Shown here one piece after another: positions 1 to 36,391 of a stretch of DNA of 36,391 nt. The notes beneath the pieces were generated by a model. The model did not search any database. It was not told the origin of the DNA and worked only from the letters and a program-made list of their open reading frames with translations. Position numbers and translations under genes: made by a program. Origin of the DNA: Thermoplasmata archaeon (GTDB lineage: Archaea; Thermoplasmatota; Thermoplasmata; Sysuiplasmatales; Sysuiplasmataceae); assembly GCA_021817225.1 (NCBI GenBank), contig JAKAVR010000017.1, positions 1 through 36,391 of the forward strand, in the 5' to 3' direction. Numbering within the stretch: the first letter of the stretch is position 1; every line of letters begins with the position of its first letter.

Positions 1-127
1 TCCTGGTGTTTTGGGTACGTTTCATTCACAAACGTCAAGTTTCGAAGAAACATCACAGCCATACGTATCGCGTGCAGCCAGATCATGCAGTTCGGCGGCG
101 GGGAGTGGCTGGATATTGTCCCAAAGC
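1..127. mobile_element. Right end of an IS copy, cut by the window edge
   Basis: These 127 bases are identical, base for base, to 4527-4653, the right end of the complete element at 3825-4653. The copy ends with the same terminal inverted repeat (atattgtcccaaagc, 113-127). The rest of the element must lie left of the window. Both copies have the same orientation. ORF-track starts inside this segment (position 85) are artefacts of reading from the IS into the adjacent gene. Confidence 0.85.
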
Positions 128-155
128 CGTCTGATTACGTCTGGTTACACATCTT

Positions 156-163
156 CTTATATT
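156..163 (+). promoter_or_regulatory. TATA-like box for the secreted protein gene
   Basis: The A/T-only core cttatatt lies outside the IS end. A start site about 25 bp downstream (near 185) would leave a short leader holding a purine-rich Shine-Dalgarno-like run (ggagaggggg, 187-196) before the ATG at 208. Inferred from spacing only. Confidence 0.4.
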
Positions 164-207
164 GGCATGGGACTTTCTTAGGGGTAGGAGAGGGGGTGTT
201 GAGCCAT

Positions 208-1686
208 ATGAAAGGTGTAAAACGAAGCAGGCTATTATTTTGTGCCTTGGCCGTAGTCGTCATATCAGTGTCGGTAATGCTAATTCCGGCATTCGGTCAA
301 CGAACGGGCTTCGCAGGAACGCAAGCTTCGTTTAACTCGGGGAGTCTGAATCTTCAGTATCCCTCTGGTCTTCTCACATACTATGTTGGGCCCACTAGCT
401 TTGCAACTTTCTTGACGAGTGTTGGAGCCCCAGTAAGAGCGATACAGCAAGTTTCTATTTCTGACTTGAACTATCTTCCGAATGAGTCAAGCCTGGTAGT
501 CAACAACCAAGCAGTGGAGACAAATCTCCTAACTGTCAATTCCACAGCCCATCTATTTGGGAAGGGAGATTTGCTTATGATTTATGATCCTACCGGTGTG
601 AACGCTACCTCTATGGAATATTTCCTCGGGGCCGCATGGGCAACGGAATTCCATTCCAACATCATGGGGTTACTACCTGTCGAGCCTTCTCCGTCGGGCA
701 ATTTGATAGCCGCGAATGGTGTTGCTGGATTACTGAAGATCAATAACCTACCGCTTTCGAACGGACTCGGCAAGATGAACTTCTTACTTCGAATACATTC
801 ATGGCAGAGCTTGATGAGAGGGCTAGTTGCCCAAGCAAGTGTTTCGGTTGCTAGCCCCAGTTCCACCACAGATGAAGTTACGTACCTGGACAACAACCTA
901 CCATCTGGAACTGTTATGCTGTTAACTGGTCAGACAGTCGGTAACAACAATCAGTATGGCGAATACATTTACGACATTGGAGTATGGTCAGAGAATACGT
1001 TGGTGGCCTATGGTTCCAGCCTACCCGGTGTTTATGAAATCCCGGTTACTACCATGGGTTGGATTAAGTTCACACCTAGCAGTACCTTACCCAATGTAGG
1101 CAGCATCAATAGTTTGAGTAGCAACATAAATTACATGAGCAGTTACCAGGCGTATCCAGGAACAGAAAACTCCTACCTCTACGATATACAAAGCGTCTCT
1201 CCGGACCAAAGCACAGGGTCTGGGTCAACGAGTTACACTCTAGGAGTGCACCTTGAAGGCATCTTCCCGTCGCCATATTTCCAAGTCACTTACACTCCTC
1301 CTTCTTCAACTCTCGTGGTCCAGTACAGTGACTATTCTTACACAGGCGTTCCTCAATCCGAAGACCTATATGGATGGAGTTTCTCATACGGACAGACGAT
1401 TGCAAACGGTGCGTACGCTGATGGTTACAGCGCTCAAGGCGATTGGCTTCTGACAGCAGGTTCGTCGAATTTCAACGACGCGAATATCAGTATGAATCAG
1501 CAGGTCCAACTCGTCGTTGGCGCCTCTCCTGGTCCCTGCTGTTCAGTCTACTATCAAATCGAGACGATAACACTCAACGGAAGTTTCTTCCTCTATTACT
1601 CTCCTTCAGGCTCAAGTTTCTCGACATCGGGTAGTTATTGTGCTCCAAATGGAGCCATTGTGACTACTTGCTGTGTTGACAACTAA
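208..1686 (+). CDS. Secreted protein of unknown family with Cys-rich C-terminus
   Basis: I do not recognise this 492-residue protein. The ORF track starts it at 85 inside the IS; I prefer ATG 208, which follows a purine-rich run and begins a classic signal peptide (MKGVKRSR, then about 20 hydrophobic residues, then a small-residue stretch ending AFGQ). The mature part is rich in Ser, Gly, Asn, Thr and Tyr with many N-x-S/T sequons, as in archaeal exported glycoproteins. There are no further obvious membrane spans, so it is probably released or surface-bound. Cysteines are confined to the signal peptide and the last ~70 residues, where CC, C and CC groups occur, suggesting a disulfide-stabilised C-terminal module. 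It is followed 16 bp later by a membrane-anchored DUF929-like gene, probably co-transcribed. Codon choice looks more A/T-rich than the core genes. A substrate-binding, adhesin or toxin-like role is equally possible; none is shown. Confidence 0.7.
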   Translation: MKGVKRSRLLFCALAVVVISVSVMLIPAFGQRTGFAGTQASFNSGSLNLQYPSGLLTYYVGPTSFATFLTSVGAPVRAIQQVSISDLNYLPNESSLVVNNQAVETNLLTVNSTAHLFGKGDLLMIYDPTGVNATSMEYFLGAAWATEFHSNIMGLLPVEPSPSGNLIAANGVAGLLKINNLPLSNGLGKMNFLLRIHSWQSLMRGLVAQASVSVASPSSTTDEVTYLDNNLPSGTVMLLTGQTVGNNNQYGEYIYDIGVWSENTLVAYGSSLPGVYEIPVTTMGWIKFTPSSTLPNVGSINSLSSNINYMSSYQAYPGTENSYLYDIQSVSPDQSTGSGSTSYTLGVHLEGIFPSPYFQVTYTPPSSTLVVQYSDYSYTGVPQSEDLYGWSFSYGQTIANGAYADGYSAQGDWLLTAGSSNFNDANISMNQQVQLVVGASPGPCCSVYYQIETITLNGSFFLYYSPSGSSFSTSGSYCAPNGAIVTTCCVDN

Positions 1687-1702
1687 CCGAACAGGTTTGG
1701 AC

Positions 1703-2479
1703 ATGACACGGCGTCAGAAGTTTTTCACGTTTGCTGGAACTATAGTTGTAATTGCACTTCTGATAGGCAGCATTGCAGCTTCAGGGTATTACAAGCGGCT
1801 ATTTGAATTGGAGAATGCGGGCTCTACCAATCTGGCGAACGGACTGACTTGGGGGCAGTTCACCCATATTTCTGGACAAGACTACGGTAACACAACGCAG
1901 GTATACTATGTTTCATGGTATGGCTGTCCAATAGGTGCAGCGGATTCATGGGCATTTTATGTGTATTTTTCGCGCGCAATGAATATGTCTATCTACGTGA
2001 GCCCCCATTATTCGGATCCATACGACAGCTTCCCGAATACCCCCGGTGTCATATTTGAAAAACAATTCACAGTTGGGGGTGTTTGGTTTCACCCGCTATA
2101 TGTGTACAATCAGTACATGAATCAAACAACAGGCGGGCTGTCTGTTAACAGAAGCGACTCTCTGGAACTCGGAATCAGCCTGCTCCAGTCTGAATTGCCG
2201 CAGGAAGTCTACTCGCTCGAGAGAAGCGCAATGGAGACACTTCCCACATTTGGAATGCCAGGCAATAGTGTCAATATCTCCAGCGGGACCATCTTGCAGC
2301 ACGTCAATACGAATGTGATAGTACTGGGGCCTAAGGGTGCTTGGATACTTAACGGTCCTCTTTTCACCCCCGAGTTTATCTATGGCCAGAATGCAGACGA
2401 TCTCCTGGCCGGAGCATTTAACAACAGCGAAATACAAACCGCCGCATCTCTGGTCGGATCCGTGATACAGTCAGACTGA
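1703..2479 (+). CDS. Membrane-anchored DUF929-like (thioredoxin-fold relative) protein
   Basis: This is a 258-residue protein from ATG 1703; the track's start at 1673 overlaps the upstream gene and precedes the hydrophobic segment by an unlikely polar stretch. An N-terminal anchor (residues ~6-28) is followed by an extracytoplasmic domain. The segment SWYGCPIGAADSWAFYVYFS resembles the DUF929 family, archaeal proteins with a thioredoxin-like fold whose usual site reads roughly CPYCAAERW. Here only one Cys of that pair remains (GCPIGA), so dithiol redox chemistry looks unlikely. The family match is from memory of motif style, not a search. It lies directly downstream of the secreted Cys-containing protein, consistent with a two-gene exported unit. 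A fragment of an IS256 transposase begins about 35 bp after the stop. Confidence 0.6.
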   Translation: MTRRQKFFTFAGTIVVIALLIGSIAASGYYKRLFELENAGSTNLANGLTWGQFTHISGQDYGNTTQVYYVSWYGCPIGAADSWAFYVYFSRAMNMSIYVSPHYSDPYDSFPNTPGVIFEKQFTVGGVWFHPLYVYNQYMNQTTGGLSVNRSDSLELGISLLQSELPQEVYSLERSAMETLPTFGMPGNSVNISSGTILQHVNTNVIVLGPKGAWILNGPLFTPEFIYGQNADDLLAGAFNNSEIQTAASLVGSVIQSD

Positions 2480-2514
2480 TGCATTTGTAACTACTCATTT
2501 TACCGGCAAATGGT

Positions 2515-2963
2515 GCTTTCTCGGTGCATCATGGCAGATGTGCCATGTACACTTCATCAGGAACCTGATGAAGGTCATAGCCGGAAAGCACTGGCATGAG
2601 CTCATAGACGCATTACACAATGCACTGGACAAACCGGCCGCAGTGAAGGAAACCGGAAAGATGCTGGAGCTTAAGGGACTGTCAAAGGCGATCGACATGT
2701 TCGACCGCCATCATGACTCCCTTCACTCCTTTGCAGCATTTCCGAAGGAACACTGGAGAAGGCTAAGGGCGACGAACATGATGGAACGGATGAACCTGGA
2801 ACTGAAGAGAAGGACGAAGAAGACAGGTGCATTTCCAAACGTTCCATCACTTCTCAGACTGACGGTGTCGCTGTCGATGGATATCGATGAAGAGTGGATC
2901 ACGGGAAGAAGGTACTTGAACATGGAGGCTATGAAGAAGAGGCAGGAAGGATACACGGTATAG
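2515..2963 (+). pseudogene. IS256 (Mutator) transposase, C-terminal fragment
   Basis: The reading frame begins abruptly (ASWQMCHVHFIRNL) and carries the typical C-terminal third of IS256/MULE transposases, including HWRRLRATNMMERMNLELKR, which includes the region of the last catalytic acidic residue, and the terminal EEWITGRRYL block. About 140-150 of the usual ~400 residues remain. The N-terminal two thirds, with the first two catalytic aspartates, are missing and replaced by the end of the DUF929-like gene. No matching inverted terminal repeats were seen. It is therefore an inactive relic, probably left by a deletion or recombination that assembled this island. Confidence 0.88.
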
Positions 2964-3198
2964 ATGAATCTACAGAAGACCATGTACACTGACCGATGTC
3001 CTCTCTGTGAAGAACTCCATCACGAATGCAATCTTCTAACAAGGTGTCGATATTTCGTACTCACAGTTTCACTTCCTCTATCTTAATTGTTCATTAGCCC
3101 TCATTTATACTAACTACAATATTTATTTATTTGGTGCGTAAGTCATCTCCACTATTGATGCACTCTTGGGCATCAAATATCAGGCGAACTCAAATAGA

Positions 3199-3481
3199 TC
3201 AAGCAGCTTCAAGAATTTCGTCAATATCTTCCAATTTCTTCGCTACTTTTCTGCCTTTTTTCGGTCAAGGAGATCAAGTTCTTTGGCGGATATTAACTAT
3301 TGTCCACCCTTTGTTTAACAAGTCCCATCTGCTTAGCCTTCTCCATTGACCGATATCCTTGGTTGATGGAGATACCCGCTTCGCCCCAAATCTTCGACAG
3401 GAGATATTCGCCCTTGTCATTCAGTAATAATATCAACCTGATCAGGCCCGATTGTTTCTCAAAGACTCGGATAAGTTGCAT
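3199..3481 (-). pseudogene. Winged-helix transcriptional regulator, broken by stop and frameshift
   Basis: From ATG 3481 the frame reads a small winged-helix regulator (IRLILLLNDKGEYLLSKIWG, then a recognition-helix-like segment INQGYRSMEKAKQMGLVKQR). An in-frame TAA (3293-3295) interrupts it. The same frame continues with YPPKNLISLTEK, and one extra base in a run of six A (plus-strand T 3256-3261) shifts it to GRKVAKKLEDIDEILEAA and a proper stop at 3199-3201. The reconstructed protein would be about 93 residues, like small archaeal MarR/ArsR-type regulators whose wing ends in a PPKN-I-LTEKG motif. Two independent lesions indicate genuine decay rather than a programmed event. Confidence 0.75.
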
Positions 3482-3581
3482 TCTGATTTCTACATATCAA
3501 GTTGCAATATGAATTATATCATTCGATTATCAAGTCAGAAGATATAAATGTGCTCCTAATCTGTTCTATATCGGAAGTTAG

Positions 3582-3755
3582 AATAGGAAATCAAGTGAAT
3601 CAGAAAGAGAGCCATATCTCTACAGTTCAAAGCCGACTCATGACATCCCTGTAGATCGGATATCTTCTGTCCCTGATTGGCTTGTCCAGTTGGAAGACAG
3701 TTTCGACTTGGATGTCCCGAATTACCCAATTCGCGTATCATTGAAAAGAAAGTAA
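3582..3755 (+). other. Possible remnant ORF, unidentified
   Basis: One plus-strand frame is open for 57 codons and ends at TAA 3753-3755. It has protein-like composition (VDRISSVPDWLVQLEDSFDL) but no ATG and no clear start, and the upstream frame closes at a TAG. A TATA-like gatataaa lies at 3541-3548. It may be the end of a decayed gene in this degraded island, or chance. I assign no function. Confidence 0.25.
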
Positions 3756-3824
3756 TATCTCACGTTTTCGGTAAATGAGCATGAATCTGCATCTTCATTT
3801 ACTGATTTTTATATAGCCTGTACG

Positions 3825-3839
3825 GCTTTGGGACAATAT
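3825..3839. repeat. Left terminal inverted repeat of the IS
   Basis: gctttgggacaatat, the exact reverse complement of 4639-4653. The match ends on both sides of the 15 bp. The transposase relic's stop codon overlaps it by one base. Confidence 0.9.
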
Positions 3840-4612
3840 TATGAGCCGATACTTCGAACCATTGTAGGCTCGGTGTGTGTGAGGTGGCAGCACTGCCTCA
3901 CATTGTGGACATTCGCCTTAAGGAACTCCTCTGTCGCCTTCCTCCCGGGCAGCTTCTTCCTTATCCTTGCAGGGAGCCTCCTCTTCAGCATCGACATGAC
4001 CGCCTCGGCATTAGAACGCATGTGGTAGGCGCTCAGCCACTGCTGAGTGTCGAGAACAAACGAATGCATCATGGCGGCCCATGACTGAACACCGTGGCTC
4101 CTGAATTTTGAATTCGATTTCGGAAGGAAGTAAGGCGTCACACCATACTTCTCCACGACAGAGCATATGTTACGGGCAGCATACAGCCTGTCGCCGAGCG
4201 GCGTGCCCACTGCGGGACAGTTGGATGCAGTCGTTTCCACGACTGCAGGGAAATGGGAGAGTTCACCGGTGCTGTGGTCATCGGTGGATGAGAGAGCGGA
4301 TATGACATTGGTGTGCACACCGGCTGTCAGGACAAGGTACTGGAAATTCGACTGTCTTGTATGAGAAACCGCGCGTGATGCGCAGCTTCTCACCGAACAC
4401 TCGGACAAGACCGGCTGCAACCCTGTTGCTCACACACAGATGATGCCATCTCCTTCAGCTCATCCGAGCATATGCGTTTCCTTCCACTGCTGTTCTCGCT
4501 CAACGGCAGGACAATCAATGAAGGACTCCTGGTGTTTTGGGTACGTTTCATTCACAAACGTCAAGTTTCGAAGAAACATCACAGCCATACGTATCGCGTG
4601 CAGCCAGATCAT
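3839..4612 (-). pseudogene. DDE transposase (IS4/IS5-like), frameshifted
   Basis: The longest open part (3839-4420) carries a DDE-type C-terminal domain: an Asp in GDRLYAARNICSVVEKYGV and the final Glu region in YHMRSNAEAVMSMLKRRL. Upstream, homologous-looking pieces are scattered over other frames: MIWLHAIRM...KETHMLG from ATG 4612, then SDELKEMASSVCEQQG, then VRVFGEKLRITRGFSYKTVE. The coding sequence therefore has several frameshifts and probably an internal deletion, since only about 260 codons remain. The track's TTG start at 4420 is not a real start. Family placement is by motif resemblance only. Confidence 0.8.
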
Positions 4613-4638
4613 GCAGTTCGGCGGCGGGGAGTGGCTGG

Positions 4639-4653
4639 ATATTGTCCCAAAGC
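4639..4653. repeat. Right terminal inverted repeat of the IS
   Basis: atattgtcccaaagc, the reverse complement of 3825-3839 and identical to 113-127 of the left copy. Confidence 0.9.
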
Positions 4654-4668
4654 AGGCGGCATGAGAAC

Positions 4669-4679
4669 CTTATTATATT
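4669..4679 (+). promoter_or_regulatory. TATA box of the SRP RNA gene
   Basis: The sequence cttattatatt is centred about 26 bp before the inferred 5' end of the SRP RNA at 4701, the canonical archaeal TBP spacing. The IS ends only 15 bp upstream, so the native sequence beyond the TFB-recognition region has been replaced by IS sequence. Confidence 0.7.
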
Positions 4680-4700
4680 GTTGCCAGGTTAGAACAATCG

Positions 4701-5007
4701 CCAGGCTTGGCCGGGGCGCTCGGCGTGCCCTTTTACACCGAAATCGTCGATAGCGGGGGCGACAGCCTGTGGAGACGTAACCGTAACACAGAAGGCGCAG
4801 CCGGGAACGATGAGGCTTCGTCCGGCGGGGCGCGAGGAGCCAGGACGACATGTCCGGAGGGACGTGACTCTTGGAATGGTCGCGGAAATCGGACCAGGCC
4901 CTGACGGGAGCAGTCTTACCGCGGACTACGTGCGCTCGTCGGGAAGCGGGGCCGAGGACCCTGCTGTCAAACCTTCTGTGAAGCGGCCGGCAACGCAGGC
5001 GGCCTGG
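4701..5007 (+). ncRNA. Signal recognition particle RNA (7S RNA)
   Basis: RNA scaffold of the signal recognition particle, which with SRP19 and SRP54 targets nascent membrane and exported proteins. The 5' part (ggccggggcgctcggcgt, then atcgtcgatagcgggg) matches the archaeal Alu-domain pattern as I know it. The helix 8 hairpin is explicit: accaggccc-tgac-gggagcagt, with the SRP54-binding asymmetric bases AGG/AGCAG around 4895-4914. The ends pair as archaeal helix 1 (ccaggc 4701-4706 with gcctgg 5002-5007). About 307 nt is the usual archaeal size. Oddities are a UGAC apical loop rather than the usual GNAR and a degenerate UGUNAY motif. The 3' end lies four bases from the stop codon of the convergent gene. 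Covariance-model confirmation was not possible here. Confidence 0.87.
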
Positions 5008-5011
5008 TACC

Positions 5012-5587
5012 TCAGAGTGTCAGCTGTTTTGTGTCGAGCGCAAGGTATGACAGCCTGTAGGATGCGGACAGTGCAGAAGTCAGCACTGCCCTCGACTCGT
5101 GCTCATATTCCCCTTCCACCGTATATGCAGGCTCCGACTCGGGGATCCTGTAGCCCGCTTTGGCGAGTATCCTCCTGGCTTCAGCGACCGTGGCCTGCGG
5201 CGCATGCCTCAGCTCCGCCGTCTCCCCCATCTTCATCTCGTTCAGTTCCCTCCTGAATATGGGTCTGTGGAACAGCCTTTCAAGGGTGTAGACTGCGACT
5301 GCGGTCGCCTTCCTCTTGTCAAGACCGTTCTCCTCGCATGCGTTCGCAATGGCCTCGTAGATCGTCATATCCTTTGGCCCGATGGGCGTGAATATCTTGG
5401 AAGGAGGAATGGCCTTCTCGCGTATTACACCTGTATCTGTCAGGGCTTTCAGATAGCCTGTCAGCACCAGTCTGTGGATATCAATCCCCCTCGATTTGAG
5501 CTTCCTGACCAGGCCGCTTATCGATACGGGCTCCGACCTTATTTCCTCGAGTATTATCTCTTTGAGCTGCTTATCTGGACTGAACAA
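5012..5587 (-). CDS. Winged-helix-like archaeal protein, function unknown
   Basis: A 191-residue cytoplasmic protein with no membrane segment. Residues ~7-60 (LKEIILEEIRSEPVSISGLVRKLKSRG...) have the helix spacing of a winged-helix DNA- or RNA-binding domain. The remainder is a charged helical region with a conserved-looking core (IGPKDMTIYEAIANACEENG). I cannot name the family. Initiation is at TTG 5587, and a TATA-like sequence about 25 bp upstream (5604-5614) predicts a leaderless transcript. The gene follows the site-2 protease on the same strand with a 40-bp gap that contains that promoter. It converges on the SRP RNA with almost no spacer. Confidence 0.7.
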   Translation of the reverse strand: MFSPDKQLKEIILEEIRSEPVSISGLVRKLKSRGIDIHRLVLTGYLKALTDTGVIREKAIPPSKIFTPIGPKDMTIYEAIANACEENGLDKRKATAVAVYTLERLFHRPIFRRELNEMKMGETAELRHAPQATVAEARRILAKAGYRIPESEPAYTVEGEYEHESRAVLTSALSASYRLSYLALDTKQLTL

Positions 5588-5603
5588 GTGATCGGGTTAG
5601 AAT

Positions 5604-5614
5604 ACATATTAGAT
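5604..5614 (-). promoter_or_regulatory. TATA-like box for the winged-helix-like gene
   Basis: On the minus strand the sequence reads atctaatatgt, about 25 bp before the TTG start at 5587. The spacing implies initiation at or near the start codon. Confidence 0.5.
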
Positions 5615-5627
5615 AACAAATACCTTT

Positions 5628-7196
5628 CTAGAGGTAAAGAAGCCTGGGGCCGATTATCTGCCAGATTATAAGGAACAGGACAAGAACGGAGAAGATGTTG
5701 GTTATGCCTCTCGCCAGCTTCTCCCGCCCTTCCTCCGTCCCGTTCTTCGCTGTCTTCTTGAGAAGGAGCCTTATGTTGTCTTTGAACAGGTATCCTCCGT
5801 CAAGCGGCAGTGCTGGCAGCATGTTGAAGAGACCAACCCAAAGGTCAATCCAGAACAGCCAGTACAATGAATTGGCGGCTATCCAGAAAAGCTGGCTGCC
5901 TCCGGAAATGCCGCCTGCATTGAGATTCGCTGCCAGCGCGGATGGAACCGGGGAGAGTCCTGCAAATGGAAGGACGAGAAACTGCAGGCCGCTGGTTATG
6001 TACGAATCGGGTGTGGTGGCGCCGTAGAACGGGTCCTTGAGAATCCCGACAACGCTGCTGACGGGGACTGCACCGAGTCCCATGTATGAGTAGTAGATGC
6101 CAAGAAAGCCGATCTGTCTGCCTCCTGTCGTTATGCCTTCCACCGCCTTTTCACTGCTGAGCGTTACGTCCTTGCTTATGGTGGTTCCGTTTGCAGCAAC
6201 GAAGACGAACGGGACAGTCTGGTCAGGCACGGTCCTGTTGAAGACTCCGGAGAGCGTCTCCTGGTTGTAGATGACAGTGTTGTTCATCTTCTCTATCACC
6301 CAGCCGGTCTGGATACCGCTCAGCGAAGCAGGTGAATTCGAGATGGTCCCGGTTATGACGATTCCGGCCTGAACCTGTTTCGTCAGGTATTTTCCGTTCT
6401 GAAGCAGGACAACAGGGTAATTCAGGCCGGGCTCGAGATTTCCAATGGGCGCGAGTCCGCTGCTGGAGGTCAGATTTGTTCCGTTGATGGATACGATCTC
6501 ACTCCATGGTTTGATCCCTGCCAGTGACGCGCTGCTATTGCCACCAACGGACACTACCGCCAGGCCATCGTGCATCGGCGTTACGCTTCCCATGAATGGG
6601 CCGAGGAAAAGAACAGCACATACCACCGCAATGATTATATTCGTCCCCGGTCCGACGCCAAAGACCCTTATTCTCTTCCTTGGCTCCACAGACTCAAGCT
6701 GCTGCTGCTCGGGCTCGACGAATGCTCCAACAGGAACAATGAAGAGGAGCACTCCCATCGATTTGACCTCTATGTCCTGCGCCTCTGAAAGCACCCCGTG
6801 CGCCAATTCGTGGAGCACTACAGCCACTATTATTCCAAGAAGGCCGTAGCCGAGAGGAACAAAAGGATTGATGCCTGGCAGCAGAAGGTACGTCTGCGGT
6901 GAAGGTATGCTCTGTTTCGGTATGCTGAGAACGAGTGTTGACTCCCAGAGCAGCAGCACAATCATCGCGGTCATTCCTATGAGGAACAGGACACGTGAAA
7001 TCTTGCCATAAATGATCCAGAAGCGTCTTGCCTTTGCTACCCGTCTGATTGCACCTCTCCCCTTCTCAGTCCTGAGGAGGATCATCGGTCCCATGAACGA
7101 AATATTCCATTTCTTCGCCAGTCCTGATTTCCAGAGAAACACGAGAAGGGCAAAGTATGCTATGAAAATGAGCGCAACAATGGCGTACGTATCCAC
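5628..7196 (-). CDS. Site-2 protease family (M50) membrane metalloprotease with PDZ domains
   Basis: Intramembrane zinc protease of 522 residues. The zinc-binding HELAH is at residues ~129-133 inside a membrane segment, and the third ligand motif NMLPALPLDGG is at ~458-468. Between them lie two PDZ-like regions (around AVVSVGGNSSASLAGIKPWS and TISNSPASLSGIQTGWVI) flanked by further membrane spans, as in RseP/S2P proteins that cut membrane-bound regulators after a first cleavage. The GTG start has a Shine-Dalgarno-like ggtgag just upstream, and a TATA-like agtataataat lies about 45-55 bp upstream. No anti-sigma-like substrate is encoded nearby, and archaeal S2P targets are mostly unknown. Confidence 0.93.
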   Translation of the reverse strand: MDTYAIVALIFIAYFALLVFLWKSGLAKKWNISFMGPMILLRTEKGRGAIRRVAKARRFWIIYGKISRVLFLIGMTAMIVLLLWESTLVLSIPKQSIPSPQTYLLLPGINPFVPLGYGLLGIIVAVVLHELAHGVLSEAQDIEVKSMGVLLFIVPVGAFVEPEQQQLESVEPRKRIRVFGVGPGTNIIIAVVCAVLFLGPFMGSVTPMHDGLAVVSVGGNSSASLAGIKPWSEIVSINGTNLTSSSGLAPIGNLEPGLNYPVVLLQNGKYLTKQVQAGIVITGTISNSPASLSGIQTGWVIEKMNNTVIYNQETLSGVFNRTVPDQTVPFVFVAANGTTISKDVTLSSEKAVEGITTGGRQIGFLGIYYSYMGLGAVPVSSVVGILKDPFYGATTPDSYITSGLQFLVLPFAGLSPVPSALAANLNAGGISGGSQLFWIAANSLYWLFWIDLWVGLFNMLPALPLDGGYLFKDNIRLLLKKTAKNGTEEGREKLARGITNIFSVLVLFLIIWQIIGPRLLYL

Positions 7197-7318
7197 TTTT
7201 CTCTCACCTGCGGTCCGTCAAGCAAGGAGTGAACAGCACCGTATTATTATACTCTCCTTTTTCCCTCCGCTCGAGCATAACCGGCACGATAATCATTTCC
7301 CCGCATCGTGACATCGAA

Positions 7319-8011
7319 TCAAGCATATGTAATCTTCAGGCCGCGCAAGGAGGCATCTTCCACAATTGACTTCGCTCGTGCAAGTTTCCTTCTCTTGATA
7401 TCTCCCTCTGTTCCCTTCTCGGCTATTCTTTCAAAATCGAAGCCTGCCAGAATCACATCAGCGGCTCCGAATTCCTCGCACAGGAGAACAGCCCTGTCAC
7501 CGTCAGTAAAACCGCCAAAGTTGAATGTGCAATCCGTGGGACCCGCCTGTGTTGTGACTATTGCCCTTCCTCTCAAACTGCCCGTGAATTCCGTCGCTCT
7601 GGCTATGTTGTCACCGTGGAAGTGCACAACAGCAAGAGAGCCCGCGCCATTCATTCCCTTCTCTGTTTCAACGTCACCGTCGAGGTCGGTCACTATTATG
7701 TCGGGGACAATTCCAAGGCCATGGAGCGTCCGGCACGAACTGTCGGAAGCGATTATTGCCCTTCCTGCGACTTCACCGGCTGCACGCAGCCTGTCCATGT
7801 CCACCGCCAGAGAAGGCGCATTTCCCGTTACGAGGCACTTGCGGGCCAGCGTCTTCCTGAGCACTCCCAGCGCTTCTTCTCCCTTCATTATGGCAGGATT
7901 GGAAGCAGAAGCTCTGTTCCCTGCCTCCCTGGCTTTCTGCTCATTCCCCGGGTCATAAGAGAAGTCAGAAAGTATGTGTTCGTAACTTGCTCTCCAGTCT
8001 TCCCATTTCAT
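7319..8011 (-). CDS. mptE: 6-hydroxymethylpterin diphosphokinase MptE-like (DUF115)
   Basis: 230 residues. The central region (LVTGNAPSLAVDMDRLRAAG, then IIASDSSCRTLHGLGIVPDI and VTDLDGD) matches the archaeal MptE/DUF115 family, which transfers diphosphate from ATP to 6-hydroxymethyl-7,8-dihydropterin. This is the step before dihydropteroate synthase in folate or methanopterin synthesis. Its start overlaps the end of the DUF373 gene by four bases (8008-8011), so the two are probably translationally coupled. A dihydropteroate synthase gene lies about 10 kb away in the same window, consistent with a working pterin branch. Confidence 0.88.
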   Translation of the reverse strand: MKWEDWRASYEHILSDFSYDPGNEQKAREAGNRASASNPAIMKGEEALGVLRKTLARKCLVTGNAPSLAVDMDRLRAAGEVAGRAIIASDSSCRTLHGLGIVPDIIVTDLDGDVETEKGMNGAGSLAVVHFHGDNIARATEFTGSLRGRAIVTTQAGPTDCTFNFGGFTDGDRAVLLCEEFGAADVILAGFDFERIAEKGTEGDIKRRKLARAKSIVEDASLRGLKITYA

Positions 8012-9171
8012 TTCAGAACCTGGGTTCCAGCTTCAGGACTCTCGCTTCTTTCGTCGTTGTCATCAATCGGTGTGCCGTCCATGCCGTGAACACCGACATT
8101 GAGCAATCCACCGAACATGGCCGTCAGTATTCCCGCAATCACCTCGACCACAATGAGCGCCGTGTTTATGGGTACCAAATGGTAAATCAGCTTGATTGAA
8201 TCGACTGCACCTTGTATTATGAGCCCGATGGCAAGGAACATGAGACCTGCGGTGATTGAAGACCAGGAAATCTTCCGTGTGCTTATGTAGACATTCACGA
8301 ACCTGCCAACCTCCAGGACAAATACTGCAAATATGCCTATCCAAAGGAAGCTTGAGACAAATATGAGCACCAGTATCTGGGGCGGGACGTTTCTTGCATC
8401 TATCACCGTTGAGGAAGCATAGAGAAATCCGAGCACGATCATTACGGCGGTGACGATTGCGAATGGCAGCATCTGGCTGCCTGACCTGATGGCCTTCCAG
8501 ATGGATTTCGATCCCCTCTTTATCGCTTCACTTATGTCATAGGCGTACCAAATCAGGTAAAGGCCGATCACGAACGTTATCAGCCCGGGGGCAATTCCCG
8601 AGATGTAGCCTATGTTATGCGTATTGCTCAGGCTGAGAAGATCGGATAACATAAGGAAGAAGCCGTAAACCAAGAGTATGGCCGAAATTGGCGCCAGGAT
8701 CTTCCTCCTCATTTTCTTGTCTCTCAGCGTTTTTATCAGTATGTAGTAGACGCCCTCCACCGTGGGCGTCTGCTTTATGAAAATCCTTCGCACGCTGTCT
8801 ATCTTTATTCTCGACGATATCACCGGATAGAAGAATTCATCCTCTGCTCCGTTGCTGATCAGTATGGCCCTGTCGGCCTTGACAATTTCAATTACCTTTT
8901 CAAGCTGCTGCGCAAGTATCCTGTCCGACTCAATGCCGACGTTCTGGCTTCCCACGATGGTGGCAACCTGGACTTCCATGCCCCTCTTCGAGAGCTCATC
9001 GTACATTGATACTGCGGAAAGCACCGTGTTTGCATCCGGATCCTCCGGGTCGGCCAGTGCCAGGGCTGTGCCTGCCTCGAAGTTGGCCTCTCGGCCAACA
9101 AACGGGCCGGTGAGGTGCGCCTTGGCGCCAAGGTCATCATCCCGGTCAACGCAGAGAATCAGCGTCTTCAT
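8008..9171 (-). CDS. DUF373 family membrane protein
   Basis: 387 residues. The N-terminal ~150 residues form a soluble domain starting KTLILCVDRDDDLGAKA, the hallmark opening of DUF373 proteins, widespread in Euryarchaeota and of unknown function. It is followed by about six membrane segments. The conserved acidic run VDRDDD and the later ISNGAEDEF look like a ligand- or nucleotide-binding face. The ATG start at 9171 has a TATA-like atttaaat at 9201-9208, giving a leader of under ten bases. The four-base overlap with mptE suggests a shared operon, and so a possible link to pterin metabolism that is not otherwise established. Confidence 0.88.
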   Translation of the reverse strand: MKTLILCVDRDDDLGAKAHLTGPFVGREANFEAGTALALADPEDPDANTVLSAVSMYDELSKRGMEVQVATIVGSQNVGIESDRILAQQLEKVIEIVKADRAILISNGAEDEFFYPVISSRIKIDSVRRIFIKQTPTVEGVYYILIKTLRDKKMRRKILAPISAILLVYGFFLMLSDLLSLSNTHNIGYISGIAPGLITFVIGLYLIWYAYDISEAIKRGSKSIWKAIRSGSQMLPFAIVTAVMIVLGFLYASSTVIDARNVPPQILVLIFVSSFLWIGIFAVFVLEVGRFVNVYISTRKISWSSITAGLMFLAIGLIIQGAVDSIKLIYHLVPINTALIVVEVIAGILTAMFGGLLNVGVHGMDGTPIDDNDERSESPEAGTQVLK

Positions 9172-9200
9172 TTGACTAGTGTTAAATTGTCGTGTGCGCT

Positions 9201-9208
9201 ATTTAAAT
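9201..9208 (-). promoter_or_regulatory. TATA box of the DUF373-mptE operon
   Basis: The palindromic atttaaat is centred 33 bp upstream of the DUF373 ATG. It predicts transcription start near 9179 and a leader of about eight bases. Confidence 0.55.
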
Positions 9209-9313
9209 GAATTGTTGCCTGTTGAAGGGGAAAGCACTTCAGGCCCAGGGCATCTCCGTTTCAAAAAGATTTTTACTTGATGGCAATTATATCAATGCAC
9301 GACAGAACAGGAA

Positions 9314-10210
9314 ATGTTGTCCAAGGACAAAAGCTACAGAACAATCTCGATGACGCTGCTGGCAGATGGTTTGCTTTTCATTCTCATACTGGCCATCTCG
9401 TTCATAAGCAAGAGTGCGGCTGTCTTCTCCGAAGCGCTCTATCAGCTCAGCGATCTTGCCAGCGGTGGCCTGCTCCTGTTTGCAATCTGGAGCTCACTAA
9501 GACCTGCAGACGAGCTTCATCACTTCGGATACGGGCTGGAGAGATTCTTCTGGTCGTTTGTGAGCGGCGTGTTCGTCTTCTCGGTCAGCGGTGCAGTGGT
9601 TGTGCTGAGCGGCCTGTTCGATTTCTACGACGGACGCAGGGTGACAAATATCGGGCTCAGCATGACAGTGCTTGGCATTACGATTGCAGTGAGCGCTGCA
9701 AGCCTCCTCTACATCATCTACAGGAAGAGAAGGTTCTATGACAACCGTCCTGACGCGCTCCAGAAGTATCATCAGGGCGTCAGGACTGTTTTGCTACAGG
9801 ACGTTATGAGCATCGCCTCGAGCTTTGTGGCTGTTGGCGCCCTGGCACTTGTCAGTTACACCGGGTACAATTACTTCGACTCCCTCGCTGCTGTCATAAA
9901 CGGAATCCTGCTGCTTGTGACCGGAATTGCCCTTTCGGCCGAATCAAGGGGATTGCTCATAGGGAAGGGACTCAACAGAGCGCAGATGCTCAAAGTGACA
10001 ACTGATCTGCAGACGCTTCCGGATGTCAACAGGATACGGGAGATAAAATCGATATACCTCGGCCCAGAGAGCCTTCTTATTGTGATAAGGATTAATTTCA
10101 GGGACGGGCTGACAACCGATCAGCTTGAGAAGGCAATAGACAAGGTCCAATTGGAGCTTGTGAAGAGAATGCCAGAATTCAAGCATGTGATTGTTGAACC
10201 AGAGAGCTGA
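9314..10210 (+). CDS. Cation diffusion facilitator (CDF) family transporter
   Basis: 298 residues with about six membrane segments and a soluble C-terminal domain (from ~residue 212) ending in the typical HVIVEPE strand. CDF proteins export divalent metals such as Zn, Fe or Mn by proton antiport. The motif HFGYGLERFFW after TM2 fits the family loop. The metal site is unusual: TM2 reads YQLSD (residues 43-47) where many members have H/D-x3-D, and TM5 reads LQDVMSIAS with no His four residues before the Asp. Substrate prediction is therefore unsafe. ATG 9314 follows a weak cagga. A T-run ends the gene. It is transcribed divergently from DUF373. Confidence 0.88.
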   Translation: MLSKDKSYRTISMTLLADGLLFILILAISFISKSAAVFSEALYQLSDLASGGLLLFAIWSSLRPADELHHFGYGLERFFWSFVSGVFVFSVSGAVVVLSGLFDFYDGRRVTNIGLSMTVLGITIAVSAASLLYIIYRKRRFYDNRPDALQKYHQGVRTVLLQDVMSIASSFVAVGALALVSYTGYNYFDSLAAVINGILLLVTGIALSAESRGLLIGKGLNRAQMLKVTTDLQTLPDVNRIREIKSIYLGPESLLIVIRINFRDGLTTDQLEKAIDKVQLELVKRMPEFKHVIVEPES

Positions 10211-10212
10211 TG

Positions 10213-10218
10213 TTTTTT
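10213..10218 (+). terminator. Oligo-T terminator candidate
   Basis: Six consecutive T residues begin three bases after the CDF stop codon, which fits archaeal oligo-T termination. No stem is needed in archaea. Confidence 0.4.
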
Positions 10219-10246
10219 CACCGAATCAGACACGTCTGACATCCTA

Positions 10247-10264
10247 CCACGATTGAAGTCGTGG
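10247..10264. repeat. IS200/IS605-type end hairpin
   Basis: Perfect 6-bp stem ccacga/tcgtgg with loop ttgaag, followed by ggggttccc. Hairpins of this form mark the tnpB-side (right) end of many IS200/IS605 elements, where the omega-RNA scaffold of TnpB is also encoded. It lies downstream of the minus-strand tnpB tail, the expected position. Confidence 0.6.
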
Positions 10265-10295
10265 GGGTTCCCGTTGAGTCCATTCTCCATGGATA

Positions 10296-10409
10296 TCACA
10301 TCGCCGGGTTCATGGGCCGTGTCGAGCCGGCCCCGTTCCGGCCGACAAGCAGCCGGAACCTCTCCCAACGATGTCCTATGTTGAGAGAGCCGTTCATATC
10401 GGCGATTTC
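10296..10409 (-). pseudogene. tnpB 3' end fragment
   Basis: Minus-strand codons read ADMNGSLNIGHRWERFRLLV and run to a TGA at 10296-10298. This is the extreme C-terminus of an IS200/IS605 TnpB, starting at the motif carrying the last RuvC-like acidic residue (NADxNGxxN). Everything upstream is missing. At its inner end the sequence switches to plus-strand tnpB sequence. Confidence 0.7.
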
Positions 10410-10661
10410 ACTGGCGGTCACCGCGACACGGGCAGAGGTACGCGGTTCAACCGGATAGTCAACTCCATGCCTTTCTGCAGGCTGATGTCCATGATAGAAT
10501 ACAAGGCGCTGTGGCAGGGTGTACCTGTTGCCTATATGGGCGAGGCATACGCCTCACAGGAATGCCATGTCTGTCATGGCATAGGAAGAAGACGGACACA
10601 GTCGTCCTTCGAATGCGATGCGTGCGAATGGCGCGGAAATGCCGTTATGAACGGCGCTCTC
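10392..10661 (+). pseudogene. tnpB internal/C-terminal fragment, inverted relative to its neighbours
   Basis: Plus-strand codons give VHIGDFTG, then FNRIVNSMPFCRLMSMIEYK and a zinc finger CHVCHGIGRRRTQSSFECDAC, ending GNAVMNGAL. This is the RuvC plus zinc-ribbon part of a TnpB nuclease, cut at both ends. The final NGAL repeats the motif held by the minus-strand fragment, so two tnpB copies contributed. The track's 246-residue ORF (10371-11111) is a chance fusion of this piece with unrelated sequence. Confidence 0.75.
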
Positions 10662-10769
10662 CAGGCGTTTCCTGATTTTGCCCGTGAGCAGTTGCCTCCT
10701 GTACTTCGGGCACAATACGAAATGGAGATTGAGAAACGATACAGATGTCCTCTTGTGCCGATAGTTCAC
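10655..10769 (-). pseudogene. tnpA (Y1 transposase) N-terminal fragment
   Basis: Minus-strand codons from ATG 10769 read YRHKRTSVSFLNLHFVLCPK then YRRQLLTGKIRKRLES. This is the beginning of an IS200/IS605 TnpA; the YRHKRTSVSFLNLHFVLCPKYRR pattern is diagnostic. After about 38 residues it runs into antisense tnpB, so the catalytic Tyr and HUH regions are lost. Confidence 0.78.
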
Positions 10770-10816
10770 AACACATCGAATATTATCGATATCTGTAAAG
10801 TCATCGGTCGCTTCAT

Positions 10817-10836
10817 CCCATTAATAAATTCATGGG
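10817..10836. repeat. Possible IS200/IS605 left-end hairpin
   Basis: The inverted repeat cccat/atggg has a 10-base loop and lies about 48 bp upstream of the tnpA start, the expected place for the other subterminal hairpin. With 10247-10264 it brackets the relic. Confidence 0.4.
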
Positions 10837-10863
10837 CTTTCGCGACCTTTAATGGTAAAAAGT

Positions 10864-10874
10864 GTTATCTAATA
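10864..10874 (+). promoter_or_regulatory. TATA-like box for the prepilin peptidase
   Basis: gttatctaata lies about 25 bp before the GTG start at 10894, predicting a leaderless transcript. It is just outside the IS605 relic. Confidence 0.5.
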
Positions 10875-10893
10875 CTCAAATTGTCTTCAGTGC

Positions 10894-11769
10894 GTGGACC
10901 TGGAGTACGTCGCTACCATCGCAGCCGCCCTTTCTGTCTTTTTCATTGCATCCGTCGAGGATGTCCGGGAAAGGGAAGTAAGCAATCTCCTCTGGATCAT
11001 TCTCGGCGGAGTCGCCTTTGTTGTGATTGCTCTGAATGTCTATACCGGCAGACTTCCACTGCCTGGGGCCTCAGCCATTGTTCTTGTCCTCCCTTTCTTC
11101 TTGTTTGCTGACATGTTCATAGACTGGAACGGGGCTCTTGGCAGGCGTGGAACCTTGTTGCGGTACACCATAGGGATATGTCTTCTCCTCATCTCCGCCT
11201 ACGAGGTCTATCCATTCATCGGGCTGACTTACGTCGACATAGCTGCATCAATCCCCCTCTGGATCCTCTTCATAATAGTGCTTTACAAAATAGATGTGAT
11301 TAAGGGAGGCGCGGATGCAAAATCTCTCGTGACTCTCACACTCCTTTTCCCAGTCTATCCACCCGCTGTTACAGGCATGGTCCAGCCTCTTTTCGCCACT
11401 CTTACTCTGCCATTCTTCCTGAGCGTTCTGCTGATGGGGGCGATTTTCTCTCTGTCTATTCCTATTGCCCTTTTTGCCGAGAACGCGGCCAGGGGCAGGG
11501 TGAAGCTGCCTCACATGTTTCTCGGGCGCCAGAAGGACGTGTCCTCAGTGGATCTGAGGAAGGAATGGCTGCTTGAAGTGCCGGATGAAACGGGCAATCC
11601 CAGGCGAGTGAAAAAACTCGGCTCCGTGGACGAAGATTGTATGCTCGACAGAATGCGCAGTCTCGGTTGGAGGACCGCATGGACTTCACCCAAAATACCG
11701 TTCATTCTGGCTCTCACGGCCGGTCTTCTATTCGTCCTCGTCTTCGGAGACCCGCTTCTTTACCTTTAG
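10894..11769 (+). CDS. A24 prepilin/pre-archaellin peptidase-like membrane protein
   Basis: 291 residues with about seven to eight membrane segments. Two candidate catalytic Asp motifs fit the aspartic A24 family, which removes class III signal peptides from type IV pilins and archaellins: SVEDVREREVSN (Asp ~23), and IKGGADAKSL (Asp ~141, the usual GxGD region, here GGAD). A basic cytosolic segment (~210-265) precedes the last membrane helix, longer than in minimal FlaK/PibD enzymes. No pilin or archaellum gene is in the window. The GTG start is supported by the TATA box 25 bp upstream. The 3' end overlaps the convergent glycosylase gene by 42 bp. Confidence 0.8.
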   Translation: MDLEYVATIAAALSVFFIASVEDVREREVSNLLWIILGGVAFVVIALNVYTGRLPLPGASAIVLVLPFFLFADMFIDWNGALGRRGTLLRYTIGICLLLISAYEVYPFIGLTYVDIAASIPLWILFIIVLYKIDVIKGGADAKSLVTLTLLFPVYPPAVTGMVQPLFATLTLPFFLSVLLMGAIFSLSIPIALFAENAARGRVKLPHMFLGRQKDVSSVDLRKEWLLEVPDETGNPRRVKKLGSVDEDCMLDRMRSLGWRTAWTSPKIPFILALTAGLLFVLVFGDPLLYL

Positions 11770-12456
11770 CCTGTTCAAGCCGTACCTGCATCTTGAAGAG
11801 ACAAAACAACTTGAGCAGAGCGGCTCTTGCCTGCACAGCAGTTTGCCGAACTCAACGAGCAGCGCATGGAGCCTGTTGTACACTGGAGCATTTTCCCGAA
11901 GCCTGCCCTCCACCATTGACTTGAGCGCGCCGTAACTCGTTTCTCCGGGTGCTATACCAAGTCTTCCCAGTATCCTTCTGGAATATGCGTCTGCCACGAA
12001 GACAGGTTTATCGCATGCATAAAGAAGGATGGAATCGGCTGTCTCGGGACCAATCCCGTGTATCGAAAGCAGTTCCTTCCTCAAGGTGTCTACCCGGACT
12101 TCACGCATATGTTCCACCCTTCCTCCGTAACTTTCAAGGACAAACTCGGCAAACAGCCTGAGCCTCCTGGCCTTCTGCCTGTAGCTTCCGCTCGGCTTGA
12201 TCACCCGCTCAAGTTCATCAGGTGCTGTCCCTGCGATCGCAGATGCTGTCATCAGGTTCAGTTTCTTCAGTCCGGCAATGGCTCTTTCCACGTTCCTCCA
12301 GGAGGTGTTCTGTGTAAGAATCGCGCCTGCGCACATCTCGAATGGCGTGTCGGCAGGCCACCACATTGGATCGCCGTAGTGGCCCAGGAGGGTAACGTAA
12401 AATTCCTCAAGTTCAATCAGCGGCAGACTCGATGCCGCCTTTCGCGAAGGCATCAT
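11728..12456 (-). CDS. HhH-GPD DNA glycosylase, COG2231 (endonuclease III-related)
   Basis: Base-excision repair enzyme of 242 residues. The fold marks are AILTQNTSWRNVERAI in the N-terminal part, the helix-hairpin-helix SIHGIGPETADSILLYA, the catalytic Asp in VADAYSRRILGRLG, and a [4Fe-4S] cluster with C-x5-C-x2-C-x5-C spacing. The hairpin has Glu where classical Nth has the lyase Lys, so it is probably a monofunctional glycosylase such as a MagIII-like alkylbase remover. I chose ATG 12456 rather than the TTG at 12471 because gaggagagggg directly precedes it. It overlaps the end of thiL by about 44 bp, suggesting coupling. Confidence 0.85.
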   Translation of the reverse strand: MMPSRKAASSLPLIELEEFYVTLLGHYGDPMWWPADTPFEMCAGAILTQNTSWRNVERAIAGLKKLNLMTASAIAGTAPDELERVIKPSGSYRQKARRLRLFAEFVLESYGGRVEHMREVRVDTLRKELLSIHGIGPETADSILLYACDKPVFVADAYSRRILGRLGIAPGETSYGALKSMVEGRLRENAPVYNRLHALLVEFGKLLCRQEPLCSSCFVSSRCRYGLNRLKVKKRVSEDEDE

Positions 12457-13393
12457 ATCCCCTCTCCTCAAGCCGCGCCACGCCTGATTCAGTTCTCAGC
12501 CTGACTCCCAAGCCCTTTGTCACTTTTCCGATTATACTCAGGGGGGTGTTGAGCTCTTTTGACAGTCTCACAACCGAAGCAGCTGATTTTGCAGTGAAAA
12601 GAAGCTCGTAATCCCCTCCCCAGTAGAAAAGTGCCTCGTTCAGCTGCTCCTCCCCGTCTGCAGTCTCCGTCAAAGCAGGGGAAACAGGCAGGGATTTTCT
12701 TTCTATTTCAATCCCAACGCCGCTCGCCCTGCTGATATACCACGCAGAAAGTGCAAGTCCGTCGGTGATATCTATCGCCGCGTATGCAACGCCCCTGGAA
12801 GAAAGGGACATTCCCTCAATTATCCTGGGTATGGGTGATGTCAGCTTGGACTTTGACCCCGGGCTCTTCCCTTTCTTCCACTTTAGGAAATCGGCTGCTG
12901 CCCCGCCCAGCTCTCCAGTAACACAGAGCAGCTGCTCCGGTCGTGCCGCACTCCTGAGAAGTACTCTGCCAGCCTTCCTGCCTATGACCGTGATGGATAT
13001 GGTCAGTTCGTCTGCCCTTTTTGTGTCACCGCCGACAACATCGGCTCCATACTCCGAAGCGCACCGTTGTATGCCTCTGGCGACGCTTCGAACCTGCGCA
13101 ACACTCATGCTTTCCGGTATGCCCAACGAGACAACCAACGCTAATGGCCTTCCTCCCATTGCAGCTACGTCGCTCAGGTTTGCAGCCGCAGCCATTCCAC
13201 CTCTCTGCTCAAAGGTCATGTATGGTGGAAAGTGGGTCCTTTCCGAAAGCATGTCAGTGCTGACGAGTACAACTTCTCTTCCGATTTTCAGCACCGCACA
13301 ATCATCGCCAATTCCCAGGGGAGGTGGCGGTGACTTGAAAACACGCTTCAGTTCTTCGATAATGCCTCTTTCTGTAGCTGTATTTTCACGCAC
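12413..13393 (-). CDS. thiL: Thiamine-monophosphate kinase
   Basis: Converts thiamine monophosphate to thiamine diphosphate with ATP. 326 residues of the PurM/ThiL fold. Signatures are GIGDDCAVLKIG near residue 27, the metal/nucleotide-binding VSTDML, AAANLSDVAAMGGRPLALV, and VVGGDTKRADEL, followed by the C-terminal DITDGLALS and YWGGDYELLFT. The GTG start at 13393 has a TATA-like ggttataat at 13412-13420, about 25 bp upstream, predicting a leaderless message. It is divergent from the PAC2 gene and overlaps the following glycosylase gene. Confidence 0.95.
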   Translation of the reverse strand: MRENTATERGIIEELKRVFKSPPPPLGIGDDCAVLKIGREVVLVSTDMLSERTHFPPYMTFEQRGGMAAAANLSDVAAMGGRPLALVVSLGIPESMSVAQVRSVARGIQRCASEYGADVVGGDTKRADELTISITVIGRKAGRVLLRSAARPEQLLCVTGELGGAAADFLKWKKGKSPGSKSKLTSPIPRIIEGMSLSSRGVAYAAIDITDGLALSAWYISRASGVGIEIERKSLPVSPALTETADGEEQLNEALFYWGGDYELLFTAKSAASVVRLSKELNTPLSIIGKVTKGLGVRLRTESGVARLEERGYDAFAKGGIESAAD

Positions 13394-13411
13394 GTGTCAG
13401 GATAATTGTTC

Positions 13412-13420
13412 GGTTATAAT
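13412..13420 (-). promoter_or_regulatory. TATA box of thiL
   Basis: On the minus strand the sequence reads attataacc, about 23-25 bp before the GTG at 13393. Confidence 0.55.
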
Positions 13421-13501
13421 AGAATGACCGGCAAGCCGAACCGCCAGCTGCATTGCGCTGTCCATATTCCTCCGGGATGGATGCAACGGCCACTCTCCTG
13501 C

Positions 13502-13511
13502 TAAAATAGTA
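13502..13511 (+). promoter_or_regulatory. TATA-like box for the PAC2 gene
   Basis: taaaatagta is centred about 31 bp before ATG 13538. It argues for that ATG rather than the TTG at 13514 used in the ORF track. Confidence 0.45.
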
Positions 13512-13537
13512 CTTTGTACGTAGCGATAACGGTAACA

Positions 13538-14296
13538 ATGTCAGGTGATGTAGTTCTAACCAAGCTCAAGAATGTCACTCTGAACAACGGCGTCCTGATT
13601 GAGGCTTTCACAGGGGTCGGGATGGTGGCCAGCATAGCGGCCAATTACATGATATCCAACCTTCAGCTGGATCAGGTCGCTGCCATGGATTCGGACGACT
13701 TTCCGCCAGTGTCAATGATTTATAACGGCAGGCCAAAATTGCCATGTCGCGTCTATTGTTCCCTGGAGCTTAACCTGGCGGTGTTTACAAGCGAGGTGCC
13801 GCTTCCGATCAGGAAACACAGGGCTGTCGCAAGCGAACTGATAAAGTGGGGCACCGAGGCAGGATGCACTTCTTTCATAGCGATGGATGCGATTCCGCGC
13901 GAGGGGGAAGAGGGGGAGGAGGCAAGGCCGGCTGACGAGCTTCCACCTGTCTGGGCAATCGGGGCGAGTGATGCTTCGAGAAAGAAGATGAAGGAATCGG
14001 GGCTCGAGACGCTTCAGGTGGGAATGATAACCGGAGTGTCAGCCGTTATGCTCAACATGGGACGGATTCAGAATCTGGACGTTATAGGCCTTTACGCAGA
14101 TGCGAGGACCGACATACCGGATGCCGCGGCTGCGGCCAGTCTTGTCTCTATTCTCAACAAGCTCCTCAGACCCAGGCCATTCAGCCTCTCGCTCAAACCA
14201 CTGCTTGATGAGGCAAAGGACATCCAGGTGCAGCTTGAGAAGGTAAGGAGGCAGGCAGAACCTGCCATTAAGGAGCCATACAACATATACAGTTGA
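13538..14296 (+). CDS. PAC2 family (proteasome assembly chaperone-like) protein
   Basis: 252 residues. The order of motifs (LIEAFTGVGMVASIAANYMI near the start, then DSDDFPPVSMIYNGRP, then QVGMITGVSAVMLNM) is that of archaeal PAC2 proteins such as PbaA/PbaB-like factors, which resemble eukaryotic proteasome assembly chaperones. Some archaeal members act as scaffolds or chaperones without a proven proteasome role. A Glu-rich loop (GEEGEEARP) near residue 130 is unusual. ATG 13538 is chosen over TTG 13514 because of TATA spacing and homology-like start. The radical SAM gene follows after about 50 bp with its own TATA box. Confidence 0.85.
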   Translation: MSGDVVLTKLKNVTLNNGVLIEAFTGVGMVASIAANYMISNLQLDQVAAMDSDDFPPVSMIYNGRPKLPCRVYCSLELNLAVFTSEVPLPIRKHRAVASELIKWGTEAGCTSFIAMDAIPREGEEGEEARPADELPPVWAIGASDASRKKMKESGLETLQVGMITGVSAVMLNMGRIQNLDVIGLYADARTDIPDAAAAASLVSILNKLLRPRPFSLSLKPLLDEAKDIQVQLEKVRRQAEPAIKEPYNIYS

Positions 14297-14312
14297 GACC
14301 TCCTGCAAATCC

Positions 14313-14320
14313 TTTTATTG
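14313..14320 (+). promoter_or_regulatory. TATA-like box for the radical SAM gene
   Basis: ttttattg lies about 28 bp before ATG 14345. This supports that start over the upstream ATG 14318, which would lie within the promoter. Confidence 0.5.
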
Positions 14321-14344
14321 TGGTCTGGGGGTAGTTATCTACGG

Positions 14345-15403
14345 ATGAAGGAAGCTGTACTGTTCGAGCATACCGGTGACGGAAAAGTGCGCTGCACCGC
14401 CTGTGCACGCTACTGCAAACTGGGTGAGGGACAGACAGGTCTATGCGGCGTGAGGCAGAACATAGGCGGGCGACTTCAACTTCTTGTCTACGGTCGCGTG
14501 ATCACTGGTCACATCGATCCGATCGAGAAGAAGCCACTGGTCCACTACATGCCTGGAACGAGGATATTTTCCATTGCCACCACCGGGTGCAACTGGCTTT
14601 GCCGCTACTGCCAGAATTACGATATAAGCCAGAGGAGAAAAGTGGAGGGGGAGTTGCTTGCACCGGAGGAGATTGTCAGCCTTGCACAGAAAAACAGGTG
14701 CGAAGGCATTGCATATACATACAATGAGCCGACAATTTACCTGGAGTTCGCTCATGATGTCGGTGTGATTGCAAGGAAGAAGGGCATATTCAATGCATTT
14801 GTGTCGAACGGATACGGAACACCTGAGGACATACCGATGCTGAATGATTTCCTCGATGCAATCACGGTGGACTTCAAGGGCAATGCGGAGAAGGGGTTCG
14901 TCAGGAAGTATATAGGAATCCCTGACGCAGATCCTATTTTCAGTTACCTTCTGGAGATGAGGGACAGGTCATCGATACACATCGAGTTTACAGACCTGGT
15001 GGTCCCTGAGGTTGGAGACAACCTGGAGTCGGCCAGAAGGCTTTCGAGATGGATTGTGGATAATTTCGGTCCTGAGGTTCCGTTGCATTTCCTGCGTTTT
15101 CACCCCGATTACAAGATGATGGATCTGCCAAGCACACCTGTAAAGACACTTGAGAAGCACTGGCAGATTGCAAGGGAGGAAGGACTGGAATACGTGTATG
15201 TGGGCAATGTACCGGGGCACAAGTACGAGAACACATACTGCCCCGCCTGCGGAAAGGTGGCCGTTGGCCGATACGGTTTCGACATCACATCCTGGAATCT
15301 TGACAGGGACAACAGGTGTTCGGGGTGCGGCCACAAGATACCGATCTCTGGCAAGCTGGGAACGTACTACCGCGATGGAAGGTACGAGCCGGTAATATTC
15401 TGA
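14345..15403 (+). CDS. amrS: AmmeMemoRadiSam system radical SAM enzyme
   Basis: 352 residues. An N-terminal zinc-type CTACARYCKLGEGQTGLCGV precedes the radical SAM cluster motif TGCNWLCRYCQNYDIS (CxxxCxxC), then GIAYTYNEPT and the SAM-binding barrel. A C-terminal zinc ribbon (CPAC...CSGC) closes it. This is the radical SAM member of the conserved AMMECR1-MEMO1-radical SAM trio, whose substrate in archaea is not established. The AMMECR1 and MEMO partners are not in this window. It is close to pyruvate formate-lyase activating enzymes in fold, but no PFL is present. Its TGA abuts the convergent mdh stop with no spacer. Confidence 0.92.
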   Translation: MKEAVLFEHTGDGKVRCTACARYCKLGEGQTGLCGVRQNIGGRLQLLVYGRVITGHIDPIEKKPLVHYMPGTRIFSIATTGCNWLCRYCQNYDISQRRKVEGELLAPEEIVSLAQKNRCEGIAYTYNEPTIYLEFAHDVGVIARKKGIFNAFVSNGYGTPEDIPMLNDFLDAITVDFKGNAEKGFVRKYIGIPDADPIFSYLLEMRDRSSIHIEFTDLVVPEVGDNLESARRLSRWIVDNFGPEVPLHFLRFHPDYKMMDLPSTPVKTLEKHWQIAREEGLEYVYVGNVPGHKYENTYCPACGKVAVGRYGFDITSWNLDRDNRCSGCGHKIPISGKLGTYYRDGRYEPVIF

Positions 15404-16360
15404 TCAGAGGAATTTGTGATCCTTCAGCAGTTCGATGTCCTTTCTGACTGCGTCGGCACTCGAATTGAGTGCATCCAGTTCCGACTTCTCTATTTTCAGT
15501 TCGAGTATCTTCTCAACGCCCTTCCTTCCGAGCATAACCGGAACGCCCGTGTATATGTCCCTGATCCCGTATTCGCCGTCGATGTAGGCTGAGCAGGGAA
15601 GTATCTTCCTTTCATCGAGCGCTATCGATTTCACCATCTCGAATATGGAAGATGCAGGTGCATAGAATGCACTTCCTGTCTTCAGGTAATTCACTATCTC
15701 ATCCCCGCCCATCCTTGTCCGCTTGACTATTTCGTCTATCTTCTGCGCACCCAAGAGCTGGGTGAGGGGGACACCCCCGACTGATGAATTGCTTATGACC
15801 GGGACCATCGAGGGGCCGTGACCCCCAAGGACAAAACCTGTCACCTGCGACGGGATGGTGCCCAGCTCCATTGCAACGAAAGTCCTGAAGCGGGATGTGT
15901 CAAGGACGCCTGCCATTCCAACCACCCTGTTCTTGGGAAAAGAAGTCTTCCTGTAGACAAGGTATGTCATGATGTCCATTGGATTCGTTACCACTATGAC
16001 AATCGAATCAGGCGCATGCGTCCTGATGTTCTCACTTACAGTTGTCATTATTGCTGCATTCTTGTCAAGCAAATCCGATCTAGTCATGCCTGGCTTTCTC
16101 GCGAGCCCTGCCGTTACAACAATTATGTCAGAGCCTGAAATCTCGGAAAAGTCATTCGTTCCCCTTACGCTCGTGTTGAAGCCCTCGACAGGGGCAGATT
16201 CATACATGTCAAGCGCCCTACCCTGCGGCAGCCCTTCGACAACATCGACAAAGACAACCTCGTCAGCGATATTTCGTTCTGCTATCTTCTGCCCGGCAGT
16301 GGCGCCCACGTTCCCGGCGCCTATCATTGAGATTTTTCGGACACCTGACATTTTCGACAC
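15404..16360 (-). CDS. mdh: Malate dehydrogenase, NAD(P)-dependent
   Basis: Oxidises malate to oxaloacetate in the citric acid cycle. The Rossmann motif SMIGAGNVGATAGQ is followed by VDVVEGLPQGRALDM (the Asp suggests NAD preference). The substrate-binding Arg is in AGLARKPGMTRSDLL (Arg/Met around the discriminating loop favours malate over lactate), with NPMDIMTYL and the catalytic His in VLGGHGPSMVP. I chose GTG 16360: ggaggg lies seven bases upstream. ATG 16351 is also plausible, and TTG 16375 is not. A TATA-like tatttat lies near 16427-16433. Length about 318 residues is normal. Confidence 0.95.
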   Translation of the reverse strand: MSKMSGVRKISMIGAGNVGATAGQKIAERNIADEVVFVDVVEGLPQGRALDMYESAPVEGFNTSVRGTNDFSEISGSDIIVVTAGLARKPGMTRSDLLDKNAAIMTTVSENIRTHAPDSIVIVVTNPMDIMTYLVYRKTSFPKNRVVGMAGVLDTSRFRTFVAMELGTIPSQVTGFVLGGHGPSMVPVISNSSVGGVPLTQLLGAQKIDEIVKRTRMGGDEIVNYLKTGSAFYAPASSIFEMVKSIALDERKILPCSAYIDGEYGIRDIYTGVPVMLGRKGVEKILELKIEKSELDALNSSADAVRKDIELLKDHKFL

Positions 16361-16523
16361 CTTAACGCCCTCCAATACAGTGCAAATGGAGTGACCATCC
16401 TGAACTAACCTTCAGTCAGATAAATAAGTATGTCTTGGTGATTTGTGTCCGGCTGCGTGCAGGAATGTAGACGTGAAAATGTTTTAAGAGATGCAAACAT
16501 AACATACCAGGGGCAACAACTCA

Positions 16524-17810
16524 ATGGAAAGATTTGACGCCATTGTGATAGGCGCAGGTCCTGCAGGCAGCACGGCAGCATACAGGATGGCCAAAGGGGG
16601 CCTGAAGGTGCTGCTAGTGGAGCGCGCGAAGGTGCCCGGTGGGAAGAACCTGTTCGGCGGAAGGATTTACTCCCACATACTTCGCAAACACTTCGGCAAC
16701 TTCGAATCGGATGCGCCTGTCGAGAGGTTCGTTGTGAGGGAAACAATAGGCATGATGGACGAATTCGACTGCGCATCGATCGACTTTTCATCGCACAGGT
16801 CTGAAGCGAACAAGGCCTCCAGCTTCATCGCGAGGCGGAGCAGATTCGACAAGTGGCTTGCCGAGAAGGCGGAAGGCGCCGGAGCGCTTCTTGTGCCCGG
16901 CACAAGGGTTGAAGATATTGTCGTCAGGGACGGGGCTGTACGCGGCATTGTCTCGGGCGGTGATTCGATTGAGTCAGAATGTGTTGTGAATGCCGAAGGG
17001 GTAACGGCGACAATTGCCAGGAAGGCTGGTCTGAGGGATGATGTTCTCCCATCACAGGTCAAGGTGGGTGTGAAGGAGACAATCGAGCTCGGGAAGGATG
17101 TAATAAATGACAGATTCAATCTGTCCGACGATGAAGGGACCGCGGGCGTTTTCATAGGTTATCCCGCCTCCTATCTGAGCGCCAGCGGCTCTTTCGTGTA
17201 CACAAATTCGGACAGCGTTTCGATTGGCATTGTTGTGGACCCAACGGAACAGTCAGGTGCCAGAAAGGATGTGCAGCTGATGATAGAGGAATTCCGTCTT
17301 CATCCGTATATGCAGAGGCTTCTGAAGGGGGGCAGGATGATAGAGTATTCTGCACATATGATACCAAACTCCGTCCCTCTTGAACCTTCCAACCTGGTCG
17401 GAAACGGTTTTCTGAACACGGGCGATGCCGCAGGCCTCTTCGTAAACCACGGTTTCACTTACAGGGGGGTGGATTTCGCCATTGCCTCAGGCATCGCGGC
17501 CGCAGATGCCGTGATAAGCGCTCACTCCGCCGGCTCATACGGAAGGGATTCGCTCATGTCATACTACGATTATCTCGCCAGGGAAGTAATTCCAGAGCTC
17601 CGTCGTGCCGAGAGAACGGCAGGGGTGCTCCACAACAAGAGGATGTTCTCGACCTATCCGCCGCTTGTTCTAGACTTTCTTGAGGACATGTTCAGATTCG
17701 ACGGTGTTGGAAAGGCTCCGGTTTCCTCATCTCTCAAGAAGAACATGAAGGGGAGGATTTCAATGCTGACAGCGCTTCGTGACATGCTGTCCGCCTACAG
17801 AAAGATGTGA
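16524..17810 (+). CDS. FixC-like flavoprotein (ETF:quinone oxidoreductase family)
   Basis: 428-residue FAD enzyme. The dinucleotide motif VIGAGPAGSTAAYRMAKGG is N-terminal, ERAKVPGGKNLFGGRIYSH is the FixC-specific segment, and GFLNTGDAAGLFVNHGFTYR is the second FAD-contacting motif. FixC proteins pass electrons from electron-transfer flavoproteins to quinone; related geranylgeranyl reductases saturate isoprenoids, but the KNLFGGRIYS block favours FixC. No fixA, fixB or ferredoxin-like fixX is adjacent, which is unusual for a complete system. Quinone-synthesis genes lie 2-4 kb downstream. An aggggc run precedes ATG 16524. It converges on folP with five bases between stops. Confidence 0.85.
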   Translation: MERFDAIVIGAGPAGSTAAYRMAKGGLKVLLVERAKVPGGKNLFGGRIYSHILRKHFGNFESDAPVERFVVRETIGMMDEFDCASIDFSSHRSEANKASSFIARRSRFDKWLAEKAEGAGALLVPGTRVEDIVVRDGAVRGIVSGGDSIESECVVNAEGVTATIARKAGLRDDVLPSQVKVGVKETIELGKDVINDRFNLSDDEGTAGVFIGYPASYLSASGSFVYTNSDSVSIGIVVDPTEQSGARKDVQLMIEEFRLHPYMQRLLKGGRMIEYSAHMIPNSVPLEPSNLVGNGFLNTGDAAGLFVNHGFTYRGVDFAIASGIAAADAVISAHSAGSYGRDSLMSYYDYLAREVIPELRRAERTAGVLHNKRMFSTYPPLVLDFLEDMFRFDGVGKAPVSSSLKKNMKGRISMLTALRDMLSAYRKM

Positions 17811-17815
17811 AGACT

Positions 17816-18964
17816 TCAGGGTGCAAACGAAGCGTTCCCTGAAACTGCATTCCATACCAGCAGGGCCCTCCTTGTTTCAGGGACATCGTGTACGCGAACA
17901 ATGTTGGCACCCATTGCGCAACCGTAGAGTGCAGCAGCTAAGCTGCCTTCAAGTCTTTTTTCCTTTTCACCCGTCAATGCGGGTACGAAACTCTTTCTTG
18001 AAACTCCCAGAACCACAGGTTTTCCAAGTGAATGCAGTGCGTCGAGCTCCCTCAGGAGCTGCAGGTTGTGTTCGACAGTCTTGCCGAAGCCTATGCCCGG
18101 GTCCACAAGAATATTGCGGACATCAACCCCATCACTCTCGCTCTCCTCAAGCATTCCTGAGATGAATGAGCATACCTCATACACAACATCCTGGTATGTG
18201 GGTGCATTCTGCATGGTGCGCGGTCCTCCGAGCATATGCATCACTATGGCGGGACATTCGCGGTCAGACACGAGTTTTCTCATCTTTCGTTTTCTCAGGC
18301 CCGAAACGTCGTTGAGAATGGATGCACCCGCATCCAGGGCGGCCGCAGCCACTTCAGGCTTCATCGTATCGACTGATATTGGAACATGCGTTCCTGAGGA
18401 AAGTTTCCTGATAACCGGGACCACCCTCCTGATCTCCTCGCGGGCGCTCACCGGAGATGCACCGGGTCTCGTGGATTCTCCTCCAACATCTATGAAGTCT
18501 GCTCCCTCCCCGGCCATTTCCAGGCCATGTGCGACAGCTGACTTCTCGTCGAAGAAAATTCCCCCGTCAGAAAAAGAGTCAGGCGTCACGTTCAGCACAC
18601 CCATTACGGAGGGCCGCTCAAGCAGTATCCTTCTGCCCCCCGCTCTGAGCTGAAACGGCCATCTGCGACAGTAGTTTTCAACCGCATTCTCAAAACAGTT
18701 TTTGAACTCTGAAGATGTATTTGCAGACATGACGGTTGACGTGAGTGTTTCGACATCCGCTTCTATCGTTATCACCGGCGAGTTTGAGATAAGCCTTGTT
18801 TCATGCCTGGCGTGATGCCTGACGGCTGCTGAAGCAAGTTTTGAAAGATCGCCCCTGCCGATTTTTCCCGCTCTCATCCTGTAGGCTGGCGAAGGCAGAC
18901 CATCCTTTCTCCCCTTCTCTGCCCAATTACCTGAATTGTCGGTCCGCGACAGCAGAACAAGCAT
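17816..18964 (-). CDS. folP: Dihydropteroate synthase with N-terminal extension
   Basis: Joins the pterin diphosphate made by MptE-type enzymes to an aminobenzoate, in folate or methanopterin-type cofactor synthesis. The DHPS core starts near residue 105: VMGVLNVTPDSFSDGG, DVGGESTRPGA, SILNDVSGLR, LVDPGIGFGKTVEHNL, GVSRKSFV. I start it at ATG 18964, which has ggag with a five-base spacer. The track's start at 19264 runs through the upstream UbiA gene in another frame. About 100 residues precede the core (VLLSRTDNSGNWAEKG...), more than in bacterial FolP; this segment is unrecognised. The gene follows the UbiA gene by 41 bp. Confidence 0.93.
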   Translation of the reverse strand: MLVLLSRTDNSGNWAEKGRKDGLPSPAYRMRAGKIGRGDLSKLASAAVRHHARHETRLISNSPVITIEADVETLTSTVMSANTSSEFKNCFENAVENYCRRWPFQLRAGGRRILLERPSVMGVLNVTPDSFSDGGIFFDEKSAVAHGLEMAGEGADFIDVGGESTRPGASPVSAREEIRRVVPVIRKLSSGTHVPISVDTMKPEVAAAALDAGASILNDVSGLRKRKMRKLVSDRECPAIVMHMLGGPRTMQNAPTYQDVVYEVCSFISGMLEESESDGVDVRNILVDPGIGFGKTVEHNLQLLRELDALHSLGKPVVLGVSRKSFVPALTGEKEKRLEGSLAAALYGCAMGANIVRVHDVPETRRALLVWNAVSGNASFAP

Positions 18965-19005
18965 CTGCACTCCATAGGCGAAGTGCTCAATTTTTAACTT
19001 TGCAC

Positions 19006-19917
19006 TCAGGCAAGAAGGAGCGCTGCTGCCATCGCCACGCTTCCACCGAGCTGAAGCGCAACGTAGTACTTTGTGCCCCTGGAGATATCGACAGCATTGC
19101 CTGCGGATGAACGAGTGTGCCTGAGGGGGAAATACGACAGTAGAGCGGACACGGCAAGAGGCACGAGGATGAATGGGCCGTAAAGAGGGTATATCGGCAG
19201 GATGGCGACCATGCCAAACACTAGGAAGACGGTTTGCATCAGGAATGCATTTCCGATCCTCCACTGGTAGATATGCAGGAATCTCGATACCCTCCTCGAA
19301 CTCCTGTCGGGAAGGTGGTGCGCGTACCTGACCGCAGTTATCCAGAACGAGGCAGGAATTGTGACGATAACGGCCATGGCAGACAATTCACCTGTGAGGA
19401 GGAAGTATAGCGCCAGCGCAGGGAGGGGGCCAAATGCGATAAACGGGACGGGTTCCCCTACTCCCCTGGCTCCAAGCATGAAGGGCGGAACTGCATATAC
19501 AACGGTCAGGAGGAACCCCGCAACTCCTATCAGCATTATCACAATGAAGCCCGTTTCAAATGCGAGGTAAAAACCAAGCAGTGCTGCTATGGTGAAGACT
19601 AGGGCGGCATACCGCGCAATCCTCTCGGCCGGAAGCCCGGTCGTGTCTATCAGGAACGGCCCTGTCGGTATCCATGTATCGGCCTGTGTTATGAAGACGC
19701 CCTCGCTCTTGTCAGCCACTTCGGCAATCAGGTTTACTCCAACCTCAAACACGAAAAGTGCGACGGCACCAGCCAGCCACATCAGTGGATGCAATACCTT
19801 CCCGCTCCTGAAGGCAAGTGCATAGGTAAGCAGCACGGGCGCTCCGGAGGCCCAGTAGAGTGGAATCCTCAGACCCTTCAGCCAAACTGCGGCTCCCATC
19901 ATACATCCCTTTTTCAT
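19006..19917 (-). CDS. UbiA-family prenyltransferase, divergent
   Basis: 303 residues with about eight or nine membrane segments. The UbiA superfamily attaches isoprenoid chains to aromatic or lipid acceptors using two Asp-rich motifs. Motif 1 here is VGVNLIAEVADKSEG, with Glu replacing the first Asp of NxxxDxxxD. Motif 2 is AVRYAHHLPDRSSRR, with a reduced acidic set. The site is therefore atypical, though the N and key acidic positions partly survive. A second, canonical UbiA gene ends 36 bp upstream and a UbiE-like methyltransferase lies beyond, so quinone synthesis is the best guess. ATG 19917 is used; the TATA-like cttaataac at 19935-19943 would also suit ATG 19902. Confidence 0.78.
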   Translation of the reverse strand: MKKGCMMGAAVWLKGLRIPLYWASGAPVLLTYALAFRSGKVLHPLMWLAGAVALFVFEVGVNLIAEVADKSEGVFITQADTWIPTGPFLIDTTGLPAERIARYAALVFTIAALLGFYLAFETGFIVIMLIGVAGFLLTVVYAVPPFMLGARGVGEPVPFIAFGPLPALALYFLLTGELSAMAVIVTIPASFWITAVRYAHHLPDRSSRRVSRFLHIYQWRIGNAFLMQTVFLVFGMVAILPIYPLYGPFILVPLAVSALLSYFPLRHTRSSAGNAVDISRGTKYYVALQLGGSVAMAAALLLA

Positions 19918-19953
19918 GCAAAGGCAGGCATTGACTTAATAACTGTTCCTGAC

Positions 19954-20841
19954 TCATAGCAGATAGGCAACCACCATCAGCACAATGAAGACATACATTC
20001 CAACTATGTTGTTCCTGAGCGCCTTCACGAGTTTAGGATGGTCGCCAACACCGTTTCTCGCATAGATATACGAACTGAAAATCATTGGCGCGGAAAGGAG
20101 TGAAATCACCGTGTACTGGCTTGTTATGTGCAGTACTGCGGAAATGAGCACCCAGAGGTAAATCACTGTGCCAAGCAGGGCATAGGCACGTACTGCATTG
20201 GCGCGGCCAAGAGTGGTTGTAACATTCTTCCTTCCGGTCGCAGCATCCGCTTCGGCATCCGGGACCTCATTCATTATCACGAGATTCGCTATCAGGAGCC
20301 CGCAAGGTATCGCAACAAATACAGATTCTATCGAATAGTATCCCGTCTGTACGAAGTAGGCACCCATTACTATGAGGCCGATGACGCAGAGCATGAGTTC
20401 TCCCATGCCCTTCCGCTGCCATACAGTTGAATAGAATGTTCCCGCAAATCCACCGAGGAAGAAAAGCGGTACAAGTTCCCATCCACTGACGAATGCGAGA
20501 TAGACTCCTATGAAGAACGAGATTATGAGGGAGACGGTGGCCACATAGAATGCATCCCTGGGTTCCAGACCGCCCTCGTAAACAATTCTGCCGCCGCCGC
20601 TGTATGGCGTCTTGACAGTCAGAAGGTCTGTCCCAAGCCTGTGATCGAAATACTCATCGTATGTGTTTGCGGCTATCTGGGAGACAACGGCCCCAACAAG
20701 TGTAAGCAGGAAAAGGGGAATGGAAATTGATACCTGCCTGGAGGCTATCAGCACGCCAAGCACCACATACAGGAAGCTGATAAGCAGATGCGGCTCAAAG
20801 ACAATCCTTGCTAGAATTATTCTGGTCTTTGTCCCAAGCAT
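19954..20841 (-). CDS. UbiA-family prenyltransferase, MenA-like
   Basis: 295 residues with about eight or nine membrane segments. Motif 1, NTYDEYFDHRLGTDLLTVKT, has the full NxxxDxxxD and the GTD extension typical of MenA-type enzymes, followed by a Gly-rich SGGGR loop. Motif 2, NEVPDAEADAATGRKNVTT, supplies the second Asp pair. This best fits prenylation of a naphthoate-type ring (menaquinone branch). A digeranylgeranylglyceryl-phosphate synthase role is the alternative for archaeal UbiA proteins. A TATA-like gattaaaag at 20864-20872 lies about 27 bp before ATG 20841, so the message is nearly leaderless. Confidence 0.85.
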   Translation of the reverse strand: MLGTKTRIILARIVFEPHLLISFLYVVLGVLIASRQVSISIPLFLLTLVGAVVSQIAANTYDEYFDHRLGTDLLTVKTPYSGGGRIVYEGGLEPRDAFYVATVSLIISFFIGVYLAFVSGWELVPLFFLGGFAGTFYSTVWQRKGMGELMLCVIGLIVMGAYFVQTGYYSIESVFVAIPCGLLIANLVIMNEVPDAEADAATGRKNVTTTLGRANAVRAYALLGTVIYLWVLISAVLHITSQYTVISLLSAPMIFSSYIYARNGVGDHPKLVKALRNNIVGMYVFIVLMVVAYLL

Positions 20842-20863
20842 CGCTTTTCCCGACTTTGAGGGC

Positions 20864-20872
20864 GATTAAAAG
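20864..20872 (-). promoter_or_regulatory. TATA box of the MenA-like gene
   Basis: Minus-strand cttttaatc is centred 27 bp upstream of ATG 20841. It separates this gene transcriptionally from the methyltransferase upstream. Confidence 0.5.
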
Positions 20873-20903
20873 TCTTTCCATCAACAGGATAACCCTGATA
20901 CTG

Positions 20904-21650
20904 CTACTTCTCCCCTCTTACAATTGCAACACCGTGAGTCATCAGGTACCTGAAATCGGACCTTCTGTATCCGATTTCCTTCATGACCGAAGCAAGTTCA
21001 TCCGGCCGGCCGAGGTTCATATATGCCTCGCTCAGATGTTGCCACGGGTTTGACTTCCACTCCCTTCTCACCTTTCTTGGCACAACGAGTATCGCAAGCC
21101 TTCCAAGCACATGCTTCATGTAGAAATTCATGAACCTTTTTCTGATGCCTGAATCTGGCTCTGCTATGTCGATAATCACGACCCTGCCCTCGGGACGCAG
21201 GACCCTTCTGATGTCCCTCAGCGCCTTCTCCTTGTCAATGAAATTCTTGAAGGAGAAACCGGACATCACCCTGTCGAACACCCCCTCGACGAAGGGGAGA
21301 TGTTCTGCAACACCTATCACTGGAAGGTAATTTCCAGTGCCGAGGGGACCATGCAGCGATTTCCTGAGCATGACCTCGTTCGGTTCGAGCAAGATGATAT
21401 CCCTGCCGCGAAGGTGCCTGGAAAATGAGCCCGGTCCGCTTCCTACCTCCAGCACCCTCATGTCCTCTGCCGTCTCGGTGGCCGCCTTTTTTCTCCACCT
21501 GTCCATCATCCCGAACGAAATTATGGATGCGGCGCTATCATAGAATTCGCCTATGGACTGTATGTCGCTTTCAACCCTGCTCCACGACTCCTTTTCAAGC
21601 TTCCGGCCCGCACTGCCCTCATTGTCTTGAACGACGTCCGCATGCGACAT
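20904..21650 (-). CDS. UbiE/MenG-like class I SAM methyltransferase
   Basis: 248 residues. The SAM-binding motif is VLEVGSGPGSFSRHL, the acidic ribose contact is in IILLEPNEVML, and VAEHLPFVEGVFDRVMSGFS followed by SFKNFIDKEKALRDIRRVLR is the classic UbiE motif series, with PEGRVVIIDIAEP after it. The family C-methylates demethylmenaquinone or related prenylated rings. Its position beside two UbiA genes on the same strand supports a quinone role. A TATA-like tatataat (minus strand attatata) lies near 21689-21697. It is divergent from the alcohol dehydrogenase gene. Confidence 0.85.
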   Translation of the reverse strand: MSHADVVQDNEGSAGRKLEKESWSRVESDIQSIGEFYDSAASIISFGMMDRWRKKAATETAEDMRVLEVGSGPGSFSRHLRGRDIILLEPNEVMLRKSLHGPLGTGNYLPVIGVAEHLPFVEGVFDRVMSGFSFKNFIDKEKALRDIRRVLRPEGRVVIIDIAEPDSGIRKRFMNFYMKHVLGRLAILVVPRKVRREWKSNPWQHLSEAYMNLGRPDELASVMKEIGYRRSDFRYLMTHGVAIVRGEK

Positions 21651-21796
21651 CTGGAACTTCCAACTCGGTGCATTTCACTCCCCTACACCTATATAATCCA
21701 ATCTGAGTTCGTCTGCGAAGATCGTGAAAAATGGGCAGGTCCGTCATCAAAAATCATTAAATCGTCATTTTCAGATGTGATTGCGAGGTTTTTCCT

Positions 21797-22843
21797 TTGA
21801 GGGCTTGGGTCATTGAAGGTTTCGGTGGCGTTGAAAAATTGAGTCTCTCCGACATCCCAGAGCCGGCTGCAGGTGAGGGTGAGGTCGTTGTCGATGTCAA
21901 GGTGGCAGGCGTTAACCCGGTGGACAGGTCGACTCTGCTGGGCCGTTTCGACTGGATCAGACCACCCTTCGTAACGGGCGCCGAGTTTGCAGGCGTCATA
22001 TCATCAGTGGGTAGCGGTGTCAGTGGCCTTTCGGTCGGAACGCGGGTGCTTGTGAATCCAAAGCTGTTCTGCGGGAGATGCTATTACTGTCTTCGTGGAG
22101 AAGAGAGCGCCTGCCTTTCAAATGAGAGGATGAACAGGGCACCCCACATAATCGGGGTGTCAAGACAGGGCGGGTGGAGGCAGAAGGCGGAGGTTCCGGC
22201 AATGAACCTCATACCGATTCCGGAAGGGTTGCCGACAGCCGAAGCATGTACCCTCGGTGTGGATGGTGCAACTGCATGGCATCTTGTCAAGCGGTCCAGA
22301 CCGGAACCAGGCGATTTCGCACTCGTTGTGGGCTCAACAGGTGGCGTCGGCATGTTTGCAGTGCAGATTGCCAAAATGTACGGCTGCGAGGTTGCAGCAG
22401 TGGTGGGCAGCAGCGAACACGCCAAGAGAATGAAGCAGCTTGGCGCAGATCATGCGATCAACAGGAACGAGCAGAAGGTTGTGGAAGAGGTAAGGAAATT
22501 GACGAATAACAGGGGTGCCGATATCGTTCTTGACCCGCTTGGAAGCGCCACATTTGAGATGAGTTCCTCCTCTCTCGCTCCCCTCGGCAGGTACGCAACA
22601 TGCGGCACACTGACTGGAACGAAGGCCGAGCTGAGCCTGCTGCACCTGTACTCGATGCAGGTTGAATACATAGGTTCCACCACCTTCTCGAGAGCCGATT
22701 TGAACGATGCACTGAACGCGGTCGCCAGAAGAAAGCTGATTCCCCAGATAGACTCCAAATTCCGCTTTGACGAACTCCCTGCTGCTATGAGGAGACTCGA
22801 TGAGCACGGGAGATTCGGAAAGGTGCTTGTTGAACTGGCCTGA
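21797..22843 (+). CDS. Zinc-type alcohol dehydrogenase/quinone reductase (MDR family)
   Basis: 348 residues. The GroES-like catalytic domain has GAEFAGVISSVGSGV and a structural-zinc-like CGRCYYCLRGEESAC quartet. The Rossmann domain has VVGSTGGVGMFAVQIAK. The first catalytic-zinc position reads VNPVDRSTLLGRFD, with no Cys, as in zinc-independent quinone oxidoreductase-type members, so the catalytic metal may be absent even though the structural lobe remains. The substrate cannot be told. It starts at TTG 21797, with gaggt eight bases upstream. It converges on pfk with five bases between stops. Confidence 0.88.
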   Translation: MRAWVIEGFGGVEKLSLSDIPEPAAGEGEVVVDVKVAGVNPVDRSTLLGRFDWIRPPFVTGAEFAGVISSVGSGVSGLSVGTRVLVNPKLFCGRCYYCLRGEESACLSNERMNRAPHIIGVSRQGGWRQKAEVPAMNLIPIPEGLPTAEACTLGVDGATAWHLVKRSRPEPGDFALVVGSTGGVGMFAVQIAKMYGCEVAAVVGSSEHAKRMKQLGADHAINRNEQKVVEEVRKLTNNRGADIVLDPLGSATFEMSSSSLAPLGRYATCGTLTGTKAELSLLHLYSMQVEYIGSTTFSRADLNDALNAVARRKLIPQIDSKFRFDELPAAMRRLDEHGRFGKVLVELA

Positions 22844-22848
22844 CTCCG

Positions 22849-23883
22849 TCATACAAAGAACTGATTGAGCTCTTTCCAGGTGCTTCCGTCCACGTATTTC
22901 TTCTTCGTGCCTTCTGCAAGCGGCACCTCTACCACTGAAGCTCCACTGATGGCCACCATGACTCCGAATTTGCCCGAATGCGCTGCCTCGACGGCGCGTA
23001 TTCCTAGCCTTGAAGTCATCACCCTGTCGTACGAGTTTGGCCTCGTCCCCCTGATTGTGTGGCCCAGGACGGTCGACCTTGTCTCGTAGCCAGTCCTTTC
23101 CTCGATGTACCTGGCCAGATAACTTGCATTGCTCTCGCCAGGGGCCTTTGCAAACAGTTCATGGCCGAACTCGTCCTTCTCGGCCTTGCCACGCGGAACA
23201 AGATTCACGCCCTCTGCAACAACTATCACTGTGCTGTTTTTCCCCCTGCTCCGCCTTTCCCTTACGAGCTTTACGGCATCGTCTGCAGTGCCGTTGAATT
23301 CCGGTATCATTATCATGTTGGCACCGGCGGCTGTGCCTGCGTAGAGGGATATCCACCCGGCATCCCTGCCCATCACTTCAACAACCATTATTCTCGAATG
23401 TGATCTTCCTGTCGTCTGGAGGCTCTCGATCATCTTCATTGCCTCGTCAACCGCAGTGAAGAAGCCGAACGAGTAGTCTGTGCCTGCGAGATCGTTGTCA
23501 ATTGTCTTCGGAACGCCAATTACCTTCTGCCCCATTGCCGAGAGTTCCCGCGCAACTCCCAGCGTATCGTCCCCTCCAACGGCGATAAGGACGTCGAGGC
23601 CCAGGGAGTTCATGTTCCGGGCGACCGTATCAAGGCCCTTGTCCCTCTTGAGCGGATTCGTCCTCGATGTTTCAAGCTCGGTGCCCCCTTCACCCACGAG
23701 ATACTCGAAATCGTCGTATTTCAGCGCCACAGTGTCCTTCTCAAGGAGGCCAGCCCAACCACGCCTTATTCCAATAACGTCGTCGCCGCGGACTTCCGCC
23801 GCCCTCAGCACGCCTCTTGTTACGGCGTTCAGGCCGGCACAGTCTCCGCCGCCGTTCAATATGCCTATCCTCAATTGAATCAC
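22849..23883 (-). CDS. pfp: 6-phosphofructokinase, probably PPi-dependent
   Basis: Phosphorylates fructose 6-phosphate to the 1,6-bisphosphate. 344 residues, PFK family A: GGGDCAGLNAV (10-21), GGDDT (103-107), PKTIDND (125-131, catalytic Asp ~129), TTGRSHSR, and VMGRDAGWISL. Residue types matter: ATP enzymes have GGDGS and PGTIDND, whereas Asp at the first position and Lys at the second are the accepted marks of pyrophosphate-dependent enzymes. A PPi enzyme works in both glycolysis and gluconeogenesis. Most archaea use ADP-dependent or PfkB enzymes; a family-A PPi-PFK is known in Thermoproteus tenax. GTG start, four-base overlap with the aldolase gene, so one operon. Confidence 0.9.
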   Translation of the reverse strand: MIQLRIGILNGGGDCAGLNAVTRGVLRAAEVRGDDVIGIRRGWAGLLEKDTVALKYDDFEYLVGEGGTELETSRTNPLKRDKGLDTVARNMNSLGLDVLIAVGGDDTLGVARELSAMGQKVIGVPKTIDNDLAGTDYSFGFFTAVDEAMKMIESLQTTGRSHSRIMVVEVMGRDAGWISLYAGTAAGANMIMIPEFNGTADDAVKLVRERRSRGKNSTVIVVAEGVNLVPRGKAEKDEFGHELFAKAPGESNASYLARYIEERTGYETRSTVLGHTIRGTRPNSYDRVMTSRLGIRAVEAAHSGKFGVMVAISGASVVEVPLAEGTKKKYVDGSTWKELNQFFV

Positions 23884-24656
23884 GCAGTCTTCGTCACTTT
23901 TTCAGGCGACTTCCTTTCAATGATCAGTTCGTTGAGAACCTTCGCTGTCCTGAGCGGATCACTGCTCTGCCAGACGTTTCTGCCAACTGCTATTCCTGCG
24001 GCGCCCGCATCCAGGGCACCGGACACATGGGTCAGAAATTCAGACTCATTCTTTGTCTTCTTTCCGCCAGCCATGTAGACAGGTACATTTCCTGCGGACT
24101 TGACGACCCAGGAAAAGCTTTCCTTGTCACCTGTGTATTTCACCTTCGCAGCATCGGCGCCGAACTCGAGCGCCGCACGCGCTGCATACGCAACCATATC
24201 CCTGGCGGTATCATCCTTGACATATTCTCCGCGAGGGTAGACCCAGAGGACGACTGCAAGGCCCGCATCGTGAGCTTCTTCCTCGATCTTCCCGAATTCC
24301 TGAACCATATCGCCTTCGAATTCGCTGCCTATGTATATTGTGTAACCGACTGCCGCGGCTCCAAGTCTGCTTGCATAGTCGACAGAGCAAAGCTGCTTGG
24401 CGACAGGCTCCTTGCCGTAAATGTTTGTCTTTGCATTCAGCTTGATAAGAAGAGGGATATCAATCATCTCGTGGTACTTCTCCGCAATTCCCTTCTGGCA
24501 CGCAAACGCGTCGAAGCCGCCTTTGTTTGCTATATCAATCACGAACTTTGGATCCACGTTTCTGCCGTCAAAATCAGTCGGACCGTGCTCAATGCCCTGG
24601 TCGTACGCAAGTATGATTGACCTTCCATTCCTCATGAACCTGTTCATTCTTCCCAT
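23880..24656 (-). CDS. Class I fructose-bisphosphate aldolase, archaeal (DhnA) type
   Basis: Cleaves or forms fructose 1,6-bisphosphate. 258 residues of the archaeal class I aldolase family. LAYDQGIEHGP near residue 17 is a family hallmark, and the Schiff-base Lys is in AAKVKYTGD (~173). AGGKKTKNE and AGIAVGRNVWQ form the phosphate site. Its TGA overlaps the GTG of the phosphofructokinase, pairing the enzymes that make and use the same bisphosphate. Start ATG 24656 has aaggagcg about a dozen bases upstream; a TATA-like gatttaag lies near 24710-24717. Confidence 0.94.
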   Translation of the reverse strand: MGRMNRFMRNGRSIILAYDQGIEHGPTDFDGRNVDPKFVIDIANKGGFDAFACQKGIAEKYHEMIDIPLLIKLNAKTNIYGKEPVAKQLCSVDYASRLGAAAVGYTIYIGSEFEGDMVQEFGKIEEEAHDAGLAVVLWVYPRGEYVKDDTARDMVAYAARAALEFGADAAKVKYTGDKESFSWVVKSAGNVPVYMAGGKKTKNESEFLTHVSGALDAGAAGIAVGRNVWQSSDPLRTAKVLNELIIERKSPEKVTKTA

Positions 24657-24764
24657 TGTGCTCTTCGCTCCTTGACCCGATTGTCACCTTGTACCTACCT
24701 CGCCCGTTCTTAAATCACTTTCGAACAACGCGCTGTATACCCTGCTGCCTGAACGGGCGCAGAT

Positions 24765-25184
24765 TTACCGAAAATATAGCATGTTAAGCTTAGTCTTTTC
24801 GCTGAATTTCCTGCCGAAGCTGCCTGCCGGAAAAATCTTCATGGTCAATTCTATTATGTTGTTGACTTCCGCCGAAATCAAGTGGCCAGCGATTCCCCTG
24901 TGGTCTTCACCACCGAGCGCCACATGCAGGTGGACGCTCTTCTTCCCATCCATATCTGCCACGGAACCGGACATGGAAACAAGTTCGTGAGGCAGCTGGA
25001 ACTTCGCTATTTCATACTCCCTGCCGTTCCAGTAGCCGATCTCGGCATTTCTGAGCATGCCAATGCCTGATAGCACCATTGCGGAATCAGTTTCGCACTC
25101 ATTCACGATCCGCTCTATGCTCCCGGACACCTGCTCTCCGTCTTCAAGAACCGCAGCAATCAAATCATTACCTGTTTTTTTCAT
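24765..25184 (-). CDS. PPC domain (DUF296) protein
   Basis: 139 residues, a single PPC/DUF296 domain. The His pattern VHLHVALGGEDHRGIAGHL is typical of the prokaryotic members, which trimerise and bind a metal; plant versions are fused to AT-hooks and bind DNA. No AT-hook is present, so DNA binding cannot be assumed. The segment SAMVLSGIGMLRNAEIGYWN is the usual family core. ATG 25184 has a TATA-like gtttattc about 37 bp upstream. Separate promoter from the aldolase operon, 108 bp away. Confidence 0.88.
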   Translation of the reverse strand: MKKTGNDLIAAVLEDGEQVSGSIERIVNECETDSAMVLSGIGMLRNAEIGYWNGREYEIAKFQLPHELVSMSGSVADMDGKKSVHLHVALGGEDHRGIAGHLISAEVNNIIELTMKIFPAGSFGRKFSEKTKLNMLYFR

Positions 25185-25368
25185 TTCAAAAGCCCGTTTG
25201 AGTCAACGGTCAGCGGAATAAACATCTTTTCTGAGTTAGCGTTCAGACGGGCAATGGGCAGGCGCACTTACCTGCAGCATTCCGCTCAGCGCCTTACTTT
25301 CAACTTGTGCTGGGTGTCCAAACGATTATGACGCTCGGAGGTTCTTCCGGAATGGCAGGTTTAAATTC

Positions 25369-25381
25369 GACTTTGTTATAT
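25369..25381 (+). promoter_or_regulatory. TATA box of the molybdopterin subunit gene
   Basis: ctttgttatatgg is centred about 24 bp before the TTG start at 25399, consistent with a leaderless transcript. The 214 bp between 25184 and 25399 hold no ORF or RNA that I can recognise. Confidence 0.5.
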
Positions 25382-25398
25382 GGCTGCTGGGACTTTAA

Positions 25399-27858
25399 TT
25401 GGAAACGATTGTAAGGCAAGATCGTGAGAAGGAGACGGGAACAGCCCCCGGCAGAACAGGGGAGCTCGTTGGCCGTGACTTGCCAAGACGTGAAGGGTAC
25501 AGGTTTGTTCAGGGAACGGGCGAGTTCGCTGCTGACGTAATCTTTGCCAGCGCCCTCAGTATTGCGCTGTACAGGAGCCCGTATGCTCACGCGAGAATAG
25601 TGAAAATTGACAAATCCAGGGCGCTTGCAACGCCCGGTGTCGTCGCCGTCTTCACCGGTTCGGACATGATTGAAAGCGGTCTCAAAAAGGAAGGGATGCG
25701 GATGGCTGGCCAGTCACAGGAACGGTATCCCCTTGCGGTCGGTAAAGTGCGGTACAACGGGGAGCCGGTGGTCGCAGTAATCGCAGATTCTCAGTACACC
25801 GCCGAGGACGGCGTCAGCGCAGTGGAAGTGGAGTTTGAGCAGCTCGAGCCAAGCCTGGATCCCTACAAGTCAGTTGACGGTCATGACACTTCGCTTTTGC
25901 ATGAAGGAACCAAGAGCAATGTGGTCTTTGAAAAAGTCTACAAATACGGTGATGTGGATGGCGCGTTTGCGAAGGCACAGAAGATCATAAGGAGGAACAG
26001 GCTGTACGTGCCGAGGTTCACGTCCGCTCCCCTTGAACCAACAACAATCCAGGCAGACTTCAACCCCCGTCAGAACAGCCTCTACGTTAGCGGGAGCCTC
26101 AAATCATCGGAATTAACAAGGCAGATGCTGGCAAAGTACCTCGGCGTCCCCTTCACTTCTATCCACGTCTACATACCAGACGTCGGTGGCTCATTCGGTG
26201 TCAAGAATCATGGTGAGTGGGTGCTGCTTTGTGCTTGGATAGCAAGACAGCTTGGGAAAGCTGTGAAGTATGTTTCAACTCAGTCGGAAATGCTTACGGC
26301 TTCACAGCATGCGGAAGAGATATGGTGGGACGCTGAAATGGCGGTCGACCTGGACGGCACAATTCACGGATTCAGGGCCAGGTGCATACATGACCAGGGT
26401 GCATATACCAGCCTGCGGGGCATTGCGAACCAGCTCCGCAACCCGGCGGAGCAGTACAGGTTCAAAAGCTTCCAGCTGGACATAAGGGAAGTACTTACCA
26501 ACAAGGTTCCCTGCGGCTCCAACAGGGGTTATGCGAAGCTGCACCACGTGTTCATGCTCGAACGACTGATAGATGCTGCAGCGAAGGAGCTGGGCATCGA
26601 TCCTGTGGAGATCAGGCGCAGGAACCTGGTGCTGCCCGAGGAAATGCCGTACACGGCCCCCAACGGTGCGGTGTACGACGGTGGGGACTATCCAGAGTTG
26701 CTCAGGCTAACCGCCGAGCTGTTTGACTATGAGGGGTTCAGGAAAAAGCAGGAGGAATGGCGAAAGCAGGGAAGATACGTGGGATGCGGCGTTGCTCTTG
26801 GAATGGAATCCAACCCATCAACCGAGGCGAAGGAGCTCAACGTCCTGCCGCTCGAACAGGTGTCCAAAGGAACGGGCAACCAGGAGGCAGCATCGGTAGA
26901 GATCAACCAGTTCGGAAAGGTCCTTGTCACTGCAGGGGACATACCGCAAGGACAGGGACACGAAGTGACAAACGCCCAGATTGTTGCAGACACTTTAGGC
27001 ATGCCGTACGACGATATAACGATAACAAGCGGCTATGACTCGTGGCGGGACGCCTCTACACCGTTCTCCATCACCTCAAGCTGCAGATGGGCTGTGCTCG
27101 GAACAGGCGCGTTGATGGGGGCTTCCAGGCTTGTCAGGGAGAAGGTACTCAGGATTGCGTCCTATGTGCTGAATTCAAACAGCATTGAACTGAGCGCAGG
27201 TGTTGTGACGGACAAGGCAACTGGCAAAAGCGTGACAGTCGGTGAAATCGCGCGCCTTGCGTACATCGACCTGGAGAAGCTTCCCCCTGGAATTGAGCCT
27301 GGCCTGAAGTCAAGATACGTCTACAAGGCAAAGTACGATGTTGCTGGCGGCAGGGCAATTCCAGACGCCAATGGTTACTCAAACCTGTCAATGTCCTATG
27401 CGGCTGAAGCCACTTTTGTTGCTGTGGAGGTTGACAGGGAGACAAACGAGGTCAAGATACTCAACTTGAGCAAGACAGGCGATTGCGGAAGGCAGATCAA
27501 CCCGGGTGTCGTTGCATCCTTGGAACATGGGGCGATCGCGGACCAGGTTGGATTTGCGCTGTTCATGAAGATGGACTATGATGAGAATGGGCAGCTGCTC
27601 ACTTCGACGTTCAAGGATTATGTCGTGCCACTTGCTTCAGACTTGCCCAGCTTCCACCTGGGCCATCTTGAGACGCCATCACTTTTCACGCCGCTTGGCG
27701 TCAAGGGAATGGCGGAGGGTGCAGGCACGCCTGCTGTTGCAACAATAGCTGCCATTGAAGATGCTCTTGAGCCTCTTGGAATTACGCTGGACGAGGTCCA
27801 TATCACTCCAAGCGATCTGCACAGGCTGATAAGCAAGAAGCAGTCACAGAGTTCCTGA
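25399..27858 (+). CDS. Molybdopterin-binding subunit of a xanthine dehydrogenase/CoxL-family hydroxylase
   Basis: 819 residues, the large Mo-cofactor subunit of the xanthine oxidase family. Residues ~30-140 form the small a/b hammerhead domain (GTGEFAADVIF, YRSPYAHARIV). The Mo-binding domain has VGGSFGVKNHGEW, the active-site loop CGSNRGYAKLHHVFML, the cofactor-contact GDIPQGQGHEVTNAQ, and a C-terminal KGMAEGAGTPA where the catalytic Glu is expected. The loop is not the CO dehydrogenase form I AYRCSFR nor the common form II AYRGAGR, so the substrate is unknown. The FAD (CoxM) and 2Fe-2S (CoxS) partner subunits are absent on both sides. TTG start supported by TATA spacing. Confidence 0.9.
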   Translation: METIVRQDREKETGTAPGRTGELVGRDLPRREGYRFVQGTGEFAADVIFASALSIALYRSPYAHARIVKIDKSRALATPGVVAVFTGSDMIESGLKKEGMRMAGQSQERYPLAVGKVRYNGEPVVAVIADSQYTAEDGVSAVEVEFEQLEPSLDPYKSVDGHDTSLLHEGTKSNVVFEKVYKYGDVDGAFAKAQKIIRRNRLYVPRFTSAPLEPTTIQADFNPRQNSLYVSGSLKSSELTRQMLAKYLGVPFTSIHVYIPDVGGSFGVKNHGEWVLLCAWIARQLGKAVKYVSTQSEMLTASQHAEEIWWDAEMAVDLDGTIHGFRARCIHDQGAYTSLRGIANQLRNPAEQYRFKSFQLDIREVLTNKVPCGSNRGYAKLHHVFMLERLIDAAAKELGIDPVEIRRRNLVLPEEMPYTAPNGAVYDGGDYPELLRLTAELFDYEGFRKKQEEWRKQGRYVGCGVALGMESNPSTEAKELNVLPLEQVSKGTGNQEAASVEINQFGKVLVTAGDIPQGQGHEVTNAQIVADTLGMPYDDITITSGYDSWRDASTPFSITSSCRWAVLGTGALMGASRLVREKVLRIASYVLNSNSIELSAGVVTDKATGKSVTVGEIARLAYIDLEKLPPGIEPGLKSRYVYKAKYDVAGGRAIPDANGYSNLSMSYAAEATFVAVEVDRETNEVKILNLSKTGDCGRQINPGVVASLEHGAIADQVGFALFMKMDYDENGQLLTSTFKDYVVPLASDLPSFHLGHLETPSLFTPLGVKGMAEGAGTPAVATIAAIEDALEPLGITLDEVHITPSDLHRLISKKQSQSS

Positions 27859-27993
27859 CCACCGTCCGGTGCCGCAATCCGCCGCCATGGGCATCTCCCT
27901 GTCGCAATGGAAACAGGACAGGGTGGTTGGTTTGGGAAGCAGGGTGATTCCCGTTTCCAGTCCATTTATGCAGCAAAGCCCGACAGAACAAGA

Positions 27994-28002
27994 TTTATAA
28001 AG
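27994..28002 (+). promoter_or_regulatory. TATA box of the small membrane protein gene
   Basis: tttataaag, about 28 bp before ATG 28025. It decides against the upstream ATGs. Confidence 0.5.
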
Positions 28003-28024
28003 CATGCGCAAAATGGACCACCAA

Positions 28025-28240
28025 ATGGCTGAAGAGATATCCGGAAGAAGGTTCAAGTTTGCCGCTTCAGTCGCCATGCTCATCATAGGTGTATTGTTCT
28101 ACTGGCTTTACGGCCTGTCATATGGAGAGTGGAACCTGTTTCTGCCAGGGAATGACGGCGTCTACTCGGTCGTTGTCTTCTTTGTCGGCATAGGGATTGT
28201 GGGTTCGGTACTTTACAGGAAGAGACCGGCCGGCCAGTAA
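28025..28240 (+). CDS. Small membrane protein, function unknown
   Basis: 71 residues. Two hydrophobic helices (FAASVAMLIIGVLFYWLYGL and VYSVVVFFVGIGIVGSVLY) are joined by a short loop and end in a basic tail (YRKRPAGQ). I do not recognise the family. A TATA-like tttataaag (27994-28002) lies about 28 bp before ATG 28025, so I prefer that start to ATG 28004, which would be inside the promoter zone. The stop abuts the convergent proS gene with no spacer. Confidence 0.65.
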   Translation: MAEEISGRRFKFAASVAMLIIGVLFYWLYGLSYGEWNLFLPGNDGVYSVVVFFVGIGIVGSVLYRKRPAGQ

Positions 28241-29638
28241 CTACATCGGTTTTGACACGACCGCCTCTATTTCCGTTTCCTTGGCGCAGACGATGCATCT
28301 TCCGCTTCCGCTTGTTTTCCAATCCGGGATGCCAAGGATGCTAGATCCGGTCTGTTCATCGATCGTCTTTCCGCATGTTTCATTGCCGCACCACCAGACG
28401 ATGTTGAGGCCCGGCCCTATCTCTTTCAGGTTCGCGACGCGATGCTCCGTGGCCTTCTCCCTCTCTGTTGCAATTTTCAGCATGCTTTCTTCTATGCTGT
28501 GCAGCAGCGCCGTGACATCTTTTTCAAGCGAGGCAGTTCCTATGCTCTGCTTTTTTCCGCTGTCCCTCCTGACGGCAGTCACGAACTTGTCACTCGCCTC
28601 CCTCTTTCCAACCTCAAGCCGCAGTGGCACGCCCTTGCCTTCCCATTCGTAGTATTTGTTCCCGGGCCTGAGATCCCTGCTGTCAAGTCTGGTCCTGATT
28701 CCTGTTGAGACAAGTCTTGCCGCGACTTCGGCCGCTGCCCTGTCAATTATCTCGCTTTCCCCTTTCTTGAGGACAGGAACAACCACTACCTGAATGGGGG
28801 CGATCGGAGGGGGGAAAATGAGTCCCTTGTCATCGCCATGCACCGCGACCACTGCGCCAAGCATCCTTTCGCTCAATCCGTAAGTGGTTTGGAATACAGG
28901 CTTGCGCTGCCCGTCCTCGTCTTCAAAATATATGTTGTACGGGATGGAGAAGTTGTTCCTGTACTGGTGTATTGACGCGATCTGCAGCGTCCTCCCATCA
29001 GGGAGTACCGTGTCTATCGCCTTCGTGTAGTATGCACCTGGGAATTTGTCCCAGTCAGGCCTCGTGTGAATTCGGAATGGAAGGCAGAGCGCCCGGGCTA
29101 TTCCTCTCATTATGTCGAGGTCCTCGGCTATCTGGCCCTCTGCCTCCTCGAAGGTTGCGTGGCATGTGTGCCCCTCTATGAAATGGATTTCCCTCACCCT
29201 TATGAATGCCCTTGTCTGCTTTGTTTCGTACCTGAATGTGTTCACTATCTGGTACACCCTCAATGGGAGGTCAGCATGCGACCTTATCCATGTTGAAAAA
29301 AGGGGGTACATTGCTGTTTCGCTTGTTGGCCTGAGCAGTAGTTTTATGTCAAGGTCGTTGTCGCCTGCCTTTGTGACCCAGTAGACCTGCGAGTCGAATC
29401 CCTTTATGTGGTCCTTCTCCTTCTGGAACTGGTCCTCGGGTATTAGCAGAGGGAAATTCACCTCGTCATGTCCCCTTGAATCGAATTCCTCCCTGACTTT
29501 GGAGTCGATTAGCAGCATCGCCTTCCATCCGTAAGGTGGCCATACATTGAGTCCCTTGACCGGATATCTCTTGTCTGTGAGGTTGTTTTCCTCTATGACG
29601 GTGTTGTACCACTCGCTGAAATTCTCTTCCTTCTTCAA
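28241..29638 (-). CDS. proS: Prolyl-tRNA synthetase (archaeal/eukaryal type)
   Basis: Charges tRNA-Pro. 465 residues, class II fold: RYPVKGLNVWPPYGWKAM near the N-terminus, motif 2 VNTFRYETKQTRAFIRVREI followed by HFIEGHT, and motif 3 in the GAVVAVHGDDKGLIFPPPIA region. It then has the anticodon-binding domain and the C-terminal zinc-type segment of the archaeal/eukaryal form (CGNETCGK...CIVCAKE). There is no bacterial editing insertion. TTG start at 29638; a TATA-like gcttataaac (29681-29690) implies a leader of about 20 bases. Confidence 0.96.
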   Translation of the reverse strand: MKKEENFSEWYNTVIEENNLTDKRYPVKGLNVWPPYGWKAMLLIDSKVREEFDSRGHDEVNFPLLIPEDQFQKEKDHIKGFDSQVYWVTKAGDNDLDIKLLLRPTSETAMYPLFSTWIRSHADLPLRVYQIVNTFRYETKQTRAFIRVREIHFIEGHTCHATFEEAEGQIAEDLDIMRGIARALCLPFRIHTRPDWDKFPGAYYTKAIDTVLPDGRTLQIASIHQYRNNFSIPYNIYFEDEDGQRKPVFQTTYGLSERMLGAVVAVHGDDKGLIFPPPIAPIQVVVVPVLKKGESEIIDRAAAEVAARLVSTGIRTRLDSRDLRPGNKYYEWEGKGVPLRLEVGKREASDKFVTAVRRDSGKKQSIGTASLEKDVTALLHSIEESMLKIATEREKATEHRVANLKEIGPGLNIVWWCGNETCGKTIDEQTGSSILGIPDWKTSGSGRCIVCAKETEIEAVVSKPM

Positions 29639-29704
29639 CTAAACCACTTGGCCCAGCAGGTGTGTATGTAAAATGGTGGCGCTTATAAACGTAATCTTCA
29701 TCAC

Positions 29705-30580
29705 TCAGGCCCGCAGCTCTAAAAGATGCTCAAGTATGAGCGGGGCGACCGAGACTGCCGATGCCTCCGTCTCGATTGTATCTGTGGAAATGACTTCGTC
29801 TGCGAGTTCCCTCAGCTTCGGCAGTGCATTGCCTGTGAAGAGGCCGTGCGTGCAACCCGCAAATATGCGTTTCGCGCCAAGCTCCTTTAGCCGTTTCATT
29901 GCTGCTATCATTGAACTACCGGTGGCAATTATGTCGTCAACAATCAGGACCGTCTTGTCCTTGACATCAACCTTCTTCGGGTACAGCTTGACATTTGTTG
30001 AGTCAATCCTCTCCTTGAGGAAGTAGTCATAGTCGCAGCCGATTTCCTTCGCGGCTATTTTCGCGTATTCGACAGCTCTAAGTCCTCCGTCCGGCGATAT
30101 CACTGTGTCAATCTTGCGCTTCCTGAAGTATTTCGCTATCTGGGGAGAGGCGACAAAGTTCTTCGTCTTCGTATTCCGTATGTATTTTGATACCCCTTCA
30201 GCGTGCAGGTCGACAGTCAATATTTCGTCAAACCTGTTGTCCAGGATTCCGGCGATTACTTCAGCACTCACTGATTCGCCCTCCTTGAAGAGTTTGTCCT
30301 GACGCTGATAACCGTAATAAGGAACAAGCAGCCTGACGGAATTCGGTTTTCTCCTCACGACTGCATCGTGGAGCAGCAGCGTTTCAATTATGTTGCTGTC
30401 CGGAAAAGTTGCCGAAACAATTACTACATCCTTCTTTTCGAGCGGGGAAACGACACGCACATAACTCTCACCGTCGGGAAAGCGTTTCAACTCCGTCGAA
30501 GCAAGTTCCCACCCGGCTTCAGCCGCAAGGTGCTCGGAAAGCAATCTGCTGCTCGAACCTCTTACTACGATCACGGGCAC
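29705..30580 (-). CDS. prs: Ribose-phosphate pyrophosphokinase (PRPP synthetase)
   Basis: Makes PRPP from ribose 5-phosphate and ATP for nucleotide, His and Trp synthesis. 291 residues. YGYQRQDKLFKEGESVSAEV is the flexible ATP loop region, VDLHAEGVSKYI holds the family His, and VLIVDDIIATGSSMIAAMKR is the PRPP-binding loop. The length is the short archaeal class, without long allosteric insertions. The GTG start at 30580 lies 25 bp from a TATA-like ttattaatat (30601-30610), so the transcript is probably leaderless. Confidence 0.96.
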   Translation of the reverse strand: MPVIVVRGSSSRLLSEHLAAEAGWELASTELKRFPDGESYVRVVSPLEKKDVVIVSATFPDSNIIETLLLHDAVVRRKPNSVRLLVPYYGYQRQDKLFKEGESVSAEVIAGILDNRFDEILTVDLHAEGVSKYIRNTKTKNFVASPQIAKYFRKRKIDTVISPDGGLRAVEYAKIAAKEIGCDYDYFLKERIDSTNVKLYPKKVDVKDKTVLIVDDIIATGSSMIAAMKRLKELGAKRIFAGCTHGLFTGNALPKLRELADEVISTDTIETEASAVSVAPLILEHLLELRA

Positions 30581-30600
30581 TGGTAGCTTTTCGTATTTCT

Positions 30601-30610
30601 TATTAATATC
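30601..30610 (-). promoter_or_regulatory. TATA box of the PRPP synthetase gene
   Basis: Minus-strand atattaataa is centred 25 bp before GTG 30580, one of the clearest leaderless cases in the window. Confidence 0.6.
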
Positions 30611-30667
30611 GGTCTGTGAATTCCGTCTGGGTGCGCCGCAGCCGTATCTGGAACGTGTGGCGATTGG

Positions 30668-31201
30668 TCATTCCTGAGGCTTGTTCGACTTGCTTTCGAG
30701 TGTGTGCCAGTCGATCACCCGCTGGATAATTTTTCTTGTTCCGTTGAGGTCGTAGTCCATTTTGGAAAGCCTCACTATCTTGATGCCCTGGAGTCCCCGT
30801 TTCTTCATCTGCATTTCCAGCTCCTTCTCGTCGAACCGCTGATCGTAGCCGAGCGCTATGATGTCGGGCCGAATCTCCTCCACTGTCTTGTATATGTCAT
30901 CCTCATGCCCGAGAACTGCCCTGTCAACCGGTTTGAGTGCGGCAACGAGTTCCACGCGCATTTTGCCCGGGGTGATGGGTTCATGCTTCATTTTCCTTAC
31001 AGTCGCATCTGTCGCTACGACGACAACCAGCTCGTCCCCCAGTTTTCTTGCCTCCTGCAGATAATGCAGATGGCCGAGGTGGACTATATCGAACACACCG
31101 GATGCCATTACTCTTACTGGTTTTTTGACTTCGAGAATATGAAATCCCTTCGGGTGGTCGTTGAAGTAGCGAACACGCGGTTGTATTTTGCTTTTGCCCA
31201 T
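30668..31201 (-). CDS. ribL: Archaeal FAD synthase (RibL-type cytidylyltransferase fold)
   Basis: Adenylylates FMN to FAD. 177 residues from ATG 31201 (the track's start at 31237 would enter the opposing promoter). ASGVFDIVHLGHLHYLQEAR contains the HxGH nucleotidyl-transfer motif, and VVVATDATVRKMKHEPITP and VDRAVLGHEDDIYKTVEEIR continue the RibL pattern. ALGYDQRFDE follows. An N-terminal leader of about 35 residues precedes the fold, longer than in the Methanocaldococcus enzyme. A glycerol-3-phosphate cytidylyltransferase role is the main alternative. Divergent from the sugar isomerase gene. Confidence 0.88.
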   Translation of the reverse strand: MGKSKIQPRVRYFNDHPKGFHILEVKKPVRVMASGVFDIVHLGHLHYLQEARKLGDELVVVVATDATVRKMKHEPITPGKMRVELVAALKPVDRAVLGHEDDIYKTVEEIRPDIIALGYDQRFDEKELEMQMKKRGLQGIKIVRLSKMDYDLNGTRKIIQRVIDWHTLESKSNKPQE

Positions 31202-31240
31202 GCTTGAATGCAGGCAGGCACTATGCGCAGACAGCATGCG

Positions 31241-31248
31241 TAAAATAG
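31241..31248 (+). promoter_or_regulatory. TATA-like box between ribL and the isomerase gene
   Basis: taaaatag sits 25 bp before ATG 31269. The complementary strand reads ctatttta about 43 bp before the ribL ATG, so the same AT-rich site could serve both directions; this is an inference. Confidence 0.4.
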
Positions 31249-31268
31249 TGGTCGGCGATCACATGCGC

Positions 31269-32339
31269 ATGACCCAGCAGGCGGCAATTCTTGACGATGC
31301 AGGTGGAAGGGCGGCAATCGACAAGAGCAACATGTCAAAGGCAATCGCATCCTTCCCTTTCCAGCTTGAGAAAGGCTGGGAACTCAGCAAGGGTATCGGC
31401 CCCGCCTCGTTCGGCTTCTGCCCTTCGAGCATTGTTCTGTCGGGAATGGGCGGCTCCGCTATTGGGGGCGATGTGCTGGCGGATGCAATGAGGGGGCTAA
31501 GTGGTTTCAGGGTGGACATCAACAGGACTTATTCGCTGCCCAGGAAACTGGACAAAGGCGTTCTTCATGTGGGTGTCAGCTATTCCGGCAATACGGAGGA
31601 GACAATTTCGAGCTTCAAAGAAGGATTGGAAAGAAAAGTACCTTCGCTTGGAATATCATCCGGTGGTAAACTCGAAGAAATGTGCAACCGGGAGTCTGTT
31701 CCATTCCTGAAGTTACCGCACGGAATTCAGCCGAGGGCCGCACTCGGATACATGCTATCCGCATTGCTCGGCATGGTTTCGAGGCTGGGCATATATGACT
31801 TCTCGGGCAGCATTATGGAGTCAATTCAATCCGCCAGGACAGCTGCAGCCTCCGTTGCACCGGATGTTCCGCTCGAAAAGAACGGTGCCAAGCAGCTCGC
31901 AGCATGGCTTGGAAGCTCTACGCCTGTGATTATTTCGACGCCTGCTGTATTCTCCGCAGCTGAAAGGATGAAGACACAGGTCAACGAGAATGCGAAGAGG
32001 TTTGCATGGCTGATGACTGTTCCGGAAGCGAATCACAATGACTGGATACCGCTTCGCCTTGATGCAACGGTAGGACGCTACAAGGCGATAATACTCGAAG
32101 GTGTGGAGAACAATCCCCTTCTCAGGCGGAGAATGGGGATCGTGGAGGAGATGCTTGGTGAAAACATGAGCATCAGGAAAGTTGCCTCCCTTCATGGCGG
32201 TATTCTCGACGAACTGCTCAGATACATTGTAATCGGGGACCACATGAGCTACTATCTTGCATTGCTCGGGTCGACGGATCCCACGCCCGTCGAACCGATA
32301 GAGGCGCTGAAGAAAGAGATTGATTCGAGAAGCCTGTGA
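31269..32339 (+). CDS. Bifunctional phosphoglucose/phosphomannose isomerase
   Basis: Interconverts glucose 6-phosphate or mannose 6-phosphate with fructose 6-phosphate, feeding the phosphofructokinase encoded elsewhere in the window. 356 residues from ATG 31269. Two SIS domains are present: VLSGMGGSAIGGDVLADAM, then VGVSYSGNTEETISSFKEG (sugar-phosphate Ser/Thr cluster). The catalytic Glu region is PEANHNDWIPLR and the His is in GGILDELLRYIVIGDHMSYY. ATG 31269 is chosen because taaaatag (31241-31248) lies about 25 bp upstream; ATG 31236 or 31188 would precede the TATA box. Confidence 0.92.
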   Translation: MTQQAAILDDAGGRAAIDKSNMSKAIASFPFQLEKGWELSKGIGPASFGFCPSSIVLSGMGGSAIGGDVLADAMRGLSGFRVDINRTYSLPRKLDKGVLHVGVSYSGNTEETISSFKEGLERKVPSLGISSGGKLEEMCNRESVPFLKLPHGIQPRAALGYMLSALLGMVSRLGIYDFSGSIMESIQSARTAAASVAPDVPLEKNGAKQLAAWLGSSTPVIISTPAVFSAAERMKTQVNENAKRFAWLMTVPEANHNDWIPLRLDATVGRYKAIILEGVENNPLLRRRMGIVEEMLGENMSIRKVASLHGGILDELLRYIVIGDHMSYYLALLGSTDPTPVEPIEALKKEIDSRSL

Positions 32340-32506
32340 CTCTACGATGTCTCAGTCATCGGCTTAGGTGGCGGCAGCTACACCCCGCCCTATGCAGCAC
32401 TGGTTTCCTGTTCACTTTCAGCTGCGGGAAGCTGATCAGGATTGGCACGTTTTGAAAACATAAGTTTGAAATACTGATACGGTCAATGTTTTAATCCCGT
32501 GAACCG

Positions 32507-34126
32507 ATGAAATACATTTTTGTCACGGGCGGTGTAATTTCTGGACTTGGAAAGGGGACAACCGCAGCCGCGCTGGGCAGGCTTCTTGTTGCGAGGGGAT
32601 TTCGCGTCACCGCGATTAAAATCGATCCTTATCTGAACATAGATGCGGGCACAATGAATCCTTTTGAGCATGGCGAGGTATTCGTCATGGATGATGGAGG
32701 CGAGGTGGACCTTGACCTGGGAACGTATGAGCGATTCCTCGACGTCAGCCTTTCAAAAGACCACAACATAACAACAGGCAAGATCTACCTTTCTGTCATA
32801 AACAAGGAGAGAGATGGCGTCTATCTGGGCAAGACCGTTCAGATAATACCACACATAACCAATGAGATCAAGCGGCGTATTGCCGCTGCGGCCGAGTCAT
32901 CGGGCGCCGAAATAGCGCTCATAGAGCTGGGGGGAACTGTGGGTGACATAGAGTCGATGCCCTTCCTCGAGGCAGTCCGTCAGATGAGCATGGAGATGGG
33001 AGGAAGGAACGGCCACAGGGAATTCCTCTTCATACACACAACACTGATCCCTGAAGTCGGCTCGGTTGGGGAGCAGAAGACCAAGCCCACACAGCACTCG
33101 GTCAGGGAACTCAGGGCAATAGGAATCGATCCTGATTTGATTATAGCGAGAGCCGAGAGGGATATAGAGCCCGAGATAAAGAAGAAGATATCACTTTTCT
33201 GTAACGTGCCTGTTGAAGCGGTCATAAGCGCACCGAACCTCCCCTCGATATACGGACTCCCCATGTGGCTCGAGGAGCAGCATGTTGCCGAATATGTCCT
33301 CAGGAAGCTCGGTCTTGCCGGAGGCGTTCCTGAACTCTCACTGTGGAAGGAGTTCTACCTGAAGCTTGAACACCCCAGATATTTCGTGGATGTGGCAATA
33401 GTGGGAAAGTACACCGAGTTGGCTGACGCATACATAAGCCACATTGAGGCCTTCCATCATGTTGGCGCAGCGACAGAGTGCAAGGTTAATACAAGATTCA
33501 TTGAATCCGAGGATCTTGAGAAGAAGGGGGCAGAAAAACTTCTTTCCAGTTCGGATGCAATACTTGTTCCAGGAGGCTTTGGCTCACGGGGTATAGAGGG
33601 AAAGATAAGCGCGGCGGGATACGCGCGAAGTTCAAACAAGCCGTTCCTCGGCATTTGCCTTGGATTCCAGTGTGCCGTTATAGAGTATGCCAGAAGCGTC
33701 CTTGGATGGGACAACGCAAACAGCACGGAATTCAATCCAGATTCGCCTCATCCGGTCATAGACCTCCTGCCCGAACAAAGGGAGGTGTCGGAGAAAGGGG
33801 GAACGATGAGACTTGGCGCTCACAAGGTTGTGCTTGAACCCGAATCTCTCGCTGCAAAGCTGTACTCGTCCACAACCATCTATGAGCGTCACAGGCACAG
33901 GTTTGAAATCAATCCGGAGCTTATATCGGACCTCACATCAAGAGATCTGAGATTTACAGGCAAGTCCGAAGACAGCAGAAGGATGGAGGTTGCAGAACTC
34001 CGCTCCAACGACTACTTCGTCGGTTCCCAGTTCCACCCCGAGTTCAAGTCAAGACCTGGCCGGCCATCCCCTCTGCACATGGGGCTGATAATGGCCGCAC
34101 TGAAGCAGAAATACGGGACAACATGA
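32507..34126 (+). CDS. pyrG: CTP synthase
   Basis: Aminates UTP to CTP with glutamine and ATP. 539 residues. The N-terminal synthase domain opens FVTGGVISGLGKGTTAAALG (P-loop) and continues KIDPYLNIDAGTMNPFEHGE and DLDLGTYERFL. The C-terminal glutaminase has the nucleophile in FLGICLGFQCAVIEYARS and the His/Glu pair in QFHPEFKSRP. All key residues are present and length is normal. ATG 32507 is the natural start. The 167 bp upstream hold no gene. Confidence 0.98.
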   Translation: MKYIFVTGGVISGLGKGTTAAALGRLLVARGFRVTAIKIDPYLNIDAGTMNPFEHGEVFVMDDGGEVDLDLGTYERFLDVSLSKDHNITTGKIYLSVINKERDGVYLGKTVQIIPHITNEIKRRIAAAAESSGAEIALIELGGTVGDIESMPFLEAVRQMSMEMGGRNGHREFLFIHTTLIPEVGSVGEQKTKPTQHSVRELRAIGIDPDLIIARAERDIEPEIKKKISLFCNVPVEAVISAPNLPSIYGLPMWLEEQHVAEYVLRKLGLAGGVPELSLWKEFYLKLEHPRYFVDVAIVGKYTELADAYISHIEAFHHVGAATECKVNTRFIESEDLEKKGAEKLLSSSDAILVPGGFGSRGIEGKISAAGYARSSNKPFLGICLGFQCAVIEYARSVLGWDNANSTEFNPDSPHPVIDLLPEQREVSEKGGTMRLGAHKVVLEPESLAAKLYSSTTIYERHRHRFEINPELISDLTSRDLRFTGKSEDSRRMEVAELRSNDYFVGSQFHPEFKSRPGRPSPLHMGLIMAALKQKYGTT

Positions 34127-34192
34127 GCCTAACCACCGGTGACTATCTATATATTGATGCTTCAATAACACTTCTGCTGCAGAAGCAAGGGA

Positions 34193-34828
34193 TTGGTTGA
34201 ACTGACAGAAAATTACGATTATCAGAAACTGCTCAAACGGGCAAAGAAGGAAATCCCGGACTCGCTCTCCACGGGAGAGCGTTTCCAGGTCCCGGAGCCC
34301 GACGTCACGCTTGAGGGAAAGAACTCCGTACTCCGCAATTTCATGGACATAGCCGAGAGACTCCGGAGGGATCCGCAGCACCTTCTGCAGTACCTGCTGA
34401 GGGAATTGGGGACACCGGGCACGCTCGAAGGCAGGAGGGTAGTGTTCAAATCCAAGGTGAACCCTTCCCAGCTGTCCGAAAGGATCAGGGAATATACCGT
34501 GTCGTATGTTATCTGTTCCGAGTGCGGCAGGCCTGACACGAAGCTCGTCAAGGACGGCCGCGTCCATTTTCTAGAATGTGAGGCATGCGGTGCGACGAGA
34601 CCGGTGAGCATCAAACGTGCAGCCGCGGTTCAGGAGGGTCCGGCTGTTAGGGAAGGCGCGATCCTGGAAGTAATGATTGAGGACACAGGGTCGAGGGGCG
34701 ATGGCATCGCGAGGATAGACAAATACATCATATATGTGCAGGGAGCGCAGAAGGGTCAACGTGTGAACGTGAAGATCACAAGGGTGACGGGAACCATTTC
34801 CTTCGCAACCATTGCACCGCCGCAGTGA
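34193..34828 (+). CDS. Translation initiation factor aIF2 subunit beta fused to TRAM domain
   Basis: Subunit of the factor that brings initiator Met-tRNA to the small ribosomal subunit. 211 residues. YDYQKLLKRAKKEIP starts the beta-subunit helix, GKNSVLRNFMDIAERLRRDP is the core domain, and a C4 zinc ribbon (CSEC...CEAC) follows. From ~residue 150, REGAILEVMIEDTGSRGDGI to GTISFATI is a TRAM RNA-binding domain, as in some euryarchaeal aIF2-beta proteins but not the minimal ones. TTG start; a TATA-like tctatatatt (34145-34154) implies a leader of about 20 bases. It is six bases upstream of the presenilin-like gene. Confidence 0.94.
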   Translation: MVELTENYDYQKLLKRAKKEIPDSLSTGERFQVPEPDVTLEGKNSVLRNFMDIAERLRRDPQHLLQYLLRELGTPGTLEGRRVVFKSKVNPSQLSERIREYTVSYVICSECGRPDTKLVKDGRVHFLECEACGATRPVSIKRAAAVQEGPAVREGAILEVMIEDTGSRGDGIARIDKYIIYVQGAQKGQRVNVKITRVTGTISFATIAPPQ

Positions 34829-34834
34829 CGGTGT

Positions 34835-35797
34835 TTGCAATTGACCGAACCAGCCAGATATCTTTCGTTCTATCTTCCTGCATCAGTCACTGCTGCGCTC
34901 TTTGCACTTGTCCAGATCGTTGCCCTTTTGCTTGTTCCCCAGTATGAGTACTTCGGCTACCAGGCGTTCGGACCGCAGGGCGAGACAAACCCGCTGATAC
35001 CACTGCTGTACATTGCCTTCCTGATAGTCTTCACCTTCTTTCTGATATGGATTTTCAAGATGAAGAAGGGCAACCTGCTCCGCGTCATTTTTATTTTTAT
35101 CACGTCCATTTCTGCGATATATGTGCTTTTTCCTGTTTTCATACTTCTTCTCCCGTCCTTCCCCGATTTCGATTTCTACCTGTCAGTCGGCATAATGGTT
35201 GCAATCGCAATCGCTCTCTGGCTCTATCCGGAGTGGTATGTGGTCGACACGTGGGGGTTCATAATGGCGGCGGGAATAACTGCAATCTTTGGCATCTCCC
35301 TTGGCCTCCTTCCCTCCTTTGTCCTGCTGACAGCGATGGCCCTTTATGATTTCATAGCCGTCTACAGGACAAAGCACATGATCAGCCTCGCCGAAGGTGC
35401 CATGGACCTCAACCTTCCAATAATGATGATGGTACCGAGAAAGATTGGTTTCAGTAATTTCAGCAAGAAGGTACCCCTCGCTTCAAACGAATCGGAACAG
35501 CGGGAGGCACTGTATATTGGTCTGGGGGACATGATAATACCCGGCGTCCTGACCGTAAGCGCGTATGCAAATCTTCCGTCGACGCCAATCCTTTCGGGCC
35601 TGGGAGGGGGCATTATGGTTGCATTAGGATGCCTTGCGGGTGCATTCGCCGGCTTCGTGCTTCTGATGCACCTCACATCGAAGGGAAGGCCCCAGGCGGG
35701 TCTCCCGCTGCTGAACACCGGAACAATCGCGGGCTTTCTCCTCTCCTATCTGCTTGTTTTCCACAACTTCTCTTTCGGCTTTCTATTTCAGCTTTAG
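34835..35797 (+). CDS. Presenilin/signal peptide peptidase-like intramembrane aspartic protease (A22)
   Basis: 320 residues with about nine membrane segments. Catalytic Asp motifs MALYDFIAVY (YD at 171-172) and IGLGDMIIPG (GLGD at 229-232), plus GRPQAGLPLLN in place of the PAL motif, place it with archaeal presenilin homologues such as PSH. These cut transmembrane helices. Both aspartates are intact, so activity is expected. It starts six bases after the aIF2-beta stop (TTG 34835), so both are probably on one transcript. With the M50 protease at 5628 the window has two intramembrane protease families. Confidence 0.9.
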   Translation: MQLTEPARYLSFYLPASVTAALFALVQIVALLLVPQYEYFGYQAFGPQGETNPLIPLLYIAFLIVFTFFLIWIFKMKKGNLLRVIFIFITSISAIYVLFPVFILLLPSFPDFDFYLSVGIMVAIAIALWLYPEWYVVDTWGFIMAAGITAIFGISLGLLPSFVLLTAMALYDFIAVYRTKHMISLAEGAMDLNLPIMMMVPRKIGFSNFSKKVPLASNESEQREALYIGLGDMIIPGVLTVSAYANLPSTPILSGLGGGIMVALGCLAGAFAGFVLLMHLTSKGRPQAGLPLLNTGTIAGFLLSYLLVFHNFSFGFLFQL

Positions 35798-36060
35798 GTC
35801 AGGACTCGCTTGGCGGGCTGTCCATCCAGAGCGTATGATTGAGTCTGTATGCATGCGACCGGCTGCGGTGGCTTCTTTAATGAGTTCGAATGAATTCCAA
35901 TAAACTCATCAGGTGGAAACACAAAAAAGAGCTCCAAGCTTGTTAGAATGGACCTGTACGCTGCCACCTCCCCAGGATTAAGAACTCGAACAGAACGGAT
36001 TATGGCCGCACAGCCAGCTGGAAAACCTTATGCGCGGGTGCCGGTACGGGATGAGATTTC
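35798..36060. other. Intergenic region without recognisable gene
   Basis: 263 bp. I see no tRNA, hairpin or convincing ORF. A TATA-like aaccttatg at 36024-36032 probably serves the HAD-like ORF at 36061. Confidence 0.4.
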
Positions 36061-36315
36061 ATGGATGTTAAGGTTGTCACGATTGATTTCTGGAATACGT
36101 TATATCACCATTCGGGAACGCCTGAATATCGAAAGAGCATTCTGGGGGATCTCCTTACAAGATTCCTGAAATCAATCAATTATGACGATGGCCTGAACAT
36201 AGCCCAAACATTTTATGAAGCCACAGATCAGTATGTCAACAGCAGATGGAATTCAGGGAGTTCTTGGTCTGGACCCACTGAAAACAGAATCACCACAGAA
36301 GATAAATTATCATAA
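36061..36315 (+). pseudogene. HAD-like hydrolase, N-terminal part only
   Basis: 84 codons. VKVVTIDFWNTLYHHSGTPE resembles the first HAD motif (hhhDxxxT), where the nucleophile Asp sits in DFWNTL, a form seen in several HAD subgroups. It is followed by a helical cap-like segment (LLTRFLKSINYDDG). The frame ends at a TAA after 84 codons, whereas HAD enzymes are typically 200-250 residues, and motifs 2-4 are absent. It is probably truncated, perhaps by the element or gene that starts just to the right. A short standalone gene cannot be excluded. Confidence 0.5.
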
Positions 36316-36347
36316 GAAAGAGATAAAGGTGAGAGGACGAACAGCGA

Positions 36348-36391
36348 ATGGGATCAACCAGGAAACAGAAGGAGGACGGAACAGTGTACAG
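36348..36391 (+). CDS. Possible gene start, cut by the window edge
   Basis: ATG 36348 opens a frame MGSTRKQKEDGTVY that runs off the window. A ggtgagagg run lies about 12 bases upstream. The basic start and KEDGTVY resemble N-termini of some IS4/IS1634-like transposases, which would explain truncation of the HAD-like ORF. Fourteen codons are too few to be sure. Confidence 0.3.
   Translation, partial: MGSTRKQKEDGTVY

What the first reader, a model, noticed from the sequence alone, without database searches (positions are those of the whole stretch)
208..2479. Candidate undescribed two-gene exported system: secreted Cys-tail protein plus anchored DUF929-like protein
A 492-residue signal-peptide protein with CC/C/CC clusters confined to its C-terminus is followed 16 bp later by a membrane-anchored thioredoxin-fold relative. 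Both would work outside the membrane, and both sit in a mobile-looking island. A secreted effector with a partner for folding, anchoring or immunity is one reading; an adhesin with an assembly factor is another.
Basis: inference. Interest (0 to 1): 0.6.

Follow-up and report, generated by a model that had tools for sequence, protein, structure and literature searches.

The report
Two exported-protein genes in IS island
Two genes for exported proteins sit side by side in a stretch of transposon-rich DNA recently inserted into an archaeal genome, but searches of about 400 related genomes show they are not a conserved pair, so they look like ordinary accessory cargo rather than a new two-part system.

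Summary
ORF1 (208-1686, 492 aa, signal peptide, five mature Cys all in the last 49 residues) is followed 16 bp later by a DUF929 protein (1703-2479, 258 aa, PF06053 E 1.5e-41). The "system" reading is not supported. ORF1 homologues occur in 4 of 400 Thermoplasmata genomes, DUF929 in 132, and the two are adjacent only here. The three other ORF1 homologues have readable downstream flanks without DUF929. The Cys tail is also not conserved: it is absent in the 54%-identical homologue. DUF929 is a described family with one invariant thiol (28/28) at the thioredoxin active-site position and no second Cys, so it fails the CxxC test for a DsbA-type oxidase.

The island is real. The pair lies between two copies of one IS, at GC3 48-52% against 58-64% for neighbours. 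The block interrupts an ancestral junction (ATPase-SRP RNA) that the nearest relative keeps intact at 93% nucleotide identity. Best reading: two accessory exported genes carried as cargo, probably co-transcribed, with a DUF929 thiol protein whose tie to ORF1 is local rather than conserved. A weaker hint: DUF929 genes with a close upstream co-directional gene often follow an exported protein (5 of 7 groups, post hoc).

The parts
1..127 (.). Right end of an IS element; identical to 4527-4653; the contig starts inside it
   Evidence: 100% identical direct repeat; third copy ending at the same IS base at C66:16852-17070
208..1686 (+). ORF1: 492-aa exported orphan protein, Ser/Gly/Asn/Thr-rich, C-terminal Cys cluster (444, 445, 478, 488, 489)
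   Evidence: homologues in 3 other genomes; no Pfam match
1687..1702 (+). 16-bp intergenic gap, too short for a separate promoter; AGGT ribosome-site-like match
   Evidence: sequence; co-transcription is inference
1703..2479 (+). DUF929 protein, N-terminal anchor and exported thioredoxin-like domain, invariant Cys75 in WYGCPIGAADSW
   Evidence: PF06053 1.5e-41; alignment; model pLDDT 82
2538..2963 (+). Remnant of a Mutator/IS256-type transposase, C-terminal third only
   Evidence: PF00872 positions 253-378 of 379, E 6.4e-25
3825..4653 (.). IS copy, about 829 bp, terminal inverted repeats GCTTTGGGACAATAT; degraded transposase-like ORF 3839-4420 (-)
   Evidence: no significant Pfam match to the ORF
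4658..5009 (+). Right flank of the insertion: collinearity with related genomes resumes at 4658-4661; SRP RNA gene 4699-5009
   Evidence: BLAST to G003 (93%), G001 and G002; Rfam RF01857

Best explanation
The two genes are accessory cargo of an IS-rich insertion, probably one transcription unit, but not a dedicated two-component system. Step 1 (shown): an IS-flanked, lower-GC block carrying ORF1 and DUF929 lies between a KaiC-like ATPase gene and the SRP RNA gene, a junction that is uninterrupted in the closest relative. Step 2 (inferred from the signal peptide and anchor): ORF1 is secreted or shed, and the DUF929 protein stays in the membrane with its domain outside. Step 3 (inferred): the DUF929 domain acts as an extracytoplasmic single-thiol thioredoxin-like protein. 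Its invariant Cys sits before the first helix, where thioredoxins and DsbA have their attacking Cys, but it lacks the second Cys. It would therefore form mixed disulfides, reduce or shield thiols or sulfoxides, or bind metal with help from another thiol, rather than act as a stand-alone oxidase. Step 4 (inferred, weakest): in this lineage it may service the Cys tail of ORF1, since tail and partner are both present here. ORF1 is most likely a secreted beta-rich binding or hydrolytic protein (a guess from composition and a poor model); its activity is not determined.
For: Insertion: IS right end at 1-127 and full copy at 3825-4653. Window from 4658 on matches G003 L124 1440-3639 at 93%, and C66:15233-16674 of the same genome matches L124 1-1441 at 92.6%. 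So G003 joins directly what G000 has split by about 7 kb or more of IS-rich DNA. GC3 of ORF1 and DUF929 is 0.48 and 0.52, against 0.58-0.64 for six genes in the rest of the window. ORF1 in G004 and DUF929 in G001 also lie beside transposase-like genes. No conserved pairing. DUF929: Cys75 in 28/28, no other conserved Cys. Strand 65-72 then helix 76-90 puts Cys75 at the thioredoxin active-site spot. DsbA, TlpA, Sco and GPx structures feature in the top of the PDB fold list, though none is significant. Earlier profile work assigned DUF929 to the thioredoxin clan (PMC3091736), and DUF929 proteins were found in the Picrophilus torridus secretome (PMC8345856). DUF929 paralogues neighbour COX1, MsrA, thioredoxin/thioredoxin reductase (read from sequence) and an AhpC/TSA-like protein.
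Against: The left side of the insertion is interrupted by contig ends, so its full length and target site are not seen, and the genome is a metagenome bin. A 16-bp gap with intact frames could mean a young, real partnership. Foldseek E-values are 0.1 or worse, so the fold assignment leans on a published profile comparison. No expression data were available.
Confidence: 0.7

Rival explanations
1. A real but young two-gene device: the DUF929 protein is a membrane-anchored folding or thiol-transfer partner for the Cys tail of ORF1, assembled recently in this lineage and spread by IS elements.
For: 16-bp gap and same strand. The Cys cluster is non-random. DUF929 genes with a close co-directional upstream gene follow an exported protein in 5 of 7 independent groups, against 37 of 204 such neighbours generally (Fisher P about 0.002, post hoc). 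Partners are different families (PNGaseA-like, a Hint-like exported protein, AhpC/TSA-like, an anchored 269-aa protein).
Against: ORF1 is unrelated to the other exported neighbours compared. No other ORF1 has DUF929 beside it. The G004 ORF1 lacks the Cys tail and the genome lacks DUF929, which fits loss together, but one case is no test. DUF929 lacks the second Cys of folding oxidases.
Confidence: 0.17
2. Secreted effector or toxin (ORF1) with an anchored immunity protein (DUF929).
For: Only the arrangement and the mobile context.
Against: DUF929 is a widespread chromosomal family (132 of 400 genomes) with constant housekeeping-like neighbours in Thermoplasmataceae-type genomes, unlike immunity proteins. 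ORF1 in G004 lives without it. No effector domain found.
Confidence: 0.03
3. ORF1 is an adhesin or surface structure and DUF929 its assembly factor.
For: ORF1 composition (Ser 14%, Thr 8%, Asn 8%, Tyr 7%) suits a surface beta-protein.
Against: No adhesin domain, no anchor or sorting signal seen in ORF1, no usable model; pairing not conserved.
Confidence: 0.06

Closest known systems
DUF929 / PF06053, thioredoxin-like clan (PMC3091736; seen in the P. torridus secretome, PMC8345856)
   Same: Full-length profile match, N-terminal anchor, invariant WxGCPxGAxxSW with a single Cys
   Different: Lies in an IS island beside an orphan secreted protein instead of COX1, MsrA or tetrapyrrole-methylase genes as in Thermoplasmataceae paralogues
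DsbA / TlpA / Sco extracytoplasmic thioredoxin-fold proteins
   Same: Predicted membrane anchor, exported domain, Cys at the N-end of the first helix; they appear at the top of the fold-search list
   Different: No CxxC (second Cys is Gly), no conserved second Cys, no significant fold-search E-value
Composite transposon / IS-flanked cargo island
   Same: Two directly oriented IS ends flank the block; atypical GC; intact junction in relatives
   Different: One IS end runs off the contig; outer target duplication not seen; other IS remnants present, so a single mobilisation event is not shown
Thermopsin and other secreted acid proteases of thermoacidophiles
   Same: Secreted, Ser/Thr/Asn-rich protein (resemblance from memory only)
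   Different: No Pfam match at E up to 10 to any peptidase family for any of four ORF1 family members

Membership tests
DUF929 (PF06053) | Profile match above curated cut-off over the full domain | tested here: met
   142.7 bits against cut-off 24.6, positions 2-204 of 205
DUF929 (PF06053) | Invariant WxGCPxGAxxSW motif | tested here: met
   alignment of 28 sequences
Thioredoxin fold | Significant structural match to thioredoxin-fold structures | tested here: inconclusive
   DsbA, TlpA, Sco and GPx near the top of the list but best E 0.1, probability 0.21 or less; published profile p about 1e-4
DsbA-type disulfide oxidase | CxxC active site | tested here: not met
   CPIG; no second conserved Cys in 28 sequences
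Conserved two-gene ORF1-DUF929 system | Adjacent homologues in more than one lineage | tested here: not met
   1 adjacency among 4 ORF1 genomes and 132 DUF929 genomes of 400
Conserved two-gene ORF1-DUF929 system | Shared transcript | not testable with these tools
   16-bp gap suggests it; no RNA data
IS-borne genomic island | Interrupts a junction intact in relatives | tested here: met
   G003 L124 1-1441 matches C66 and 1440-3639 matches the window from 4658
Composite transposon | Two full IS copies with outer target-site duplication | tested here: inconclusive
   second copy cut by contig start
Thermopsin / peptidase families | Pfam match | tested here: not met
   none at E up to 10

The most novel reading that the evidence does not exclude
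DUF929 proteins are single-thiol, membrane-anchored helpers that pair with changing exported partners and pass thiols to them outside the cell in acid-living archaea. The ORF1 Cys tail would be one client, and mobile elements would move client and helper together.
Probability: 0.12. Interest if true: 0.55.

Novelty: new member of a known kind. Interest (0 to 1): 0.22.

Why it matters
It removes a candidate 'new system' and leaves smaller, testable points: ORF1 is a rare orphan secreted family (4 of 400 genomes), and DUF929 is a widespread extracytoplasmic single-thiol family whose neighbours (terminal oxidase, MsrA, thioredoxin/thioredoxin reductase, AhpC/TSA-like) suggest redox work outside the membrane in archaea, where disulfide handling is poorly known. 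If the helper idea held, it would give these archaea a new thiol-handling route.

Tried and rejected
ORF1 structure prediction with its four-member alignment gave pLDDT 31 and was not used for a fold search. ORF1 searches of Pfam, NCBIfam, PHROGs, PDB sequences, GTDB contigs, IMG/VR, phages and plasmids found nothing credible. A weak hit in G011 (E 0.001) is a PKD-like repeat protein by reading its sequence and was rejected. The TGA that ends the G004 homologue lies where the window has Cys478. A selenocysteine reading was considered and rejected: the sequence beyond it aligns poorly and ordinary truncation is simpler. Remote homology between ORF1 and the other exported DUF929 neighbours was tested with hhalign and not found. 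A Sulfolobales search with ORF1 failed because the tool needs a genome handle.

Full report
OBSERVATION. The two genes are real and at the stated place. ORF1 runs 208-1686 (+), 492 aa with a typical signal peptide. DUF929 runs 1703-2479 (+), 258 aa, 16 bp downstream. The ORF1 frame is open to base 1, but bases 1-127 are an IS end and the full-length homologues start at the equivalent of 208. The five mature cysteines of ORF1 lie at 444, 445, 478, 488 and 489, all in the last 49 residues. A random placement would do that about once in 1e5, or about 5 in 1e4 for any 49-residue window. Codon-position differences against homologues show the third position changing most in both genes, as expected for genes kept by selection.

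DUF929. The second protein matches PF06053 at 1.5e-41 over the whole domain. In 28 aligned homologues one cysteine is invariant, inside WxGCPxGAxxSW, and no other cysteine is conserved. The model (mean pLDDT 82) has one N-terminal helix and a domain in which strand 65-72 is followed by Cys75 and helix 76-90, the thioredoxin active-site arrangement. Foldseek against the PDB lists DsbA, TlpA, Sco and glutathione peroxidase among its best matches, but the best E-value is 0.1, so this alone is not proof. Independent published profile work placed DUF929 in the thioredoxin clan (PMC3091736). DUF929 proteins were detected in the experimental secretome of Picrophilus torridus (PMC8345856). Because the second active-site cysteine is glycine, it fails the defining feature of a DsbA-type oxidase. 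A single-thiol role is the safer inference.

ORF1. No library gives ORF1 a family, and no PDB sequence matches its profile. Only four of 400 Thermoplasmata genomes hold it: the window's own, G004 (54% identity), G127 (35%) and a C-terminal fragment in G001. The Cys tail is not a family trait. G004 stops before it; G127 has two C-terminal cysteines and the G001 fragment one. The AlphaFold model is unusable (pLDDT 31), so the biochemical activity stays open.

CO-OCCURRENCE. DUF929 is in 132 of 400 genomes of the class above the family cut-off, so ORF1 and DUF929 co-exist in some genomes by frequency alone. Adjacency is what matters, and it is seen once. Downstream of ORF1, G004 has an MFS-like transporter, G127 a small membrane protein and G001 a ribosomal-protein-like gene (names from sequence reading). 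In G002, DUF929 follows a PNGaseA-like exported protein (PF12222, E 4.8e-17) by 67 bp. In G001 it stands between transposase-like genes. In the family that holds most full-length matches (f17, taken to be Thermoplasmataceae from named records such as Acidiplasma and Cuniculiplasma), DUF929 paralogues have other, constant neighbours: COX1, MsrA, tetrapyrrole methylase, an M1-like peptidase. One residual hint was found after the fact: among DUF929 genes with a co-directional upstream gene within about 100 bp, 5 of 7 independent groups have an exported upstream gene, against 37 of 204 such neighbours overall (Fisher P about 0.002). ORF1 is unrelated to the other exported partners compared, the sample is small, the export calls are simple hydrophobicity calls, and the test was not planned.

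ISLAND. Window 1-127 is identical to 4527-4653, the right end of an approximately 829-bp IS at 3825-4653 with inverted ends GCTTTGGGACAATAT. A third, truncated copy ending at the same base lies at C66:16852-17070 of the same genome. Between the copies are ORF1, DUF929 and the C-terminal third of an IS256-type transposase. From 4658 rightwards the window is collinear with G003 (93% nucleotide identity), G001 and G002: SRP RNA (Rfam RF01857 at 4699-5009), a 191-aa gene, an M50 protease. In G003 the DNA left of that point is a KaiC-like ATPase region. In the window's own genome that region is on contig C66 and is collinear with G003 up to C66:16674, then breaks into IS DNA. G003 therefore shows the uninterrupted junction, and the window's genome carries about 7 kb or more of IS-rich DNA there (C66:16675-19220 plus window 1-4653). 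ORF1 and DUF929 also have lower GC3 (0.48, 0.52) than six other genes of the window (0.58-0.64). The mobile-island part of the finding is the best-supported part. A single composite transposon is possible but not shown, since one side runs off the contig.

VERDICT. Real genes and a real insertion, with one member of a known single-thiol thioredoxin-like family and one rare orphan secreted protein. A dedicated two-gene system is not supported. Co-transcription and a local client-helper relation remain possible and testable.

Noticed in passing
L008 (G002 C14, JAJZXY010000001.1) 2817-9576: A Thermoplasmata archaeon carries a run of amino-sugar genes: glucosamine-6-P isomerase family, AnmK anhydro-MurNAc kinase, a SIS-domain MurQ-like protein, a beta-lactamase-family hydrolase, an amidohydrolase (NagA-like) and a GH3 (NagZ-like). 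It looks like scavenging of bacterial cell-wall sugars (Pfam).
   Followed up: partly
L048 5781-7787 (-) and L057 3576-5147 (+): An exported 668-aa protein with a C-terminal Hint/intein-like stretch (GCVLKGTEITLANGT...; Pfam only E 0.22) sits 12 bp before a DUF929 gene in G137. In G109 the homologue precedes a DUF929 gene broken by a stop.
   Followed up: partly
L113 (G000 C66) 17071-19220: An approximately 2.1-kb element with inverted ends (TTGTTGGATACCGAGTGAT) encodes a 590-aa protein with a C-terminal WYL match (6.4e-7) and no known transposase domain in Pfam.
   Followed up: no
L078, L083-L086; L050, L074; L059, L061; L098: DUF929 paralogues lie beside COX1 terminal oxidase, methionine sulfoxide reductase A, thioredoxin plus thioredoxin reductase, and an AhpC/TSA-like protein: a hint of redox function for the whole family.
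   Followed up: partly
L003 1540-1543 (-): The G004 ORF1 homologue ends at a TGA where the window has Cys478; the reading frame beyond is not clearly homologous.
   Followed up: partly

Follow-up and report, generated by a model that had tools for sequence, protein, structure and literature searches.

The bifunctional fructose-bisphosphate aldolase/phosphatase (FBPA/P) is often regarded as the standard archaeal gluconeogenic enzyme, and Thermoproteus tenax and its close kin keep it. In T. tenax, the aldolase gene presumably precedes that of the 6-phosphofructokinase (PFK) within a single operon, an order that is also that of the locus described here. The T. tenax PFK is a short (337 aa), pyrophosphate (PPi)-dependent enzyme that carries an Asp at the same site as the PFK studied in this work (PMC12203962, PMC11609450), and it is accompanied in this archaeon by PPDK (PMC12965863). 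Another archaeal PPi-PFK, that of Candidatus Prometheoarchaeum syntrophicum, is represented in the PDB (9CIR, 9CIS, 9CIT). Within the phylum Thermoplasmatota, two independent gains of pfk have been described, in the Lutacidiplasmatales and in the Thermoprofundales (AU p 0.02); these horizontally gained genes encode short PFK-A enzymes and were labelled ATP-dependent (PMC9287336). Among bacteria, Clostridium thermocellum is reported to combine a PPi-PFK, PPDK and a membrane PPase, and to have no soluble PPase (PMC8863071, PMC7657619). There, the physiology was measured, whereas only genes are compared here, and the clostridial PFK belongs to another clade, B2 (PMC6543838). Archaeal PPi-PFKs and the pfk gains of Thermoplasmatota are already published, and an archaeal PPi-PFK accompanied by an aldolase is of a known kind. 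The main new result of this analysis is the reciprocal absence of FBPA/P and PFK; the further archaeal lineage in which the pair occurs is also new.

The window, an entire contig of 36,391 bases, belongs to the genome (1.97 Mb, 95% complete) of an uncultured archaeon of the Sysuiplasmataceae, in the class Thermoplasmata. On its minus strand, a gene for an archaeal-type class I fructose-bisphosphate (FBP) aldolase (23880..24656, 258 aa) is the first of a pair, followed by the gene for a PFK-A 6-phosphofructokinase with a PPi-type donor site (22849..23883, 344 aa, GTG start). The two genes overlap by four bases on the same strand, GTGA (23880..23883), in which the stop codon of the aldolase (TGA) and the start codon of the PFK (GTG) are combined. 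The open reading frames were confirmed at the coordinates given in the preliminary description, which had also proposed that the translation of both genes is coupled, and the two motifs quoted there are present, as GGDDTLGV and PKTIDND. We observed that the aldolase gene lies directly upstream of the PFK gene, on the same strand, in all eight available Sysuiplasmataceae genomes (two genera, with PFK identities of 69-97%), and for this reason the overlap is not attributable to chance. The GTGA overlap is identical in six of these genomes, and in the other two the PFK starts a few bases downstream. This conserved arrangement agrees with the predicted coupled translation of the pair. The presence of a TATA-like stretch, gatttaaga, approximately 60 bases upstream of the aldolase gene is only suggestive. 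In a Methanomicrobiales MAG (L081), a group III PFK gene (GGEDT, 4001-5017) is immediately preceded by a gene for a distant DeoC/LacD-type aldolase (3058-3984), indicating that the aldolase-PFK pairing is wider than the Sysuiplasmataceae.

The product of the first gene matched the DeoC/LacD aldolase family (Pfam PF01791, 1.6e-44), and its closest solved relative was the class I FBP aldolase of T. tenax (phmmer, 281 bits, 7e-83, residues 6-248). In the alignment of both proteins, the Schiff-base Lys177, Tyr146 and Trp144 of the T. tenax enzyme correspond to K171, Y140 and W138. An MJ0400-type identity was rejected, given that the score obtained (138 bits) was half of that with the T. tenax aldolase. 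The cut-off of the NCBIfam FBP-aldolase equivalog model NF040816 was missed (231.8 bits vs 430); the assignment as a class I FBP aldolase therefore depends on how its similarity scores compare, on its catalytic residues and on the PFK encoded beside it.

The PFK showed a clear match to Pfam PF00365 (1.1e-94, 317 bits vs a cut-off of 30.9), and it could be aligned without gaps across 223 residues with the PFK of B. stearothermophilus (39% identity). In this alignment, D106, V110 and K126 occupy positions 104, 108 and 124, which are also 104, 108 and 124 in the E. coli numbering. The equivalent of the catalytic Asp127, D129, is kept, as are the F6P residues R164, M171, R173 and E224, and an alignment of 12 PFK sequences revealed that R269, H275 and R278 are invariant. 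The Asp of the GGDD motif (D106, position 104) was present in all 12 sequences, and the Asp104/Lys124/Val108-type site, along with the catalytic and F6P residues, did not vary among the eight Sysuiplasmataceae genomes. It has been reported that an Asp at position 104 fills the site of the ATP alpha-phosphate and marks PPi-PFKs, that residue 108 is always bigger than Gly in these enzymes, and that Lys124 is found in some ATP-PFKs too, so that alone it is not diagnostic (PMC12203962, PMC11609450). Accordingly, of the two motifs that had been put forward as marks of PPi dependence, the Asp of GGDDT is a strong, discriminating character, whereas the Lys of PKTIDND is a weak one. The best single full-length match of this PFK among PDB sequences was the Prometheoarchaeum PPi-PFK (9CIR, 38% identity). 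Together with Asp104, Lys124 and Val108, this match gives good support, at the level of sequence, to the PPi-type assignment made in the preliminary description, and we infer that PPi is very probably the phosphoryl donor. The best-scoring NCBIfam model was TIGR02483 (PFK_mixed, the short PPi/ATP group), yet the score, 367.8 bits, was lower than its cut-off of 430.55. In the AlphaFold model (mean pLDDT 86.7), the protein adopts the PFK fold, and the nearest folds according to Foldseek were bacterial PFKs (TM 0.86-0.87); since these are ATP-PFKs and the fold is blind to the donor, the structural comparison was given zero weight on this point. Regarding the effector site, Asp59, Arg154 and Glu187 are replaced, while Arg21 and Lys213 are kept; these substitutions hint at a loss of allosteric regulation.

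Similarities to the Prometheoarchaeum enzyme include its archaeal origin, the presence of GGDDT and PKTIDNDLAGTD in both proteins, and similar active-site surroundings. In contrast, the Prometheoarchaeum PPi-PFK has 424 residues, with insertions, instead of the 344 observed here, and in a tree of 42 sequences it formed its own long branch beside Thermotogota, apart from the Sysuiplasmataceae. The Sysuiplasmataceae PFKs (six rows) constituted a single clade with full support and a branch of 1.27 changes per site. GGDDT and PKT(I/M)DND are also present in other Thermoplasmatota PFKs (f9, f25, L067 and L074), and no adjacent aldolase gene was observed at the f9 and f25 PFK loci that were read; f9 may be the Lutacidiplasmatales. 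A single clade uniting the Sysuiplasmataceae PFKs with those of f9 and f25, which belong to the same class, was rejected (AU p 0.0026). Grouping them with two other Thermoplasmatota PFKs gave an AU p of 0.014, and of 0.18 when a methanogen sequence was added to the group. The sequences were selected for their resemblance to the query, and the best 80 matches all came from lineages other than T. tenax; on this sample, the Sysuiplasmataceae PFK looks like a further gain of pfk in the phylum.

The distribution of the enzymes that convert FBP to F6P was compared across the class. FBPA/P (PF01950) is present in 250 of the 400 genomes of the class, and was absent from the eight Sysuiplasmataceae genomes, all of them drafts; in four of these, completeness reaches 95% or more and contamination is about 2% or less. 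This absence, as well as the different phylum, separates the Sysuiplasmataceae from T. tenax. A PFK-A above the family cut-off was detected in 85 of the 400 genomes, and the comparison of the two tables revealed that 84 of these 85 genomes are devoid of FBPA/P, both enzymes being present only in G031. At the genome level, where related genomes are counted separately, the exclusion is highly significant (Fisher p 2e-43); at the family level, three of the four PFK-bearing families do not have FBPA/P (p ~0.02, with an approximate total of families, since the list of genomes without a match is incomplete). The PFK of G031 (L014; f15) is distant (34%) and has the sequence GGDGS, ATP-like at position 104, and this genome, a single contig of 5.2 Mb, is unusually large. 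FBPase I was not detected above the cut-off in any of the 13 PFK-bearing genomes tested, and GlpX was absent from the 16 genomes tested. Four families or parts of families without FBPA/P also have no PFK, which indicates that there is more than one route to the loss of FBPA/P. The three genomes tested that have neither PFK nor FBPA/P (G008, G017 and G026) contain FBPase I (PF00316, 89-138 bits), and this class I FBPase represents a second type of replacement for FBPA/P among these archaea. In general, the sampled genomes carry one recognised FBP-to-F6P enzyme each, and two together are rare. The mutual exclusion of PFK and FBPA/P, together with the missing FBPase I and GlpX, suggests that the PFK serves gluconeogenesis; it probably works in this direction as well.

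We also evaluated the presence of partner enzymes by family searches, which covered PPDK, membrane PPase, family I soluble PPase and ADP-PFK. Seven of the eight Sysuiplasmataceae genomes contain a full-length PPDK (the remaining one has a completeness of 69%), and all eight contain a membrane PPase; family I soluble PPase was absent from the eight genomes, and no ADP-PFK of the ribokinase superfamily was found in the family. The membrane PPase was rejected as a specific mark, given that it is common through the class (37 of 41 relatives). The f9 genomes tested yielded no full PPDK, hence the whole PPi set is not common to f9. The reversible route proposed in the preliminary description is supported by the absence of FBPA/P, FBPase I, GlpX and family I soluble PPase, and by the presence of PPDK and membrane PPase; as judged from gene content, it would operate as follows. 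The class I aldolase would interconvert triose phosphates and FBP, and the PFK would catalyse F6P + PPi <-> FBP + Pi, making a separate FBPase unnecessary, so that in the Sysuiplasmataceae the pair would replace the FBPA/P used by most relatives. With flux towards sugars, PFK and PPDK would release PPi, with which the membrane PPase could pump ions; with flux towards pyruvate, biosynthetic PPi would be used instead of ATP at the PFK, and would be consumed by PPDK. We consider it likely, with some reserve, that the aldolase-PFK pair is a PPi-linked, bidirectional upper sugar module that replaces FBPA/P. Of the two directions, the gluconeogenic one is favoured by the comparison of genomes no less than the catabolic one.

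Several observations would fit an ordinary glycolytic PFK that depends on ATP. The only NCBIfam model passed by this protein was PRK03202, 'ATP-dependent 6-phosphofructokinase' (354 bits vs a cut-off of 253); moreover, the pfk genes of the phylum have been named ATP-dependent (PMC9287336), the cofactor is often unpredictable from sequence (PMC6543838), and the ATP-PFK of S. coelicolor sits in the cluster of short PPi-PFKs (PMC11609450). However, PRK03202 was also passed by other PFKs with Asp104 (L010, L067 and L149), which means that the model is blind to the donor determinant and that its name cannot be trusted. Considering also that Asp104 blocks the site of the ATP alpha-phosphate and that Val is present instead of Gly at position 108, ATP dependence appears improbable. 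An identity as one of the ADP-dependent PFK-As of cyanobacterial type is scarcely credible: these proteins form an adjacent branch among the short PFK-As, but they have Gly104 and Ile108 (PMC11609450), in place of the Asp and Val observed here.

Other explanations accept PPi as the donor or concern the substrate. The PFK could work only towards pyruvate, with the FBP of gluconeogenesis being hydrolysed by an FBPase of the IMPase family (class IV). In G005, another of the Sysuiplasmataceae genomes, a gene of the inositol-monophosphatase family overlaps a NAD kinase gene (L136, 1507-3074). The PF00459 protein that it encodes obtained 202 bits with a bifunctional FBPase/inositol phosphatase model, and it is possible that it represents a class IV FBPase that could hydrolyse FBP, which counts against the bidirectional module; nevertheless, this score is under the curated cut-off of 264, and the NAD kinase neighbour suggests a role as NADP phosphatase or inositol phosphatase. 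NADP phosphatase and NAD kinase are elsewhere fused in one protein. A pyruvate-ward PFK with a class IV FBPase would also leave the class-wide exclusion of PFK and FBPA/P unexplained, and we regard it as unlikely, although less so than a dependence on ATP. The same exclusion is unexplained if the main substrate were sedoheptulose 7-phosphate and the aldolase/PFK pair served pentose synthesis, replacing transaldolase. This activity is known for the PPi-PFKs of cellulolytic clostridia (PMC7029132) and has been noted for PPi-PFKs generally (PMC12203962), and an aldolase is the right partner enzyme; nonetheless, the use of sedoheptulose 7-phosphate may be an extra role and not an alternative to that of the bidirectional module, and as the main function it seems very improbable.

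The preliminary description had presented the aldolase-PFK route as a departure from the Entner-Doudoroff routes of Thermoplasma relatives. This claim is not supported, given that a glucose-dehydrogenase-like gene (PF16912, 150 bits) adjoins a GH15 glucoamylase-family gene in the source genome; strong glucose-dehydrogenase-like matches were found in seven of the eight Sysuiplasmataceae genomes (the source and six of the seven others), suggesting that the entry enzyme of the Entner-Doudoroff pathway may coexist with the PFK. On L146 of the source genome (2889-6872), the glucose-dehydrogenase-like, GH15 glucoamylase-family and aldo/keto reductase genes lie side by side, and this group could possibly constitute a glucan-to-gluconate route. 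The phosphoglucose isomerase announced for the window was confirmed as a gene of the bifunctional phosphoglucose/phosphomannose isomerase (PGI/PMI) type (31188..32339, plus strand; PF10432, 3e-33), with scores slightly below the cut-offs of both PRK08674 (240 bits) and TIGR02128 (212.7 bits). It is located apart from the aldolase-PFK pair and possibly belongs to the same pathway. Since this type of enzyme is known from Thermoplasma acidophilum itself, it does not discriminate between the two routes, and it was rejected as evidence for glycolysis over the Entner-Doudoroff pathway. Elsewhere in the window, a large molybdopterin subunit of the CO dehydrogenase/glyceraldehyde dehydrogenase type is encoded on the plus strand (25399-27858; 470 and 447 bits, both well under the cut-offs). 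On the minus strand, a small quinone-biosynthesis cluster (19006-21650) consists of two genes for prenyltransferases of the UbiA/MenA type and, after them, one for a methyltransferase of the UbiE/MenG type. Mobile-element remnants were also observed on the plus strand, namely the C-terminal part of a Mutator-type transposase (2538-2963) and a TnpB/Cas12f-like fragment with only the TNB domain (10371-11111).

A broader interpretation, which we put forward tentatively and hold at slightly less than an even chance, is that PPi-type PFKs, gained independently of one another, took the place of FBPA/P on two or more occasions in the class, each acting as the sole bidirectional F6P/FBP enzyme, the Sysuiplasmataceae being the case that has the aldolase operon and the PPi economy. 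The published 'ATP-dependent glycolytic pfk' of the phylum would then be largely PPi-linked and capable of gluconeogenesis. If this class-wide pattern of either FBPA/P or PFK is true, an irreversible core step would have been swapped for a reversible, PPi-saving one, and the genes annotated in Thermoplasmatota as 'ATP-dependent PFK' would encode bidirectional enzymes and would not be markers of glycolysis.
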